Assembly (NCBI GenBank): GCA_017506865.1
Contig: JAFCMP010000179.1
Span: forward strand, 372,001 to 436,000
DNA from: Tribonema minus
Taxonomy: Eukaryota > Sar > Xanthophyceae > Tribonematales > Tribonemataceae
Direction of reading: 5' to 3'
DNA length: 64,000 bases
The position numbers and the translations under genes are program-made. Under the pieces are notes generated by a model, which ran no database searches, had not been told where the DNA came from, and saw only the letters and a program-made list of their open reading frames with translations. Of this stretch, positions 1 to 64,000 are shown piece after piece. How positions within the stretch are numbered: the stretch's first letter is position 1; the number at the start of each line of letters is the position of its first letter.

Positions 1-464
1 CCGATGATGCGTTCAAAGATTACCTGGCCATTCCACTGAGAATCGAATTGGTAAGCCATCGCCCTGTCATACTTTATGATCCTTTTCAGCCCCTCACACG
101 CACCTCGAAAGAGGGAAGCTTCATCGTTGAAAGAGCACATGTCGTCAACAATGTCACGAATGATAGCGCAGTCGTGCGGCGATGATGATGTGTGGTGCAG
201 TGGGCAGCCCTCAACAAGCGTCAGATCGTCCCTGTCGCTCACAGCACGATAGAACACTGTGAACACACGCCAGGAGGAGCTTACGACCATAGGCAGGTCC
301 TCCACTCGCATCACTCGTGTGGTCCCGTGCTTGCGGAGGTCATGGAATTTGCACACCTTGCCAACGTTTCGAGAGCGTGAAACCACCTCTTTGCTGGCAT
401 TGTTGACTACCACAATCCAGCCTCCCACGTCTTGTATGCGACCGATGCAGCGGAGGCGGCTCAT
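1..464 (-). CDS. Phytochrome-like PAS/GAF protein, N-terminal part (runs off left edge)
   Basis: The minus strand is open from an ATG at 464 to the window edge, about 154 codons. Residues 1-75 resemble the PAS domain that opens phytochromes (IQDVGGWIVVVNN, then a LVEGC strand). The end matches the phytochrome GAF signature: KYDRAMAYQFDSQWNGQV fits the family pattern GYDRVMxYxFdxdwxGeV. Phytochromes bind a bilin and act as red/far-red light sensors; whether this copy binds one cannot be judged, because the rest of the GAF domain, the PHY domain and any output module lie outside the window. An in-frame TAA lies just upstream of the ATG. An AT-rich motif precedes the start. Other GAF-containing sensors are a weaker alternative. 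Confidence 0.66.
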   Translation of the reverse strand, partial: MSRLRCIGRIQDVGGWIVVVNNASKEVVSRSRNVGKVCKFHDLRKHGTTRVMRVEDLPMVVSSSWRVFTVFYRAVSDRDDLTLVEGCPLHHTSSSPHDCAIIRDIVDDMCSFNDEASLFRGACEGLKRIIKYDRAMAYQFDSQWNGQVIFERII

Positions 465-476
465 TTTCAGACAATT

Positions 477-492
477 GGACAATATTATTTAT
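477..492 (-). promoter_or_regulatory. AT-rich promoter-like motif upstream of phytochrome-like gene
   Basis: The minus strand reads AAATAATATTGTCC about 15-25 bases before the ATG at 464. Similar AT-rich elements precede several other starts here (29906, 12542, 17966, and the 15286/15405 pair), suggesting a shared viral promoter element. This is inferred from recurrence only. Confidence 0.35.
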
Positions 493-533
493 GACGGGCT
501 GCAACATCCACAGCAACAATTAATGTGCACAAA

Positions 534-600
534 TCAGCTTTTGGCATTAAAAGATCTCCAGTAGGCCCGACCGTACTAATTGATGATCTCAGCACCAGCT
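534..600 (-). pseudogene. C-terminal remnant of SET-domain gene (left of transposon)
   Basis: This is the left flank of the transposon at 601-5033. Joining it to the right flank at one copy of the duplication continues the frame as PAGAEIIN, then a TAG stop (576-578), then YGRAYW in the same frame before a TGA at 534-536. SET domains characteristically end with GEEI..xYGxxYW, so both flanks appear to be halves of one SET gene. The in-frame TAG shows the gene was already dead or has decayed since. Confidence 0.55.
592..600. repeat. Left target-site duplication (9 bp) of IS4-type transposon
   Basis: GCACCAGCT occurs immediately outside the left terminal repeat and again at 5034-5042 outside the right one. 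A 9-bp duplication fits IS4-family transposition. Confidence 0.8.
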
Positions 601-621
601 CATTATTAGCAACTTAAGATC
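601..621 (+). repeat. Left terminal inverted repeat of IS4-type transposon
   Basis: CATTATTAGCAACTTAAGATC pairs with the reverse complement of the right end (5014-5033) over GCAACTTAAGATC, with scattered matches outside it. In TnpB/Fanzor systems the guide RNA usually arises from the element end next to the nuclease 3' end, which here is the interval 601-691. Confidence 0.75.
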
Positions 622-691
622 CGCAGGATTTCACCACGGTTATCAGAAGCACCGCTAATTGAATATGCTGCAGACTGTCTCTTTGACAAGA

Positions 692-3445
692 TTATGCATC
701 TTCCTCTTCCCCCACACCCCTGCATAGGTGCGGCGGCCGCGTCCTCCCCAGCAGCATGTTGATGCCGCATATGGCGATGTTCACTGAGGCGTTGATGTCC
801 CTGTCGATGAAACGGACTGAGCAGTCCAGGTTGTCGCCCTCTGGTGTACAAGATATGCATCGGAACACACGAGAGCCATTCACCTGAACTAAGTTCTTGC
901 CGCACCCGCAACAGGCCTTGGAAGTCCTAAACTCGTCCATCAACACAACAGGGACTAGGAGGGCGATAGCCCTTATGAGCGCCTTACGAGGCAGAGGACC
1001 TCTGCTACCGTGCCCAAACTGTGCGTTGCCAAAGAACACTACCCTAGTCCACGTCCGCCGGTCCCCAGCTAGGTTATCGCGCATGCGTGTGAGCAGCGCC
1101 TCCCTCTCCTCAGGCTCCGGCCCGATTTTGCGTAGCGCTGCCGCCTCAGCGCTCCGTCCAGCGATCTGTACCGCCATCCTCGATATCTCCCGCATCTTCG
1201 CCCTCTTTGCATCGAAACTTTTGCGTCTCCTCTCCCAGGAAAGCTTCTCATCCGCCATGACGATGAAGTGGCTGTGAAGCATGTTTGTGTAAGCGGCCGC
1301 CCCTCCTGGCGTGCGCATGGACACACTTGATAGTTGAGATATAGCATCACTGTAGCCCGTGTTGTCACGGCGCCTCTCACCTTCGAACTTGCGCCATGCC
1401 TTGGAGAGACTCAAGAACTTGTGATCCGATGCTGACCTGAAGGCAGGCTGTATCTTCTTGAAGTCTTCAGGGGATGTATCGCTTGATACGCGTGCCGCGG
1501 CCGCCGTGTAGAGCAGCTTCTGACCGGAGTCGACCCCGACTGCTTCGATGAAGCACCTCCTGTCCTTCTTGTTCAGGGCGGAGATGACTTGATCAGACAT
1601 CTTCTCTGCAGATCCGAACAGGCCTCTGGTGTGTGTATCTGCTTTGTAGACGTCCTTGATCGATGCGTACCCTTTCTCGATGAGCTCCGCCACACCTGGA
1701 ATGACGGCTGTGACTCGCTTGGTGGCGAGGGTGACGTTCACCTGAAGGCCGTCGGTGGTGATGTTGTTGACGAACCACGGAGGAGCTTTGTGACCGTACT
1801 CGCTGAGGTCCCCTTCGATCGTCCACTTTTGCCCCCAAAGGCATCGTATGCCCCCCCAAGCCAGCTTTCCCTTGCGTCCGAGAGGCTTCATCCGCGCTTC
1901 TCCACTTCTCTCCGCACCCCTAGGCACCCTGACCCCTACCTTGTCGTGCAGGTTGAGCATGCAGAGCCACCATCCCCTCTCCGTCATGTCTCCCGTTAGC
2001 CGCGCCTTCCAGTCCTTTCTGACTTGGCGGCTGCGTATACCTTCCTGCTGAAGAGCCCTCCATTCCGCTCGCGTGCCCCTCGCGTCACTGAGAAAGTCCT
2101 TGAGTGTGGGGACGCGCACAACGGGTTGTATGTTGTCCAGTGCCAGTTCGATTATGCTGGTGACGATGCGGTCATCTAGTGGGAGCATCATAGGCTGCAG
2201 CTCTGCGACCGGCAGCAGTGTGAAGCGCTTGGGTGGGAACATTGTGCCGGGCGTGCGCCGAGCCTCTAGCAACGCAGTTCTGATGTCTGAAACGCGCCTC
2301 TGCAGTCCGCACCACTGCACCTTCTGCTCCTGGGTCAGATCTCCATCGCCGTTCTCCATTACCCATGCGGGAGGCTCGATAGTGCGGAATGCGGGTAGTT
2401 GTTTCTGCGCTTCCGCCTTGGTCATCACCTTTGCCAGGTAAGGTTGGTCGTTGTTGATGGACGTCCAGAGCAGTTCCTTGGCCACCCGGTACTGCTCGTC
2501 CTCGCTCCTGAAAGCTGCCTCCGTATGCAGGACCCGGGGTTTGTCTCTGTAGATGTTCTTGAAGAATGTGCCCATCTCGTCCACCCGATCTTCATCCTCG
2601 TCCGCGCCATCTTCCACCTGGGCCCCCCTGAAACCTTCAGGCGGAGCGACACGGAACGGCTGAAGGCGATTTCTGATATATGTGAGACCAGACCCCATAG
2701 CTGCCCACCAATCCTCATGCAGCTGCTGCTGTCCATCGCTGCCTCGGGGGCGCACGAGAAAGGCTTCTACCATGGCAGCAGCCGCGGCGTCGTCCTGAAC
2801 AGCGGCGGCTCTCTGCAGTAGCTTCGCACCTGTCTTTATGACGTACGCGAAGTGCTCATCGCGGCGCCTGCTCCACGCGAGCCTCTCCAGGTAGCACATG
2901 AGATGATCCTGGATCCTCGATGTGAAAGACTTCACCACGTGTGCCGTGACGCTCACCTCGTACTGCTTCGTGAAGACATCTGAGGTGCGCAGAATGAAGT
3001 CACGCTTATACTGCTCTGGGAAGGGATGGTCTCGGATGTACGCGTCGATGAAGTCGTCCTGCAGCCGCTCTGCATCCGCCTGGTAGGTGCCGCCTATCAT
3101 CTGCTTGAACACCTGGGAGACCATGTTTCGATCGTAGAAGAAGACTGCGGCAGGATCCTGTTCTGCTTTGGCGTTGAGAGCGATGGTAACTGCATGACAC
3201 AAGGCGCCTGACGAGTTGGAGCATCTTACGACTTGCTGGTGCAGTGCCGTGGCAGCCTCGCTGTCGCCACGTCTGGTCACAGCGTTCCATGATGTCATGA
3301 CCGTCTTGACGTTGTATACTCCGTTGTCAGGGGCCTCAAAATTTTCGAGATCTAGTACTACCTGTTGGCATGGCTTATATGCTTTCTTCTTCTTCTTGGA
3401 CGCCTTCTTGGCCTTGGCCACCTTCTTAGACACCGCCTTTGCCAT
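692..3445 (-). CDS. Fanzor RNA-guided endonuclease (eukaryotic TnpB homologue)
   Basis: The 917-residue protein has a lysine-rich N-terminus (residues 1-23) that could act as a nuclear localisation signal. The C-terminal third holds the nuclease core: RuvC-I Asp639 in GVDSG, the FFGNAQF block near 804, Glu838 in MDEFRTSK, a zinc ribbon of Cys pairs (846/848 and 863/866) and RuvC-III Asp883 in DRDINASVNI. Fanzors are programmable RNA-guided DNA nucleases encoded within transposons of eukaryotes and their viruses. No early stop or frame break is visible, unlike the neighbouring transposase. The guide RNA is expected from the stop codon to the element end (691-601). The start is the first ATG, just before the basic tail. 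Confidence 0.9.
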   Translation of the reverse strand: MAKAVSKKVAKAKKASKKKKKAYKPCQQVVLDLENFEAPDNGVYNVKTVMTSWNAVTRRGDSEAATALHQQVVRCSNSSGALCHAVTIALNAKAEQDPAAVFFYDRNMVSQVFKQMIGGTYQADAERLQDDFIDAYIRDHPFPEQYKRDFILRTSDVFTKQYEVSVTAHVVKSFTSRIQDHLMCYLERLAWSRRRDEHFAYVIKTGAKLLQRAAAVQDDAAAAAMVEAFLVRPRGSDGQQQLHEDWWAAMGSGLTYIRNRLQPFRVAPPEGFRGAQVEDGADEDEDRVDEMGTFFKNIYRDKPRVLHTEAAFRSEDEQYRVAKELLWTSINNDQPYLAKVMTKAEAQKQLPAFRTIEPPAWVMENGDGDLTQEQKVQWCGLQRRVSDIRTALLEARRTPGTMFPPKRFTLLPVAELQPMMLPLDDRIVTSIIELALDNIQPVVRVPTLKDFLSDARGTRAEWRALQQEGIRSRQVRKDWKARLTGDMTERGWWLCMLNLHDKVGVRVPRGAERSGEARMKPLGRKGKLAWGGIRCLWGQKWTIEGDLSEYGHKAPPWFVNNITTDGLQVNVTLATKRVTAVIPGVAELIEKGYASIKDVYKADTHTRGLFGSAEKMSDQVISALNKKDRRCFIEAVGVDSGQKLLYTAAAARVSSDTSPEDFKKIQPAFRSASDHKFLSLSKAWRKFEGERRRDNTGYSDAISQLSSVSMRTPGGAAAYTNMLHSHFIVMADEKLSWERRRKSFDAKRAKMREISRMAVQIAGRSAEAAALRKIGPEPEEREALLTRMRDNLAGDRRTWTRVVFFGNAQFGHGSRGPLPRKALIRAIALLVPVVLMDEFRTSKACCGCGKNLVQVNGSRVFRCISCTPEGDNLDCSVRFIDRDINASVNIAICGINMLLGRTRPPHLCRGVGEEEDA

Positions 3446-3891
3446 TGTCTGATGGGCACGTCAGCCTGAAGCCCAATATGGGCTTAGACGGCGCTGCCAG
3501 AGGTTGTGATGGGTGTGGCTCTGGCAGTACAGCCATATGATTAAATCGCACCGGAGATTCGGGAAAATGCGAATCTCCTTGAATCCCGGATTAATTAAAC
3601 ACCTGCAGATTCGGAGGCTTTTCACCGTATCCTTCTGAATCTGGCATACATACCATCCTTGCTGTTGAACTTCAACCTGACTTCAAATTGGCCAATGGCT
3701 TCACTGCCATGATTGCCTCCAGCCTCTCATTTGCAGCATGCAAACAATTAGGGCTGCAACATTGGTTGACTTACGATGCAGATGTACGCGGAGCTGACCA
3801 AATGTATGATCATCAGGCGCACGTGGTGGACCGTGCGTGCGAGTGCGCCTGGCAGCATACAAGTGCAACATTTGCAGGCTCAAGCTCAAGA
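3446..3891. other. Spacer between Fanzor and transposase with a hairpin
   Basis: No convincing gene is seen. The arms GGAGATTCG (3553-3561) and CGAATCTCC (3570-3578) form a perfect 9-bp hairpin with an 8-base loop. It lies between the transposase 3' end and the Fanzor start and could be a transcript end or structured leader. Confidence 0.5.
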
Positions 3892-4979
3892 CTACCCTTC
3901 AGGAACTTCAAACCTTGAGTAGAGTATTTGCTCCAGGCTACCGCCGGATGACCACAGGTTCCCCAGGGAACGGACCGTGACTCTCACAAAAGAACTGTAC
4001 GGAAGACCCTTCTCTATGCATTTGGTTGCTAGCGCGGTCAGGGTTCTCATATTTTCGACTGCGTGGCGATAGTCGCCGGTTTCTCTCTTATGGTATACTG
4101 ATATGGAATCGAACAATACTCGAGCTTCTACTTCTTGCATCAGTGCCTTTAATGTCTTAGAATGCGTGTACGTCATGTTGAGTTTGCTTTTCAAACGCTT
4201 GAAGCTCAATTCGACTTTCCACCGTAGTGCGTATGTGCTCTTGACGCTAGCGCTACCCGTACTATAGTTTGTGAGACAGACATACACTTTCCCAGCAATA
4301 AAGTACTTCTACAGGAAACATCTTAGAAATGATCCATTAAACACAAGAGTGATAGGTCTGCTTGTGCAACTGTCTGCAAAGAACCTGTCGGTGAACCTAA
4401 AGGACTTCCTTCTCATTCTGAAAACCACTTTGACGCCCTTGTCTGTAGCAGCGCTCACCAGCTTTTTGGAGAAGTAGCCCCTGTCAAATATCATTGTATC
4501 TCCTTTGTTGACCACCTCCATGTGCTCCAGTGCAGATTGCCGTTCATCGAAATGTGACGATATGATAGAGTCATAGCACGTCTGGGTGTTTACATCCAGC
4601 AACGACGAGAGCATAGCAATTGGGTGCCTTGCAGGTCTTGAAACGGATTGACCATTTGTTCTGCTTTTGAAGCCGTACTTTTCAAACGAAGGGGGTACAC
4701 GGAACTTGGAGCCGTCCACTGCATATACACAAGTTGTGTGACGAGCTGTAGGGTCTTGTTCATTTGGCTAAATAGGCCTGCTGGCACTTTCATGCGAGCT
4801 TTTGATAAAGCCTGGTGGGTGAAGCAGGCGTCCTCTCTTGCCAAAATGTGACACAGTCCCTTTTTCTTGATGGATGCTGACATCAGATAAGAGAATATAG
4901 CCGCAGATGTGATCTTGCGTCTCCGCTCCTGCCACAACTTATCAGCATCCCTCAGTTCTGTGTACAGTTTTTTGAACAT
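3892..4979 (-). pseudogene. IS4-type DDE transposase, broken by a frameshift and a stop
   Basis: Three collinear segments make one transposase. The N-terminal part (from the ATG at 4979) ends near 4722, where the frame slips by 2 bases (or loses 1). The catalytic part then begins with VDGSKFRVP (first Asp) and includes FDRGYFSKK (second Asp). An in-frame TAG at 4309-4311 interrupts it before YALRWKVELSFKRLKSKL, the YREK-type motif bearing the catalytic Glu of IS4 enzymes. Known IS4 enzymes cut and paste DNA through terminal repeats, as found at this element's edges. The frame damage suggests this copy is inactive, barring sequence error. Confidence 0.85.
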
Positions 4980-5013
4980 GATGGTTACATGATCAAAACA
5001 TTTAAGTTGCCAA

Positions 5014-5033
5014 GATCTTAAGTTGCAACCACT
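5014..5033 (-). repeat. Right terminal inverted repeat of IS4-type transposon
   Basis: Read inward on the minus strand it is AGTGGTTGCAACTTAAGATC, matching the left end over GCAACTTAAGATC. It supplies the stop codon that now ends the interrupted SET reading frame. Confidence 0.75.
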
Positions 5034-5303
5034 GCACCAGCTGGTATAGTGCGGGTCGCCACCAACCAACCGGTTTCTGTGAAGCGGGCATTGCATGTGA
5101 GCCCTCTCCGCTGCGTCGCCAACTTGGCTGCTTTCTCAGCTTCACTCCGCACAGAGGCCTGGCGCAAGGCAATGGCGTCCCTTCCTGCTTCACTGTCAAC
5201 TTCAAGGAACAGATAGAAGCACATTGGTGAGGCACCATGTAGGGTAAGCTTGATCCCATCTGAACCGTTGTTGCACAGGTGATGCATGCTGGCAAAACCC
5301 GAT
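5034..5303 (-). pseudogene. SET-domain gene fragment, truncated by transposon insertion
   Basis: The minus-strand frame carries MHHLCNNGSDG, resembling the Asn-His/Cys-rich segment of SET methyltransferases, and then GWLVATRTIPAG, the conserved stretch before the terminal GEEI..YG. The frame runs straight into the transposon terminal repeat. The continuation with YGRAYW lies at 534-600 beyond the element. The N-terminal half of the domain is missing: a TAG precedes this segment and the stop of the ART-like gene follows at 5306. SET proteins methylate lysines, often on histones, and viral versions are known. This one looks non-functional. GCACCAGCT at 5034-5042 is the right target duplication. 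Confidence 0.55.
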
Positions 5304-5305
5304 AA

Positions 5306-6724
5306 CTATAACAGAGAGGCGCGTTTGCAGAGGTCCTTCAGTTTTTCCCACAGGTCGTGCGCCTTGGAGCCAAGCTCTGGCGAGAAATCTTGAGTGTATA
5401 GATGCTCTGCAAACGGCGCTACGTCTTCCAGCGTGAGGAGGTTGCAAAAGTCGCCTGCGTCGTAATTGTATCTTGTTATGGTGCACTGTTCCTGTGTGTA
5501 CGATGTGAAAGCATCGTCCCGGATCAAACGGCAGCCCGGTGGGAGAGCTATCTCAGCTTCGTATTCATTGTCTGACAGCAACATCATTGGGACGATGGGC
5601 TGCCCCGCTCGCACCAGTACCTCCAGCACTTGCGCATTTGCACGTGATCTGCTCCTCAGTGCTTTTGCGAATGATAGCGCGATGCCCTTTATTGTGCTAA
5701 AACTGTAAAATCCACTAGTGCAGATGTTGCCGGCAGGTATGCCGCCCATGCTTTGTCCCCTGTACAAAATAATGTCCACTGGAGAGCGGAACCAGAAAAA
5801 AGCAATGACGGCTGTCTGTGCCATGATGGTCACTGCGCTGTCATCTTCATCATCAAACCTTGACCTGCGCATTATCCGGTTGAACTCTGTGTACTGCAAG
5901 CCCGTGTAGGTCGCGTAAGGTAGCAAAGTAGCTATCTCAGCTGGTAGCAGTTCACGGCACACGCTCATAATGGCATCTTGTGGTGCTGCGATCCGTTCTC
6001 CACGGCTAAAACTCTTTTTCACAGCTTCAAGGAAGAGCTTCTGAAAATTTTTACCCAGAAACGACTGCAGAGCTTGCTCCAGAGATGTTTCATGCTCCGA
6101 CAACTTGGCGCAGCCGAGGGCTCTGCATTTGTCGGCTAGGTCGTAGTACCTCTTCAAGAGAAAAGGAACTTCAGAGGTGAGTATGATCCCCATCATGTAG
6201 GCACCATAGGTGTAGTTCCTGTTCCAGTCATTCTCCATGACATCGTCCAATTCTCGAAGGTGCTCTCTGATGAGAGGGAATTTGTCGGTTTCAGGAGTTG
6301 CCGCTATCGCGCTAAGGAGAAGAATTGTGGAGAAGTCCAGGTCTTCTGCCGTCTGGTGCTGGTCATCGCCCTTGCCACCAGTGCTGCCCAAACCTCCTGC
6401 CACATACGTGCCGAGGGATTGCAGAAATTGTAAAGGGTACGACAGCGTGGAATTGCTCATCTTCCGAGCTTTGACAGGATGGTCGGATGACGACAGCCGG
6501 CGTTTGCCGACGAGGCGTTCGATAATTTCGGACGCAACATCCGGGTCGTGTTCCGCAACGACATCTTTCAAATGTTGTGCCACTTTCTCAGCTTCTACCA
6601 CTTTCTCAGAGTCGTCCATCGATGTTTGATGGGGGACCGAGAAAAAAGCATCAGTCAAGTGGTCCATAGATGTTGGATAGGGGACTGCATGTGCTGCTCT
6701 GTAGGGTATGTACGCTTGAATCAT
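5306..6724 (-). CDS. ADP-ribosyltransferase-like protein (R-S-E class)
   Basis: The C-terminal domain of this 472-residue protein has the three motifs of arginine-type mono-ADP-ribosyltransferases in order: Arg322 in ILYRGQS, the STS-like FYSFST (Ser341/Ser343), and ExE (Glu389/Glu391) in NEYEAEIALPPG. Residues 130-290 are mainly helical, as in the N-terminal part of related enzymes. The family moves ADP-ribose from NAD+ to a protein side chain; here the target is unknown and may be a host factor. No signal peptide is visible, so action inside the infected cell is likely. Residues 16-40 contain two similar PxxTSMD segments. Other in-frame ATGs near the N-terminus make the exact start uncertain. 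Confidence 0.72.
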   Translation of the reverse strand: MIQAYIPYRAAHAVPYPTSMDHLTDAFFSVPHQTSMDDSEKVVEAEKVAQHLKDVVAEHDPDVASEIIERLVGKRRLSSSDHPVKARKMSNSTLSYPLQFLQSLGTYVAGGLGSTGGKGDDQHQTAEDLDFSTILLLSAIAATPETDKFPLIREHLRELDDVMENDWNRNYTYGAYMMGIILTSEVPFLLKRYYDLADKCRALGCAKLSEHETSLEQALQSFLGKNFQKLFLEAVKKSFSRGERIAAPQDAIMSVCRELLPAEIATLLPYATYTGLQYTEFNRIMRRSRFDDEDDSAVTIMAQTAVIAFFWFRSPVDIILYRGQSMGGIPAGNICTSGFYSFSTIKGIALSFAKALRSRSRANAQVLEVLVRAGQPIVPMMLLSDNEYEAEIALPPGCRLIRDDAFTSYTQEQCTITRYNYDAGDFCNLLTLEDVAPFAEHLYTQDFSPELGSKAHDLWEKLKDLCKRASLL

Positions 6725-6856
6725 GATGGTGAATGTGTGCGCTACACAGGAATAACCGGGAGAGAAGGCGTTGAAGGAAATACGCGCTTATCAGCGCAGT
6801 ACGGAGTTGCTGATACGGAAGCTGCCGTTCGCTCGCTTGGTGAGTGGTCCTTTGTA

Positions 6857-7151
6857 TTATGTTTTGAGCACTTCATCTGCCAATCGGAAAGGCCATGTGA
6901 CTACCTGCCTAGCGTCTGTGGATGTCAGAGCAAACCAGCCTCCATCCGACCACGCCGTAACACATATACCTTTCTCCCTGGAAAGTTTTGCCGTGAGCCT
7001 GTAATAAGCTCTGACAATGTCTGCATCCCTTTGTCGCTGGTCCAGCCTGCCCACGCCGAACTCGCCCATGTGAACTGCGCTGACATCAGCCACCGACCTG
7101 TAGTGATCATTTAGCCCATCTTGCAGGCAGATGTTGTCATTATCATATGTG
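6857..7151 (-). pseudogene. Unrecognised ORF fragment without a start
   Basis: A minus-strand frame opens after a TAG near 7152 and runs about 98 codons to a stop at 6857. Its composition is protein-like (ending [13 protein letters not shown]), but the only ATG is internal (VHMGEFGVG). It may be a 3' exon, a decayed gene end or a gene starting at the internal ATG. No family is recognised. The upstream side is repeat DNA. Confidence 0.35.
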
Positions 7152-7159
7152 TGAAACTA

Positions 7160-7870
7160 GACGCCAAGGTGCAAGTGCGTCAGTTCAAGTGTCGGTGTAA
7201 GTGAGGGTGTCAGTGTGAGTGTCAGTGCTAGTGTACGTGTACGCGCAAATTAGATGTCAGTGCACGTGTCAATGTGCAAGTGTAAGTGTAAGTGTCGGTG
7301 TAAGTGTGTGTCAGTGCAAGTGTCAATGTGCAAGTGTAAGTGCAAGTGTCAATGTGCAAGTGTAAGTGTCGGTGAAGTGTAAGTGTCGGTGAAGTGTAAG
7401 TGTAAGTGTCAGTGTAAGTTCAAGCGTCAGTGTAAGTGCAAGCGTCAGTCCAAGAGCAAGTGTCGGTGCAAGCGCAAGTGTCAGTGCAAGTTCCAGTGCA
7501 AGTGTCGGTGTCAAGTGTCAAGTTCCAAGTTCCAGTGCAAATGTCGGTGTCAGTGTCATTGCAATGCAAGCGCGGGTGCAAGAGCAAGTGCAAGTGCAGG
7601 TGTAAGTGTCAGTGCAAGAGTCAAGAGCAAGTGCAGGTGTAAATGTCAGAGTTAGTGCAAGTGTCAGTGCAAGAGAAGTGTAAGTGTAAGAGCAAGTGCG
7701 AGTGCAAGAGAAAGTGTCAGTGCAAGAGAAAGTGTCGGTGCAAAAGAAAGTGTCGGTGCAAGTGTAAGTGTAAGTGCAAGAGCAACTGTCAGTGTAAGTG
7801 CAAGCTGTGAGTGCTCAGCGTCATGTCAGAGCAAGTGTCAGTGTCTTGTCAAGGCTGAGTGTAATCGTCA
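7160..7870 (+). repeat. Degenerate hexamer repeat (AAGTGT/CAGTGC type)
   Basis: About 700 bases consist of 6-base units such as AAGTGT, AAGTGC, CGGTGC and CAGTGC, with a few 1-base slips. One frame reads as Cys-Lys-Cys-Arg repeats and the reverse strand as Leu-Thr repeats, but neither looks like a gene. A related tract lies at 37815-38245. Confidence 0.85.
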
Positions 7871-8085
7871 GTGTCACAATGCACTGTGCATGTAAACCAA
7901 TTGTTGAGGGCCAAAATCTTTTGACTCATCATGCTTTGACTCTCGTGCGCACTGACGCCATTGCACAGTACGATCAAACAACACTGTGCATGCAAAAGTC
8001 AGTGTAGACAGACACCGAAGGAGACAGCACCCAACACAAAATGTCGTGCGTGGCATTTACGATATTGCAACAGTACCAGGGCCAC

Positions 8086-8664
8086 CTAAGGGATGAAACA
8101 GACTGTTGTAGTGATGCTGAGGGTCTGATCGTCGCGCACCCACTCTGCGAACACTGACGCATCCCACTCCTTGAATCTGGGAAAGAAGGATCTGACGCCC
8201 CCCACCTTTGAATCGTTCCTTGCCTTTGAGACTGCTGTCTTGGTCAAATGCTGTGTGCCCGTTCGAGCCGAGGCAGTGAACGTGATCCGAAGAGTGGGGA
8301 TGATGCAAGGGACATCTGCTGCATGTGCAGCTTTGACAAACAGGCCAATCGATTTGAGGCCATCATCCCCGACTGCAGCAGAAAAGTGCAGCGTCAACTT
8401 GTACCCTGCATAGTAGAAGATGGGGGCTGCCTCTACAGGCATTCTGTGCTTATGAGAGGGATGGTCAATGGCGGCTGTGACTGCGTTGGCAATGTGCGTC
8501 AGTGGCACCATGACTGTGAACTGGGCAGGTGTGGAGGGGGGGATGTCACCAGCATAAAGCGTCTTGTACACGCCTTCACTGTACTTTACGAGATCTTGAG
8601 TTGCAGAAAATGTGTCTGCGTCGCTGAGCGCGATCGAGTGTAGCGCAATGAACTCTCGTGTCCA
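8086..8664 (-). CDS. Unknown protein, 5'-truncated at a transposon-end-like sequence
   Basis: The frame is open for 192 codons from WTREFIAL to FIP and a stop at 8086, but has no ATG near its start. It begins exactly where a copy of the IS4-type terminal repeat (8665-8685) ends. Either an element removed the 5' end, or that sequence is an intron 3' end (it finishes ...AATAATGAG). The protein has alternating strands and short helices and no recognised family. In-frame GTG (8571) or the internal ATG of MVPLTH could serve as starts. Confidence 0.45.
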   Translation of the reverse strand, partial: WTREFIALHSIALSDADTFSATQDLVKYSEGVYKTLYAGDIPPSTPAQFTVMVPLTHIANAVTAAIDHPSHKHRMPVEAAPIFYYAGYKLTLHFSAAVGDDGLKSIGLFVKAAHAADVPCIIPTLRITFTASARTGTQHLTKTAVSKARNDSKVGGVRSFFPRFKEWDASVFAEWVRDDQTLSITTTVCFIP

Positions 8665-8685
8665 CTCATTATTAGAAACTTAAGA
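8665..8685 (+). repeat. Solitary copy of the IS4-type transposon left end
   Basis: CTCATTATTAGAAACTTAAGA matches 599-619 (CTCATTATTAGCAACTTAAGA) with one difference. No matching right end is found nearby, so it is probably a relic of a second insertion. Confidence 0.55.
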
Positions 8686-8688
8686 GAT

Positions 8689-8744
8689 CGTCTCGTCTCG
8701 TGATGTCAGACAACAGGTCGTCTCGTCTCGCGATGTCAGACAAC
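8689..8744 (+). repeat. Two direct repeats, 26 nt at 30-nt spacing
   Basis: CGTCTCGTCTCGTGATGTCA plus AGACAAC-type tail occurs at 8689-8714 and, with one change, at 8719-8744. The pair sits directly inside the solitary transposon end and may belong to the same relic. Confidence 0.7.
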
Positions 8745-8971
8745 TCCCCCAGGGGTTTCTTACTCAGCGCTGAAACCCTTTAACGGGCCAGACGTGCACA
8801 GGCCATCGGCCAATGTGCGTAAACGAAGTACAAAGCAAAGCAGTGCACGCGCTGGGCATGATTGTTCTACTACTAAAAGTACCGCTGCAGTACGCCAGCT
8901 CTCGCCATGGATCCCCTTTAACCCCCTAACACTCCTCTCCGCCACCATAGGCCGACCACAACGATGTTAGA

Positions 8972-9559
8972 CTACTCGTCCACATCCATGTCCTCAACGC
9001 CTCCCGCCGCTACACCTCCAACGTCCTCCACCTCCCCTTCCACATCCTCTTCTGCCTCTCTTCTGCGAGCTTGGCCCTCTTTGGATTGTAATCAAGGCCC
9101 GCGGCGGCAAAAGTGGCAATACTGTCGTCTCCTCCTGCTGAGCGCTCCTGAACGATGCTGAGTCGCACATCTGTAAATGCTTTCTCTCCCCACAGTCCTG
9201 CCTTTGCCTCCATGGCGCCAAGACCTGAACCCAAGAACAGAGCATTTCAAACAGTCACACACTGCACTCGTCTGATACAAGACACATCAGCCAACCAGAG
9301 CAAGATGACAATATGACTGTGGAGACAGCTGCGGGTCTCGTGGGGTCGGCCGTAATCCTTCGCGCTGAGGTGGCGAAGCATGAACGCAACAACACAAAGG
9401 AGCATGCAGGCGCAGCGTTAAGTAAGGTAATGTAGGAGAGTGCCTCACCTTGACTTGTCATCAAACGCCACAATAGCAGCGCCACCCCTCCACACCAGGA
9501 TTGCTCCCAACTTCTCCTTTGGTGAACTTCAAGTAAGTCGTCACTTTAAAGCGCAGCAT
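8972..9559 (-). pseudogene. Small acidic-tailed gene in broken frames (possibly spliced)
   Basis: Minus-strand coding pieces follow in order but in different frames: MLRFKVTTYLKFTKGE from an ATG at 9559, KLGAILVWRGGAAIVAFDDKS, then MEAKAGLWGEKAFTDVRLS through LDYNPKRAKLAEERQ, and the acidic tail EEDVEGEVEDVG ending MDVDE with a stop at 8972. A plausible donor (CAAG/GTGAGG near 9450) and acceptor (TTGGGTTCAG near 9231) suggest an intron, but one-base slips are still needed. It is either a decayed gene or hit by sequence errors. Its ATG overlaps that of the divergent gene at 9558. Function unknown. Confidence 0.4.
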
Positions 9560-10730
9560 GAGCGGTGAGCACGCCGAGGAGCGGAGGATTCAGGAGATCC
9601 AACGTCAACAGAAACACGTTAAGGACGTTAAGGCCAGAGCGGAGCATGAACTGGACCTGTTGAAAAAGGAATTTATCGCTCAACACGCAGCTCTGGCTGC
9701 AAAACAGCACTTAGGGAATGTGCTAGCCGACATCGCGCAGACATGCGAAAGATCTCTACGATTGCGCGCTGATGCGAATGAAGGGCGTGCTAAGGCGGAG
9801 GAAGCGAAGAACAAGGCGCGTGAAGCCGTAGATGCAGCGAGGCGGGAATATGATTTAGCCGCCAAAAAGGAACTCATTGCGACAAAAGCAGAGCAGGTGA
9901 TACAGCACGCCATTCGCGTCTGATCTCATTGTGCAAATTGGGCAGTCGTGCGATCACTGACTGCCGCCTCTGCTCTCTCAGGCGGCTAAAAGGAACAAAC
10001 CATCCGATCTGGCGCGTGTCAAGTTGGCACGTGCAGCTGTGGAATCAACGCGCGTGGCGGCTGCTGCCGCTCAGGCATGTCACACACCGGTAAGGCTTGG
10101 ACATCACCGCAATAGAGCCATACTGGCAAATGTTTTTAGTTGACGCAACACGGTCAGCTTGGACTTATGGTTGACAGCATTGTACGGCAGCTTGATCTCA
10201 GCCCATTTGCGAGAGCGCTGTGTGATCATCAGCTGTCTGTACAAAACAATCCTTATAACTCCGTGAAACACCACTATCTCTTCAGATGTTAATGGGCATC
10301 GGTTTTCATGGCTGAAGTTGACTCTAGCTTGTTTGTGCATGTATTGTATTGCAGCAAGATGACATAGCAGCCACAGCCGCAGGCAATGCTGCGTCCCAGC
10401 GGCGTGACCAGGCCACAGCAGCAGGAGGAGCCAGACGTGACATAGGAAACCACAGCAGCGGCCGCAGCCAAAAACGCAGCCGCAGCAGAAGCCGCAGCCG
10501 CAGCAGAAACCGCAGCAGCGGCCGCGGCAACCGCAGCCACAGCCGAACGTGAGTGCAATGCCAGCGTGTACACGCCGCCGCGACTGATCCGCCTTTACAA
10601 AGAGACTGCGACAGCTGCTGCCTTGGATCATGCCAGAACCAAAAAACATAAGAAGCAGTGGCAGTTTAGCGCCGTAATATCTCTAGCAACGGCAATAAGA
10701 GCTGCATGTTGTAGTAGGGGTGAGGAGTAG
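9558..10730 (+). CDS. Alanine-rich coiled-coil protein, three exons
   Basis: Exon 1 (9558-9896) encodes a long charged helix (EERRIQEIQRQQKHVKDVKA onward) ending at CAG/GTGATA. Exon 2 (9982-10089) is bounded by CTCTCTCAG and CCG/GTAAGG and keeps phase 0. Exon 3 from 10446, after ACATAG, stays in phase 0 through an Ala-rich stretch and ends at 10730 with TKKHKKQWQF before a final helix, giving about 243 residues. An alternative acceptor at 10354 is also phase 0 but reads the same DNA as an Arg-Ser-rich tail ending at 10552. Without splicing, exon 1 stops at 9923. The function is unknown; the helical repeats suggest a structural or filament-like role. Confidence 0.55.
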
Positions 10731-10793
10731 AAACAAGAGCGGGCAAATCAATGCACTGAATATGCAGTCAGAGCTTTGCTGCAATTGCCTGTT

Positions 10794-11486
10794 TCACAAC
10801 ATGACTGCAACAAGAATGGCTACTATGGCTAGAGCGGTGCTCCGCGCTGCTGCTGCACCACTGGCTTCAGGTGTGCCCTGAGCTGTTGGCACAGCAGTCG
10901 GCACCGCTGTCGGCACTCCTGTCGGCACTCCTGTCATCGTCGCGGTAGGCATCGCTGTTCGAGGCACCATTGTCGGCATTGCAGTCGCTCCCTCTACTGG
11001 CATTGCTGTCGGAAGTGCAACCACAGTCGGAGGTATTGTGGGCGACATGGTAGGCTCAAGCGTTGGCTCCGCGCTCTCACCTACTGTTGGCATCTCAGTA
11101 AGCGCAGCAGCACTCGGTTCATGTGTCTTTTCTGACGGAGCAGATGTAGGTTTCCGACTGACTGACTGTGGTGTTGGCGTTCTAGGGCGCAAGCAGTGCT
11201 TGTTGTCACCAGTCAAGAGCTTTGCCTGGCACCTGATGAACTTTGCAAATGTGCCAGCGTCATAAACGTTGCACTTCTCAGGCGGGATCGGGTACTGATG
11301 ATACACTTCTTCAATGAATTGATAGCAGTACTCGGGTACGTCGGTAGGTGCCACATACTCTGCAACGCACTCGATACAGTTTGTCTCAAGGAGGCATGCT
11401 GTATGAATTTTATCGAAATCACACTCCTTGGAGATTTTGGCGTACGCAGCGGCCAGCATCATGCAAGACAACGTGAAGGCACGCAT
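10794..11486 (-). CDS. Secreted/surface mucin-like protein with Pro-Thr repeats
   Basis: The ATG at 11486 starts MRAFTLSCMMLAAAYA, a good signal peptide. Residues 20-115 form a compact domain with at least eight cysteines (CDFDKIHTAC, NCIEC and others), likely disulphide-bonded. From about residue 120 the chain turns into Pro/Thr/Ala repeats (PTAMP, PTGVPTAVPTAVPTA), typical of O-glycosylated stalks. It ends in a hydrophobic segment (ALAIVAILVAVML) acting as an anchor. It is likely exported or placed in a membrane, possibly the virion envelope. The upstream ATG at 11540 would add a charged tail before the signal and is less likely. Confidence 0.7.
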   Translation of the reverse strand: MRAFTLSCMMLAAAYAKISKECDFDKIHTACLLETNCIECVAEYVAPTDVPEYCYQFIEEVYHQYPIPPEKCNVYDAGTFAKFIRCQAKLLTGDNKHCLRPRTPTPQSVSRKPTSAPSEKTHEPSAAALTEMPTVGESAEPTLEPTMSPTIPPTVVALPTAMPVEGATAMPTMVPRTAMPTATMTGVPTGVPTAVPTAVPTAQGTPEASGAAAARSTALAIVAILVAVML

Positions 11487-11584
11487 GCTAGCTGTGTACT
11501 TTTGTGAGATGCGATATATTTTTTTTCGCAAAATGCTCAAGCAACGTCAACGACATGTGAATTATATATCGTAAAATCGAAGAA

Positions 11585-12508
11585 ATGTCACTAGCATACT
11601 TCAGAGCTCTATGCCCTGATCCGCAGATGCCGATGGAGCCTGCGGTATGCATGCAGCTGCACCAGTATAATGCCGGAATACTACGCGAACACATTCGATG
11701 GATCGAGGCTGAAATGAGCACTAACATATTTCGCGACAGCAGGCAATGCGCTGATCGTATTTTTCGCAAAATCGAAAGCTCAGACTCCCACCATAAAGCA
11801 CGCCAGCTAGTTGACAAATTGCGTGAGCTCGCAGCACGTGTCACGAGACAAGCACATTTTGACCAGATGACTGCAGGGTCTACCACTGCCCCTGTTTGCG
11901 TCAGAGATAACAGCTGCAGTGATTTTTGTAAGCAGTGGGTCAATGGTGATGATGCATACCACAATAAGCAATGCATCGAAGTGTGCTGGCTAGGGTGGAA
12001 TCCAGGTGTCGGTGATGATGTCGGAGGTGGATACGTCGTGGTGCGCAAGTCACTATGCTTCGGCCATGGCCTCGTCTTTCGGCATGTCGCTATAGGGAAG
12101 CCTGTTGCTGTCAACAAGACCTCGCTGCGCAAATGCACCAGCGCGCTCAGCACTCTAGGAGGACTGGGAGCACTGATGCGGTTAACGAGAAGTGCAGGTT
12201 CACAATTGGCGTCTTTCGTGGGCAGAGCGCTACGCTGCTCCAACTTGAGTTTACTGTCATGCATGTCGCTGCTTCTGATGATCTCTACACTCAAGTTGCC
12301 ATCGCCTCCACATACAATGACACTCAGTAATCCGATCTCATCACCTGACCCAGTTACATATGCCGATGTTAAGCCATATGCCGTCCTGAACGAGACACAG
12401 TTGACCGGGGCAAAGCGCTCCATAGAAGAAGAAGTCGTAAACGTGGAACTGCCATCGTGGCCGGGCCGCGCTGTTATTGACAGTTTGGTGAAGCGACACC
12501 GCTGGTAA
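11585..12508 (+). CDS. Unknown 307-residue ORF with inconsistent middle section
   Basis: The N-terminal 140 residues look genuine (helical, with a Cys-rich part near CVRDNSCSDFCKQW), as does the C-terminus (VTYADVKPYAVLNE to RHRW). Between about 12010 and 12330 another frame reads more like protein (NEKCRFTIGVFRGQSATLLQ to YNDTQ), so splicing or compensating frameshifts are likely. A 311-codon ORF covers the same DNA on the minus strand (11488-12423). An AT-rich TTATATATCG element lies about 25 bases before the ATG and is shared with the divergent mucin-like gene. No family is recognised. Confidence 0.45.
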   Translation: MSLAYFRALCPDPQMPMEPAVCMQLHQYNAGILREHIRWIEAEMSTNIFRDSRQCADRIFRKIESSDSHHKARQLVDKLRELAARVTRQAHFDQMTAGSTTAPVCVRDNSCSDFCKQWVNGDDAYHNKQCIEVCWLGWNPGVGDDVGGGYVVVRKSLCFGHGLVFRHVAIGKPVAVNKTSLRKCTSALSTLGGLGALMRLTRSAGSQLASFVGRALRCSNLSLLSCMSLLLMISTLKLPSPPHTMTLSNPISSPDPVTYADVKPYAVLNETQLTGAKRSIEEEVVNVELPSWPGRAVIDSLVKRHRW

Positions 12509-12530
12509 AAATATTATCCTCTATATACAG
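12506..12530 (+). promoter_or_regulatory. AT-rich promoter-like motif before small membrane protein
   Basis: AAAAATATTATCCTCTATATAC lies 12-35 bases before the ATG at 12542 and resembles the AT-rich elements before several other genes here. Confidence 0.35.
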
Positions 12531-12541
12531 AAATAGCAACC

Positions 12542-12727
12542 ATGCTGCTGTATGCTCTGATTGTTTTCATATTGGTGTGGCTCACGCTCATACAGGGCGC
12601 CAAGGTGATGATGCTAAGCAAAACAGTTACAGCACTCGAAACACAACTCAAAGCGCTGAAAAACAGTGACCCTTTGAGCAAAGCACTCGGAGCGTTGCAA
12701 GGTGAACGCACAAATGAAACATCGTAG
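12542..12727 (+). CDS. Small single-pass membrane protein (61 aa)
   Basis: Residues 2-18 (LLYALIVFILVWLTLIQ) form one transmembrane helix. The remainder is a short amphipathic, probably coiled-coil helix (LSKTVTALETQLKALK) and a polar tail. Such small tail proteins are common in giant-virus membranes, but the role here is unknown. It follows the preceding gene by 33 bases on the same strand with its own AT-rich upstream element. Confidence 0.6.
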   Translation: MLLYALIVFILVWLTLIQGAKVMMLSKTVTALETQLKALKNSDPLSKALGALQGERTNETS

Positions 12728-13217
12728 AAAGCAACGCCCTTACCTGAAGAATGTGGTCTTTCAGACGGCAGCGCGCTTGAACGGACGAGCTGCAGATTGT
12801 GACATCAGCACACCTGAACTGTTGCAAACATGAGACAGAAACTTGAGCACACACACAGATTGCAAAAGAGAAAGATGAACAGCACGGAAAACCTGGTCTA
12901 TTGACGCATTGTTGCACATGGTAAGTGTGGACTCTGTGCGAGAGACCTGAAACGATCACTGAGTGCACCAGTTAGATTATATGCTGTGAAACCCTCCATG
13001 TGCACTGACCGCATTTGTCCTGCGCTGCGTACATGAGTCGCGCGCGTGCAGCTGTGGCATACTTGTTAAACTCACCACCGAGTGTTCACAACTGTTGCAC
13101 CTTCACCGTACACTCTGCACGGGGTGAACAGACTCGTCTAAATGACTAACCTAAATCTAAACTGCATCAAAACACACTCTTGACAGCATGCCTCGGAAAT
13201 CAAGTATTGATGAAGAC
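12728..13217. other. 490-bp gap without a supported gene
   Basis: No long ORF is seen. The minus strand holds a short open segment bounded by an acceptor- and a donor-like signal (about 12748-12815), but it links to no complete gene. Confidence 0.4.
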
Positions 13218-13754
13218 TCAGTGGGCGGTGGTGGCCCTAGAAGGCGGCTTCTGCAGCACCACACATGTGGGCGTCTCCACGAGGGGCTCACCCCACTGCA
13301 GACTCTGTACGTTGCTCAGAGCCTTATAGAACATCCCGAAGCTACACTCGGTGTACTGCTCGTTCCCCCAACCCAGCAGCACCGCGCGCAGAGGCTCGTT
13401 ATCGCTGCAGTGCACAATTACCTGCGTGAAGCCAGCGCGCGTAGCCAGGTCGGGAATTGTGCTTCGCAGAAGTGTCCTGCACACACCTCGGCCTCGGCTG
13501 GCTTCGGGCACGTATAGCTGCTGCACCACCAGCGTAGGAATATTTCCGCTCTGAGTGCTGGCCTTCAGGCACAGCTGCGCCACTCCCTCTGGCGTCGTGA
13601 AGGATCCAGTCAGACAACGGGGAGAGCCGGACCAGCCTGCAGCGGACGTGCTGAGGGTGCGCATGCGGAGCCTGGTAAAGTACGCAGTAGCCATGTCGCG
13701 GATGGCCTCACCGAGGGTTGGCATGGTGCTACCGTCGTCGCTGAAGAACGCCAT
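13218..13754 (-). CDS. GNAT-family N-acetyltransferase
   Basis: This 178-residue protein carries the acetyl-CoA binding signature of GNATs: a beta strand LVVQQLYVPEASRGRGVCR with the Q/RxxGxG/A loop (RGRGVC), followed by helix LLRSTIPDLATRAG and strand VIVHCSDNEP, then a buried helix near GWGNEQYTECSFG. GNATs transfer acetyl groups from acetyl-CoA to amines; the substrate is not predictable. The ATG at 13754 (MAFFSDDG) is preferred over an upstream in-frame codon at 13850, because the extra residues are basic and His-rich and unlike a GNAT N-terminus. Confidence 0.7.
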   Translation of the reverse strand: MAFFSDDGSTMPTLGEAIRDMATAYFTRLRMRTLSTSAAGWSGSPRCLTGSFTTPEGVAQLCLKASTQSGNIPTLVVQQLYVPEASRGRGVCRTLLRSTIPDLATRAGFTQVIVHCSDNEPLRAVLLGWGNEQYTECSFGMFYKALSNVQSLQWGEPLVETPTCVVLQKPPSRATTAH

Positions 13755-13968
13755 GGTGATCTTGATGTGTCGTCTGAGATGGGAGTGAGAGTGTGTGTGG
13801 ACCTGCCAGCCGCACTTGAACCTTTTGAATCCTTCTCCGGGATTCACCAATTGTCCGACAAATACGGTAACCTTTACTCCGCGAACCCCGAGCTATGTGA
13901 GTAGCAGACTCCGGGTTTTTTAATATATCAAGCTGATCGCGGACAGCAGCTCCACACACCAAAGGAGA

Positions 13969-14762
13969 ATGACCAAGCGAAAGAAAGAGCCTTTACGCTG
14001 CATGGAAGAGAAGGAGGCCAAGGTGGACTTAGCTCCGCAGCCTACCAAAGTATGTGCATTTATCTCGCTTACAGCACTCGCTCCTTGGTTATTTCCATGC
14101 TATGTGCTGCGACCCTGTGTGCTGTATGTTGTGCGCCCACTGGTATCCGGCGTATTGCTAGCATAAGGCGTTGCTCTAATGATGACGAATAATAGGTTTC
14201 AATTATGTTGCATTCTGGCGGTCCCACGCAACAACAGGTGATGCAGAAGCAGATGGATCGCCTGCTTGCCAATCACGAGGAAATCATGTGTACGTTGGAG
14301 CAGCATGCACATGCACTGCGGCAGCAGAGATGTGCGTTGGACCAGCATGGACGTGCACTGGAACAGCAGCGATGTGAACTTGAGCAGCATGGACGTGCAC
14401 TGCGCGCGCTTGCGGCTGGGCATATAGAGAAACTCGCAGGTCAGATACTGCTCCGCTCAGCGTACAAAAAGCAAACGCATACCGCTAATGGCATGACACT
14501 ACTGTACAGCAGCCTCGCAGATCGCAAGACGTCACTGTTGGCATCTCAAGATGCTAAAACGGCAGGCATCACGGCGTCCAACTTTGTCGAAAAAGCCATA
14601 GCTCTGCGCGCAGATCGTAATAATATTGTTTATGGTAAAGCGGATCTGCGGGCAAAGGCTCAAGACGCAATCGAGAATTTTGAGCCAATCCTAAGGGGAG
14701 TGCGCACTGCAGAGTTTGCGCTTTTCGTTTTGGCGCACGCGGCGGAGTTTCTGAGGTGGTAA
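13969..14762 (+). CDS. Coiled-coil protein with one spliceosomal-type intron
   Basis: Exon 1 (13969-14049) encodes a basic start (MTKRKKEPLRC) and ends ACCAAA/GTATGT. The intron (14050-14195) carries CTCTAAT as a possible branch site and ends AATAATAG. Exon 2 (14196-14762) continues in phase 0. The joined product is about 215 residues. Residues 45-100 are heptad-like repeats (LEQHAHALRQQRC, LDQHGRALEQQRC, LEQHGRALRAL) forming a coiled coil. The rest is helical and unrecognised. Without splicing the second part could start at the ATG at 14205. The in-phase junction and strong donor favour splicing. Confidence 0.6.
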
Positions 14763-14860
14763 TCAATACATTCAACTTGAACGCCACATGCTGTTGAGAA
14801 TGTATTGTCATGTGCAAATCCTGCTACATATGAATAGACATATGCCTGCCTTGCTGCGTG

Positions 14861-15286
14861 TTAAAAGGACTTGCGCAGTGCCTTGAAGTGGGGTGTAGAG
14901 ACTGCAACGGGACACATGTTTGCCAGTCGTGTGTAAGCGCCATCGAGCTGCTTCTCCGTGTAGGATCTCAGATCATCAATGCTGATGCCGTACCGTGAAA
15001 CAGTGTCGGATGTCAGCAACTTTGCTATAGCAGAAACGTTGATGTTTGCATGTGCCGCATCCACGTACCTGTCGGCGGCAGAATTGGTAGTGTTGTCAGC
15101 ACGTAGTGAGCTGCGCGCTGCATCGCGCAACATGCTGATCGCTCGCAGGTTCAGGTTGTGACAGTGTGACCGCTCTCCATGTCTCATGAGTGACAGCAAT
15201 GACAGCGCGGTATATGTGCACACGATAAAGATGGCAAGAGCCTGGTGAGCTCCAGCGCTTGTTGTGGTCAAGGTCTTCAGCAGCAT
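14861..15286 (-). CDS. Small protein with N-terminal transmembrane helix
   Basis: The 141-residue product has a hydrophobic segment (ALAIFIVCTYTALSLLSL, about residues 17-34) that may be a membrane anchor or uncleaved signal. The rest is a soluble, mostly helical domain (LRAISMLRDAARSSL, DLRSYTEKQLDGAYTRL). No family is recognised. It is divergent from the VLTF3 gene and shares an AT-rich intergenic region with it. Confidence 0.6.
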   Translation of the reverse strand: MLLKTLTTTSAGAHQALAIFIVCTYTALSLLSLMRHGERSHCHNLNLRAISMLRDAARSSLRADNTTNSAADRYVDAAHANINVSAIAKLLTSDTVSRYGISIDDLRSYTEKQLDGAYTRLANMCPVAVSTPHFKALRKSF

Positions 15287-15299
15287 TTTAATTGTATAC

Positions 15300-15345
15300 A
15301 GTGTTGAAATATTATTTTGCGCGCGAATCCTGTACTATTTACACA
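15300..15345. promoter_or_regulatory. Bidirectional AT-rich promoter region before VLTF3
   Basis: GAAATATTATTTTGCG sits about 20-30 bases upstream of the minus-strand ATG at 15286 and some 85 bases upstream of the VLTF3 ATG. Further TATTTA/AATAAT stretches follow. The core resembles motifs before other starts here. Confidence 0.35.
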
Positions 15346-15404
15346 CAAAATAATCTGTGTGTGTCTGCAAAGAGCGAGCTCACAACCACTGCGCCCAAAC
15401 CAAA

Positions 15405-16592
15405 ATGGAATCGGATGGTGATGCGTGGGAGTTTGAAGATGCCGAGGCTGAGGAAGGTGAAATACAATGCCTAGATGCGGTACCGCACCATGATATTGTC
15501 GGGGCTGAAGTGACGGAGGCGAGCTTCAACGACGCATTTCACACTGGCACGCCATTATATGCCGTCAAGGCATACATCGCTTCCAAGTGCGCCGCATCAC
15601 CAGAGTCTACGCCACAGTACAAGCGGGCCAAGGTAGCTCGCATCAAAAGCTCAGCCATGCAGGACGCGCAGAGTGCAGACCGGCGCACGGCCACATCCAC
15701 CACCGCGGCTCCAGAGTCCTCTTTCGATTTCGATCAGAAGTGTCCCCAAATCAAGACATTCTTTCCCAGAATTTTGGCACGCGCACTGGCCATCCACCAC
15801 AAGAACGAACCGGACCAGCGCTTCTTGAAACGCATGAAGATAGGAGGCAGGGAAACGTGCTCCATCACTTCTTTCCTTGTGGTGAAGGCATGCAGCACTA
15901 CAGTCGACGAGGACGAGATTGATGAGTTCATCGGCGAAGACGACGACCAGTACTGTGAGCTCTGCAATGCAGTCAAGGTGCTGGAGCCGCGCAGCGCACA
16001 GAGCATCTGCCTGACATGCGGTGAGACAAATGAATACATGGTGCCAGACACCTCTTTCAGGGAGGGAGTTTCCATTCACACACCGTACCTGTACAAGCGC
16101 AGCAACCACTTCAGGGACCACCTCAAAAGAGTGCAGGGCAGAGAGTCAACGCAGATAGAAGCTGAGGTGCTGGAGAAAATCTCACAAGAACTCGCCAAGA
16201 CGTACAATCATGATGAGCTGCACAAAGTGACCCCGAAAGACATTCGCCTGATACTCAAGCAGCTGGGCTTATCACGCCTCTACAATCACACGACGCGAAT
16301 ATGGTGTCTGACCACAGATCAGGAGCCCCTCGTTCTCTCCCAGACACAGGAAGGAGAGCTGCTCCACCTTTTCAACCTCATACAAGCGCCGTGGGAGCGT
16401 CTCAGGCCTGAAGGGAGGTCAAACATGCTGTCGTACAGCTATCTCATCCATAAAATGGCGCGCTTGTTGGGGTACCCCCACGTCGCGGCGAGATTCAGTC
16501 TGCTGAAGAGCAAGGATAAAATGGTGGTTCAAGACCAGCTGTGGAAAACCATATGCCAAGAACTCGGCTTCAGGTTTGAGAGATCAGTGTGA
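15405..16592 (+). CDS. VLTF3-like late transcription factor
   Basis: VLTF3-type proteins are hallmark Nucleocytoviricota factors driving late gene transcription. The 395-residue product has an acidic start, a region with basic helices, a zinc ribbon (CELC about 170 residues in, then CLTCGE) and the highly characteristic block PYLYKRSNHFRDHLKRVQG, followed by the conserved C-terminal half (TPKDIRLILKQLGLSRLYNHT, ending LWKTICQELGF). The ATG at 15405 (MESDGDAW) is chosen over one 48 bases upstream because it starts the acidic domain and has a good context. It ends one base before the convergent SprB-like gene. Confidence 0.9.
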   Translation: MESDGDAWEFEDAEAEEGEIQCLDAVPHHDIVGAEVTEASFNDAFHTGTPLYAVKAYIASKCAASPESTPQYKRAKVARIKSSAMQDAQSADRRTATSTTAAPESSFDFDQKCPQIKTFFPRILARALAIHHKNEPDQRFLKRMKIGGRETCSITSFLVVKACSTTVDEDEIDEFIGEDDDQYCELCNAVKVLEPRSAQSICLTCGETNEYMVPDTSFREGVSIHTPYLYKRSNHFRDHLKRVQGRESTQIEAEVLEKISQELAKTYNHDELHKVTPKDIRLILKQLGLSRLYNHTTRIWCLTTDQEPLVLSQTQEGELLHLFNLIQAPWERLRPEGRSNMLSYSYLIHKMARLLGYPHVAARFSLLKSKDKMVVQDQLWKTICQELGFRFERSV

Positions 16593-16593
16593 C

Positions 16594-17841
16594 TCAAAAA
16601 CCCGGCAGTCGCAGGCGGTGAGCTGGGCGCCTAGGAGGTGGCTTCCTGAACTGCTTGACTGTAAAGTGAACTTCAGCGTAATTGTCAATATCATCTGCAT
16701 CGGATACCGTCAGCGTGTAGTGGCCATATGAGAGACCTGCACGGAACGTGGTCTCCACTGCATCTGTTTGATCATCCCAAAGAAATCGAAACGAGCCGCT
16801 TCCACCGCTCACAGTGCTTGCAAAGATGATGCCGTTGGCAGCTTCAATACCTATACTCGGTTGTACTTCACCTGGCATCACGGAGATGGCCTGGTACTTC
16901 GGCACAGTATATTCAATTTCATATGGCTCAGCCCCGTCCGTGTCACTGACGAACAGTGTGTATACACCCTCATCGAGCTCTGTTCGTGATGGAGATGTGA
17001 TTGCCACGTTGTCCGCCCATGAGTAAACATAAAAGCCATTTCCACCCTCTATCATTGGAACCCCTATACTGCCCTGTGCAGCTGCCATGCTAGGGCTGAC
17101 TACGCCAGCACGCATAATGCTGATTTTCGAATTCTCACTCACATGAAACACGTGTTTCTGAGGTGTTGATCCGCAGCCATCTGTGAGAGTCAAAGTGTAA
17201 TCGCCAGCTTTAAGTCCTACTCGATTGTTGCTGATAACCGACTCATTATCATTCCACGCAATAAAATAGTCTGAGCTCCCACCAGTGAAGGTGGACGATC
17301 CAATTTCGCCGGTGAAGTCCCCAGCCACAGCCACATGCTTGATGCTACCTGCAATGCTGATAGCGAGAGGCTCGTGTTCACCAACATTGTATGTGCATGT
17401 AGCTGTGGCACTGCCAACGCTGTCGTTAATTATAAGCACATAAGTTCCAGGTGCAAGATCTGCACGTGTGGCATCAGTGTGAGCCAGCCAGTCTCGCCAG
17501 CTGTACATGTATGCACCGCTCCCGCCACTTACGACGGCAGGGCCTATGCTGCCTGTACTAAAGCCGAATGCAGAATTAGTAACTGTGCCAGGGGTGTCCA
17601 CGCTGATGAGACTGTTCTGGGTCACCTCATACGTGTATTCGGCACTTTCATGTGTGGACACATCTGTGACTGTCAGGACATAGCTGCCTGCAGGTAACGC
17701 GCTTCTGTCTGCATCGTGGGAGCCATCATCCCACACATATGTGAAAGGTCCTGCAGAGTCTAGAACTGTGCATGCCGTGATGGAACCCGTGTGTTGGCCG
17801 TGCACGAGCACGTTGGTGACTACTCCAGGTACTAGCTGCAT
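16594..17841 (-). CDS. SprB-type beta-sandwich repeat protein
   Basis: The 415-residue protein consists of about five tandem repeats of roughly 75-80 residues. Each has a GGSG.YxYSW strand, a [RT]..L.AGxYxLxVTD strand and a linker with an ISV/ISI strand, as in SprB repeats of bacterial adhesins and related Ig/PKD folds. No clear signal peptide is seen at the ATG (17841, MQLVPG). It may be a virion fibre, spike or decoration protein. It ends in a basic, Pro-rich tail (PPPRRPAHRLRLPG). It is divergent from the DUF5767-like gene and shares an AT-rich upstream region (around 17915-17931). Homology to SprB is by pattern only. Confidence 0.65.
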   Translation of the reverse strand: MQLVPGVVTNVLVHGQHTGSITACTVLDSAGPFTYVWDDGSHDADRSALPAGSYVLTVTDVSTHESAEYTYEVTQNSLISVDTPGTVTNSAFGFSTGSIGPAVVSGGSGAYMYSWRDWLAHTDATRADLAPGTYVLIINDSVGSATATCTYNVGEHEPLAISIAGSIKHVAVAGDFTGEIGSSTFTGGSSDYFIAWNDNESVISNNRVGLKAGDYTLTLTDGCGSTPQKHVFHVSENSKISIMRAGVVSPSMAAAQGSIGVPMIEGGNGFYVYSWADNVAITSPSRTELDEGVYTLFVSDTDGAEPYEIEYTVPKYQAISVMPGEVQPSIGIEAANGIIFASTVSGGSGSFRFLWDDQTDAVETTFRAGLSYGHYTLTVSDADDIDNYAEVHFTVKQFRKPPPRRPAHRLRLPGF

Positions 17842-17914
17842 GTCGCGCTCAATATAAATGTAGCACACAAAAAAGGTGCGAATGCTTGTTCATTGTGCGA
17901 TGCGTTCTATTGTC

Positions 17915-17932
17915 AGAAAATATATTGTAGAT
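17915..17932. promoter_or_regulatory. AT-rich shared upstream element
   Basis: GAAAATATATTGTAGATC lies between the divergent starts at 17841 and 17966 and resembles the recurrent AAAATATTRT-type element. Confidence 0.35.
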
Positions 17933-17965
17933 CATGCATGACATAACAGCATCTGAGCTGTTGTC

Positions 17966-19315
17966 ATGACTGAAGTCGACTCTGTGTCTGTCTCTGAAGA
18001 GCTGCTCCGTGCAGTTGCCAATCCATATAGATGCAAGGACAAGTTTGTAGTTCCTGGTGATGACGTTATCATCGACGTGACTCCAGAGCAAGGTCATATC
18101 AACCTGGATGAAGCGATGATGGCCATCCTTGGCGAGCCATCACCGCATGACATGCCCAGTCAGCAAAGAGTGGAGTCGGAAGTGGTGGACCGGCCGCACA
18201 CTTCATTCAGGTCCCGCAATGGCAATGTTGATGTGGAGGGTGTTGACTTCGAACGCGAGCGAAGTGAAGAAGATGAGAGGAAGAGGCAGCGGAAACTTCA
18301 ACGTGAGCTTGAGCGCGATCATGAGCGTGGGCGCGAGTGTGAGCGTGAACGTGAGCGGGAGCGGGAGGAGTATCAGCATGAGGTGCGCCTGAAGCGTGAA
18401 AGAGAGAGACTAGAAGCAGAAGCAGTAGAGCAAACCCGTCTTGAAAGGGAGTTCCATGAGCGTCACAGAGATAGGGATGCACGGCGGTCCAGGCGCAACT
18501 CACAGAAACACAATGAGAGGGAACGGCAGGGACGGCAGCCCGTTTCAGCAGAGCGCAGTCCGCCCTCCTCAGGTGGCAGACGTGACCTGCCCCCGATCAA
18601 GCAGAATGAGGGTTTGTTTGGTGAGGATATGGCAGCTTTTAGATCAGATTTCAACAAGTTCAACCTTGACCACCAACGTGAAACTGAAGCACTGGAGAAA
18701 GCGGAACTGCTGGCCAAGATGAATCAGCTGGAAAGAGAAGGCTTCCCCCCCATTAAACGTATGACGGTCAACACGGCACTTGATGATATCCGCTACGAAT
18801 TGTACAGGCAGACAAGGGAGGCAAACCGGGCAAGAAACCTCAAGTCCATGAGGAACTATCTCGTAACAGCTTCTTCGCTCATTGAAATGGCGAATGCGAA
18901 CTTCAATCCCTTTGAGTTGAACTTGAACGGATTTAGCTCTGCGATCATGAACAGCATCGAAGATTATGATCCGACACTGCTAGCACTACACCACAAGTAT
19001 GCCGGGCGAGGCAGTGGCATGGCTCCCGAATGGCAGCTCGCTATGTCCCTCACATTTGCCGCCATTGTGCACCATACATCTGGCATGGCAACACAGCCAA
19101 CAAGAACAACACGCGGCAGGAGCAGCGATGGCGTACGGCGCATGGCAGGTAACGGCGGAGGGGGTATGGGTGGCGTTTTCTCCAGCCTCAACCCATTTAG
19201 CATGCTTTTCAACATGGTGCGCGGGGGCGGCGGTGGCAGTGCCACTGAGCCGTCATCACAATTGCCTAAAAGAAGTATGCATGGGCCGCCCTCTTCAGGG
19301 ACAGATTCCGACTGA
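17966..19315 (+). CDS. DUF5767-like conserved giant-virus protein
   Basis: Residues 230-370 match the conserved pattern of a protein family found across Nucleocytoviricota (DUF5767): KAELLAKMNQLEREGF, a helical stretch, FNPFELNLNGFSSAIM, then DYDPTLLALHHKYAGRG and ALHHKY/MAPEWQLAMSLTFAA. Members are virion-associated in some viruses. Residues 95-190 form a highly charged coiled coil rich in Arg/Glu (ERERERERE). The C-terminus is Gly-rich with GGGGG runs and a hydrophobic FSSLNPFSMLF. The function is unproven. A partial copy of its 3' coding region lies in the spacer that follows (19407-19450). Confidence 0.75.
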   Translation: MTEVDSVSVSEELLRAVANPYRCKDKFVVPGDDVIIDVTPEQGHINLDEAMMAILGEPSPHDMPSQQRVESEVVDRPHTSFRSRNGNVDVEGVDFERERSEEDERKRQRKLQRELERDHERGRECEREREREREEYQHEVRLKRERERLEAEAVEQTRLEREFHERHRDRDARRSRRNSQKHNERERQGRQPVSAERSPPSSGGRRDLPPIKQNEGLFGEDMAAFRSDFNKFNLDHQRETEALEKAELLAKMNQLEREGFPPIKRMTVNTALDDIRYELYRQTREANRARNLKSMRNYLVTASSLIEMANANFNPFELNLNGFSSAIMNSIEDYDPTLLALHHKYAGRGSGMAPEWQLAMSLTFAAIVHHTSGMATQPTRTTRGRSSDGVRRMAGNGGGGMGGVFSSLNPFSMLFNMVRGGGGGSATEPSSQLPKRSMHGPPSSGTDSD

Positions 19316-19406
19316 GCGAGCAACGCAATACATTCACAGGAATTCGATTCGGTTGTGATGCATGATTCGTGCTAATTGCACTCTCCATGTTGTACCTGAT
19401 GTCAGG

Positions 19407-19450
19407 AGCATCGACGGCGTGAGGCGCATGGCTGGTAATGGTGGGGTATG
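19407..19450 (+). pseudogene. Duplicated fragment of the preceding gene's 3' end
   Basis: The run GCATCGACGGCGTGAGGCGC and the following GGTAATGGTGGGG closely match the gene at about 19120-19165 (GCAGCGATGGCGTACGGCGC...). The fragment is too short to be coding and probably reflects local duplication. AT-rich TGGTTATATA repeats follow it. Confidence 0.5.
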
Positions 19451-19616
19451 GTTATATATAATGTATGGTTATATATGTTGTACCTGAGTCAGGGTCTGAA
19501 TTCGAAATACTGTGATTCATGGCGAATCAGGCACATTTAAATGCGATTCAAGGGGATTCAGGCAATAATTACATGGCACCCTGGCCTGTCACAACCAGTG
19601 CACACACACATACAAC

Positions 19617-22112
19617 ATGGCCACAGACATGCCTGACTGGCTGTTATATGAGCATCAAATGTGCAAGGTGCACAGGGAGACGACAGGACATCAGGTCTGG
19701 CACTGGAGCGAAATCGGGCTGGATCTGCTCGTCAAAGCCGGATATGTGGACAGCCTGAACAAGGCTCTTTATCAGGCGGTGGAGGCGAGGAGAAATGGGA
19801 GGCCCTTTGGCGAGTACGGCATTGACGCCCTGTCATTCGGTTCAGACGGCGTCTACCACTCCCTGCAGGCTAAAATTCGAAACACCAGCAAAGTGCATGC
19901 ACGTGACCTGGCAACATTTGTTAATGTCGTGCTCTTGCGCCTGGCGCAGAAGAACCCGCTTTCAAAGGGGTACCTCTACACAAATGCGCGACTGGAGATA
20001 AACGTGTTTCACGACCTCTTCAAGAGAAGCGGCAACTTCGAACTGCGCACGATGGCACCCAGCACGCTGCGGCCTACCGATGCTGCAGAGGTTGTTGCGC
20101 CTTTCTTCACTCTGCGTCCTTACCAAGTGCAAGCGCTGCAGGCCCTTGATGAGTGGGAGAACGAGATGTTCCTGCTTCAACAGCCCTGCGGCACTGGCAA
20201 GACGCTGACGTTCGCAGAGCACGGCAAGAAGTACGACACGATCTTCTGCATTGCCCCGCTGATGATGTCTGCGCGCCAGAACTTCGACGTTGTGCGCTCT
20301 ATACTGGGGGCAGACTACACATCACTGTTGGCGGATTCGGATGGGAGTGGAGCCACACGCAACCCCGACCGCATATTGGAGGTGATGCAGAGCCACAAAT
20401 CGTTCATATCGGCCACATACAAGACGTTCACAGACATGGTGAGTGACATCATTCTCGACAACCCTGACCTGTACAAGTCAATGCTGGTCATCGTCGATGA
20501 AGCGCACAACGCAACGGCAGAGATGATGGATGTGCTCGATTTGCTGTCAAGCATGGACATCAAGGTTCTGCTCTCAACAGCAACCCCGCCTGCCGCACTC
20601 TCGGCACCAGAGGAGGATGACATCAAGTTTGATGCGGTGCAGAAGATATGGCGCGAGTCGGTGAATACCGTATACCACTACACATTCGCAGACGCAATCC
20701 GCGATGGTTTTATCTGCGACTACGAGTTGCGCCTCCCCCTGATTGAAGGTCCATGTGAGGATGTTCTGGGAATGCAAGGTCACTTCCTGCTTGATGGGAT
20801 GGAGCGGACAGGTGTACGCCGCCCTATCGTCTTTTGTGAGTCCATCGAAGAGTGCGCTGCATTCAGCACACGACTTGTGGAGATTGCGCGGACTGATCAC
20901 AGCATGGAGGTGTGGGTCGGCACCGTAACATGCGAGGTGTCAGCCGTCAACAGAGCTGCGCTGCTGCAGAAGTTCGAAAGCGACCCCAGCTTTGAGAGCT
21001 ACCACGCATACATTCTATTCTCGGTGCATATTCTCGGAGAGGCGGTGGACCTCCCGAGATGCGACTCAATCTGCAATCTGCATCCATCCAACTCGACAGA
21101 CGCGACTCGATCCATCCAACAGATGATGCGCGCATCGAGACTGGACCCAATCAAACCAATGAAATTGGCCCAAATCCTGCTGTGGCTGCCGGACGGCGAT
21201 ATGCCAGCATGGATGAACACATTGAAGGAATATGACTCCCTGTGTATGACAAAGATCAGGCGCCAGTCGCACCTTGCTTTGGATGCGGACAACGGAAGTG
21301 ACGCGTTGCTGCGCGAGGAGACGGAGAGTTTCAAGACGCAGGAGAGCTACAAGGTGCAGTGCTTGACAGCAGCCGAAATCAAGGAAACCAAGATCCAGAA
21401 AGTGATCGAGATCATGCGCGACCGAATTGCAAAGGGGGAGGAGCCAGTGCCTCCTCAAACCTACACAGTTGGCGACTGGAAGGTTGGTGTATTCATCAAA
21501 GCCATTCGCAGCGGCAACACCAACATTACGGATGCACAGCGCCAGCGTCTTCTTAGAGTGTGCCCCACATTCTTTGAAAGCCTCAGGCCACCAGCAGATG
21601 CCCGCATCCAGGAGCTGTTCAACTTCATCACCACACACCAGGCACTGCCGGCCCAGGGGTCCGACAACAAGGAGACAAGGAGCCTGTACAATTTCATGAG
21701 ACGGTTCCGAGCCGACGACAACGTCTCCGCAGCAGATCGTCAGCGTTTTGAGCGGCTGCACCCAGGGTTTTTCAAGAGTATCATTTCAGAAGCGGAGGTG
21801 AAGAGGGCCACCCTCAAAAAGATCGACCAACTGCTCGATCATGTGGCGGAAAACAAACGTGTGCCGCCGCGAAAATCACCAGATGTACGCCTGAAGAAGA
21901 TGGCAATACTTTGGCGACACATACACACCAATACGATCAAGGCCATCACCGCCGTGCAGCAGCGCAGGTTTGAGCAGCTAGGCAGCCAGTATGTGAGGAC
22001 ATACAACAAGCGCAAGCCTGCCAGCACCGGCACCGACCCTGCCAGCGATGACGACATCAGCAGCGACAGCGACAGCGGTGCTGAGAGTGACAAGAAGAAG
22101 CAGCGAGTGTGA
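19617..22112 (+). CDS. SF2 helicase with Mrr-like nuclease domain and helicase-associated repeats
   Basis: This 831-residue protein has three parts. Residues 60-115 match the Mrr/type III restriction nuclease core: YGIDALSF then SLQAKIRN (D...QxK of PD-(D/E)XK). Residues 170-500 hold helicase motifs: PCGTGKTLT (Walker A), VDEAHN (DEAH box), STATP and QQMMRASR (motif VI). The C-terminal third has about three helical helicase-associated repeats (RIQELFNFITTHQALP and similar) and an acidic Ser/Asp tail. Such enzymes unwind or translocate on DNA and may cleave it. Related helicases with nuclease domains occur in giant viruses. The ATG at 19617 precedes a folded start; upstream sequence is repetitive. 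Confidence 0.8.
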   Translation: MATDMPDWLLYEHQMCKVHRETTGHQVWHWSEIGLDLLVKAGYVDSLNKALYQAVEARRNGRPFGEYGIDALSFGSDGVYHSLQAKIRNTSKVHARDLATFVNVVLLRLAQKNPLSKGYLYTNARLEINVFHDLFKRSGNFELRTMAPSTLRPTDAAEVVAPFFTLRPYQVQALQALDEWENEMFLLQQPCGTGKTLTFAEHGKKYDTIFCIAPLMMSARQNFDVVRSILGADYTSLLADSDGSGATRNPDRILEVMQSHKSFISATYKTFTDMVSDIILDNPDLYKSMLVIVDEAHNATAEMMDVLDLLSSMDIKVLLSTATPPAALSAPEEDDIKFDAVQKIWRESVNTVYHYTFADAIRDGFICDYELRLPLIEGPCEDVLGMQGHFLLDGMERTGVRRPIVFCESIEECAAFSTRLVEIARTDHSMEVWVGTVTCEVSAVNRAALLQKFESDPSFESYHAYILFSVHILGEAVDLPRCDSICNLHPSNSTDATRSIQQMMRASRLDPIKPMKLAQILLWLPDGDMPAWMNTLKEYDSLCMTKIRRQSHLALDADNGSDALLREETESFKTQESYKVQCLTAAEIKETKIQKVIEIMRDRIAKGEEPVPPQTYTVGDWKVGVFIKAIRSGNTNITDAQRQRLLRVCPTFFESLRPPADARIQELFNFITTHQALPAQGSDNKETRSLYNFMRRFRADDNVSAADRQRFERLHPGFFKSIISEAEVKRATLKKIDQLLDHVAENKRVPPRKSPDVRLKKMAILWRHIHTNTIKAITAVQQRRFEQLGSQYVRTYNKRKPASTGTDPASDDDISSDSDSGAESDKKKQRV

Positions 22113-22198
22113 CAATATGACGTACTTTGTGTGTGGTTGAAAGTTTTTTGTCTCTTGCATTGCGTGCATTGGTGTGCCTTGCTGCCTCCTCAACAGTG

Positions 22199-23545
22199 TC
22201 ATGCTAAGAGGTTCTTTGTCGAAAAAATGTTGGTCGGTCTTCTGGGGTTGAAATCCAGCTTTGCCATCATGGACATGAATAGCGGGTTTTCAGGGCTGAA
22301 AAGCACCCTGACCGCATCATCCTGTAGCGCTTCGCATATCACCTCAATGTGATTGTCCTTATTGATGTAGAGAATGCACCAGTTGTTTGCCATGTGGACA
22401 AACCTGAGAGTTTCGACCTTGGGGTTGCCATTTCGGTTAATGACCAGCATAACATTGCATTCATAGATTCCTAAGAGGACATACAGCTCATTGCGCGTCG
22501 TGTCCAGGCTGCGCACACTGACCGGGTTTTCTCCAGAGCGCGGTGACTTGGGTGTTCGATCAGTTCTGAGCAACATATTCGTCTTGTTCATGTTGTAAAA
22601 TGCTCGCAGGTGAGTGACGAAACTCTTCAGTGTATTTTTCTCACCTGCCAAGATGTACCTGAAGAGCCTGGCCACGTGCAGGCTGTCGTCTGCCTGTGTT
22701 GGCGGCAGAATGAGACGCACAACTCTTTTGGTAGCATCTGCTCCAAAGATTGCAGTCATAGGACTGTCCAATGCAACGATTTTTGCACGTCGCTTCCCGG
22801 AGTGGTATAGAACGTCATTGATATTTTCAAGCGACTCACTCACCTTTTGCACTTCAGGTGCAGTCTTAACAAGCATGCGCTGGTCCTGGGCCCTCCTGAC
22901 ATCTATAAGTGGCGTGTCACTCTTCCCGCCTCCGTCATACATGTTCCAAATTGCTGCCGGGTCGCTCAGTCTCAGAGGGGGCACATAGCTGGTGATGCCT
23001 GAGTTCAAAACGGACACATACGGATTAGCCTGCACATATTGCCGTGCGTCGCTCTCGATGCTAGACCGCGTTGTGGTTGTGCGTCGACCATCGTCAGCAT
23101 CATGGAAAACATCTCTGTCTGCCTTACTGGCAGAATGTGAACTGCTGCCGTCGTCTGAATCATAGAAGGCATCCCCGTCGACCACGGTTCTGCTGTTCAG
23201 AGTGTCAAGATGTCTCATTCCGGCTTGAACGACATCTGTGTTGCCAGCCAATGCACCAATTGCAATTGCGCCTCTGGTGGTTGCTGCGCTGTAAGCGTCC
23301 TTGGCAGCACTTGCTGCAGATGTGAGCTTCTTGTTGGCGCCTGTAAGAACATTAGCTGCACTTTCGAGGCCTAACATCCTTGTGTTTCGCGGGCTCTTGC
23401 TCCTACGTCTACGTCTTGGACTCTTGCGAGGACTCTTGCGCAAGCTGCGAGGAGTGTAGCGCTTCGAATGAGTTCTCACAGGCGAACGCCGCCGAGGTGT
23501 GCGAGACTTGCGCCGCGGACTTCTACGGCGCGGTGATTTGCCCAT
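22199..23545 (-). CDS. Unknown protein with protamine-like SR/KSPR N-terminus
   Basis: The first 50 residues are almost all Arg, Lys, Ser and Pro in repeats such as RRRSP, RKSPRKSPRR and RSKSPR, resembling protamines or SR proteins, which bind nucleic acid. Residues 55-110 are Ala-rich and helical. The C-terminal half (from about residue 190) is a folded domain of unknown family (VVRLILPPTQADDSLHVARL, MLVINRNGNPKVETLRFVHM, then HIEVICEALQDDAVRVLFSP). It may help condense the viral genome or bind RNA. The ATG at 23545 (MGKSPRRRSP) starts the basic tail; longer in-frame readings begin with unlikely residues. Confidence 0.6.
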   Translation of the reverse strand: MGKSPRRRSPRRKSRTPRRRSPVRTHSKRYTPRSLRKSPRKSPRRRRRSKSPRNTRMLGLESAANVLTGANKKLTSAASAAKDAYSAATTRGAIAIGALAGNTDVVQAGMRHLDTLNSRTVVDGDAFYDSDDGSSSHSASKADRDVFHDADDGRRTTTTRSSIESDARQYVQANPYVSVLNSGITSYVPPLRLSDPAAIWNMYDGGGKSDTPLIDVRRAQDQRMLVKTAPEVQKVSESLENINDVLYHSGKRRAKIVALDSPMTAIFGADATKRVVRLILPPTQADDSLHVARLFRYILAGEKNTLKSFVTHLRAFYNMNKTNMLLRTDRTPKSPRSGENPVSVRSLDTTRNELYVLLGIYECNVMLVINRNGNPKVETLRFVHMANNWCILYINKDNHIEVICEALQDDAVRVLFSPENPLFMSMMAKLDFNPRRPTNIFSTKNLLA

Positions 23546-23670
23546 GCTTTTGTTAAGAAATAGTAGACATTTTTTAGGTGCAAAAGCGCTTCTTGATGTG
23601 TGTTTCACCTCAACGCAAAGTGTGACCACTGCTACATTGTTTTTATCTGTGCATTCGTTATCGCCATCTG

Positions 23671-24849
23671 ATGCCTGACCTTTACACTATTCTCGGTGTC
23701 GAAAAGGATGCAGAAATCATCGTGATTAAGAAAGCCTATCGAAAACTTGCACTACAACATCACCCTGACAAGAGTGGGTGCCCAGAGAAGTTTAAAAGCA
23801 TTTCCCATGCATATGAGGTCCTCTCCGACCCAGAGAAGCGAAAATTATACGACCAGTTTGGAGAGGACAGTTTCAAACCCAACTTTTCACCTAACCCGCC
23901 ACCAGATGTGTTTCAGCAATTTTTTGGTGGAGGCTTTTCAAACAGCTCAAATGGATTTCCTGGCTTCTTTGCGACCGCAACAGGTGGTGGAAATGCGACT
24001 CCAGACATCTTTCACCCTTTGCGCGTGACCTTGGATGACATATTCAGGGGAAAGACATTTCGGATGTGCGTGAATCGAAACATTGTGTGCAGATCGTGCG
24101 ACGGCACTGGCGCTCCCCCCGGCCAGGCACGCAAGTGTGTGGGATGTGCGGGGATTGGCGTTCAGCACAGCATGCGAGCGATTGCACCCGGTCTGATGCA
24201 ACGTATGCAGAGCATGTGTCCCATGTGCGGCGGCAAGGGGGTGTGTGTAGACGGCGACAAGAAATGTGAGCAGTGTGCTGGTGCGAGGGTAGTTGCGGAC
24301 AAGCAGACCATCGATGTGCACATGCCTCCAGGCACAGCGGACCAGCATCGTTTCGTGTTTCGCAACTTGGCGGATGAGTGCCCAGGCAAGTCACCCGGCA
24401 ATGTGGTGTTTGTCGTGCAGACGAAGGAGCACCCAGTGTACAAGAGACACGGTCAGAACCTGATCATGCGCAAGACATTAAGCATTACAGAAAGCTTGTG
24501 CGGATTCGAATTTTCTGTGCCGCATATTAACGGTGCAAATGTGTGGGTGCGGAGTGCTGAAGGTGAAGTGACCAAGCCCAACACAATCAAGGTACTGAAA
24601 GATGCAGGGCTTCCTGCGTGCCCCACAGGGCAAGACAAAGAAATGGGGCACATGATCATCACATTCGCGGTTGCATTTCCAGACAGACTTGACAACGCAG
24701 ATGAGCTGCTCAGGTATCTACCACCTCGCCCTGTGCACAAGCGCGCGGGTGAGCTGGAAGTGGAGTTGAATGACGCGCACGGCATCAGTGAGGATGACAT
24801 CAGAAGTGAGCAGAAAGAACAGCAGGCTACGACGTGTCAGCAGTCGTGA
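23671..24849 (+). CDS. dnaJ: DnaJ/Hsp40 co-chaperone (type A)
   Basis: The N-terminal J domain (residues 1-65) has the HPD tripeptide in QHHPDKS, and DQFGEDSF follows. A Gly/Phe-rich linker (FFGGGFSN) leads to the zinc-binding region with the four Cys motifs: [24 protein letters not shown] and CEQCAGAR. Two beta-rich C-terminal substrate domains follow ([19 protein letters not shown], residues 260-370). Type A DnaJ proteins deliver clients to Hsp70 and stimulate its ATPase. Length (392) is normal. Viral DnaJs are known in several giant viruses. The last Cys motif lacks its final Gly (CAGAR), a mild divergence. The C-terminal CaaX-like ending CQQS could permit prenylation, as in host homologues, but this is speculative. 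Confidence 0.93.
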
Positions 24850-25111
24850 AACATACATTGATTTCCAAACAGTGAGTTGCCAATGTGGCAGACGACATGT
24901 ATAACATCGAAACAGGTATATCAGCTGACACACTTGTAACGGCCGCACTGATCACACCGTGTATGCAACGTTTTCCTCACACATGAGGCTGTTCACTCAC
25001 GGCTCACGCACAATGTACGGTGCGCGACGCGACGCTCGTATACACGTGTCGGTTTGCATCTGCAACCATATGTACCGGTAAACCATCGTGGGCCGCAACT
25101 GCTCTAGGCAG

Positions 25112-25885
25112 TTAAACGGGCATGGTGCGAGCAGGTGTTGTGGTGGCACCGTGGAGGTTCAGGTCGAACAGCTCCTTCATCATTTCATCATCTGTCATGT
25201 CGGGGATCGGGCCCAAGTTCTCACACTTGGCTGCCATGTGCATGGTGGTGTTGACTTCGTTGACGCGCTGCCACTCCTGACACATTATGCTGCTGGAGTA
25301 CCTCGGCGGCGCCCCATAGGAGAGATCGACGATCATAGTCTGATACTGCCTCACGAGCATCAGCTCAGGTGTATTAGGGTTCATAAAGGCATGGGATTCC
25401 AAAGTAGCTGGAATTACCTCCTTGTAAGTCACCTGGTTGAGCTGCTGCTCCGCGTGAGTTGAAGTGGTGAGGCTGGGTGTCTCAGCAACAGCAGAAGCAG
25501 TGTCTCCGGGTCTAATTATCGCTCCCTCAAGGTACGTGGTAACGGGTACTTTGACAGTCCATGAAGCCGACTTCTTGCGGCGCTTCACACCACCGTTGTT
25601 GCGTGCAGAAGGGCGCTCCATCAGGGGAAGCCCCTGAGCTGCACGTCTGGCGTTCTCAGCTTCCCACGCAATAGTCTCTGCCTTCTTGGGCCTGCCGCGC
25701 TGCCTGGGTGCTGCACCATCTGGCGCCGGGTGAGGAGCCAGATCTGCATACAGCAGTGGCTCAGCCGCTGCATCTGGTGCTGCAGGGAGAGGGCCGAGCT
25801 CCATGCCTTCGTACGGCGCAGGCAGTAGAGGGGCAGGACCAAGCTCGACATAACCAAACTGCGCTGCCTCACCGGATGCTGCCAT
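25112..25885 (-). CDS. AT-hook protein of unknown function
   Basis: Residues 1-60 contain two to three Pro/Ala-rich repeats (ELGPAPLLPAPYEGMELGPL, LLYADLAPHP). A canonical AT-hook core RQRGRPKKAE follows, then a basic stretch (GGVKRRKKSASW) that could bind DNA or direct nuclear entry. The C-terminal half (residues 125-257) is unrecognised but compact, ending DDEMMKELFDLNLHG. AT-hooks bind the minor groove of AT-rich DNA. The ATG at 25885 has no nearby competitor. Confidence 0.6.
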   Translation of the reverse strand: MAASGEAAQFGYVELGPAPLLPAPYEGMELGPLPAAPDAAAEPLLYADLAPHPAPDGAAPRQRGRPKKAETIAWEAENARRAAQGLPLMERPSARNNGGVKRRKKSASWTVKVPVTTYLEGAIIRPGDTASAVAETPSLTTSTHAEQQLNQVTYKEVIPATLESHAFMNPNTPELMLVRQYQTMIVDLSYGAPPRYSSSIMCQEWQRVNEVNTTMHMAAKCENLGPIPDMTDDEMMKELFDLNLHGATTTPARTMPV

Positions 25886-25989
25886 TGTCGCCGCGTAGAG
25901 AGTGTGCCTGGGGATGTGTGTGAACCGAGGTTGTGAAGTTGGTGGCTGCCAACTTGTGCCCTTTCACCAAGAAGCGCTCGGAGTTGAAT

Positions 25990-26112
25990 TTTTCACGAAT
26001 CAAGGGGCTCCGAGGGGCTCCGAGCGACTCCGAGCACGACAGTGACGAACTCGGGGTGCCAATAGTAGCTTGAATCTCGGGGTGCCAAAAAGTGGCGAAT
26101 CTCGGGGTTCAG
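25990..26112 (+). repeat. Short tandem motifs in spacer
   Basis: GGGGCTCCGAG recurs two to three times (26003-26035), then CTCGGGGTGCCA-type units occur three times (26049-26105). This fills part of the 296-bp gap before the gene at 26182. They may be regulatory or simply replication-slippage products. Confidence 0.6.
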
Positions 26113-26181
26113 CAGTGCGGGCCACACACACCACAACACACCACCACAACACAAGCACTTACCAGGGCCAGACCCTGCAAC

Positions 26182-26985
26182 ATGGACGCCAAGATGTCTG
26201 CTGCCGCCGCTAGCGTGCACGAACGCGTCAACAGCTCGCCACTGGCGGCATCCGAGACTTCATCGAGGAGCCGCCTTGCTGGCATGTCCACCAGGACGTC
26301 CACTGGACCGACAAACCTTCTCGCGATGAATGACTGCCGCAGCAGACTGTTCGAGGCACGGTTTCAGGCTACCTTCGCGGACCCGGGCCCGTACCTGACG
26401 GCGTCGTGGACACCCGAGGCTGCTCGCGAGATGCAGCTGAGACACAGGTTTGAGAACGCATGCGTCACTTTCCGCTTCAGCGACACTAGTCGCTACTTTC
26501 CTTACTTCGATGCAGCCAACGTGTCAGGTTGCCTCAAAGGTATCCTTTTCCGTTGCGAGGCATTCACTCAGTTCCAGCTTGTTCTGTATGTTGACGTGGA
26601 GGCCACCAGGTCGTTGTTTGCCGCCATACTGCCTGGTCAACGCATGATGCGCATTAAGGGTATATTCCCTTGCAGCAAGACGCAGGTGCATGCCAAGAAG
26701 AACGACACGACGAGCTCCAGCTGGAACTGGAACGAGAAAGGTCCTGTTGCCTACATGAGGACAGTTACGGAATCCCACCAGAGCAATGACATCTTCTACT
26801 ACGTGCACATGCGAGTGGAGAGGACGGGCATGCCAAGGGGGTTCGATGTTGCGATTCGCGTGATATTCACAATCGAGATCGTGAAGAGGGTCAAGGTGAA
26901 AGGCGCCACTGCGACCGAGATCATATGGCGTGTGGAAGCTCCCACAAACATGCAGGAAATGCCGGTCATTGCTCTGGACACGTAG
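26182..26985 (+). CDS. Unknown beta-rich protein, possible virion component
   Basis: The 267-residue product starts at an ATG after a repeat-filled leader (MDAKMSAAAASVHERV). It has a Ser/Thr-rich N-terminal 40 residues, then alternating strands (GPYLTASWTP, ACVTFRFSDTSRYFPYF, FQLVLYVDVEATRSLF, YYVHMRVERTG, FDVAIRVIFTIEIVKRVKV), suggestive of a jelly-roll-like fold, but no family is recognised. It is cotranscribed or tandem with the next gene, 104 bases downstream, a likely virion protein. A structural role is therefore plausible. Confidence 0.5.
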   Translation: MDAKMSAAAASVHERVNSSPLAASETSSRSRLAGMSTRTSTGPTNLLAMNDCRSRLFEARFQATFADPGPYLTASWTPEAAREMQLRHRFENACVTFRFSDTSRYFPYFDAANVSGCLKGILFRCEAFTQFQLVLYVDVEATRSLFAAILPGQRMMRIKGIFPCSKTQVHAKKNDTTSSSWNWNEKGPVAYMRTVTESHQSNDIFYYVHMRVERTGMPRGFDVAIRVIFTIEIVKRVKVKGATATEIIWRVEAPTNMQEMPVIALDT

Positions 26986-27089
26986 CACCAGTGTCATACC
27001 TTCATGTTATGTGTTACCCGTTCCCTCAAAAAAATAAAGTCTGTACATTAATCAGTGCGCAGCGTGTGCTTTTCGCTTCTCGTTCTGCC

Positions 27090-29117
27090 ATGAATGATTC
27101 CGCAAAATACAATTACTATGGCAGTAGTAAGCAAGGTGGAGGCGGCGGTTTTGGCGCGGATGCAGGTGGGTTCACAGGGTATGGCGGTGACTACGCCGGC
27201 CTGCAAGACAGCAGCACAGCCAACAACACCAGCAACGCCACCAACACGCAGACGCCTGTCATCAAGATGTCAGCATTCGATGAGGGAGACAAGAGCAAGG
27301 TAACGATCGCTGTCAACTCAGGAGATCGTGATAAACTGTTGTACCCCTCGCCGAACAACTGCGTCCTCGATGTGCCTGACACTCTAGTGGACATTAAGGG
27401 TATCCGCCTCATGAATGTAGAGATGCCCCACACAGACTACATTGTTTCAGGCAGCAGACTGTACGTCAGTGAGTTCCAATCAGGATCATGGCAGCCATTT
27501 TATGTCGCAGTTTCATCGGGGAATTACAGTGTAGATGAGTTTGTTGATGCTCTCAACTACTCTTTCAACTCACCAGTAGCTATAGGCAGTCAAAACGCCA
27601 GTCTGCTGAATAGGTACTCTGTACAACGTTCCTCAGCATTTGGTAAAGTAGGCGTGCGGAGTACTCAAAAGGTGCCCTACTCTCTGCACTTCAGGTCTAC
27701 CAATGTGGCCATCGTAGGTGCGCAGACAGTTGCGAACGCCGATGGCTCTGTCAGCAAGACCATGATACAGGTCACCATTACAGATGCCCAACCGTACCCT
27801 TTCAGTCCAGGAGCAGCCTGTAGCATGGTGCTCGGTGGCAAGTTCGGTTCGCAAATTGTCGTGGTAGAAACTGTGGTGGGTTCCAGGCTCACAGTGAGGT
27901 CCGTCATGGCGATGAGCACTGTGACGACGGCCACAGTAAGCGGTATGAGCAGACCGGCTAAAGTCAGTACGCGAGGAGATCTGTCCTCAATAATCGGAAC
28001 GCTGGGTGTAGGTGCGACTATACCTGTTTCGACCTCAGCAAACATGGAACCGCTGAGCAAACCACAGCCTGGCTTTGACAATCTCGGCACAATAATGGGT
28101 TTCCCTACTTCACAAGACACATGGGCTCCGACAGTAGGCACCAGCGTTGTTCTGGGGCTTCAAAGTCCATTCGCTCAATCAGACGGCGCTATGGTCGTCG
28201 TTACGGAGCATCCTCACTTTGCCAATATCGGTGACATTGTAAACATATCTGGGTCGAACACGTTTTTCGATCAAGCATGGCATGAAGTGGTAGCAGTGCA
28301 GGACGAGACGCACCTCACCCTCAAAGGCAGAATGGATGCGTTCATGGACTACATGAACTTTACAGATGCCACCACTGGTGTTGACGCTCAAGTCTATGTG
28401 CTGTCTGTGCATAGCACAAGTCCCTACTTCAGACTCATGGAATGGTTAGCAAGTCTGAAACCGAAGTTCGTTTCAGCAGGTGATAATGCCTTCACTGTCG
28501 GTTATGAAGTCGCAAGTGGCTTCACCATCGATACAGCTGATTATGTTGACAGAAAAGTGGTTTTTGATGCTTCGGACTATGACTCGTTGCTCCATCCAAT
28601 GTATGAATGGCAACTAGCAGAGGGACAGATTATAAGCTTCGATTCTGTTGACGGTGCAAATTTCACCAACAGGATGCTAGTAAAAGTCAACTACCCGACG
28701 TGGTTACTACCTGGCAAAGGATGTACATTGACACTGGTAAACAACGGCACTGGCGTGTACTCGCCGACCGACCAGTACTCGCCAATGTTAACGATAGCAC
28801 CATCTCGTTTCGATATGTCCATAGGACACAGGTACCTGTACCTCCAGATACTGATCAACGACCAGGCCGTTGGCAACATCCACGTTGCCAATTTGCCGGG
28901 CACAACGCTGTTTGCACGCCTGCCACTAGTGGGCGGCTCTGATGCAATTTCTTTCCTAAACAAGGATTTTGTGAACGCCATCACCAAGCTGGATGTGAAC
29001 ATTCCAAAGATCAGAAACATGCGGTTCAAGCTGTTTGCGGCAAACGGTCAGTTTTACGATACAAAGCAAATCGAGTGGAGCGCGGCACTTCAGTTTGATG
29101 TTGCCACGACAAGCTGA
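27090..29117 (+). CDS. Large probable virion structural protein
   Basis: This 675-residue protein starts MNDSAKYNYYGSS, with a Gly-rich, Asn/Thr-rich N-terminus (residues 8-55). Then comes a segment typical of giant-virus surface/structural proteins: VAVNSGDRDKLLYPSPNNCV-type strand, LVDIKGIRLMNVEMPHTDYI and a SGSRLYVSE strand, matching the pattern SGDRD..xYP.P..Y.... found in several such proteins. The rest is beta-rich and ends IEWSAALQFDV. It is followed by a poly(A)-like AATAAA upstream and no obvious partner. It could be a minor capsid, penton or fibre component. The major capsid protein itself is not recognised in the window. The ATG at 27090 is used, as upstream reading overlaps the previous gene. 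Confidence 0.5.
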   Translation: MNDSAKYNYYGSSKQGGGGGFGADAGGFTGYGGDYAGLQDSSTANNTSNATNTQTPVIKMSAFDEGDKSKVTIAVNSGDRDKLLYPSPNNCVLDVPDTLVDIKGIRLMNVEMPHTDYIVSGSRLYVSEFQSGSWQPFYVAVSSGNYSVDEFVDALNYSFNSPVAIGSQNASLLNRYSVQRSSAFGKVGVRSTQKVPYSLHFRSTNVAIVGAQTVANADGSVSKTMIQVTITDAQPYPFSPGAACSMVLGGKFGSQIVVVETVVGSRLTVRSVMAMSTVTTATVSGMSRPAKVSTRGDLSSIIGTLGVGATIPVSTSANMEPLSKPQPGFDNLGTIMGFPTSQDTWAPTVGTSVVLGLQSPFAQSDGAMVVVTEHPHFANIGDIVNISGSNTFFDQAWHEVVAVQDETHLTLKGRMDAFMDYMNFTDATTGVDAQVYVLSVHSTSPYFRLMEWLASLKPKFVSAGDNAFTVGYEVASGFTIDTADYVDRKVVFDASDYDSLLHPMYEWQLAEGQIISFDSVDGANFTNRMLVKVNYPTWLLPGKGCTLTLVNNGTGVYSPTDQYSPMLTIAPSRFDMSIGHRYLYLQILINDQAVGNIHVANLPGTTLFARLPLVGGSDAISFLNKDFVNAITKLDVNIPKIRNMRFKLFAANGQFYDTKQIEWSAALQFDVATTS

Positions 29118-29248
29118 ATGTAGGTGTAGTGTGACATTAACGGAGCTAATCAAAATCCAGATCATTGTTGTGTGCGTCTGCTGTAGCATGACATGCTCTG
29201 CAAGGCTGGCATGCAATACACAAAAGGACTTCATCCCTTTGCAGGGAC

Positions 29249-29557
29249 TCATATGTCTACTGACATATTTGCCAGGGGCTCCTCCAACCATTCCAATAAA
29301 TCATCAACTGCATACTGGAGTGGCTCCCCTTCCAAACTCATCAGGGCTTTGTAGTGAGTGTATGCATCCACCACAATACCAGCATCTTCCCCACCTACCC
29401 GACTCCAGTCGCGAAGTTTCTCATCAACGTCATCAGCCGACCAGAGGGTTGCAGTGCCACTGCTTCCAAGTTGTTCAGTTATAAAGTGCAAGTGTGCATC
29501 GATCGTAAAGAGCTCTTCAACAGCGGCAATACAGCTTGACTCGTCACACACAGACAT
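29249..29557 (-). CDS. Small acidic ORFan (102 aa)
   Basis: The product begins MSVCDESSCIAAVEEL and is helical and acidic (LWSADDVDEKLRDW, AVDDLLEWLEEPL). No family is recognised. It sits between two probable structural genes and is convergent with the 27090 gene. The internal ATG at 29557 is preferred to 29581, whose first residues are unlike the rest. Confidence 0.5.
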   Translation of the reverse strand: MSVCDESSCIAAVEELFTIDAHLHFITEQLGSSGTATLWSADDVDEKLRDWSRVGGEDAGIVVDAYTHYKALMSLEGEPLQYAVDDLLEWLEEPLANMSVDI

Positions 29558-29593
29558 GGCTGATTGCTTGTGCATGCACACACATAATAATTG

Positions 29594-29830
29594 ATATCAG
29601 CCTTCCACAATTTTGATACTGTGCTTCACTTCCGCTTGCCCCTTTGCGGTCTCCACTGCCTGCTTGAGCAGTTCCAGCGCCTCCACACCGAACTTCACCT
29701 GCTCAATGCTGCACATTTGCTTAAACCCAACATTTTTAAGGGCACGACTGACCAGCTATCCCCGATGTTAGCGATAGCACCATCTCGTTTCCATCCACAA
29801 TCTTGATGCTGTGCAGTTGCAATGTCGCAG
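29594..29830 (-). pseudogene. Mosaic pseudogene: copy of 32582 gene joined to a piece of the 27090 gene
   Basis: The stretch 29598-29742 matches the 3' half of the small gene at 32582-32890 (CAGCCTTCCACAATTTTGAT, AACTTCACCTGC, ACATTTGCTTAAACCCAACA) with several changes and stops. It then switches to GACCAGCTATCCCCGATGTT and AGCGATAGCACCATCTCGTTT, which match the 27090 gene at 28771-28808. Immediately afterwards ATCCACAATCTTGATGCTGTG again matches the start of the small gene. This is a recombinant relic. Confidence 0.75.
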
Positions 29831-29875
29831 CTTGCGGCGCAACAGCAAGGGCTAACAGCAAGGGACCGTCCGGAA

Positions 29876-29892
29876 GAATAAAATATTGTGTA
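29876..29892 (+). promoter_or_regulatory. AT-rich promoter-like motif before multicopper oxidase
   Basis: GAATAAAATATTGTGTAG lies about 15-30 bases before the ATG at 29906 and resembles the motif before the phytochrome-like gene. Confidence 0.4.
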
Positions 29893-29905
29893 GATTGAAA
29901 GCAGC

Positions 29906-32314
29906 ATGCGCGGACTCATTGCGCTATTTCTAGTGTCGCTTCTCAGCGCGAGCCCTTGCAGCGCGCAGTTTCAGCCAGTCGAGTACGTCGTGCCGGCGAA
30001 GACCTGTGCTACCCTGGCCGACGGAAGCCAGGCGTCAGACTTCGGGGCTGCAGACTGGGAGATGCCGGAGCTCCCGTGGGTGAGAAACGATTATGCTGGC
30101 ACCTACGATGCCGACCTCTTTTTTGGTGCAGTCACTCTCTACATGTACCCAAACAGGAATGTTGGGGTGCCTGCTATGAAAGAGGGTCAAGAGGGGACGC
30201 CTTACGTACATATTCGGACTCGCGCATACAACGGCATGGTGCCGGGCCCACTTATTCGCATGAAGGCCTGCAGGAACTACAGGATTACCGTCCACAACAT
30301 GCTAGCCGAGTACCCGGCTGGGAAAACTGGCACTGGCAGCGGCCAGTATGATCCGACATGGACCAACCTGCACCTGCACGGGCTGCACGTCAGCGGCGAC
30401 GCTCCTTCTGACGATGTGGTGACTGTCAATATCAAGCCAGGACTTTCCTTCACGTACACGTACAGGATCCCTTGCGACCACGCTGGCGGCACCAACTGGT
30501 ACCACCCCCACAAGCGCGGGAGCACCGCGCTGCAGGCGGACGGTGGTGCAGCTGGCATGGTGATCATCGAGGGCTCGGTGCGCGAGGCGGCAAACACGCC
30601 CGTCGCCTATGGCACGGTCCCCGAGCACATGCTGGTAGTGCAGGAGATAGTGCCTTACGGTGCCAACGAGCTGGTCGAGAACGCGGCAGCGGCCGAAGAT
30701 CAGCTGCTCATCGTCACCACCAACGTGAAGGACCCGGCCGCCGCATCCACCGTGCTCGTGAACGGGTGCCACAGGACGCCGCCAGAGGCGCTGGGCAGCG
30801 ACCCCAACGAGACCTGGCAGACCCGCGCGAGCTACTGGAACGGCATGACCGTCAAGGTGGAGGCCAACCTATGGCAGCGCGTGCGCATCCTCAACGTGGC
30901 GACCACCTACAACACGGTGCTCACAATCACGCCCGTTAATCCTGTGGGCGGCGCGCCGTGCTCGGTGGTGCTGCTCGCAAAGGACGGCGTGTTCGTCGCC
31001 AGTATGCCGCGCTCAGTGCCCGCGGAGCAGTCCATCTTCCTATCCCTTTCGTCCCGCGTCGACCTGGCCATACGCTGCCCCGCCGCCGTCTCCACGCGCG
31101 CCAACGCCGGCAAGATAGTGGCCGAGCACCACATCCGGTACCGGCACATCAAGCACAACGGTGTCGCGGAGCTGCCAGACACCGACATCATCACCACAAT
31201 AGCCAACATTGTCGTGTACAGCAGCGCGCGCCCCGTCGCACCCAACCTGCCGGTGTGGCAGCCATGCCGGCCTGCGTACCTGACCAAGCTGGCCGCGCCT
31301 TCCGGGAGTCCGCGCCCGGTGGCGGCCATCGCTGTCGCAGCCCTGGACGGGGTCCCGCTCACACTGGGGTCAACAGTGCAGTGGGATGTGTCATTTTCCT
31401 TTCTTCACCCGCTGCACACGCACGTGAACCACATGCAGCTCGGCCCCGTCACGGCGGCAAACCAGTGGTCGTCTCTGCCTGGGTGGAATGTTGCTGGCGA
31501 CTGGATAGACACACTGGCCGCACCTGGTACCGTCCCCGTGTACATACGCCCTGAGCGGTACACTGGCAAGATGGTGGTGCACTGCCATGTGGCGTACCAC
31601 GCAGACAGCCTGGGCATGACGGCTGCCATGGCCATTTCAGGTTCTGGTGACGGGCCAAATGACATCCCTGTTGTCACAAACTTTGGCACATGCATCACGG
31701 CGCCACCCAAGAATCAACCCTACACGACCAATGCGCCATTTGCGATCACCTCTTTCGGGGCAAAAATGCTGGCGTACAAGTTTCACCGCGGCGGCGAAGG
31801 CATCGCCTACAAGAACTACAACATCGGCAGGCGCGCAATTCTCAACTTGGACAGGATCAACACGGGCATCGTGCGCAACGACGGTGCATCCGTGGAGATC
31901 GACTACAGCTCTGCCTTTGGGCGCTACTTTGTGACCCGCGTCCGCAATGCCGAGTGGATGCTCTACACTGTCAACATCCAAACTGCCGGCGTCTACAGCG
32001 CCGCGCTTCACGTTGCCGCACCATTCCGCGAGGACCAAGCCCCTATAACCATGAACTGGTCCCTCTGGCTCGATCCCAGCAGTGGCAGCGGCTGCCCCCA
32101 CCCGGGCTCCTCCGCGCTACTGGTGAGGGTGAGAGACGACGGTTGGAAGGGAACGGGACCGACGGCGCCTGCCCCCATCCGGGCGCATCCCGAGGCTGTA
32201 GTCAGCCGCTTGAAGTTCAATCTGCCCGCCGGCGTGCACACACTGTCGCTGTGCTTCGAGGGCAGCGCAGGCGGCTTCGAGCTGTACTACCTCGAGGTGC
32301 TCAAGAGCACGTGA
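29906..32314 (+). CDS. Secreted multicopper oxidase with C-terminal CBM6-like domain
   Basis: The protein (802 aa) opens with a signal peptide (MRGLIALFLVSLLSASPCSA). All copper-ligand motifs of laccase-type oxidases are present: NLHLHGLHV, NWYHPHKRG, HPLHTHVNHMQLG and the type-1 site HCHVAYHADSLGM. Multicopper oxidases oxidise phenols, amines or metal ions and reduce O2 to water. Residues about 615-802 form a second domain with the CBM6 pattern (GGEGIAYKNYNIGRR, WMLYTVNIQTAGVY, LPAGVHTLSLCFEG, YYLEVL), a family that binds polysaccharides. The fusion suggests oxidation at a carbohydrate surface, perhaps wall or mucilage of an algal host. The gene is GC-richer than its neighbours, consistent with acquisition. 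No intron is seen. Confidence 0.85.
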   Translation: MRGLIALFLVSLLSASPCSAQFQPVEYVVPAKTCATLADGSQASDFGAADWEMPELPWVRNDYAGTYDADLFFGAVTLYMYPNRNVGVPAMKEGQEGTPYVHIRTRAYNGMVPGPLIRMKACRNYRITVHNMLAEYPAGKTGTGSGQYDPTWTNLHLHGLHVSGDAPSDDVVTVNIKPGLSFTYTYRIPCDHAGGTNWYHPHKRGSTALQADGGAAGMVIIEGSVREAANTPVAYGTVPEHMLVVQEIVPYGANELVENAAAAEDQLLIVTTNVKDPAAASTVLVNGCHRTPPEALGSDPNETWQTRASYWNGMTVKVEANLWQRVRILNVATTYNTVLTITPVNPVGGAPCSVVLLAKDGVFVASMPRSVPAEQSIFLSLSSRVDLAIRCPAAVSTRANAGKIVAEHHIRYRHIKHNGVAELPDTDIITTIANIVVYSSARPVAPNLPVWQPCRPAYLTKLAAPSGSPRPVAAIAVAALDGVPLTLGSTVQWDVSFSFLHPLHTHVNHMQLGPVTAANQWSSLPGWNVAGDWIDTLAAPGTVPVYIRPERYTGKMVVHCHVAYHADSLGMTAAMAISGSGDGPNDIPVVTNFGTCITAPPKNQPYTTNAPFAITSFGAKMLAYKFHRGGEGIAYKNYNIGRRAILNLDRINTGIVRNDGASVEIDYSSAFGRYFVTRVRNAEWMLYTVNIQTAGVYSAALHVAAPFREDQAPITMNWSLWLDPSSGSGCPHPGSSALLVRVRDDGWKGTGPTAPAPIRAHPEAVVSRLKFNLPAGVHTLSLCFEGSAGGFELYYLEVLKST

Positions 32315-32581
32315 GATGTAACTATTTCCTGTTGGTGTCAAGACGTGAGCGGCACAGGACCGGCTTGGCGATACTCTAACGTAATCATAATGACTGCTGT
32401 ATGAAGTCGTTGCATTGGTGCTTGCCTCTGCTTGAGCACTTGTGACATGAAAATTCATTAGAACAAGGTTGTGTTGTCACGCAAATACAATGTGTAGACT
32501 GTCCACAGTGGTGAGTGCCAATCTCCACAACTCAAGGCAAATTGGTATAACACCACAATAAACGTCTGTTATTATTCGACA

Positions 32582-32890
32582 TCAGCCTTCCACAATTTTG
32601 ATGCTGTGCTTCACAGTTGCTTCTCCCTTTGCATCCTCCACTGCCTGCTTGAACTGTTCCAGCGCTTCAACACCGAACTTCACCTGCACAATGCTGCACA
32701 TTTGTTTGAACCCGACATTTTTGCGGGCACGCTTGGTCTCTAGCTTGATCACGTGATTGCCACATCGAAATTCTTCCAGCCCTGCTGTGGTCATCTCATC
32801 TATCAGGCGCTTTTTCAGAGGGTCAACTTCGTCTCGCAGGTTCTTGATGTTGGCACTAAGCCCCACCATGGTACTAGCACAGGCTTCCAT
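32582..32890 (-). CDS. Small helical ORFan (102 aa), parent of the mosaic pseudogene
   Basis: It starts MEACASTMVGLSANIKNL and has heptad-like helices (LRDEVDPLKKRLIDEM) and a compact C-terminus (VKLETKRARKNVGFKQM, FGVEALEQFKQAVEDA). The family is unknown. A partial, decayed copy lies at 29594-29830. The ATG at 32890 is chosen over 32995 because the upstream residues are atypical. An AATAAA lies just downstream of the gene on the other strand. Confidence 0.55.
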   Translation of the reverse strand: MEACASTMVGLSANIKNLRDEVDPLKKRLIDEMTTAGLEEFRCGNHVIKLETKRARKNVGFKQMCSIVQVKFGVEALEQFKQAVEDAKGEATVKHSIKIVEG

Positions 32891-33211
32891 GCTGATGAGT
32901 GCTGTGAGTGTGGCTTGTGAGTGAGCACAGATTATATTGTGCGCTTTCTGACCGCAGCTTGAATATACACGAATCTCTGTTTCGAAATGCAACACATTTT
33001 CTGTGTTGTAAATAATTCAAAATGCACTGGCATGCAGCCAAAATACATACAGTATGCAGGAAAGCACAGCAGGCATGCATACTCAGATTTTGCTTAGCAA
33101 GCAACACATGACACCATAGCGCATGTGCTCGCAATGAACAGCAGCAGGGTCAAGGTAGCAACAAGGCATGCGCATGCTGATGTATAACTAATTATTACAC
33201 CCATGATGCAC

Positions 33212-36200
33212 TCACACGCCACGTGACAGTTTTTCCTCTGCCATACGACGCACACTCTGTGCTTCCTTGTCACTAAAGACATAAGGTCTAGCCGTCATCT
33301 GGTTATCAACCAGCCGTACTTGCTCTCTGAACAATGTGGCACCTCCCCCACACATGAGATCCATCCGCATGGCGTCACAGCCATTGGAGTGGAACTTGTT
33401 TGACCTCAGCACCAACAACTTCCTAGGCACTATGCCATTGATTGCGCACCCGAATTGTGCATTGTCTTTGAAGGTGCAGCGAGTCACTACGCCGCTGCCG
33501 TAAAATACGCACACGCCTGCATTGTTTCTCTCTATCAGGCAATCGTCCAGCAGCCCTACTGGCTCCGTCCATGGTCCGCCAGGCCTGTTACCTTCGAGAA
33601 TGAAGGCATCCCCCTTGCTATCGCGCAAATTGCAACCACGCAGCAAAGCTGTGCCGGTAGCGACAGCGACAGCTGCTTTGCGCTCCCCCCCGCACTGCTC
33701 GATGATGCATGCGTGCATCTCCAAGCGATCTCCGCCGCGCCACACAACCGCCGCCTGCGCATTGCACTTTGAAATGGTGCAGTCGCGCAAACAAGCCTTG
33801 CCACCGGTACGCACCTCCACCGCAGGGCGCACACAACCCAAAAATGTGCACCCCGTAGCCTCCACCTCTCCTCCGTCCAACAGCACGGCCGCGGAAGAGC
33901 GCTTCACGGAGACGCGCTCCAGGATCAAGCGACCGCCATTGCTCACGCCGAAACACGGCGAGTCCGGTGTGCGCGCCTTGCAGGAAATGACGCGAGCGGT
34001 GCCGCCACCGGTGCAGCTCACGCAGCAGGTGGTGGTGGTCTGGGGCGCACCGTGGGGCTGCACCAGCTGCAGGCGTTCTATGATCACCTCCCCGCACACT
34101 GACGACTCTGCAGAGCTGTCCGTGCTGATCACACTCTTGTGACCGAGGACGTGGATCAGAGCGCCGTCCGCCTGCTGTAGGTGACTGCCGAGTGTGCCTG
34201 TGCCTACATTAAGCAGGGAGAGCTGTGAGACGTGCGCGCCTGTCGCTGTTGCGGGGTCACTCCACCCCAGAATCTGCAGCGGCGCTCCCGGCAGCACGTG
34301 GATTGGTGCCTCCTCGTGCGCACCAGGCAGGAGCACAAGCGAGAGGCCGCCGACCGCTGAGGAACTGCTGTTCCTCTCCCGTAGCTCATGCAGAGCGTCC
34401 GCAATGCATGAGAAGGATCCGTTGCCCCCTGCGCAGATGGTGTGGACGTTATCCTTAAAGACGACGTGGGCCCAAGTATCCTCGCTTGACCGCACGTCCA
34501 CCCGCGACTGCGACTGCTGCTGTGTGGCGAGACGTGATGCCTCCTGAAGTAGGCTCTCGAGTTGCTGTCGCTCATCCTCAGGAAGCAGCGCCGCTGCACG
34601 GCGCGCTGACGCTAGCGCAGCAGCACCGTCTTTGCGCCCCAGGTGCGCTCGGGTAGCTCGAGCATGCGGCTTTGCCCAGTCTGGGCGAAGCATTGCCGCT
34701 GCTGTAGCGTCCGCCGCCGCTGCCGTAAACCAGCGCAGCTCAAGTCGCGTTGCGGCACGGTTGGACAGCAGCTCGACATGCGACGGTGCTAGCTCCAGTG
34801 CCTTGGTATAAGCTGCCTCTGCCTTGTAGTAGTCTCTGCGCTTGAAGGCGTCATTGCCGCACTTGTGGAGCGCGTTGACATCATCTCCGCAGCCCAAGTA
34901 CAGGCGCTTCAGCAGATCTTTGCTGCTGGGAGGCACCTCGCCCGACCCTGAAAGCCAAAGAGCAACAGAGCGATATGTGCTGTGGGAAAACCAGTCAACA
35001 CACCCAACTTTTACAAGTTTTTGAAGCAGATGCATACAGACAGCTATGACACAGGGCAAAGAGACATGAGATTCGATTCATCAGCATATCAGTACTTGCC
35101 TGTGTCGTGCGATGATGACATCCGCTCCCCGTCTCCAGGGAGCCACCCAAACGCCGCCATGGTTTTCAGCACTGTGTCTTTCGCCTCGCACTCCGTGGCG
35201 GGGAACACAGGCAGCGTCACAGCCTCAGCTGCTTGCGCCTTGCGAACCGCGTTTCTGGCGCGCTCGAACTTCGCATCGCCCCTGCGTGCGTCGCCGCGGC
35301 CGGCGAGCACCTCCTGCATGGCGATGTCGTACCACGCCATGGGCACCTTGCGACCCTCCGGGGGCGCGTGCGCTACGAAACGCTGAAGTGCTGACAGCGT
35401 TTGCGCAGCGCCAGCAGCTGCTGCCTCGGGCCGCGCGGTGTTGCGGCGCCCCACCGCCACCCAGTAGTGAAATATGGGCTCGTCCGGGCATAGGGCCGCA
35501 CACCGCGACGCGTCCTGCAGGGCTTCCACCCAACGCCCCTGGTTACCGTATAGACACATGCGCAGGTGAATGACACCATGTGTATCATCGGGTGCGTGGC
35601 GCTCTATCGTGGCCGTCAAGACCCGCTCTGAGTCTTTGTAGCGACCGCTGCGCATAAATGACCATGCGTGCAGCATGTGGGCGTCGACGCTGTTAGGGTT
35701 GCGGGTGAGGACGGAATCAGCGCACTCTACATACTTGCTGTCCGCACGCCACCACCCGCAGAATGGGTCGCCGTCTGCCACGGACGCACGCAGCGATGCC
35801 GCATAGAGCTCAACAGCCTCATCTGCGCGCCCGTTGCGTAACGCTAGGTCGCCATCAACCCACATCATGCGCGCGATCAGCATCTTGCTGGCTACTTTGG
35901 ACCCCCGCATGGCATGCTGATTGAGGGTGGTGATTTCTGTCATGACGCTATGGACCGTAAGCGCACCTGGCGCTGGGGCTTGCATCCGTGCGGTTGTGTA
36001 TACACCGAGGGGGCTGTCTAGCATCAAGCGCAGAGCCTCGATGCGCGCACCGTCATGAGCTGTCCACTCCTCAGAGCTGCTGGCCGCCGTTCTGCTAGCT
36101 GCCGTGTCCTTTGCCGTTGCTGCGCCCCCGAAATCGGCAAAGAAGGCGTCTGTGGCGCGCTGCTGAGCTGGCGCCATGAAGAGCCACCCTGGGGCAACTC

Positions 36201-37155
36201 CGGCGTGGGTGTGTACAAGCGGCGCCTGCCCTGAGTACCCCGAGAGCCACGCGTGCACCTCCGCAGCAGTCCGAAACCCCCCGTCGCTGTCCTCGCTGCC
36301 CGAGAGTAAGACACGCGACACCGCAAAGACGTGTAGCACAGCTTGCGCGCGCGCACGAAGAGCGGTACGTCCGGCAGAGTCAAGCGTTGTAGCTGCGCGA
36401 AGCTGAGGCTGCTGGGTGCCGCCGTCTGCAATGACCTGCAGTACGGCAACAAAGAGTTGCATGCCGCCATCCCCCTGCTGTGAACTCGAGCTGATAGACG
36501 AGCCGCGAGCATCCCTGCAGTGCTTAGCAAGCGCCTCCATCATGCGTCCCGGGACTTTGCGTGCTCCTCCGGTGGCACATCGCGCCCAGATCTTCAGCGC
36601 TTGCACCGCCAGCTGCAGTGCCGCATCTGCTCCAACGCTTGCGTCTGCTGGGGGCAGTTCGCCGTACTCCACAGTGCTGGCGCAGACCACGTCAATGTCC
36701 ATCCCCAGCAGCTGCATGTGAATAGCTTTGAGCTTGAGCTGTACGTGCGCAGCGTTGGTGAGAGGGTGCTGTCTCAGGCGCGCCTCCAGTGCTTGGCGTT
36801 GCTGAAGCGACACTGGTTTTGATGTCTCGACGTATAGGTCAACGTCGCTGCCCATGACCGTAGTCCCCTTGGCGACGCTGCCGGCCACGGTGACACGAGC
36901 ATCCGCACCCAGAGCAGCGCGCGCCGCACTGCTCACAATAGCCACGGCCGACTCCAGGTTGCCGCCGCCACGCGTGAAGTCGCCAGTCTGCTGAGCTAAA
37001 GTCACTGCATCCTTGAAGGCGTGAGCCTCGCGGGGGTGCACGTAGGTGGTCAAGTCGACCGCAGCGTCCATCATGCCGCGAGTGTTGGTGCCGTTGGCGT
37101 TCTCAGCGGACGATGAAGTGGAAAAAGGTGCCCTGCGCATCAAATAAACCAGCAT
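33212..37155 (-). CDS. Spliced nucleotidyltransferase-TPR-beta-helix protein
   Basis: Two open frames join across a 152-bp intron (34948-35099) with a GC-AG border (CACAG/GCAAGT to GCTTTCAG), keeping the frame (SSHDT/GSGEV). The product is about 1263 residues. Exon 1 (37155-35100) has a polymerase-beta-type nucleotidyltransferase core: GSVAKG, then GSDVDL (Asp104, Asp106) and GMDIDVV (Asp155), the metal triad, followed by TPR-like helices (LHAWSFMRSGRYKDS). Exon 2 (34947-33212) has further TPRs (YKAEAAYTKALELAPSHVEL) and then a right-handed beta-helix of about 300 residues with repeated C.. and N/D turns (CTFLGC, CTISKCN, CIIEQCG). The GC content is high, as in the multicopper oxidase. It may add nucleotides to RNA or protein; the beta-helix resembles F-box/CASH modules. 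Likely of host origin. Upstream ATGs make the N-terminus uncertain. Confidence 0.72.
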
Positions 37156-37673
37156 ATAAGGTGAGAAATGACACCATGCTGGCGATCAATACAAGGAAAA
37201 GCGGCCTTTGAGATCAGCCGAATGCACATATAGAGGCTTCCAATATGCTGGCAAAGTGTTTGGTCGGAAACCTGAGAGGCATCTGGAGTCACTCAGTGCG
37301 CGCATAGCTGAATTGCCCAGCAGGTGGTCTATACGGCTCAATTGTGTTGCTTGGGATGAGGCGATATGCCGAGTTTTACGGCTGCTAGAGTGTCATATAT
37401 GATGTGCCGGTGCACTGTGCTGACTTATGGGAAATGACGTGCAAAGCTACCACCACTCACATGGATTTGCGTCGCGGCTCCTCTGACCCTCCTTTGCAAA
37501 GTGGTTCAGCGTCCAGGAAAACTTGACAGCGGCAACATCAGGACGAGTATTTATATCCCCCCGTAACTGTATATTCCCCCGTGACGGGTGCGGGGTGATG
37601 TGCCGATGGATGTTTGTGAGTCTACATGCATGTACTTGTGTCCGCTTGTTATAATTCACTCTCTTTGATCACT

Positions 37674-37806
37674 CGGTGGGACGTGGTGGGACGTGGTGGG
37701 ACGTGGTGGGACGTGGTGGGACGTTGTGGGACGTGGTGGGACGTGGTCGGACGGGGGTCGGACGGGGGTCGGACGGGGGTCGGACGGGGGTGGAGTGGGG
37801 GTGGGA
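37674..37806 (+). repeat. 10-bp satellite (GGTGGGACGT) and GGACGGGGGTC repeats
   Basis: GGTGGGACGT recurs about seven times (37675-37745), then GGGGGTCGGAC-type units recur four times. The strand is strongly G-rich and could form quadruplexes. No gene is seen in it. Confidence 0.85.
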
Positions 37807-37814
37807 TGGGGAGA

Positions 37815-38245
37815 GGCGTGTAAGTGTTCAGTGCAAGTGGTGTAAGTTGAGAGTTAGCGCATGTGCTAAGTCAGCGCAAGCGCCAGTGTAAGTGTAAGTG
37901 TTGGCGCAAGTGTCGACGCAATAAGCGGGTGCAAGTGTAAGTGTAAGTATCAGCGCATGTGTAATTGCCAGTGTTAGTGTCGACGTAAATGCCAGCACAA
38001 GTGTAAGGGGTAGGGGTGTAAGTGTCAGTGCACGTGTAAGGTGTAAGTGCTGGCAAGTGTCAGTGCCAGAGCAAGTGTGAGTGTCAGTGTTGACGTAAGT
38101 GTAAGTGTAAGTGCCAGCACAAGTGTAAGGGGTAAGGGGTAAGTGCAAGTGTCAGCGCAAGTGTAAGGTGTAGGTGCTGGCAAGTGTCAGTACCAGAGCA
38201 AGCGTCAGTGTCAGTGTAAAGGCGAGTGTAAGAGTCGGTGAATGT
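37815..38245 (+). repeat. Second hexamer-periodic (AAGTGT) tract
   Basis: Units such as AAGTGT, AAGTGC and CAGTGC recur with a 6-base period, with slips, as at 7160-7870. The rest of the 37156-38436 spacer is unique sequence without a supported ORF, apart from a TATATTCCCCC motif (37567-37578) also present upstream of the ankyrin gene. Confidence 0.8.
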
Positions 38246-38436
38246 AAAGGCAAGAACGATGTCTCCTATATTGTGGAGACCAAAACTGTGGCTGAAACAC
38301 TACCAATGTGAAGGCAAGGGACACGAGCTTCGTATTCTGCTAGTCATAGCTGCTGTTGTGACAAGCATACACTTGAATGTTGCCAGTGTGAATAATTCAG
38401 CACCACAATAATACTAGCTTTTCACAAACGCATAGC

Positions 38437-38850
38437 ATGCTGCTGTACCACAACCTCGGGCACCTGCGGAGCGTCGTTGATGAAATCTCGTTTTGGCCGA
38501 TCGAAAAACAGGCAGAATATGCTGATGGCGTGTGCAAGCACAATGCAGGCAGTGCTGATTTCTGTGAGAGTCAGCTTCCTCAAGGGCCTATCAATGTTAC
38601 CTTTTTCAATTCTACATCAGTAGGCAACTTGGCATACATGGCACTACATTGTCATGAGGACTACAGGACTGAATTCAAGGCGTACTATGATCGGGCACTT
38701 GCACAGACAAGGGTGATTTCGCAGGCACGTATGAAGCGCAGCATACACCAGACATGGCTCAGGCGTGTCAGGGACTTTGCCAGCTTGCCGCCTGTCTGCA
38801 TTACATGTTCGATCCTCATTATGATCTGGCTAATTTACACTCTCATCTAG
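38437..38850 (+). CDS. Membrane protein with C-terminal anchor
   Basis: The 137-residue product has a soluble N-terminal part (VVDEISFWPIEKQAEYADG, with an NVTFFNST sequence holding two possible N-glycosylation sites) and ends in a strong hydrophobic helix (VCITCSILIMIWLIYTLI), as in tail-anchored proteins. No family is recognised. An AT-rich AATAATACT motif precedes it. It lies upstream of the metacaspase gene on the same strand. Confidence 0.55.
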   Translation: MLLYHNLGHLRSVVDEISFWPIEKQAEYADGVCKHNAGSADFCESQLPQGPINVTFFNSTSVGNLAYMALHCHEDYRTEFKAYYDRALAQTRVISQARMKRSIHQTWLRRVRDFASLPPVCITCSILIMIWLIYTLI

Positions 38851-38926
38851 CCTAGAGAAGGTACTGTAAATGCATCTGTACTGCAATTGAGGACAATTAA
38901 ATGTAATCCAATGTATGATCACACAA

Positions 38927-39886
38927 ATGGGTAAATCGAAAGCGCTTTGCATCGGCATCAACTATGGCAAGACAGCGAATGCGCTGCAGGGATGTGTTAA
39001 CGATGCAAAAAACCTGCAGAAGCTCTTGGTCGACTCAGGTGCTGTGGCTGCAGAGGACATTACGGTGCTATGTGAGCCGACAGGTGAGGAAATCTGCAAT
39101 GCAATCTCGAAGCTTGCTGAGTTGAGCAAGTCGCAAGATCTTGACTACACTTTCATTTCATACTCTGGACACGGAACACAGATCAAGGATACCACAGGGG
39201 ACGAGACAGACGGTAAGGATGAAGCCATATGTCCAGCTGATTTCGGCATGAGAGGTGTGATTACAGATGACCTTTTAAAGTCACTGCTGCAGCAGTTCAA
39301 TAACGACACCACAGTGTGCTTTCTAGCAGATGCTTGCCACTCTGGATCGATGCTTGACCTAAACAGAACGTATACGTCACGGCTGTGCACATTGTCAGGA
39401 GACGCAACACTTCCAGGCAAAATTGCCTACATATCTGGTTGTCGTGATACACAGACATCGGCCGATGCATTCGACCAGGACAGTCGTCAATTCACTGGTG
39501 CCATGACTAGCGCACTTATCAAGGCACAGAAACTGGATGAAGAGACTCACCATGACGTATTTGCATTGGTGGCGGGAATGAAAAAGCTGCTGAGAGCGGG
39601 GGGCTACTCCCAGATACCTGTGCTGAGCTCGTCGTTTGACATCCCCAGGCAATTCGCTTTCATACCCCACAGGCATCGCGTGCAAGTGGCAGCGAAACAG
39701 AAGACTCAGATGACGAAACAACCAAGTATATCACAACTATGTACACGCTGGGTGAAAGTTTACCACTTGAGAACGCAACGGCGGTCTTCAGAGTCCACTG
39801 CGTTGATGGCCTTGCCGAGATTGCAGAGCACTTCATCAACGTCGAAGCGGTTTGGCTTTGCCTGTAGCAGGCGCATTTGTAGGTAG
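38927..39886 (+). CDS. Metacaspase (caspase-like cysteine protease)
   Basis: The product starts MGKSKALCIGINY, the classic first strand. Catalytic His82 lies in SYSGHGTQ and Cys137 in DACHSGSM, both canonical for metacaspases, which cleave after Arg/Lys and act in protein turnover and cell death of algae and protists. The large subunit region (residues 1-150) is intact; a p10-like part follows (ISGCRDTQTSADAF to QIPVLSSSFDIPRQF). The annotated tail after about residue 245 reads poorly, and another frame from 39678 gives a plausible acidic end (SGSETEDSDDETTKY to VWLCL, stop near 39869), so a frameshift near 39665 is likely. The tail overlaps the convergent gene. The ATG at 38927 fits the family start; an in-frame ATG lies 12 bases earlier. 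Confidence 0.85.
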   Translation: MGKSKALCIGINYGKTANALQGCVNDAKNLQKLLVDSGAVAAEDITVLCEPTGEEICNAISKLAELSKSQDLDYTFISYSGHGTQIKDTTGDETDGKDEAICPADFGMRGVITDDLLKSLLQQFNNDTTVCFLADACHSGSMLDLNRTYTSRLCTLSGDATLPGKIAYISGCRDTQTSADAFDQDSRQFTGAMTSALIKAQKLDEETHHDVFALVAGMKKLLRAGGYSQIPVLSSSFDIPRQFAFIPHRHRVQVAAKQKTQMTKQPSISQLCTRWVKVYHLRTQRRSSESTALMALPRLQSTSSTSKRFGFACSRRICR

Positions 39887-40270
39887 TAAAAGAAAGCTCT
39901 CTTGTATCCGATGGACTCACTGTGCATCGCGCGCTCCCTGAGCCACCCCTCCACTCTTGGCTCAAAGCCTCTCGTGGTCTTGTACATATCGTCCAGGGCC
40001 GAAGGTCCAAAGGCGGGGCTGATAGTTCGCTGAATAGCGAGGCGAACGAAGCATTTGCATGCTGCTGTTGCCGCGTAGGTGCTCAGCTCCCGCGCCAGTC
40101 CTTCCTCTCGCATCATCGCTGGCATGGCGGTGGGATAGTCTGGGCAAGGAGTGAAGCTGTATATTGCCTCCACATCGTCGAGTGTTTTGAGGAATCAAGA
40201 GCGTGTCGGCGCGCTGCTGGTGCTGCTGCGCCGCGTCGTAAAAGAAATCACTCCAAGCGACGTCCTGCAT
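39760..40270 (-). pseudogene. Unknown gene with a one-base frame break
   Basis: Two frames meet near 40190: MQDVAWSDFFYDAAQQHQQR from the ATG at 40270, and KTLDDVEAIYSFTPCPDYPT onward to a stop at 39760. The join falls in CTCAAAACACTC, an A run. The joined product would be about 170 residues, mostly helical (FFYYLQMRLLQAKPN, VDEVLCNLGKAI). It is unknown. The 3' end overlaps the metacaspase tail. It may be intact in truth, if the missing base is a sequencing error. Confidence 0.5.
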
Positions 40271-40420
40271 ATCGCTGCCTGATATGCAGATTTATTAGTT
40301 GGAAAGGTGCTGCTCTACCCGTCATATCATTGCGGAACCACTTTGATCCAACCGCAAAGCCCGATACCCTCCGGTGTTTCCCGAAGACTCCGATGTTGAA
40401 ACCATGCTGTTGTTGAAGTT

Positions 40421-41650
40421 TCATTCATTCACATGCAGCATTTGCTCGTCCAAATACCGACTGTAGCGGTCCCAGAGCTTCTGCATCACGGAGCCTACGG
40501 ATCGTGCAGTAAGCTCGTATGCAGGAGTGCGCCCGTACGCATCAAGGAACGGGCGCCAAGTGTGCACAGGCGCGTACTTGAGGAATAAAACAACATCGTA
40601 ATCCATGCAAGCAGTTGCAACGCTCTTTGTGGCACCTCTTATGGAGGTCGTACGATCAAAATCGATGACATATACAATGCCGTCGTCGCCCATGAGAAAG
40701 TTCTCGGTATGTGCGTCCCCATGGACTATTTCATGCTCGTGCAGCCTCTTCATAATGGCACCTACGGTTGCAGCTGTTGTAACTGACAACTGCTTGTTGT
40801 GCATCTTGAACACTCCAGCGAGCGGCTGTCCTGAAACGTGTGACATTATCAGAAGCCCCACCTTGCTGCCATCCCTGTCAATGTTCACCTTCAAAGCATC
40901 GGCGACATGAGGCATCATGATCAAGGAGTCCTTTTCGAATAGTTTGTCAAGCATTTGGTGAATGTAAAGACCATAATCGAAATCGCGTGGCGACACTGAC
41001 CTCCACTCTGTACTCTCTCCTTTGAAGGTTACCTCTATGTCATGATCATCATCATCGTCATACAGCCTAGTCAACTTCATTACGCACTTTTCACCACGTC
41101 TGTTTGTTGCATTCATGACTATGCCGTACGCGCCGTTGCCAAGCAGGTCATCCACAGTGTAACCCATGTTTCCGATTGGCAGCGCATTCGAGAGGAATGT
41201 ACATGAGTCAGCACGTGACTCAGGTGGTATATGCACTCCGAACACACTTTCAAGCGCAGAGATCGTGTCATGGTCCATCTTGCATTCATACCGACGCGTT
41301 TTGACCGTCGTGTCTACAAGCTCCTGCAAATCAGATGCTATGTGTGGACGCTCCGCCTTGCGTGCCACAACTTCAACGTCAGGCGGCGGCGTTATGGTAT
41401 CTGATGTCTTTCGTTTCTTGCCTGACACGGTGCTCCTAAACAGGTACGAGCACAGAGCGATGTGGCGTTTGGCTGCTGTATTTGCCGCAGCTGGAAACAC
41501 CTTCTTCTTCCACGCATTATACTCACGTTTCTTTGCTGCGGGCCCCAGGTGTCTACCCTTCACTTCTGCCGAAAACACAATCCATGCATTGGGATGTTTG
41601 CATTCCCCACCACTCTTTGGGGAGAAGCACTTTGGTGTAGAGCAACCCAT
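40421..41650 (-). CDS. Serine/threonine kinase-like protein
   Basis: Residues 170-400 hold kinase features: Gly-loop LGNGAYGIV, VMKL lysine strand, the catalytic-loop-like IVHGDAHTENFLM (HGDxHxxN, as in RIO/Bud32 or APH-type kinases) and VIDFDR as metal-binding DFD. The first 100 residues form a separate basic domain (CKHPNAWIVFSAEVKGRHLG, AAKKREYNAWKKKVF) of unknown type, possibly HMG-like, which may bind DNA. The stretch DDDDDHD near residue 220 is unusual inside an N-lobe and may be an insertion. Likely substrate unknown. The ATG at 41650 (MGCSTPKC) is favoured over a GTG four codons earlier. An AT-rich region (about 41690-41712) lies upstream. Confidence 0.78.
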   Translation of the reverse strand: MGCSTPKCFSPKSGGECKHPNAWIVFSAEVKGRHLGPAAKKREYNAWKKKVFPAAANTAAKRHIALCSYLFRSTVSGKKRKTSDTITPPPDVEVVARKAERPHIASDLQELVDTTVKTRRYECKMDHDTISALESVFGVHIPPESRADSCTFLSNALPIGNMGYTVDDLLGNGAYGIVMNATNRRGEKCVMKLTRLYDDDDDHDIEVTFKGESTEWRSVSPRDFDYGLYIHQMLDKLFEKDSLIMMPHVADALKVNIDRDGSKVGLLIMSHVSGQPLAGVFKMHNKQLSVTTAATVGAIMKRLHEHEIVHGDAHTENFLMGDDGIVYVIDFDRTTSIRGATKSVATACMDYDVVLFLKYAPVHTWRPFLDAYGRTPAYELTARSVGSVMQKLWDRYSRYLDEQMLHVNE

Positions 41651-41908
41651 GCAATTGTACACTATACATGAACATTTTTAGGGCTTGCATCGTGCATATT
41701 GTTAGTTTGACCGCCTGCACTGCTTGCATTGGATTTGCTGCAGCCTGTTGTCGATCGAGTGTACATCACGCTTAAGCTGCACATGGCTGTAGACAGCGAT
41801 CAGTACGGGTGCGACTGCCGCAGTGTCAAGGAAGCCACACAGCCCTGTTGCAATTGCAGCACACCTACCGTACCACAGCTGCCGTCTCTAGCAACACTGC
41901 GCAGATCA

Positions 41909-42415
41909 TCACGTAGTTGTGTCAGTGCTTTCTACTTGTAACAAGTTAAACACACTACGCATGCGAGCTGCTATATAATGGTAGATGCAGAAGAACATGG
42001 CCCTGCTACCTTTACGCCTCTGCAGCTCCACAATTACCTCCGGTGGGTTGCTATTTTCATACACAGTGACTAGAAAATCACAAGTCTCATCCTGACATGC
42101 GCCAAAAACGCGCCACTTTGCCACCCTTGTACCTTGAGTGATCACGAGTTCCAGACCTGAGCTTCCAATGTGATTGACTGATGTGAGCAAGGCATCAACA
42201 CACGCGCACACCATCGGCACCGCCACTACACCGACCTTGATGCACGTGCGCTCAAGCACGAACGGGTATGGAGGTAATACTAGAGCCGCCATGTGTGCAT
42301 ATGCAGCGCCATCTAGGTCAGCAATGTCAAACACAGTACTGTCATCATCCTGAAGCTCAGCCTCTGCAGCCAACACATTGAGCAACAGGCTTTCTGGTTG
42401 AACAATCGAATTCAT
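41909..42415 (-). CDS. Unknown ORFan (168 aa)
   Basis: The product starts MNSIVQPESLLLNVL and alternates helices and strands (FVLERTCIKVGVVAVPMVCAC, LELVITQGTRVAKWRVFG, FLVTVYENSNPPEVIVEL). It ends with a short basic/hydrophobic helix (MFFCIYHYIAARMRSVFNLL). No family is recognised. The ATG at 42415 is preferred to 42499 because of its context. Confidence 0.5.
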   Translation of the reverse strand: MNSIVQPESLLLNVLAAEAELQDDDSTVFDIADLDGAAYAHMAALVLPPYPFVLERTCIKVGVVAVPMVCACVDALLTSVNHIGSSGLELVITQGTRVAKWRVFGACQDETCDFLVTVYENSNPPEVIVELQRRKGSRAMFFCIYHYIAARMRSVFNLLQVESTDTTT

Positions 42416-42523
42416 GGCTACTGTTGCAAGTGCAATGTGCTCTTGTCCTTTACACATTTTATATTTGCATGCGCCATTCCGCGGCAGTTGCAATTGCACA
42501 TTGAATGGCTGCCAACATCTTTT

Positions 42524-43258
42524 TTATTCCTCCTCACTGTCACTCTCGTCACTGCTGTCGTCGCTTTCCGAAGCCAACACTTCGAAGGCCCAGTCTTGCA
42601 TTTCAGGTGAATCACAGAAGTTGTCAAAAATAGCCTGGGCAAAGACTTTGCAGATCCTGTTGTCGTGACAGTCGCAGCCTACAAAGTTATTGTCGAAGTG
42701 TTCCTGGCTTTCACACGAAGCGCTGTGAAAGTAGCTGACCAGGTAGCGCAGTCGCTCCATATCCTCAATCAGCGCGACAGCTCTGGCGATGGGGTAGATG
42801 TCGTAGGTGAGCATGCGCTCATTCTGCTGGTCGTGCTGCAGAAGGAAGTCTATCTCTGCCAGGGCGCCACGCTTGTCGTTCCAAGTCCAAAATATGAAGT
42901 TGTGATACCATGCATCAAAGATGCTCTTGCACGCAGGGTCCTTGATGTCTGCATACTTTTCGATCAACTGGTTCACATCATAGAAGTGGTCGCGGACATC
43001 ACGAGTGGAACAGATGCTGTTGAGCCAGTCATCCCGGCACACGTGTTCGATAGCAGCGCTGATCAGCGGCATTCCCTCCTCAAGTGCATCCCTCAACTCA
43101 TACACATGGTCGGGTAGTGCTGTTGAAGGAATGTGACGTTCCAGGTGAGATTGCCTCCATTCCACACACACCAACGCAGTTGTGGGCTGCCACTGCTGTT
43201 CGATGTGCTCCAGGAAGTCTGTCTCCATTGCGATCCTGATGGCTCTATCGTCACTCAT
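42524..43258 (-). CDS. Unknown acidic-tailed protein (244 aa)
   Basis: The protein is helical with many aromatic and acidic residues (VCRDDWLNSICSTRDVRDHF, FDAWYHNFIFWTWNDKRGA, YDIYPIARAVALIEDMERL). It ends in a Ser/Asp/Glu tail (SESDDSSDESDSEEE), which could bind basic proteins or metals. The repeated helices resemble an ankyrin-like or TPR-like solenoid, but no family is recognised. Confidence 0.55.
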   Translation of the reverse strand: MSDDRAIRIAMETDFLEHIEQQWQPTTALVCVEWRQSHLERHIPSTALPDHVYELRDALEEGMPLISAAIEHVCRDDWLNSICSTRDVRDHFYDVNQLIEKYADIKDPACKSIFDAWYHNFIFWTWNDKRGALAEIDFLLQHDQQNERMLTYDIYPIARAVALIEDMERLRYLVSYFHSASCESQEHFDNNFVGCDCHDNRICKVFAQAIFDNFCDSPEMQDWAFEVLASESDDSSDESDSEEE

Positions 43259-43369
43259 TGGCTTCGATTGTGCAGGTAGTGAACCACAAGAAACTGGGCT
43301 ATGGTGATCGAATAATGCAGGTTGGATTTATAGCACGAATCTCTGTGAATTTGTCATGCGGCGTGTTAC

Positions 43370-44850
43370 TGCTATACTTGAAGTTCCTGGTCCTGGCCCT
43401 GCCAAAATATGTATTTCTCAGAGGTTGACAGTGCAAATAAATCAGGCTGCTGATGAAAAGTGTAGGTGAGATCAGTCTGATGCAGGTTCAATTCGTCCCT
43501 ACATGAGAGCTCACCACACCAAGTCTTGAAGCCCACACTTGAAATTTAGTGGATACTTGAAGTTACATTAAATGCCCAACAACCACATCCTACTGTCAGT
43601 AGTGCAGGTGAGATCAATGCCACACAGGTTCAAGCTGTCCCTACATGAGTAATGGCCATACTAGGCCATGATGCACACACTTGAATTTATACTTGAAGTT
43701 CCAGAGGCTGGGCCTGTCGAAAAAAGTATTTCTCAGAGGCTGACCCTAAATGGCGCAGGTACGACGCTCGCTAGATTTTCGTAAAGTGCAAATAAATCAG
43801 GCTGCTGATCGAAAGTGTAGGTGAGATCAGTCTGATGCAGGTTCAAACTGTCCCTACATCAGAGCTCGCCACACCAGGCCTTGAGGCCCACACTTGAACT
43901 TGAGTGTATACTTGAAGTTACATTGAATGCCCAACAACGACGTCCTAATGTTAGTAGTGTAGGTGAGATCGATGCCACACAGGTTCAAACTGTCCCTACA
44001 TGAGTAATGGCCATACTAGGCCTTAAGGCGCACACTTGAACTTATGCTTGAAGTTCCAGAGGCTGGGCCTGTCGAAAAAAGTATTTCTCAGAGGCTGACC
44101 CTGAATGGCACCGGTACGACGCTCGCTAAATTTTCGTAAAGTGCAAATAAATCAGGCTGCTGATCGAAAGTGTAGGTGAGATCAGTCTAGTGCAGGTTCA
44201 AGCCTCCCCTACATGAGCAGTCGCCATACTGAGCCTCTGTGGTCAAACTTGAACTTGAGTGTATACTTGAAGTTACATTGAATGCCCAACAACCACGTCC
44301 TAATGTTAGTAGTGTAGGTGAGATCGATGCCACACAGGTTCAAACTGTCCCTACATGAGCAATGGCCATACTATGCCATAAGGCGCACATTTGAACTTAT
44401 GCTTGAAGTTCCAGAGGCTGAGCCTGTCGAAAAAAGTATTTCTCAGAGGCTGACCCTAAATGGCACCGGTACGACCCTCGCTAGATTTTCGTAAAGTGCA
44501 AATAAATCAGGCTGCTGATCGAAAGTGTAGGTGAGATCAGTCTGATGCAGGTTCAAACTGTACCTACATGAGTAGTGGCCATACCAGGCCATGAGGCACA
44601 CACTTGAACTTTAGTGTATACTTGAAGTTACTTTTAATGCCCAACAACCACGTCCTAATGTTAGTAGTGTAGGTGAGATCAATGCCACACAGGTTCAAAC
44701 TGTCCCTACATGAGTAATGGCCATACCAAGCCCTGATGCACACACTTGAACTTTTGTGGATACTTGAGCTTCCTTATCCTATGCCTGGCAGAGGCTGTGT
44801 AGGTGAGATAAGTCTGATGCAGGTCGAAACCGCCCCTTTGTGCAAAAGGT
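43370..44850 (+). repeat. 355-bp tandem repeat array (four units) of two half-types
   Basis: The 10-mer TGTAGGTGAG (or variant) recurs at 43461, 43603, 43816, 43958, 44171, 44313, 44526, 44668 and 44797. Distances alternate between 142 and 213, giving an exact 355-bp unit, about four copies with a partial one at the end. Units share CCAGAGGCTGGGCCTGTCG and GTAAAGTGCAAATAAATCAG. Each half has TGTAGG and a nearby CCCTACA that can pair. No ORF is conserved. It fills the 43259-44925 gap. Inverted copies lie at 61060-61615. Confidence 0.92.
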
Positions 44851-44925
44851 CAGCTAAATCGAACTTCATCTCTGCAGCCAGGTGCGCGACAGCCACATTT
44901 TTTATGTGTGTATGCCTAGCACAAC

Positions 44926-47037
44926 ATGAGCAGAAGAGACACAGAGAGAGTCCTCAGCGCCCTTACTGCTGTGTCTACACGATCACATTACAGGGGACTA
45001 GATTACTACCACGCGAGGCTGATGGATAAGGCACGTGTAGAGAAGTTTGTAAAACATCATCCTGAAGCAGTGGGACCACTAAGTCTACTCGTCGACGATC
45101 AAGATGACCTTAACTGGTGCATACACACTTTAGGCTCTCAGGTGATATTGGACATAAAGTTAGTAGATGGGGATCTGACATTGCCAAATCATGTTAGCCA
45201 CCGCACATGTATCACTATTGAACAGGACGGCGCCGCAACTCTGACAGCCACACATGATGCGCTCCTCAAGTACACATACTTGCAGCTCAGGTTAGGAGAT
45301 AGCAAATGCTTTCGGGTGACAGACGAAGAATTGGACCACTGGGTCTCGTCAGCCTGCATCGTTGACGTGTGGGTGAAGAGCGAGTATGATGATGAATGGT
45401 GTGATGGTCAGCTCATCGCGAGAATCAGGGCTGCTCTCACGCGGAACAATGTTGCAGAAGGGTATGACGCCGGGGGGGGGCAAGATGAAAATGGCGCCGG
45501 ACCGGATGATGATGATGGAGACGAGGAGGGCTCTTCCTTAAGGGACTGTCGCGTACTGTTCTCTGTAGATCAGACCCCCTTCTTCACGTACCTCATGCGG
45601 AGGCCTGAATACCTCATCGCATTGGCCAGGGATGGCTTTGACAATCTGGGTTTTGATGTTTCGAAGCTCAACATAGCTGAAGCTCGGCAAGCAACGATGG
45701 AGACACAAGCTTGGGAGCCAGGCTCATATCCGCCCATCTTTGCCAACATACGCAGCCAGGCAGAACTTGACTGGTGGATCAGCACAACAGCTGTGCATAT
45801 GCCTGAAGTAGAGTGCCGTATTATTTGTGATGGTACCATGACTTTTCCAGTTTCCACAGCACATATGCACTCTTGTAAATTGACCACGGAAGGTGACGTT
45901 GTGATGCATTTGCCTTATGCCGCTCTGAAGGCAACCTCATTTTTGTCTTTCAATGCGCCAACGGTGAGCACAGCAACTGATCCTTGGGTCGACCAGGATG
46001 AGTGGGCACAACGTGGACTGCCCCGGTACACGACTAATCAATCTCCCAGATTTGCAATGGCAAATGAGGATGTAAGAGCCATGGCAGAGGAGGTTGCTGA
46101 TGCATCACTAGAAGAGGGACAGTTGATACTAGAGATGAGACGTCTATCACCAGATGGAAATCCCTACAGTATCATCTTCCAAGATGATTTGTTTGTAGTC
46201 AACACGCTCGTTCCTGCTCTACGTAACCGTGGTCTGCTGAGGCGGGCCTTAAATAACGAGGATGAGGATGTACAACCTGAAGAGAACGAGAGCCTACGCC
46301 AGCAGGCCAAAGACGCGCACGAGAAACGTAAGCGCGAGGCAGCTCCGGACCCTGAGTACATTGAATCCAAACGGCAAAGACGCATCAGCGATTCTGTGCC
46401 TCTGTCAGAGCGGCAGGCACTAGATCCTATCGCCATGGAACGTAAGACAGTACAACAATGGCTGGAGGACCCTGACGTCTTTGTAATCCACCACCCCACC
46501 AGCGAGGCGATTGCGCTGACACGTGAAGTGACAGAACAGTTGGAGGACAGGGTGTACGGTAACAAGATGTGTATAGCAGACGTGGTCATGTACCCCATGA
46601 ACATTTATGGATTTGAGGGTTCTGACAGATTACACGGCAAGCTGAGCGACACACTATCAAGTGAGAACCGCCAGTATCGCCTGGTAAAGGGTCCGCTGTG
46701 CAGCTGGCAGGACCCGCACAGCAATATCATAGAGTACCCTGGTACCTACACGTACACTGTAGAGCCGCTCTTTGAGGCGAGAACATCCAGCAAAGACGTC
46801 ACATTGGCGAGACGTCCACGCAAGGCCCCCGTCAAGCGCAAGACGCCTACAAAGCGCAAGACACCTGCGAAGCGCAATACGCCTACAAAGCGCAACACAC
46901 CTGCGAAGCGCAAGACGTCTGCAATGCACAAGACACCTGCTAAGCGCAAGACACCTGCTAAGGCGTCGGCCAAACGCAGGTCACCTGCCAAGCGGAAACC
47001 ACCTACGCCCAGGCGCACAGCAACCATCTCATCTTAA
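44926..47037 (+). CDS. Large protein with histone-H1-like C-terminal tail
   Basis: This 703-residue protein has an unrecognised N-terminal body with two similar segments (about residues 60-130 and 255-330; compare LDIKLVDGDLTLPNHVSHRT with CRIICDGTMTFPVSTAHMHS), an acidic linker (DDDDGDEEG) and a bipartite-like basic patch (EKRKREAAPD, SKRQRR). The last about 75 residues repeat KRKTPAKR/KRNTPTKR, as in linker histone and histone-like viral tails, likely DNA- or chromatin-binding. It begins after the 355-bp repeat array. The shared internal duplicated segments suggest an old domain duplication. Confidence 0.6.
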   Translation: MSRRDTERVLSALTAVSTRSHYRGLDYYHARLMDKARVEKFVKHHPEAVGPLSLLVDDQDDLNWCIHTLGSQVILDIKLVDGDLTLPNHVSHRTCITIEQDGAATLTATHDALLKYTYLQLRLGDSKCFRVTDEELDHWVSSACIVDVWVKSEYDDEWCDGQLIARIRAALTRNNVAEGYDAGGGQDENGAGPDDDDGDEEGSSLRDCRVLFSVDQTPFFTYLMRRPEYLIALARDGFDNLGFDVSKLNIAEARQATMETQAWEPGSYPPIFANIRSQAELDWWISTTAVHMPEVECRIICDGTMTFPVSTAHMHSCKLTTEGDVVMHLPYAALKATSFLSFNAPTVSTATDPWVDQDEWAQRGLPRYTTNQSPRFAMANEDVRAMAEEVADASLEEGQLILEMRRLSPDGNPYSIIFQDDLFVVNTLVPALRNRGLLRRALNNEDEDVQPEENESLRQQAKDAHEKRKREAAPDPEYIESKRQRRISDSVPLSERQALDPIAMERKTVQQWLEDPDVFVIHHPTSEAIALTREVTEQLEDRVYGNKMCIADVVMYPMNIYGFEGSDRLHGKLSDTLSSENRQYRLVKGPLCSWQDPHSNIIEYPGTYTYTVEPLFEARTSSKDVTLARRPRKAPVKRKTPTKRKTPAKRNTPTKRNTPAKRKTSAMHKTPAKRKTPAKASAKRRSPAKRKPPTPRRTATISS

Positions 47038-47042
47038 CATCA

Positions 47043-47495
47043 ATGCTAAATCGAAGTGTGTGTGTACACATGCAAAAAAAATCACTCTCGTTTGGTAATG
47101 TGCAACCCATGTCATTGCAGCAGACTGTGCAGTGTCTTGTAAACGTGCAGGAGAGCCTCAAAGTATTGGAAAGCCGACTGCAGGACGCTGCCCTTTGTGA
47201 TGTATGGAATTGCCTGGTTGCTTACCGTGATGTTGTGATGCACAATCTTGTGAATGACCCCATCTTCGACACAGCTGGAGGTAAGCAGGCGCTCATAGAA
47301 GCGGCAACAGGGACTCATGTATATGTCTTGAGGTGCGATGTCACTCACAATCCAATTTCTGTGCATTTAGCGGAGAGCAGCGCGATTGAGGCATGCAACA
47401 GGCACGGCAATTCATTTGTTGACAGGTTCGACATAGGGCAGTCAAGGCGGGCGTCAGGTGTGTTTGACCCTGTGCATTCCACCAGCCTGTGCTGA
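47043..47495 (+). CDS. Unknown small protein (up to 150 aa)
   Basis: The ORF begins five bases after the previous stop and may start at 47043 (MLNRSVCV), 47070 or 47109. It contains a helix-rich part (QTVQCLVNVQESLKVLESRL) and a strand-rich part (THVYVLRCDVTHNPISVHLA). No family is recognised. Tight spacing suggests cotranscription with the preceding gene. Confidence 0.45.
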   Translation: MLNRSVCVHMQKKSLSFGNVQPMSLQQTVQCLVNVQESLKVLESRLQDAALCDVWNCLVAYRDVVMHNLVNDPIFDTAGGKQALIEAATGTHVYVLRCDVTHNPISVHLAESSAIEACNRHGNSFVDRFDIGQSRRASGVFDPVHSTSLC

Positions 47496-47552
47496 TATAC
47501 ACGTAAAAACAAGCAGTGCGGACACACTAGCATGAGCTGAGCAGAAAATAGT

Positions 47553-49254
47553 TCAGTTCATTTGAAGCTGGTGTAGGCTAGCGGTCTCTTCCTCAGGTGC
47601 CAGTGCCGCATCTGGGGGCGGCAGCAGGTGCGACCATCTTCTCTTCCATTCCTCCAGAAATGGAATTGTGCTCGGCCGGCAGGTGTTCCTTGCTGCCTCA
47701 ATCATCTTATCTGATATGAACACTACCCCCTCAGACAACCGCATCAGACGCATGAAATCTGTAGCATTGACTGCTATCGCTGCACTGACTGTAGCTTCAT
47801 CGAAAGTGCACCCGTTTTGCAGCATCCACGTCGCGACTTGCTCATGTTCGTTTCTGACAGCCGCCGAAATGGATGCTGTGCCCCACCTACACCCCATGTT
47901 GCGGGCCCACCTGATGATCTCTAGGTGACCACTCGCAGCAGCGGCCGTGACGGTGCGCGCATCCCACGGACACCCCCGCTCCCGCAGCCACTGCAGCGCA
48001 TGCAAATGCCCTCCTCCGGCCGCTGCTGCACAGGTCTTGACGGACCATTTGCAGTCCTGCTGCAACAGATACTGCATCATCCCTACATCACCGCGCTGCG
48101 CCGCTGCAGTAAACGTCCGCGCGTCCCATGGCCCTCCATTCGCATGGATCCACTGTAAGACCTGCAGGTGCCCCCCCGCCGCTGCTCCTTCGCAAGCACT
48201 GCCGCGCCAGCTGCATCCGTTCTCCCTGGCAAACTTGAGAACATGGAGGTGTCCTCCTGAAGCCGCACCCGTGCAGACTCCTTCGTCCAGTTCCGCTCCA
48301 TGCTCTCTGAGCCACTGAATGAGGTCGAGGTCGCCATTCCTCGCAGCTGCCTCGCAGGTCAGCCAGTCTGTGGGAAAGCTGCGTTCGACCAGCCACCTGA
48401 CGAGATCAGCGTTGCCAGCCTCCGCAGCTGCAGTGACTGCGCCTTCGCAGGGGCCGAACAATGGCTCGATCGCTCCCTCCGGGTGGCTAGCACGCAGCCA
48501 ACGCTGTCGCAAGTCAGCAGTTCTGTGCGCGTATATGAGCTCGACACACTCTTTGGACCCTGCTCGAGCAGCGACCACTATACTGTCGTCACTGGTTTTG
48601 AAGCGATGCTCGATCAGCCACCTCACAGCATTCCGATGCCCCTTCTCCGCTGCCTTGGTGATAGCAGTCGAGCTGAGCCGTAACCTCCACAGCCTCTTGT
48701 CCGGATGGTCACGTAGCCACGCGAGGATCTTGACGTTCCCGCCAGCTGCAGCGTGTATGTAGATTTTACTGTCGTACACCCTTTTAGCAACTAGCCAGGT
48801 GAGAACATGCACGTGACCGCTTTCAGCAGCAACGTGACTCGCGCTAGTCCTCAGCGGCACGCCTGTCTCGTGCAACCATTGTAGGGTTGCGAGGTACCCG
48901 TGCTCGGCCGCTACATCTGTAAGCTTATGGCTCCAGAGCAGGTCGCTGACGTTGGCCTTGACAAACTTTAACTGCTCCAGGGCCCCGCTCCTAGCGAGCG
49001 CATGGCAGACCCGCTCATCGACAGGGTGGCCAGCATTGTACGCCGTGGTGAACAGGGCCGTTGATGTTGTCGTATGTGGTGGCTTCCTTATTCACCTTCA
49101 GGTAAGCCGACCGCCACTTCTTGTCCAAGCAAGCAGACCAGAAATGGCCCTTTCCGAGCGAGCTGCAGGTCAGCATTATGGTCTCATCGCTGAGCTCGGC
49201 GCACTGTTTTCGGTATGCTGCTGACAAACGAGCCGCTTTCGACCGTCTCATCAT
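47553..49254 (-). pseudogene. F-box/ankyrin-type repeat protein with one frameshift
   Basis: The N-terminal part starts MMRRSKAARL (ATG 49254) and contains an F-box-like DETIMLTCSSLGKGHFWSAC. Near 49055 the frame slips by one base: DNI is followed in another frame by ALFTTAYNAGHPVDERVC, restoring a long ankyrin array (repeated AAxxGHLxVLxWLxxxG, e.g. AAAGGHLHALQWLRERG). The array has roughly twelve repeats, and the protein ends EETASLHQLQMN at 47553. F-box/ankyrin proteins of giant viruses recruit host ubiquitin ligases. An extra A in ATCAACGG would explain the break. It is probably a recent pseudogene or a sequencing artefact. A related gene with its own frameshift lies at 56881-58571. Confidence 0.75.
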
Positions 49255-49324
49255 GAACACTATGGTGTGCTTTTGCAACAGTGGGGGGAAGTGTGTGGCT
49301 ATCGTGGCAACAACTTGTGCTTCG

Positions 49325-49425
49325 CTCGGGGGAATATACTGGCCGGGGAATATATCATACATATAATCGGTCGGGGGAATATACAGGGGAACAACTGGTG
49401 GGGACAATATACAGGGGGGAACAAA
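49325..49425 (-). repeat. TATATTCCCC repeats upstream of the ankyrin gene
   Basis: On the minus strand TGTATATTCCCC or close variants recur four times (e.g. GTATATTCCCCCGA). The same GTATATTCCCCC occurs at 37567-37578 in an unrelated spacer. It may be a promoter or enhancer element. Confidence 0.5.
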
Positions 49426-49691
49426 ACACACTTTACATATGCAGGCAGGTGCAACCATACCATCACTCGAAAGTGGTGTGCGTGACCTGGTCAACGTAGC
49501 AACATACAACAGTCATCAACATGCAAGCGGTATGCACGCCACATGTGATTAAAGCATCATGCAGGTGCTGTAAATGCTAGTCTTGCACATGTTACAAGCA
49601 GGTTGCAGCATGGCAAAGCACACCGTCAAGAAACGTTGCAAAGGAGTCAACACCGCTGAGACACCCTGCGCCGCAAAAGCACCATTTACAT

Positions 49692-50290
49692 TCAGTGTGT
49701 GCCGGGAGAGATGGATGTGCGCACTTGCGGCGCCGGCGTGGCACAGATGCGAACGGTGTCGAGCTCCTCGTCGCTGAGCCCTGTGCCCCTCAGCCAAGTG
49801 GAGTCCTCCGGAATATCGAATGCAAACAAGTAGTTGTCACGGAGGCACTGCCAGGTCTGCACTCCTGCGCGGCTCGCCGGCTGCACCTGGGCGAACAGCA
49901 CCTGCTTAATGCAATCGCACGGCGGCTGCGCAGCACCGTCTACGATGGTAATAGGGGTGTCTGATGTCAGCCACTCCAGCCCCACTACCCGGCTAAATGG
50001 GCCTAAGGTCCAGAGCACGAGGTTGCGGAGACTGACCTGAGGGAACGGGTTGTCGCTCCGCAAGCGGAAAAGCGAGAGCAAGCTGGGGTGCAGTTCCTTG
50101 GCCATATCTACGGTCTCAGCGTCGGCAGGAGTGAAGGTTACGTACTGCACATCTGCACTCATGACCTGCGACAGCTGCTCCATGTCCGCTGCAATCAAGT
50201 GGGGAAAGTCTCTGTCCTTGTCGGCGTGGTATGCCAGCAGAGCCTCCAACTTGCGGTCACGCACCTCCAGCAGCTCTCGTGGCGTCATTA
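49692..50290 (-). pseudogene. Unknown gene disrupted by Harbinger insertion (3' part)
   Basis: This part encodes MTPRELLEVRDRKLEALLAY onward to a stop at 49692. Its first exon is beyond the transposon: the minus strand at 56605-56650 reads ATG then EHAKEAAARLGLVV and, at the duplicated TTA, continues in frame into this segment. It is thus about 213 residues, split by the element. The body is helical at first and beta-rich later (VQYVTFTPADAETV, WLTSDTPITIVDGA). It is unrecognised. The first ATG in this segment (50288) overlaps the duplicated site and may still permit a shorter product. Confidence 0.6.
50288..50290. repeat. Left TTA target duplication of Harbinger element
   Basis: TTA at 50288-50290 and again at 56605-56607 flank the element. 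TTA is the usual 3-bp target of PIF/Harbinger transposases. Removing the element and one copy restores an open frame in the flanking gene. Confidence 0.75.
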
Positions 50291-50543
50291 GAGGGACTAC
50301 GCGTTCTTTCCCGGCTGGGGCAAAACCTGGTTTCGCCCCTGTTGGGGCCCCCTCGGGTCAACATTTCCGCGCTCGCGGCACGCGCGTTTTCCGCTCAGAG
50401 GCAAAACCGCTCCCGCTTGGTGCCAGACTGGGAGTTTTGCATGGCAAGCTTTGCCCCCACCCGGAGAACAGGTATGCCACTGCGGTGACGGCGTATCCAC
50501 TGTGTAGTAGTGGTAAGTCTGTGGTGGGAGGCAGTGTGGTGAC

Positions 50544-51893
50544 ATGCCGCGAGCACGCATCGAGCGGGAGGGTCAGTTAGGCAACGAGACTGTCGCACTG
50601 CTAGAGATTGTGCAGCAGATCGTTGAGGATCCTGGCATATCTGATCGCATGAAGGTCATAGCTACAGGCCCACTGCTGATGGATGCAGCCGACAGAACTC
50701 TGATGGATCAAGAACTCCACTCACCCGCAGAGCGGCAGCGGCGCACCTTAGCAGACCATCGCCAGCGGTTGGGCGGAGAGCGCTTCGTCGACGAGTTCCG
50801 ATTCTACTACACCCACATACCCAAGTTGCTGGACCTACTTCAGATTCCAGAGAGCGTCCAGCTGCCTGGAAGGCGAGGGCAACTGCCTGGTGCGGACGTG
50901 CTGGGCATCACACTCCACATGCTGGCGCAGCCAAGAACTCACGTCAGCGAGGCGGACTATTGGGGGCTGTGGGAACCGGATATTGGCGAAGCTTACAACT
51001 GGTGCATCAACCACATCTATGACAGGTCAGGCGCACTTTGTTGTAAGCAGCTGCTGAATAAATTAGTGGCTTCCGCAAGGTTGGGTCATGTCGCCACCAG
51101 AAGGTTGCCCGGTGAGCTGAGCCTTGGCTGCGCATATGTGTGTTTGGTGCAAGACCTGATGCGTTGGTGATGTGAGGCTCGATTTACCATTTGACATGCG
51201 TGTGTCGGCAGGCTGGGGCACCTGATCCTGGAGCTGCAAGTTGAAGCCATCAAGCCCAAGCTTCCCACCTTTGCAAGTGCAGTGGAGGACAAGGGTTCAC
51301 CATTAGCTCATGTATGGGCATTTACCGACGGAACTATTCGCAAGATAAGTCGGCCATCAGTTGGGCAACGGATGTTTTTCAACGGAAAGGACCGCGTTCA
51401 TGCCATCAAGTTTCAGGCTGTCACTACCCCTGATGGAATCATCAGGCATCTCACGGATGCATTCGCCGGTACGGTTCATGATGCAAAGATCATGCAAGAA
51501 AGCGACCTCGACAGAGTCCTCCGCGCGCATATGGTTGTCAACGGCACCATTTACACCGTGTATGGTGATCCTGCTTACCGCCGCACGCCTTTCTTGTTCA
51601 CTCCTTTCAAAGGCAACATCTTGCCAGGGTCATGGGAAGCATGGTTCAATGCAAGAATGGCCAGTGTACGCATCAGCGCAGAGTGGGGGTTCGGTCTGTT
51701 GACTTCGTTGTGGCGCGCGGAGAACTTCCCTCCTGGTCACAAGCTGTTTCTGTCCAAGTGCGGGTTGGGGCCACAGTACACAGTGATGGCGATTCTGACC
51801 AATTTGCACACGTGCTTGTACGGATGCCAGACCTCGAAGTATTTCAATGTTTACCCGCCATCGCTGGAGGCATACGTGGCGGGAACGGCGTAG
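50544..51893 (+). CDS. Harbinger DDE transposase, two exons
   Basis: Exon 1 (50544-51025) encodes an N-terminal part (VDEFRFYYTHIPKLLDLLQI, EADYWGLWEPDIGEAYNW) typical of Harbinger/DDE_Tnp_4 enzymes. The intron 51026-51211 (GACAG/GTCAGG to GTCGGCAG) keeps frame, giving DRLGHLILELQ. Exon 2 (51212-51893) carries catalytic residues: Asp in AFTDGTIR, Asp in VYGDPAYRR and Glu in SAEWGFG, with the usual HAIKFQAVTTPDG and GTVHDAKIM in between. The product is about 387 residues, normal length. Harbinger transposases cut and paste between TIRs into TTA. No premature stop is visible, so it may be active. The 3' exon also has an in-frame GTG or ATG start if unspliced. Confidence 0.85.
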
Positions 51894-52513
51894 GTTGTGT
51901 CTACATGGGGCCACCTGATGTGATCACGCCGACGGCGGGCATTGAATGTACATGATGGTCATTGTGCTCACGGTCTTGCAGTCTTCATACTCTTGCTGTG
52001 TGCTTGCTCAGCTCCTGTTGTTGTATGCATGCATACTTCAAGTTGTTGCCGATGGTTTTAGTGACTGGCACACATGAAGTATCACCGTCGCATGTGTGCA
52101 TGCAGCAGCACTCATTGAGAGGTTCCCCGACTGCCTGTGAAATCCACATGTCAAGGCTTAGTCCTGTAGACCGCGTCAGACGTCGTCTGCATGATATGCA
52201 CCATCTTTGCCCCGATGCTTGTTTGTCAGCATGGCATGTCCACAGCTCGCCACGGACAGAATTACATTCTGACTTGACATGTGAGCCTGATTCATGGTGG
52301 TATCAGAGACATGTGCATTATCCCTTGCAAGCATGGTCACTCATTGTCTTAACTTTTAAAAAAGATCTCAAATTAGTTGCAGGCAACTCAGATGTTTGGC
52401 AGTGCATAATCCAATGGTGACAGCGCAGAATCCAATGGTGACACAGGTCATACTATCGGTTTATGAGGGAGGTAAAGTTTCATTTGAGTGTTTCCTGGCA
52501 AGGTGCACTTGAT

Positions 52514-55500
52514 CTAATTGGTCTGTTTGGCTAACAGGGCTGTGAGCAGTTGAGCCACCTGTGCATTGCACTGCAGCAACTGGGCACTTTGATTGGCCTG
52601 CTGCTGCTGAAAAGCTTGCTGACTCTGCTGAAAAGCTTGCTGACTCTCCATGAATATCTTCATGTTGGCAGCATTACTCTCAATGGCTTCCTTGGTGATG
52701 GCACCAACTTGCTGCCCAATCTGATCTCCCATGGCAGCTACTGTCTCTCTCAGCGCCTTGAACTCATCTGTCTGTGCATTCCTGGCAGCAATTTCTCTAT
52801 CTGCTGAAGCCTTGATGCTTTCCATGATGGCGGGTGGGTTGAAAGATGAGAGGGCGGCAGACGTAGTAGCTGCCTGTTTAGGGCGGCGCATGCGCTTGCG
52901 GCCTGCTCCACTCACTGTAGACCTGCAATATAACAACCTCAGCGTCACGCAGAGGTTGTTCAGAAGTGTGGAAGATAAATGTTTTTTCAACCCTAGTTCA
53001 GTTGAAGTTACAGTTGAAGCAACGTGAACAGCTGAGTATGAGCAGGCAAGTCAAATTCAACTTGCAGATACAGTTGAACCACGAAGCTGCAAGGCCACTT
53101 TGAACATCATTTATTTTTTGTAATGCCTGTTTGTGAACAGACCATGTCATGGTGGCAGCTGCGTAGGTTTGAACTCTCAACATGAGCTTCTTTTGGTGTG
53201 GTCATGTACAGCTCTGGTGGTCATAAACAGTTCAACTTACAGTTGAAGCACCGCAGAATCTGGTCAAGTGCTGTGCATGAACAGCTGCGCACATGGACCG
53301 CGGGCAAGTTACAGTTGAACTTGAAGATGCAGTAACTGTTGAAGCAGCCGCTGTAATGACCACTCGAACAGCACTTGCAATGCCTGTCTGTGAACCGTTG
53401 TGACAGACCATGTCATGGTGGCAGCTGCGCAGGCTCAAATGATGAAGCTAGCAACTTGAAGTGTGGACTTGAATGTGTGCCACAGTACACTGGTCCGATT
53501 ACTATCAGTATATGCCGTAGAAGGTGTCAGAAATGTTCAGGCCTTTGGCCTGGCCAATTACGTCATTGAAAAGTAGCAGCCCTTTGCATACAATAGGCAA
53601 AGCTTACCCTGAGGTCCCACGACGCATGGCTGTCACAGATGTCGTCTCCTCTGAGGACTCCCCCTCTTCCCCTGTCTCCCTGCCAGACCCATCCTCTTCA
53701 TTGGCAATACCACCACCGCTCCCTCCGCTGCAGCCCTCGTCGCTCAGGGCCTCCGCCGGGAAGTGCCCATCGTGGCCGCCACTGCTTTCATCTGCGCCTG
53801 CGCCATTTTCGCTGCTGTTCTCCGCTCCACTGAGTTCCCCGAACAGCCTGTCGCCGGCATCACTACCGCCGCTGCTGCCGCCGCTGCCGCCACCCTCCCC
53901 GCCGCCCCCCCTGCTGCCGGTACGCCATGCGCCGTTGGTGCCGCGGCCATCACTGAAACCCCCCCCGCCACCGCCGCCGCTGCTGCTGCTGCCAGTAACC
54001 CTGGCCGCTGCCGCCGCTGCTGCCGCCGTTGCCATCGCTGCCCTGCCGGCACCACCAGCTCCGCTGCTGCCGCCGCCCGTCCCTCCCGCTGCTGCCATTG
54101 CCGCCGCCGCTGCCGCCACCGCTGCCGCTGCCATGCCGCTGCTGCCGCTGCGGCTGCTGCCGTCGCCGCTGCGGCTGCTGGCGCTGCCGCCGCTCATGCC
54201 CTCCGATGCTGCTGCCGCCGCCGCTGCTGCCACCGCCGCTGTCGCTGCCGCCGCCGCCTGTACCCCGCGCCCACTGGTGCCGCTGCCAGCGCTGCTGCCG
54301 CTGCTGCCACTTCTCCGTCTGCGACCGCCGGCGGCGCCGCTGCCTCCATTGTTGCTGTTACTCCAAGGCATGCTGCCGTTGCTGCTGTGATGTCCGCCCT
54401 TGCCGCTCTCCATCAACGCGCGCTTCCTGGAAGCAATTTGCCTCGTCTTCTCGATTGGTAGGGGTGCTCCGTTGGCGACATCACCGGGAAATGTGTGCTT
54501 GCCGTGTCTGGCTGCCACCACCATGGCATCCATTTGCTCTCTGTCGTGCTCGTTGTAAGCCGCCTGTCAGTGAGGCACACCAAGTGCCATGAGTTGTCAC
54601 GGGCAAAGTAACAAGTCACAATGAACAGGCAGCGCCTGGTATTTTTATTGAGATGGCACATGAGGTGGGAACCAAGCAGAGACTGAGTGTGCTCATAGGC
54701 CTTTGCTGCACCTGCAGCTCTCAGTCACGCAGCCCAGTTTAACCAATGATAACAGTGCTCAGCAAGCAAATTGAATGTGAGCACATGGTGCACCAAACAT
54801 TTGCGCGCAGAATCAGGCCTGCGTCAATGACTTAGTAATACGCAGACTGCAGCTGCTGTTAGGAGTAATTACCTGGTCAAGTTTCTGCTGCTTCTTGGCG
54901 TTTTCTTGTCGCAGAAGCACGTCTAGTGCAAACCCCACTGCGCTCAACTCCTGTTGTACCACCACCTGTCTCCTTGCTCTTCTCTTGATCCTGCTCATGC
55001 CTGTCGCGCAGCCTGCGGAGCCTTTGCTGCGCCTTCTTCTCGGTAATCCAAGAGAAGTCAATATCTAACTGCTCTGCATCGGCCTGGTTGAAGTTCAGAT
55101 GATGGTGAACTTGCCCTGCAGTTGCACACACGCAGACAAAGGTGATTGAGATCGTACATGTACATTGTATGACGTTCAGCTATCAACATCTGCAACGCAG
55201 CTGCGGGACTACTTGTTGGTATACAGCTGTTGCACCCTTAACCAGCAGAGAGTGAAATACACAACTTGTGATCTAGAAAAAACATTTCACTCCCTTACAC
55301 ACAAACTAATGACCGGCTGCCGCCGTCAGGCTGCAACGCTATGAGTACTGCAGCTTCTGGAGATTAAGCAAGCGCAAATGGACTGCAAGCCTTGGTTTCA
55401 AGCTGCCATCCCCATCACAGTGATTGCATATCATAGTCACTTCACTATCACAGCGCACATACCTGGCGGAGGGCGCATAGCAGTCTTCAACAACTTCAAC

Positions 55501-56433
55501 TTGTCACAGACGCGCGTCCTCACCACCACGCTCTCGGTTTGCGACGCGACCAGCCAATTCTGGCCCTCCACTTGCACTGCACATGGAACAGGGTAGATCA
55601 TCACGTAAGTTGAAGGTGGGATTCATGAATGGATATGATGTCGTCTCAATCTCAACTGTAACAATGGTGCAAGTTCAATGCGCACGCTATTCGCTTTGCT
55701 TACTTTCGAGCAGCATTGCCAAGTCGTGGACGGGCGTGAACTCGTCCCCACGTTTGCTCCCGCTTTCTGTCTTTAGGAACGGGCCATACTTAAGGCGGAC
55801 CGCCTCGATCAGAGCGCCCAGCGGCAGGCGCACTGTCACCATTGCAACTGCAGCTGCTTGAGTTTGCGCTCCCAGCCTGTCCTCTTCCTGCCGGAATGCA
55901 CTCGTGAGTGTATTCATCACTTCTGCCCTGATTTCAGGAGAGATGGGTTCAGGCACATCTACCTGGAGGCGGACTGCCTCCTCAATGACGCCATCGACAA
56001 GGGCCCGTATGTTCTGCACGTAATGAGCGTCACTGGCAGGAAGCGCGACCAGGGCCTTGCACGTTTTGAGTTCTTTGCACTTGCGCTTGATGATCGAGGC
56101 TGTCTTGTGTGAGCTGTCTTTGGTGATAGCGGTAGAGTTGCTGCCGCTGCTGCCACGACGATCATCTTCCGCCGCGCTGGCTAGTGCTTGCGCCAATAAT
56201 AACAGTTCCCCGTCTCGCTCAAGTGGGTTGATAGCACTGTTGTTGATGCGCTGAGCGACAGGACGTGCCGCTGTATAAAGGAAGCCAGATGCAGCACCAA
56301 TGGGCGGCAGCAACCTCTGCTGCTCCTGCTGGCGCCGCTGTTGCTCCAATAGCGCTTGCAACTGGGGATCGAGTGGTTCGCCGAAGCTCAAGGCGTGATT
56401 GGCACTTGCTTCTAGGCCACCTGGGCACTGCAT
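52514..56433 (-). CDS. Harbinger accessory protein, five exons (one frame break)
   Basis: Exons read on the minus strand: E1 56433-55704, E2 55576-55463, E3 55115-54873, E4 54563-53608, E5 52922-52514. Boundaries are good GT-AG signals (e.g. GAAA/GTAAGC, TGTGCAG/TGC, CCAG/GTATGT, ACTGCAG/GG). Phases agree except in E3, where a one-base slip is needed. The protein has helical segments (LQALLEQQRRQQEQQRLLPP), a domain with GALIEAVRLKYGPFLK, basic coiled coil (KKAQQRLRRLRDRHEQ), a very long Ser/Gly/Ala-rich tract (53650-54400) and a Gln-rich helical end (AAMGDQIGQQVGAITKEAI). Harbinger elements usually encode a second DNA-binding protein needed for movement; this is the candidate, though no Myb/SANT motif is evident. 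Confidence 0.6.
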
Positions 56434-56604
56434 GGTCGCCACAGGCTGTGCGATGTGGCTACCGCGCTCCGTCCACAGCAACTGCCAATTTGCCAAAGTG
56501 CATACGTACACGGAAGCCCAGCCATACGTACACCAACACATGCGAAAGTCCCCGCCGCGATGCTCAACTCACGGCCAGGGGCAAAACCCTCCGTAGTCCC
56601 TGTA

Positions 56605-56650
56605 TTACCACCAGCCCTAGCCTGGCCGCCGCCTCCTTGGCATGTTCCAT
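56605..56650 (-). pseudogene. First exon part of the gene disrupted by Harbinger
   Basis: From an ATG at 56650 the minus strand reads MEHAKEAAARLGLVV and stops making sense at the transposon end. Joined across the element at the duplicated TTA it continues into the frame at 50290-49692. Confidence 0.55.
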
Positions 56651-56880
56651 CGTGATATACCTGCGAGGTCGCGTGCTGGAGATAATCTTCAACTCATGAC
56701 TTGAAGGGTGTAGGGGGCAAAAGGGGGGGTTTTCAAGCTCAGGAACGCGTCATCGGTGACAGGAACGCATCATCGGTGACACGGACGCTTCGGATGTGCC
56801 CGGGGATTCCGGGATTCGCGCACTATATTTGAGGAATAGCCTGAGGCAAACACTTGGCCACTTCACTCAGCAGCAGCAAC

Positions 56881-58571
56881 ATGGGTGGAAGAAAAGCACA
56901 GAGAGCTACAGGGCGTCAGCCTAGCTCTGCCGTGCGAGCAAAGAGAAACAAGACGGGAGCGCAGCAAGCTGCCGCCGCTCTGTCACCCGCTACACTCGCC
57001 GTTATCGCTTCCTTCTGTGAGCCGACGCTGCTCATGGCTCTCGTGTCCAAGCAGTTCCTGGAGGTGGCTGAGGAGATTGGAGAGGTACACACTAAATCGG
57101 CAGACATCGAAGGCAGACTTGCTTTGTTGGAGTGGGCGCAGTACAACGGCCTCCCACGCCGGATGAAACTACGCGTGGCTGCTAACGGCGGACACCTGCA
57201 GCTGCTGCGTAAGATGTCGCCCTTCAGCGATTGGGAAGCATCGATCGTCGGCAAAGGAGCAGCCGAGGGAGGGCATCTTAATGTGCTCGACTGGATCGGG
57301 CGCAGGGGATGGGACAGGGTCTGCGAAGCAGCAGCAGGCAAGTGTAAATGGCACGTCGTGCAGTGGGCTCTCGGCAACGGACTGAAGCCGGACTCCAGCG
57401 TCGTCGTAGCAGCTGCGCAGGCAGGAGAGACGAGCCTCATGGCACGTGCGCTGTCCGGGCACACCTACTGGCAGCGCATGGATGAGGCATACGCAGCCAG
57501 CGTTGGCCGTGGCGACCTGTCCACGTTCAGAGTGCTTGCTCGCCACGACACACACATCGACATAGCTGTGCTCATGCGTGCACCTTTGGCCTTATTCAGT
57601 CGGCTGCTACAATCCTAACACGCAAGCGTGGCTTTTACATGCGCACTAGTGTGGATGGTTTTGTAGAGCGGGCGATCGCTGCTGGACGCCTCGATGCTCT
57701 TCAGTGGGCTCTGGACCACGCAGACATCATCCCCCCCAAGCCCGCATACGTAGCCTGGGACTTTTGTCCGGCTGCCGAGAACGGCCACATCAACATCCTT
57801 CAGTGGGCTAAGGACACACACCGCCGGGCTCCATCAACCATGCAGAAGTGGGCGCTTGCTGCCGCCACAGGAGGGCAGGTGCGTGTCATATCGTGGGTAG
57901 CGTCTCAGCCGCACACTACTCTGGAGTGGAACGCGATGGCAAAGGCAGCATGGGTTGCTGCCGACCCTGAGATCGTGAAGCTTGCTCAGAGCCGAGGTGC
58001 AGACATAAGCACGTTCAGCCTTTACGATGTGGGGAGTGAAGACTGGATAACATTCGACGGTCACCCCCGACTCGACAAGATTCTCAATTTGGAGCTCCTG
58101 CAGCTCGCCAAGGCAAACATGATCGACATACCAGACTTTGTGTCTGTTAGGGCGGCGCAGCAGGGGAGGGTGGATGTGTTGAGGTGGTTGCACGACTCCG
58201 GCAGCATGTTCATTGCCGACGACATCTTTGAGATAGCAGCAAAAGCAGGACAGCTAGAGGTTGTGGCGTGGGGTCTCGAGAGTGGCTATGGGGTTCGCTC
58301 AGGGGTGCTCGAGGCCGCCGCTGCCGAGGGGCACTTTGACATACTCAAGTGGGCACACGTGACCGGCGTGCCATTCACGGAGGGGGTGCTGCGCGGTGCG
58401 ATCGACTGTGGCAAGCTCAACATCATCAAGTGGCTGTGCAAGCACAAGTGTGCGGGGTGGGACAGGAACCTGGCAGCCATGGCGAACATGTATACACGCC
58501 AGATCGTCAAGAAATGGCTTGTCCTCAACAACACACGTGCACGCCGCACTGCTAGGGGGGCACGCAAGTGA
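56881..58571 (+). pseudogene. Ankyrin-type repeat protein with one frameshift
   Basis: A basic start (MGGRKAQRATGRQPSS, ATG 56881) leads into an F-box-like region (LSPATLAVIASFCEPTLLMA) and ankyrin-like repeats (AANGGHLQLLRKM, AAEGGHLNVLDWIGRRG). Near 57615 the frame slips: SRLLQS then a stop, whereas the next frame continues ILTRKRGFYMRTSVDGF and holds more repeats (AAENGHINILQWAKDT, AAAEGHFDILKWAHVTGV) to 58571. The two parts appear to be one about 560-residue gene. It resembles the gene at 47553-49254. The repeats probably bind proteins. The single-base break may be decay or error. Confidence 0.72.
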
Positions 58572-58784
58572 GAGCAGGGCATTTGACGGGGGGGCAGCGC
58601 ACTCACAGCACCGAGGACAAGGTGAGCTATCGTTAGGCCGCATACTTGGTTTGTGTGCACTGCTTGTGCGCTACATCCTGGTCCATGCATTGGCGTGTAC
58701 AGAACCTGGCTCCGCACGCATTGCATTTCACACTGCTCACATTGCAGCATCTTTTTCGATCACACTTGTGTAAGATTTCGCGCC

Positions 58785-59156
58785 TCAGTACGACTGATGA
58801 ATGTTCAAGCTATTTTGAGTTAGTGCAGTGTTCTCTGTGAGTACAATCGCTTTCCTAGCCCACTGGCCGCTGGGCGACCCTACGCCGACTACCATGACAC
58901 ATGATGTGTTCACGTCATAGGTATCCACCAGGTTCTGCAGTTGCGGCAGTCTCAGATTGTGTAGGTCTGCAAGGGGAACATAGCGCCGTTCACATACACC
59001 TGACATTGCAGCTTCCACAGACGAGTACATGAGGGCCGCTGCGCCTCTTCCGTGCACTTCATGCATGTGGCGTGCGAGGCTAACAGCCTCGTTGGGACAC
59101 CGCTGCAGCTTTTCTACAATGCTTTCGATTTGCAACGTCACTAGCCCTCTGTCCAT
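58785..59156 (-). CDS. Unknown ORFan (123 aa)
   Basis: The product starts MDRGLVTLQIESIVEKL and is helical in the first half (LARHMHEVHGRGAAALM, a Cys at CERRYVPL) and beta-like in the second (CVMVVGVGSPSGQW). No family is recognised. The ATG at 59156 is the first in frame, after an upstream GTG. Confidence 0.5.
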   Translation of the reverse strand: MDRGLVTLQIESIVEKLQRCPNEAVSLARHMHEVHGRGAAALMYSSVEAAMSGVCERRYVPLADLHNLRLPQLQNLVDTYDVNTSCVMVVGVGSPSGQWARKAIVLTENTALTQNSLNIHQSY

Positions 59157-59352
59157 TCTTTGTAGGCATTCCACTAATGTACTATATTTTGTGTTGTCCG
59201 CGAGCAGGTGCCTCGGACCGGCAACTGGTGAAAGGGGGGCAAGTTTCGACAGAAGTGGTCATCAACATTCAATAGAATTCGATTCTACTATACATCCTAT
59301 GCTGTATGCATACTCTTGTTTTTTATGTTTGCTTGTGCTTGAGGTTCTCCGC

Positions 59353-60519
59353 ATGATGTTGCTCTTGCAAGCGTCTGAGCTGGCTGCGTGCATCGGGCGC
59401 AACAGATTTCACAGCGTCAATGCAGTAGCACTCGACATTTGGAGGCGCAATGATTCGTCAGCATACACACGCGCCTTGCGACGCACACGCATCAGGGAGG
59501 CACAGCTGCCGCCCACCCTGGACGTTTCTGATGCTGTAGCATGCAAATCGCAAGAACTGAAGCAGCAGATACAGACTGTAATGCAGCAGCATGTTGTGAA
59601 GGCAGACCAGCAAAGTGCCAAGGAGGTCAAGAGCTTGAATGCTGAAAATATGCTAAATGCATGTGCACCAGTAGCATTGACTGAGGAAGCCACCGCTCGC
59701 GTCAAGCAAGCTGTGCAGACTGCATGTGCACTGAAGCAAGTAGAGGCAGATGCTGCCGCTGCTGCAGAGCGCGCATGTGCTGCGTCTGTGGCAGCTGCTC
59801 TGAAGGCAGGTAAGGCAGTAGCTGATGCAAGAGTGGCTGCGAAACGTCTGGAGAGCGATGATCTGCAGGCCAAGACACGAGTTGAAGCAGCAGAGAGGGC
59901 AAAGGCTGCTGCGTTGGAGGCCGCTGCACTTGCAGCTGCTGCAGCGAAGCGTGCGGAGGAACGCCGCCAACGCGACGCTGCTGCCACTATAGCTAGTGTT
60001 CTCCAAGCAATGACTGTGGCAAAGGTGAAAGACTGCATAGCTGCCAAGCAGGTGACTGGAGAAGTGTACAAGAAGCGAGGACTGGCAGCAGAAGATGAAG
60101 TTATCAAAGATTATGAGAAGCGGTCTCGCCAGAAAGTGGTGATGCGCAACAACATTTTCTACAAGAAGGCAATCAGCGATGCAGTATGTGTAGGAGGCAA
60201 GATTGACGGCATACGTGCAGATGGACGCAGACTGGTGGAGGTCAAAAAGAGGCAGAAACGACTGTTCAAATATGTCCCTGACTATGAGCGAGTCCAGGTC
60301 ATGTGCTACATGTTTTTGACGGACATTCACGTTTGTGACCTAGTCCAGAAGTTTGACGGGTCAAGTAGCACTGACACTTTAACTTTTGATGCCGAAGAGT
60401 GGCAGCGGATCGCAGCTGCTGCACTCGAGTTTGCTGCGTGGCTGCAGCACATCATGTCAGATGAGACTGAGCAAGAGGAGTTGATCAGAATTGTGGAAGA
60501 GGAAAAGAGAAAGGAGTGA
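59353..60519 (+). CDS. YqaJ-like viral nuclease (PD-(D/E)XK)
   Basis: This 388-residue protein has a C-terminal nuclease core: GKIDGIRADGRRLVEVKKRQ, with Asp and E-x-K catalytic residues, and LFKYVPDYERVQVMCYMFLT, typical of YqaJ/lambda-exonuclease-like recombinases found in giant viruses. An upstream ASELAACIGRNRF matches the family's opening helix. Residues 130-220 are a long Ala-rich, heptad-like helix (AAERACAASVAAALKAGKAV, AAALEAAALAAAAAKRAEER). The enzyme probably processes DNA ends for replication or recombination. The ATG at 59353 starts the family motif; the 108 extra codons upstream look random. Confidence 0.85.
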   Translation: MMLLLQASELAACIGRNRFHSVNAVALDIWRRNDSSAYTRALRRTRIREAQLPPTLDVSDAVACKSQELKQQIQTVMQQHVVKADQQSAKEVKSLNAENMLNACAPVALTEEATARVKQAVQTACALKQVEADAAAAAERACAASVAAALKAGKAVADARVAAKRLESDDLQAKTRVEAAERAKAAALEAAALAAAAAKRAEERRQRDAAATIASVLQAMTVAKVKDCIAAKQVTGEVYKKRGLAAEDEVIKDYEKRSRQKVVMRNNIFYKKAISDAVCVGGKIDGIRADGRRLVEVKKRQKRLFKYVPDYERVQVMCYMFLTDIHVCDLVQKFDGSSSTDTLTFDAEEWQRIAAAALEFAAWLQHIMSDETEQEELIRIVEEEKRKE

Positions 60520-60523
60520 GATG

Positions 60524-60904
60524 TTACCCGAACAAAGCTCTGTCTACCAGTGTTTCGAAACTGTGGTTGTGCCTTTTGGTCATCTGCGCTACAGGCGCAG
60601 GGGGGTCATCATACCAATGCATTGTGCCTATGACTGCAACTGGTGTTTTCAGGACTCTTGGTGCTGTCCCGTGCTCTGTTGCGTAGGCATCAATCTCATG
60701 CCTGTTATGCACCTGTTCCAGATCGACTACCTTCGGCTTGGTGCGAAAGAGGTCAGCCACTGGTCCCCTCACAGGCACATACAATAGCTCTGCACCATTT
60801 GTGTATGGAAAGCAAGTGTGATACACCACAAACTCTTGCAGTCCATGTACAGATGGTAACGCCCGGTTCAAGTGCTTCACAGCAAGACTAGATGCCCTGA
60901 CCAT
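60524..60904 (-). CDS. Unknown ORFan (126 aa)
   Basis: The product begins MVRASSLAVKHLNRALPSV and alternates short strands and loops (EFVVYHTCFPYTNGAELLYV, GTAPRVLKTPVAVIGTMHWY). It is basic and unrecognised. It is convergent with the nuclease gene, whose stop lies four bases away. Confidence 0.5.
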   Translation of the reverse strand: MVRASSLAVKHLNRALPSVHGLQEFVVYHTCFPYTNGAELLYVPVRGPVADLFRTKPKVVDLEQVHNRHEIDAYATEHGTAPRVLKTPVAVIGTMHWYDDPPAPVAQMTKRHNHSFETLVDRALFG

Positions 60905-61059
60905 GTTTGCTGACCAGTATGCAGAAAAAAGTACATGTCATTTGTGCACACACAGTGCGCTTCATACAGTGCACTAGCATACTTGTTGCGACCAGCCTCA
61001 ACAACTTCAACTTTCAGCACCACAAGTTCAACTTTAAGCAAAAAGGCTTTAGTATGGCG

Positions 61060-61615
61060 AGCGCTTGTGTAGGGACAGTTGGAAACTGCATCACACTGAT
61101 CTCACCTACACTTTCGATCAGGAGCCCTATTTATTCGCAGTTTACGAAAATCTAGCGAGCGTCGTACCGACCCCATTTAGGGTCAGCCTCTGAGAAATAC
61201 TTTTTTCGACAGGCCCAGGTCCAGGGACTTCAAGTTCACACCAAAGCTCAAGTTTGAGCACAAAGGCTTAGTATGAGCAGCACTCGTGTAGGGACAGTTT
61301 GAACCTGATTTAGAGTGATCTCACCTACACTGTTGATGTTGAGCAATGATAATATACCAGTTTCACGAACTTCAAGTGCATACAAAAGGTCACGTTTGAT
61401 CACTGTGGCTCAGTGTGGCGACTGCTCATGTAGGGAAAGCTGCAACCTGCACTAGACTGATCTCACCTACACTTTCGATCAGGAGCCTGATTTATTTGCA
61501 GTTTACGAAAATCTAGCGAGCGTCGTACCGACCCCATTTAGGGTCAGCCTCTGAGAAATACTTTTTTCGACAGGCCCAGATCCAGGGACTTCAAGTTCAC
61601 ACCAAAGTTCAACTT
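61060..61615 (-). repeat. Inverted copies of the 355-bp repeat
   Basis: CTCACCTACA (reverse complement of the repeat's core) recurs at 61101, 61320 and 61462, distances 219 and 142, close to the 213/142 of the array at 43.4-44.8 kb. CTAGCGAGCGTCGTACCGAC and CTTTTTTCGACAGGCCCAG match the reverse complement of that array. It fills most of the 60905-61845 gap, which has no supported gene. Confidence 0.9.
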
Positions 61616-61845
61616 TAAGCACAAATGCTTAGTTGCGGAGGTCGGCGCATATCAAGACTCATCATGTCACATGGATGGCCGCGCAAAACGATATGCACAT
61701 GAGCAGAGAAGCATGAAAGTCACAGCTCTTGAGTCATGAAAAGGAGTGTATGTATTACAACCACCACAGTGCCTGCTTTACGAGCTCATGTGCGAGGCTC
61801 TGTGGTGACACCCAAGCGCCCACCTCATTTTTGATAAAATCTTAC

Positions 61846-62226
61846 TCAGCAGCTGCTATGTGTGCTCTCCGACTCTGAGTCGTCATCTTCCGACTCATCA
61901 CTGGAGATGCAGAACTCGGAGACGTAGGAGCATCCACCACAGTCGAACTTCTCGCCGCCGCAGCCGCCGCACACGCAGTCGTCGCAGGCTGATGCGTAAG
62001 GCCCTTCGCCAGCGCCGCCGCAGGTCTTGCAATCCGCCGTCCTGAGGCAACAGTACAGGCCGTATTTCTCAAAGTGAGCCTTCTCCTCCGCAGTCATCTT
62101 GGTGACGTCAAGGCTGTCTGCCAGCGCTCGTCTGCGCTCAGCCCTCTGCGCGTTGCGCCCTTTCTTGGTGAGGAGAGGTTTGGTAATAGTTATCGTCTTG
62201 TCTAAGCCCTTGCCTCGCGCTGTCAT
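61846..62226 (-). CDS. Cysteine-rich, acidic-tailed small protein
   Basis: The 126-residue product has a basic N-terminal half (LLTKKGRNAQRAERRRAL), then a Cys cluster (YCCLRTADCKTCGGAGEGPY, CDDCVCGGCGGEKFDCGGC), probably a zinc-binding or DnaJ-like Cys-rich fold, and an acidic tail (SSDESEDDDSESE). No family is firmly recognised. The ATG at 62226 has a clear context. Confidence 0.6.
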   Translation of the reverse strand: MTARGKGLDKTITITKPLLTKKGRNAQRAERRRALADSLDVTKMTAEEKAHFEKYGLYCCLRTADCKTCGGAGEGPYASACDDCVCGGCGGEKFDCGGCSYVSEFCISSDESEDDDSESESTHSSC

Positions 62227-62395
62227 GGTCGCTCGTGTGTGTACAAGTCAGTTTGTGAGTAGTGATGCTGTGCGCATGACTTTTTAAAATCACAAATGCA
62301 GACTGGCGGTTGTGACAGTTACTCGGGATTCGCCGGAGAAGGGGAAACGGGGGGTGGGAGTTCAACTCCGAAGATGTACAAGTTTGCAGCAGAGC

Positions 62396-62670
62396 GTTAG
62401 CGGAGCAGGCAGCAACAGCAGGCAGCAGCAGCAACAGCACGCAGCAGCACAGCAGCAGCACAGCAGCAGCACAGCAACAGCAACAGCAGCAGTTGCAGAG
62501 CGGCAGCAGCACAGCAGCAGCAACAGCAGCAGTTGCAGAGCGGCAGCAGCACAGCAGTACAGCACGCAGCAGCAACAGCAGCAGCAGAGCAGCAGCAGTT
62601 GCAGAGCGGCAGCAGCACAGCAGTACAGTACGCAGCAGCAGCAGATCGTCAGCAGCAGGGAGTCAGCAGC

Positions 62671-62727
<57 letters not shown>

Positions 62728-62830
62728 CGAAGCAGCACGCAGCAGCAGCAGAGCGGCAGCAGCACAGTAATTGCGATACCAGAGAACATAGCATCAGAGC
62801 AGCAGCTCGAGCAGCACCACCAGTAGCGCC
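62396..62830 (+). repeat. CAG/CAGCAGCAA repeat tract
   Basis: The region is built of CAG with interspersed CAA and GCA, including a run of about twelve CAG units near 62680. Larger units such as GTTGCAGAGCGGCAGCAGCA recur about four times. All frames are open for over 100 codons as poly-Gln/Ser/Ala, but codon signal is absent, so no gene is called. Confidence 0.9.
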
Positions 62831-63118
62831 GCCTGGTGCCGGCAGCAGCAGCATAATTGCTATAGCACTGCAGCAGCAGCAACACCGAGCCTGTTGTGCT
62901 AAGCGTGGCCATACTAGAGCAGCAACGCGGCACAGTACATGGCGAAGCATCGGCACGGAGCTAGGAAAGGCAGAGCAGACGGCGCAGCAGACTCCAGTGC
63001 AACAGCCGGAGCGGCCAGTGCTGTAGCCAAGGTGAAAACCTGGGCTTGCGCAGCTATAGCCTGGGCGTTTCCTCGGGCTGCGACCAGGATAGCCAGGGCA
63101 ATACCACAACCGCCAGCC

Positions 63119-63844
63119 ATGGGGTTAAGCAAGAGAGGCAGGAGGTCCATCAGGAAAAGGTCGAACCCATCGGCTGTGGTGAGGCGGGGTGGCTCAGTGC
63201 TGGGGCGCATTCAGCTGCAGCAGCACTCCATTCTAGCAAGGCCCAGGGCTCGAGTTTTCAGGATCGATCGGGGAGCAGCTGAGAGTGTCATAGCTCACTT
63301 CAACAAGGTGAAGGCCAGATTGTGCTCATCACAGGCTCGGGGCAATGCCGATGACCCTGTACTCAAGAGCAGCACCAAGCGCGGCATCATTGCATTCTTG
63401 CGCCACATGACTAGGAAAGAAATCAAGTCTTCCTACATCACCTCCGTTCTATACAAGGGTACCGGAGACTATGACACCTTTGCGGACCAGACAGCAGTGC
63501 ACTGCGGTACTGTGCTCAGTATTGTAGGTGTGAGCAGGTACGAGCGCAGACTGCATAGCATTGCTTGCTACGAGTTCCACGCATGCCACAAGACACGGGC
63601 CTTGTACATCACGCTAATAGGCTCTGTACCTATTCAGGGGTGCAGCATAGGAGCCCTCATAAAGGGGCTGCAGCAGATTGCACGTAACAGAGATTGCCAA
63701 TTCCTGTACCTGCACGCGGCGCACGAGGCCGTGTGCCCCACGTTTAAGCGGCATGGGTTCAAAGTGTGGAAGTTGCAGCAGTGGCCATACTTCCATAACG
63801 AGGACTCTGAGGAAGGGGGTCTGGAGATGATGCGCAGAGTGTGA
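63119..63844 (+). CDS. GNAT-like acetyltransferase
   Basis: The product begins MGLSKRGRRSIRKRSNPSA and is basic at the N-terminus. The C-terminal part matches the GNAT fold: strands YITLIGSVPIQGC, a helix with SIGALIKGLQQIARNRDCQF, strand FLYLHAAHEAVCP and the TFKRHGFKVW loop. The acetyl-CoA loop is atypical. The product may modify a basic substrate. The frame is open upstream to an ATG at 62939 (MAKHRHGARK), giving 301 residues; the extra part is Ala-rich with a possible membrane segment, so the start is uncertain. Confidence 0.55.
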   Translation: MGLSKRGRRSIRKRSNPSAVVRRGGSVLGRIQLQQHSILARPRARVFRIDRGAAESVIAHFNKVKARLCSSQARGNADDPVLKSSTKRGIIAFLRHMTRKEIKSSYITSVLYKGTGDYDTFADQTAVHCGTVLSIVGVSRYERRLHSIACYEFHACHKTRALYITLIGSVPIQGCSIGALIKGLQQIARNRDCQFLYLHAAHEAVCPTFKRHGFKVWKLQQWPYFHNEDSEEGGLEMMRRV

Positions 63845-64000
63845 GGCGCAGCAGCCGTAGGGCCCCTTGTTCTATACTGTGATCAATGTAACGAAGAGAT
63901 TGTCGTCATTGACTGCCGCGGGTGTGTCTCTCTGTGCTTGCTTGAATTGGGGTGTCTTCAGCATCGTGCTTCCTCCAACCCCTTCATGAGTGCTCACCAT

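Follow-up and report, generated by a model that had tools for sequence, protein, structure and literature searches.

What does a Fanzor, a predicted RNA-guided nuclease, do for the transposon that carries it? To our knowledge, its role for its transposon in nature is unsettled. The question is raised by a 64,000-nucleotide stretch of Tribonema minus DNA (contig JAFCMP010000179.1, positions 372,001 to 436,000; hereafter the window), in which an IS4-type transposon carries a Fanzor1-type gene. The window lies within giant-virus-derived sequence. It holds a VLTF3 gene, and VLTF3 and capsid genes occur on contigs C179, C90, C112 and C21, among others. Seven of the eight copies with a Fanzor-side end sit on C179, C90 or C112, and the eighth on C59. 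The family of the window element is nearly confined to viral loci; the wider IS4-Fanzor set is also found on contigs with no detected capsid gene. Five viral_contigs scans (with Fanzor, with transposase and with three alignments) found no relatives. Here, we argue that the window element is a virus-borne IS4 transposon copy whose Fanzor probably targets empty sites by a predicted guide.

Alignment of copies places the element at 601-5034 (4434 bp, 5'-CA...TG-3'), with the transposase first and the Fanzor second, both on the minus strand. It is flanked by the 8-bp target site duplication CACCAGCT, at 593-600 on the Fanzor side (present as a single copy in the empty site L054) and at 5035-5042 on the transposase side (set by comparison of copies). 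The first-pass annotation correctly saw an IS4-type DDE transposon with terminal inverted repeats and a Fanzor1-type nuclease, but set it at 592-5042 with a 9-bp duplication. G5034, taken as a ninth base, in fact ends the element itself; three other copies retain it and match up to it. On the Fanzor side, the match to the window element begins at the T at 600 in six of the seven other copies that retain this end; in the C59 copy it begins at base 593, as the flank there reads CACCATGT by coincidence. These match limits and the duplications of other copies rule out the longer duplication. Copies with both flanks have 8-bp duplications of their own: ATGCATCA in L007, AGATGTAT in L009/L015 and, with one mismatch, GAACCAAT in L012. 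Genome-wide, an 8-bp duplication was read on both sides in 20 elements (16 perfect, 4 with one mismatch). Duplication partners were sought for L034 and L043 and not found, and L101 and L067 were excluded as ends of one intact insertion since their duplications differ.

The terminal inverted repeats, CATTATTAGCAACTTAAGATC at 601-621 (plus strand) and CAGTGGTTGCAACTTAAGATC at 5014-5034 (minus strand), are 21 bp long with 17 matches. As first reported, the ends share GCAACTTAAGATC in inverted orientation, exact at 609-621 (plus) and 5014-5026 (minus), where the chance expectation is 1.5 (a figure for up to two mismatches). A second, subterminal GCAACTTAA repeat occurs on the transposase side only (5002-5010, minus), so the two ends of the element are not equivalent. 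Elsewhere in the window, a related element has left a relic at 8659-8690 (minus), a Fanzor-side end that stands alone; the partner end was sought and not found. Could the duplication and repeats be chance, and the stretch not a transposon at all? The 9-mer GCACCAGCT occurs at 592-600, at 5034-5042 and at a third place, 34060, and is expected 1.7 times by chance in the window, so that on its own it proves little. The proof comes from the other copies, which have identical ends within different flanks, and from the empty site. Coincidence is thereby already refuted, its probability being practically nil, and we regard the anatomy of the element (ends, duplication and genes) as virtually certain.

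The empty site is found at L054, a sister viral locus on contig C90, where 614 of 680 bases (90%) are identical across the joined flanks. The relation is reciprocal: at 42910-42917 (plus) the window holds the empty target site ATGCATCA, with ACC before it, for the C90 copy L007 (893 of 924 bases identical, 97%). The claim that the boundaries are known to the base is thus upheld by copies with different flanks and by an empty site, and both observations that the annotation suggested looking for, ends conserved in other copies and an empty site with a single duplication, were made. It also described the halves of a SET-like gene on either side. Remnants do lie on both sides, but "halves" overstates them: about 26 codons remain on the right (5043-5120, minus), where homology to L054 stops 78 bp beyond the junction, and about 18 on the left (539-592, minus; the last codons, with a stop among them). 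The intact paralogue part in L054 matches Pfam SET just above the cut-off (22.8 against 22.4 bits), and a Pfam search with the window's right piece itself gave no match.

Of the two genes, the IS4-family DDE transposase (3892-4979, minus) is broken: its frame shifts near residue 79, and near 4309 there is an in-frame stop. The element is therefore not autonomous, and cannot be called complete in that sense. The window's own pieces score 22.3 and 24.6 bits against Pfam (cut-off 23), and the family was assigned from the intact relative L007, which matches DDE_Tnp_1 (E 1.3e-11), carries YREK as Y250-R253-E257-K264 and reaches 94 bits against NF033592 (cut-off 115). IS4 membership is indicated by DDE_Tnp_1, YREK, 5'-CA ends and 8-bp duplications. 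As described in PMC2266710, the IS4 family has the spacing D(60-110)D(100-150)E and duplications of about 8-13 bp, IS4Sa having 5'-CA ends and 8-10 bp. The spacings here are 76 (D-D) and 90 (D-E) residues, the second being below that range.

The Fanzor1-type ORF (692-3445, minus) is intact, with 917 amino acids. The Fanzor1 motif, given in PMC3627910 as D-X(125-275)-[TS][TS]XX-C4 zinc finger-X(5-50)-RD, reads here D639-X201-TSxxC...C4...RD883, with D639, T841-S842, four cysteines and R882-D883. Profile comparisons point to kinship with TnpB-type nucleases: Pfam TNB, the TnpB zinc domain, is matched at E 1.6e-5 (25.4 bits, just under the cut-off of 26.3), NCBIfam guided_TnpB at E 3.6e-4 (far below its curated cut-off), and the solved TnpB-like protein L79 at E 2e-4 with a profile (E 0.95 with the single sequence). 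The search of solved structures by sequence returned two TnpB-type entries for the Fanzor, none of them named Fanzor, and nothing for the clade Fz-II. The AlphaFold model from which a TnpB/Cas12-like fold might be judged is poor (mean pLDDT 46.8). RNA-guided DNA cleavage is the predicted function of this protein.

With a dead transposase and several truncated copies, the element might be an inert relic whose Fanzor frame is open only through recent insertion. Yet it is the longest gene that has stayed intact, and six pairs among four intact full-length copies (window, L007, L008, L010) give dN/dS of 0.15-0.24 at dS of 0.10-0.41. Purifying selection acts on the Fanzor, though the window's transposase is dead, and we consider the relic explanation improbable.

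What might the Fanzor be kept for? About 30 related elements adjoin a one-sided motif that straddles the duplication. Of 32 loci examined for the transposase-side end, 24 gave one; those without were L010, L033, L038, L041, L045, L049, L051 and L052 (the end of L041 was read later as L104). The motif table of 30 rows comprises these 24 loci plus L009, L100-L102, L104 and L105; L103, which has to be shifted by one base to fit, is excluded, and L037 stands outside both groups of sites. In groups W, A and C, CC precedes the duplication in 22/22 sites and CC|A is found in 21/22, while in group B the motif is T|GA in six of seven sites (members L040 and L105 were assigned by end sequence, not tree). 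The background frequencies are 1.4% for CCA and 2.0% for TGA, and the p values of the motif table take sites as independent. The mirror-image motif is almost absent (1/18 and 0/4). The motif is thus one-sided, and the window site reads ACC|A, with ACC directly before the duplication at 5043-5045 (minus). Six further ends, the new ones among 21 matches, were found by the repeat pattern alone: five fit their group, although the flank of one of these (L104) had already been output, unread, before the pattern search, and the sixth is L103. Since L057 is the end of L026 and was already counted, the independent count in its line of the table is 13/13, not 14/14.

On the opposite side, the Fanzor-side end pattern has 42 matches in the genome, against six for a reversed control. 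Ends were read for 28 of the 42: 20 were fetched, of which 19 start the duplication with A and one (L060) with C, flanks being shared by L071/L072 and by L068/L073, and eight were known earlier, all with A. That CC|A is element-internal or part of a longer duplication was rejected, as both empty sites contain it and the Fanzor-side junction lacks it. As far as the literature was searched, a one-sided motif at IS4-Fanzor insertions is new; the kind of element itself is already published.

Whose motif is it? The IS4 transposase could tell its unlike ends apart and have a target preference of its own, with the Fanzor as a passenger whose motif is unrelated. The unlike ends, with a double repeat on one side only, would suit this explanation, as would group B, whose five members in the trees form a clade for the transposase as they do for the Fanzor. 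Moreover, some bacterial IS4 elements are described with conserved target arms (PMC2266710), so that the transposase alone may account for the motif. CC|A is also retained across Fanzor swaps, and is common to two Fanzor clades that are only 7-21% identical in their N-terminal parts, with profile kinship over the C-terminal half. The base before CC (position -3), however, follows the Fanzor and not the transposase. It is C in 10/10 elements with Fz-II and in 0/7 with Fz-I, and it switches in both pairs with a shared transposase and different Fanzors (L026/L031 and L034/L035); the Fisher p is 5e-5 per element and 0.029 per lineage, for a pattern noticed after the fact. In addition, L037-type transposases go with sites that start with GA when they accompany their own Fanzor (L037, L038) and with A when they accompany Fz-I (C346, C68), only L037 of these four having been read on both sides. 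A prospective check of the -3 base in 11 stretches of seven candidate elements yielded no readable transposase-side end. As a nuclease-free control, bacterial IS4 relatives (24-29% identical) were considered at 17 loci, 16 of which were searched for ends; three had any pair and one pair was convincing (L097, with a 10-bp duplication), too few for a motif. We hold the transposase-only explanation to be a serious but minority one, at roughly one chance in three, and take the motif to be, at least partly, a putative target-adjacent motif of the Fanzor.

If the Fanzor does read this motif, where would its guide come from? The noncoding tail that follows the Fanzor stop (601-689, minus) is conserved up to the element's end. 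It is 91% identical to that of L007 (81/89) and 76% to that of the old copy L012; in the same comparison with L007, the spacer between the genes is 69% identical with 102 gap positions, and dS is 0.37. We predict that this tail is a guide-RNA scaffold, and that the duplication plus the flank just outside the element (581-600, minus) is the guide segment. The fold predicted for the tail does not exceed shuffled sequences in stability (z -0.23), and two-sided change is seen in only 2/29 consensus pairs. For the guide-like 18-mer preceded by ACC, the search gave a single exact site, at the empty C90 locus; where that locus has ACC, the element's own site has ATG. For published Fanzor1 guide RNAs, PMC10711439 describes the duplication as predicted to be part of the scaffold. 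If all eight bases belonged to the scaffold here, the target motif could only fall within the duplication itself, of which just the first base (in group B, the first two) is conserved.

These features suggest a mechanism combining transposase and guided Fanzor, which we favour with modest confidence. The transposase, now supplied by other copies, would cut and paste the element beside such a motif. A guide RNA made of the conserved tail and the adjoining flank would then direct the Fanzor to cut any copy of that flank still preceded by ACC(A), that is, the site emptied by excision or a related virus's empty allele. With the occupied copy as the repair template, the element would be restored or spread, and the occupied site would escape because ACC is replaced there by the element's end (..AATAATG). 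More tentatively, and a little short of an even chance, CC|A and T|GA may be natural footprints of differing Fanzor motifs, namely ACC(A)/TCC(A), CCC(A) and T(GA). Between co-resident giant viruses, the Fanzor would then work like a gene drive: the copy in each provirus would be guided to its sister's empty allele and cut it, which would spread the element or damage the rival. Under such a drive, the window copy would target C90:1004344-1004364 and the C90 copy would target window position 42910.

The closest known systems are ESvi-1B and ESv-2 (= ISvEsV1_1), described by Bao and Jurka 2013 (PMC3627910) as IS4-type elements with Fanzor1 in the Ectocarpus siliculosus virus EsV-1 and an integrated relative. 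By that description they share with the window element an IS4-type transposase, a Fanzor1, terminal inverted repeats and (in ESvi-1B) an 8-bp duplication. They are likewise virus-borne in a stramenopile alga, with relatives that share the transposase part and differ in the Fanzor part. The window element has the features of a virus-borne IS4-Fanzor1 element of the ESvi-1B type: both genes in one element, inverted repeats and an 8-bp duplication, inside viral DNA. Compared by description, what differs here is the host, a yellow-green alga, together with about 30 relatives with readable ends, two empty sites and the one-sided motif. For Ectocarpus strain Ec267, PMC13236599 (2026) describes an IS4 transposon that carries a Fanzor and lies in endogenous viral elements, also with an 8-nt duplication and polymorphic insertions in proviruses. 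That element is said to be restricted to viral elements, in contrast to the wider set here. For Ectocarpus, viral or proviral elements with IS4 plus Fanzor1 and an 8-bp duplication are thus already published, and Tribonema minus is a further case. Such base-level boundaries, which the annotation considered rarely possible for a Fanzor-bearing element, are accordingly less exceptional than it held, with that arrangement published for EsV-1 and Ectocarpus proviruses and 20 elements read here. Bacterial IS4Sa and IS4 (PMC2266710) resemble the window element in DDE_Tnp_1, YREK, 5'-CA ends and, in IS4Sa, the 8-10 bp duplications; here, in contrast, a Fanzor is carried and the second DDE spacer has 90 rather than 100-150 residues. 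The TnpB systems of IS200-IS605, as described in PMC10711439, also combine an RNA-guided nuclease in a mobile element with a junction motif and a flank-derived guide. By that account their insertions lie downstream of a short motif, whereas the window element has a DDE transposase and a duplication.

With the ends, the predicted guide segment, two reciprocal empty alleles and the predicted target-adjacent motif fixed to the base, the action of this Fanzor becomes testable. Likewise, three element sets with the same transposase clade and a swapped Fanzor make the nuclease's role in site choice directly testable. If it is true that the -3 base follows the Fanzor, the motifs of uncharacterised Fanzors would be readable from genome sequence alone.

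The window element belongs to a known type, since IS4 transposons that carry a Fanzor1 gene and make 8-bp duplications have already been described in algal viruses and proviruses (Bao and Jurka 2013; the 2026 Ectocarpus paper, PMC13236599). These two sources also report elements that are alike in the transposase part and unlike in the Fanzor part. Both genes of the window element lie on the minus strand, with the transposase (3892-4979) upstream in reading order and the Fanzor (692-3445) second. A search bore out the positions at which the first-pass annotation had placed 13-mer repeats. The whole-genome search with the element as query returned 17 matching pieces. The Fanzor-side end is kept in seven other copies (six match from window 600 on, the copy on contig C59 from 593), and three copies match as far as 5034. 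Reading the flanks of the copies puts the ends at 601 (Fanzor side) and 5034 (transposase side) and the target duplication at 8 bp. The termini begin 5'-CA. The two ends are not equivalent: a second GCAACTTAA lies 16 bp further in on the transposase side, and the Fanzor side has none. A related element's lone Fanzor-side end, with a different flank, lies at window 8659-8690; no matching transposase-side end was found nearby.

Tribonema minus is a yellow-green alga. The stretch under study (C179:372001-436000 of a 158-Mb genome) has genes that include a VLTF3-like late transcription factor and a DEAD-type helicase, among others. VLTF3 and giant-virus capsid genes are present on contigs C179, C90, C112 and C21 and on other contigs too; judging by this gene content, the element is lodged in endogenous giant-virus DNA. 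A 472-aa ORF with no Pfam match adjoins the element (window 5306-6724), and its C-terminal half presumably resembles an ADP-ribosyltransferase, to judge by eye. In the 2026 Ectocarpus provirus paper, Tribonema minus sequences serve as outgroup and phaeovirus-like recombinases are reported in Tribonema (PMC13236599).

With the right flank as query, a 70-bp match of 90% identity was obtained on C90. The locus there runs collinear to the joined flanks of the window element along 680 bp, of which 614 are identical, and has one GCACCAGCT, the kind of empty site with a single duplication copy that the first-pass annotation had proposed looking for. Right-side homology ends 78 bp beyond the junction; the SET-like gene, whose halves the first-pass annotation had placed either side of the element, was therefore already different at that point. 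The joined flanks of a C90 copy (L007) in turn match window 42584-43507 (893/924 bases), where a single ATGCATCA at 42910 is the empty site for that copy. Each of the two viral loci holds an insertion at the position that is vacant in its counterpart; as read from these alignments, the reciprocity shows movement after the two viral sequences had separated. A gene of unknown function at window 42524-43258 is uninterrupted, and its sister locus on C90 is split by a Fanzor element.

The transposase search of the genome gave 42 matching places. Sites were read at transposase-side ends and written in Fanzor orientation, and there is a strong bias in the bases preceding the duplication and in its first base. 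With a slash marking the start of the duplication, CC precedes it in 22/22 sites of groups W, A and C (sets of related IS4-Fanzor elements) and CC/A is found in 21/22, while group B has GA in 7/7 and T/GA in 6/7 (background frequencies of 1.4% for CC/A and 2.0% for T/GA). On the opposite side, the motif's mirror image occurs in 1/18 and 0/4. Such one-sidedness would be unexpected from a symmetric transposase pair, yet the literature does record IS4 elements whose target arms are conserved (PMC2266710). Six ends were found through the repeat pattern after the motif had been written down. Five fit, including one (L104) whose flank had been retrieved, though not yet read, before the motif test; the sixth fits only with a one-base shift. 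Searches of open-licence literature, on terms other than the motif's name, turned up no description of the one-sided motif.

Which protein reads this motif can be approached through Fanzor exchange. Trees were built from 20 transposase and 22 Fanzor sequences, mainly their N-terminal parts. They show two Fanzor clades, Fz-I (that of the window) and Fz-II, intermixed across the groups of transposases. Compared as profiles, the two clades are related along their C-terminal halves with 99.6% probability. Between elements L026 and L031, identity is 86% in the transposases and 15% in the Fanzors (N-terminal part), and the corresponding values for L034 and L035 are 87% and 13%. On these identities, both pairs are cargo exchanges. 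The CC/A core is unchanged across the swaps, which favours the transposase as reader. In both pairs a different Fanzor goes with a different base before CC, and over all elements this base is C in 10/10 Fz-II and 0/7 Fz-I elements (p = 5e-5 per element, 0.029 per lineage), a pattern spotted after the fact. In a prospective test of this base, the candidate elements gave no readable site. Two elements, on C346 and C68, pair Fz-I with L037-type transposases, which show 71-72% identity across what is left of them. Both have lost the transposase-side end, and the bases after their Fanzor-side ends begin AG and AT. The start is GA in L037 (read from its two sides) and also in L038 (read from one side), each of which has its own Fanzor. 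At C346:905861 and C68:1418931 (L109 and L110), Fz-I accompanies a transposase shortened N-terminally that abuts other, GC-rich-looking DNA, and a search for a readable transposase-side end in these two found none. Published measurements place Fanzor motifs 5' of the target, with differences from one enzyme to another (PMC10432273, PMC11423790). On balance, though unproven, part of the motif is probably the Fanzor's target-adjacent motif.

The window Fanzor fits the published Fanzor motif and is one of four intact full-length copies (with L007, L008 and L010). Pairwise dN/dS is 0.15-0.24 among these four (six pairs), 0.23-0.46 in pairs with truncated copies L009 and L011, and 0.20-0.24 in pairs with the old copy L012. 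The last (C112:1427215-1430070) has an internal deletion, and its Fanzor frame runs open into apparent transposase sequence. Of the window-family copies examined, L007 alone has an intact transposase, whose catalytic D89-D166-E257 and YREK motif agree with IS4 apart from a short second spacer. The noncoding tail, from the Fanzor stop to the element end, is better conserved than the gene spacer. By prediction, this tail can fold into a stem beside the element's terminus, but folding energy taken by itself gave no support. In Fanzor1 guide RNAs, the inverted repeat and the duplication are predicted to lie within the scaffold, and the guide RNAs of insect viruses are predicted to run on for about 15 nt past the duplication (PMC10711439). 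Should the scaffold here take in all 8 duplication bases, we would have placed both the guide and the motif wrongly.

Gene drive by insertion sequences in plasmids is the subject of a preprint. In the mechanism we propose, the flank immediately beyond 601 is assumed to be the guide. Together with ACC, the predicted 18-nt target has one mismatch-free site in the genome search, C90:1004344-1004364, in the empty C90 locus. The same 18-mer occurs in a second place, C24:391999-392019, where it is preceded not by ACC but by CGC. At the element's own site, ATG stands where ACC would be, and this site would escape cutting. This proposed scheme resembles the retention and homing logic discussed for TnpB.
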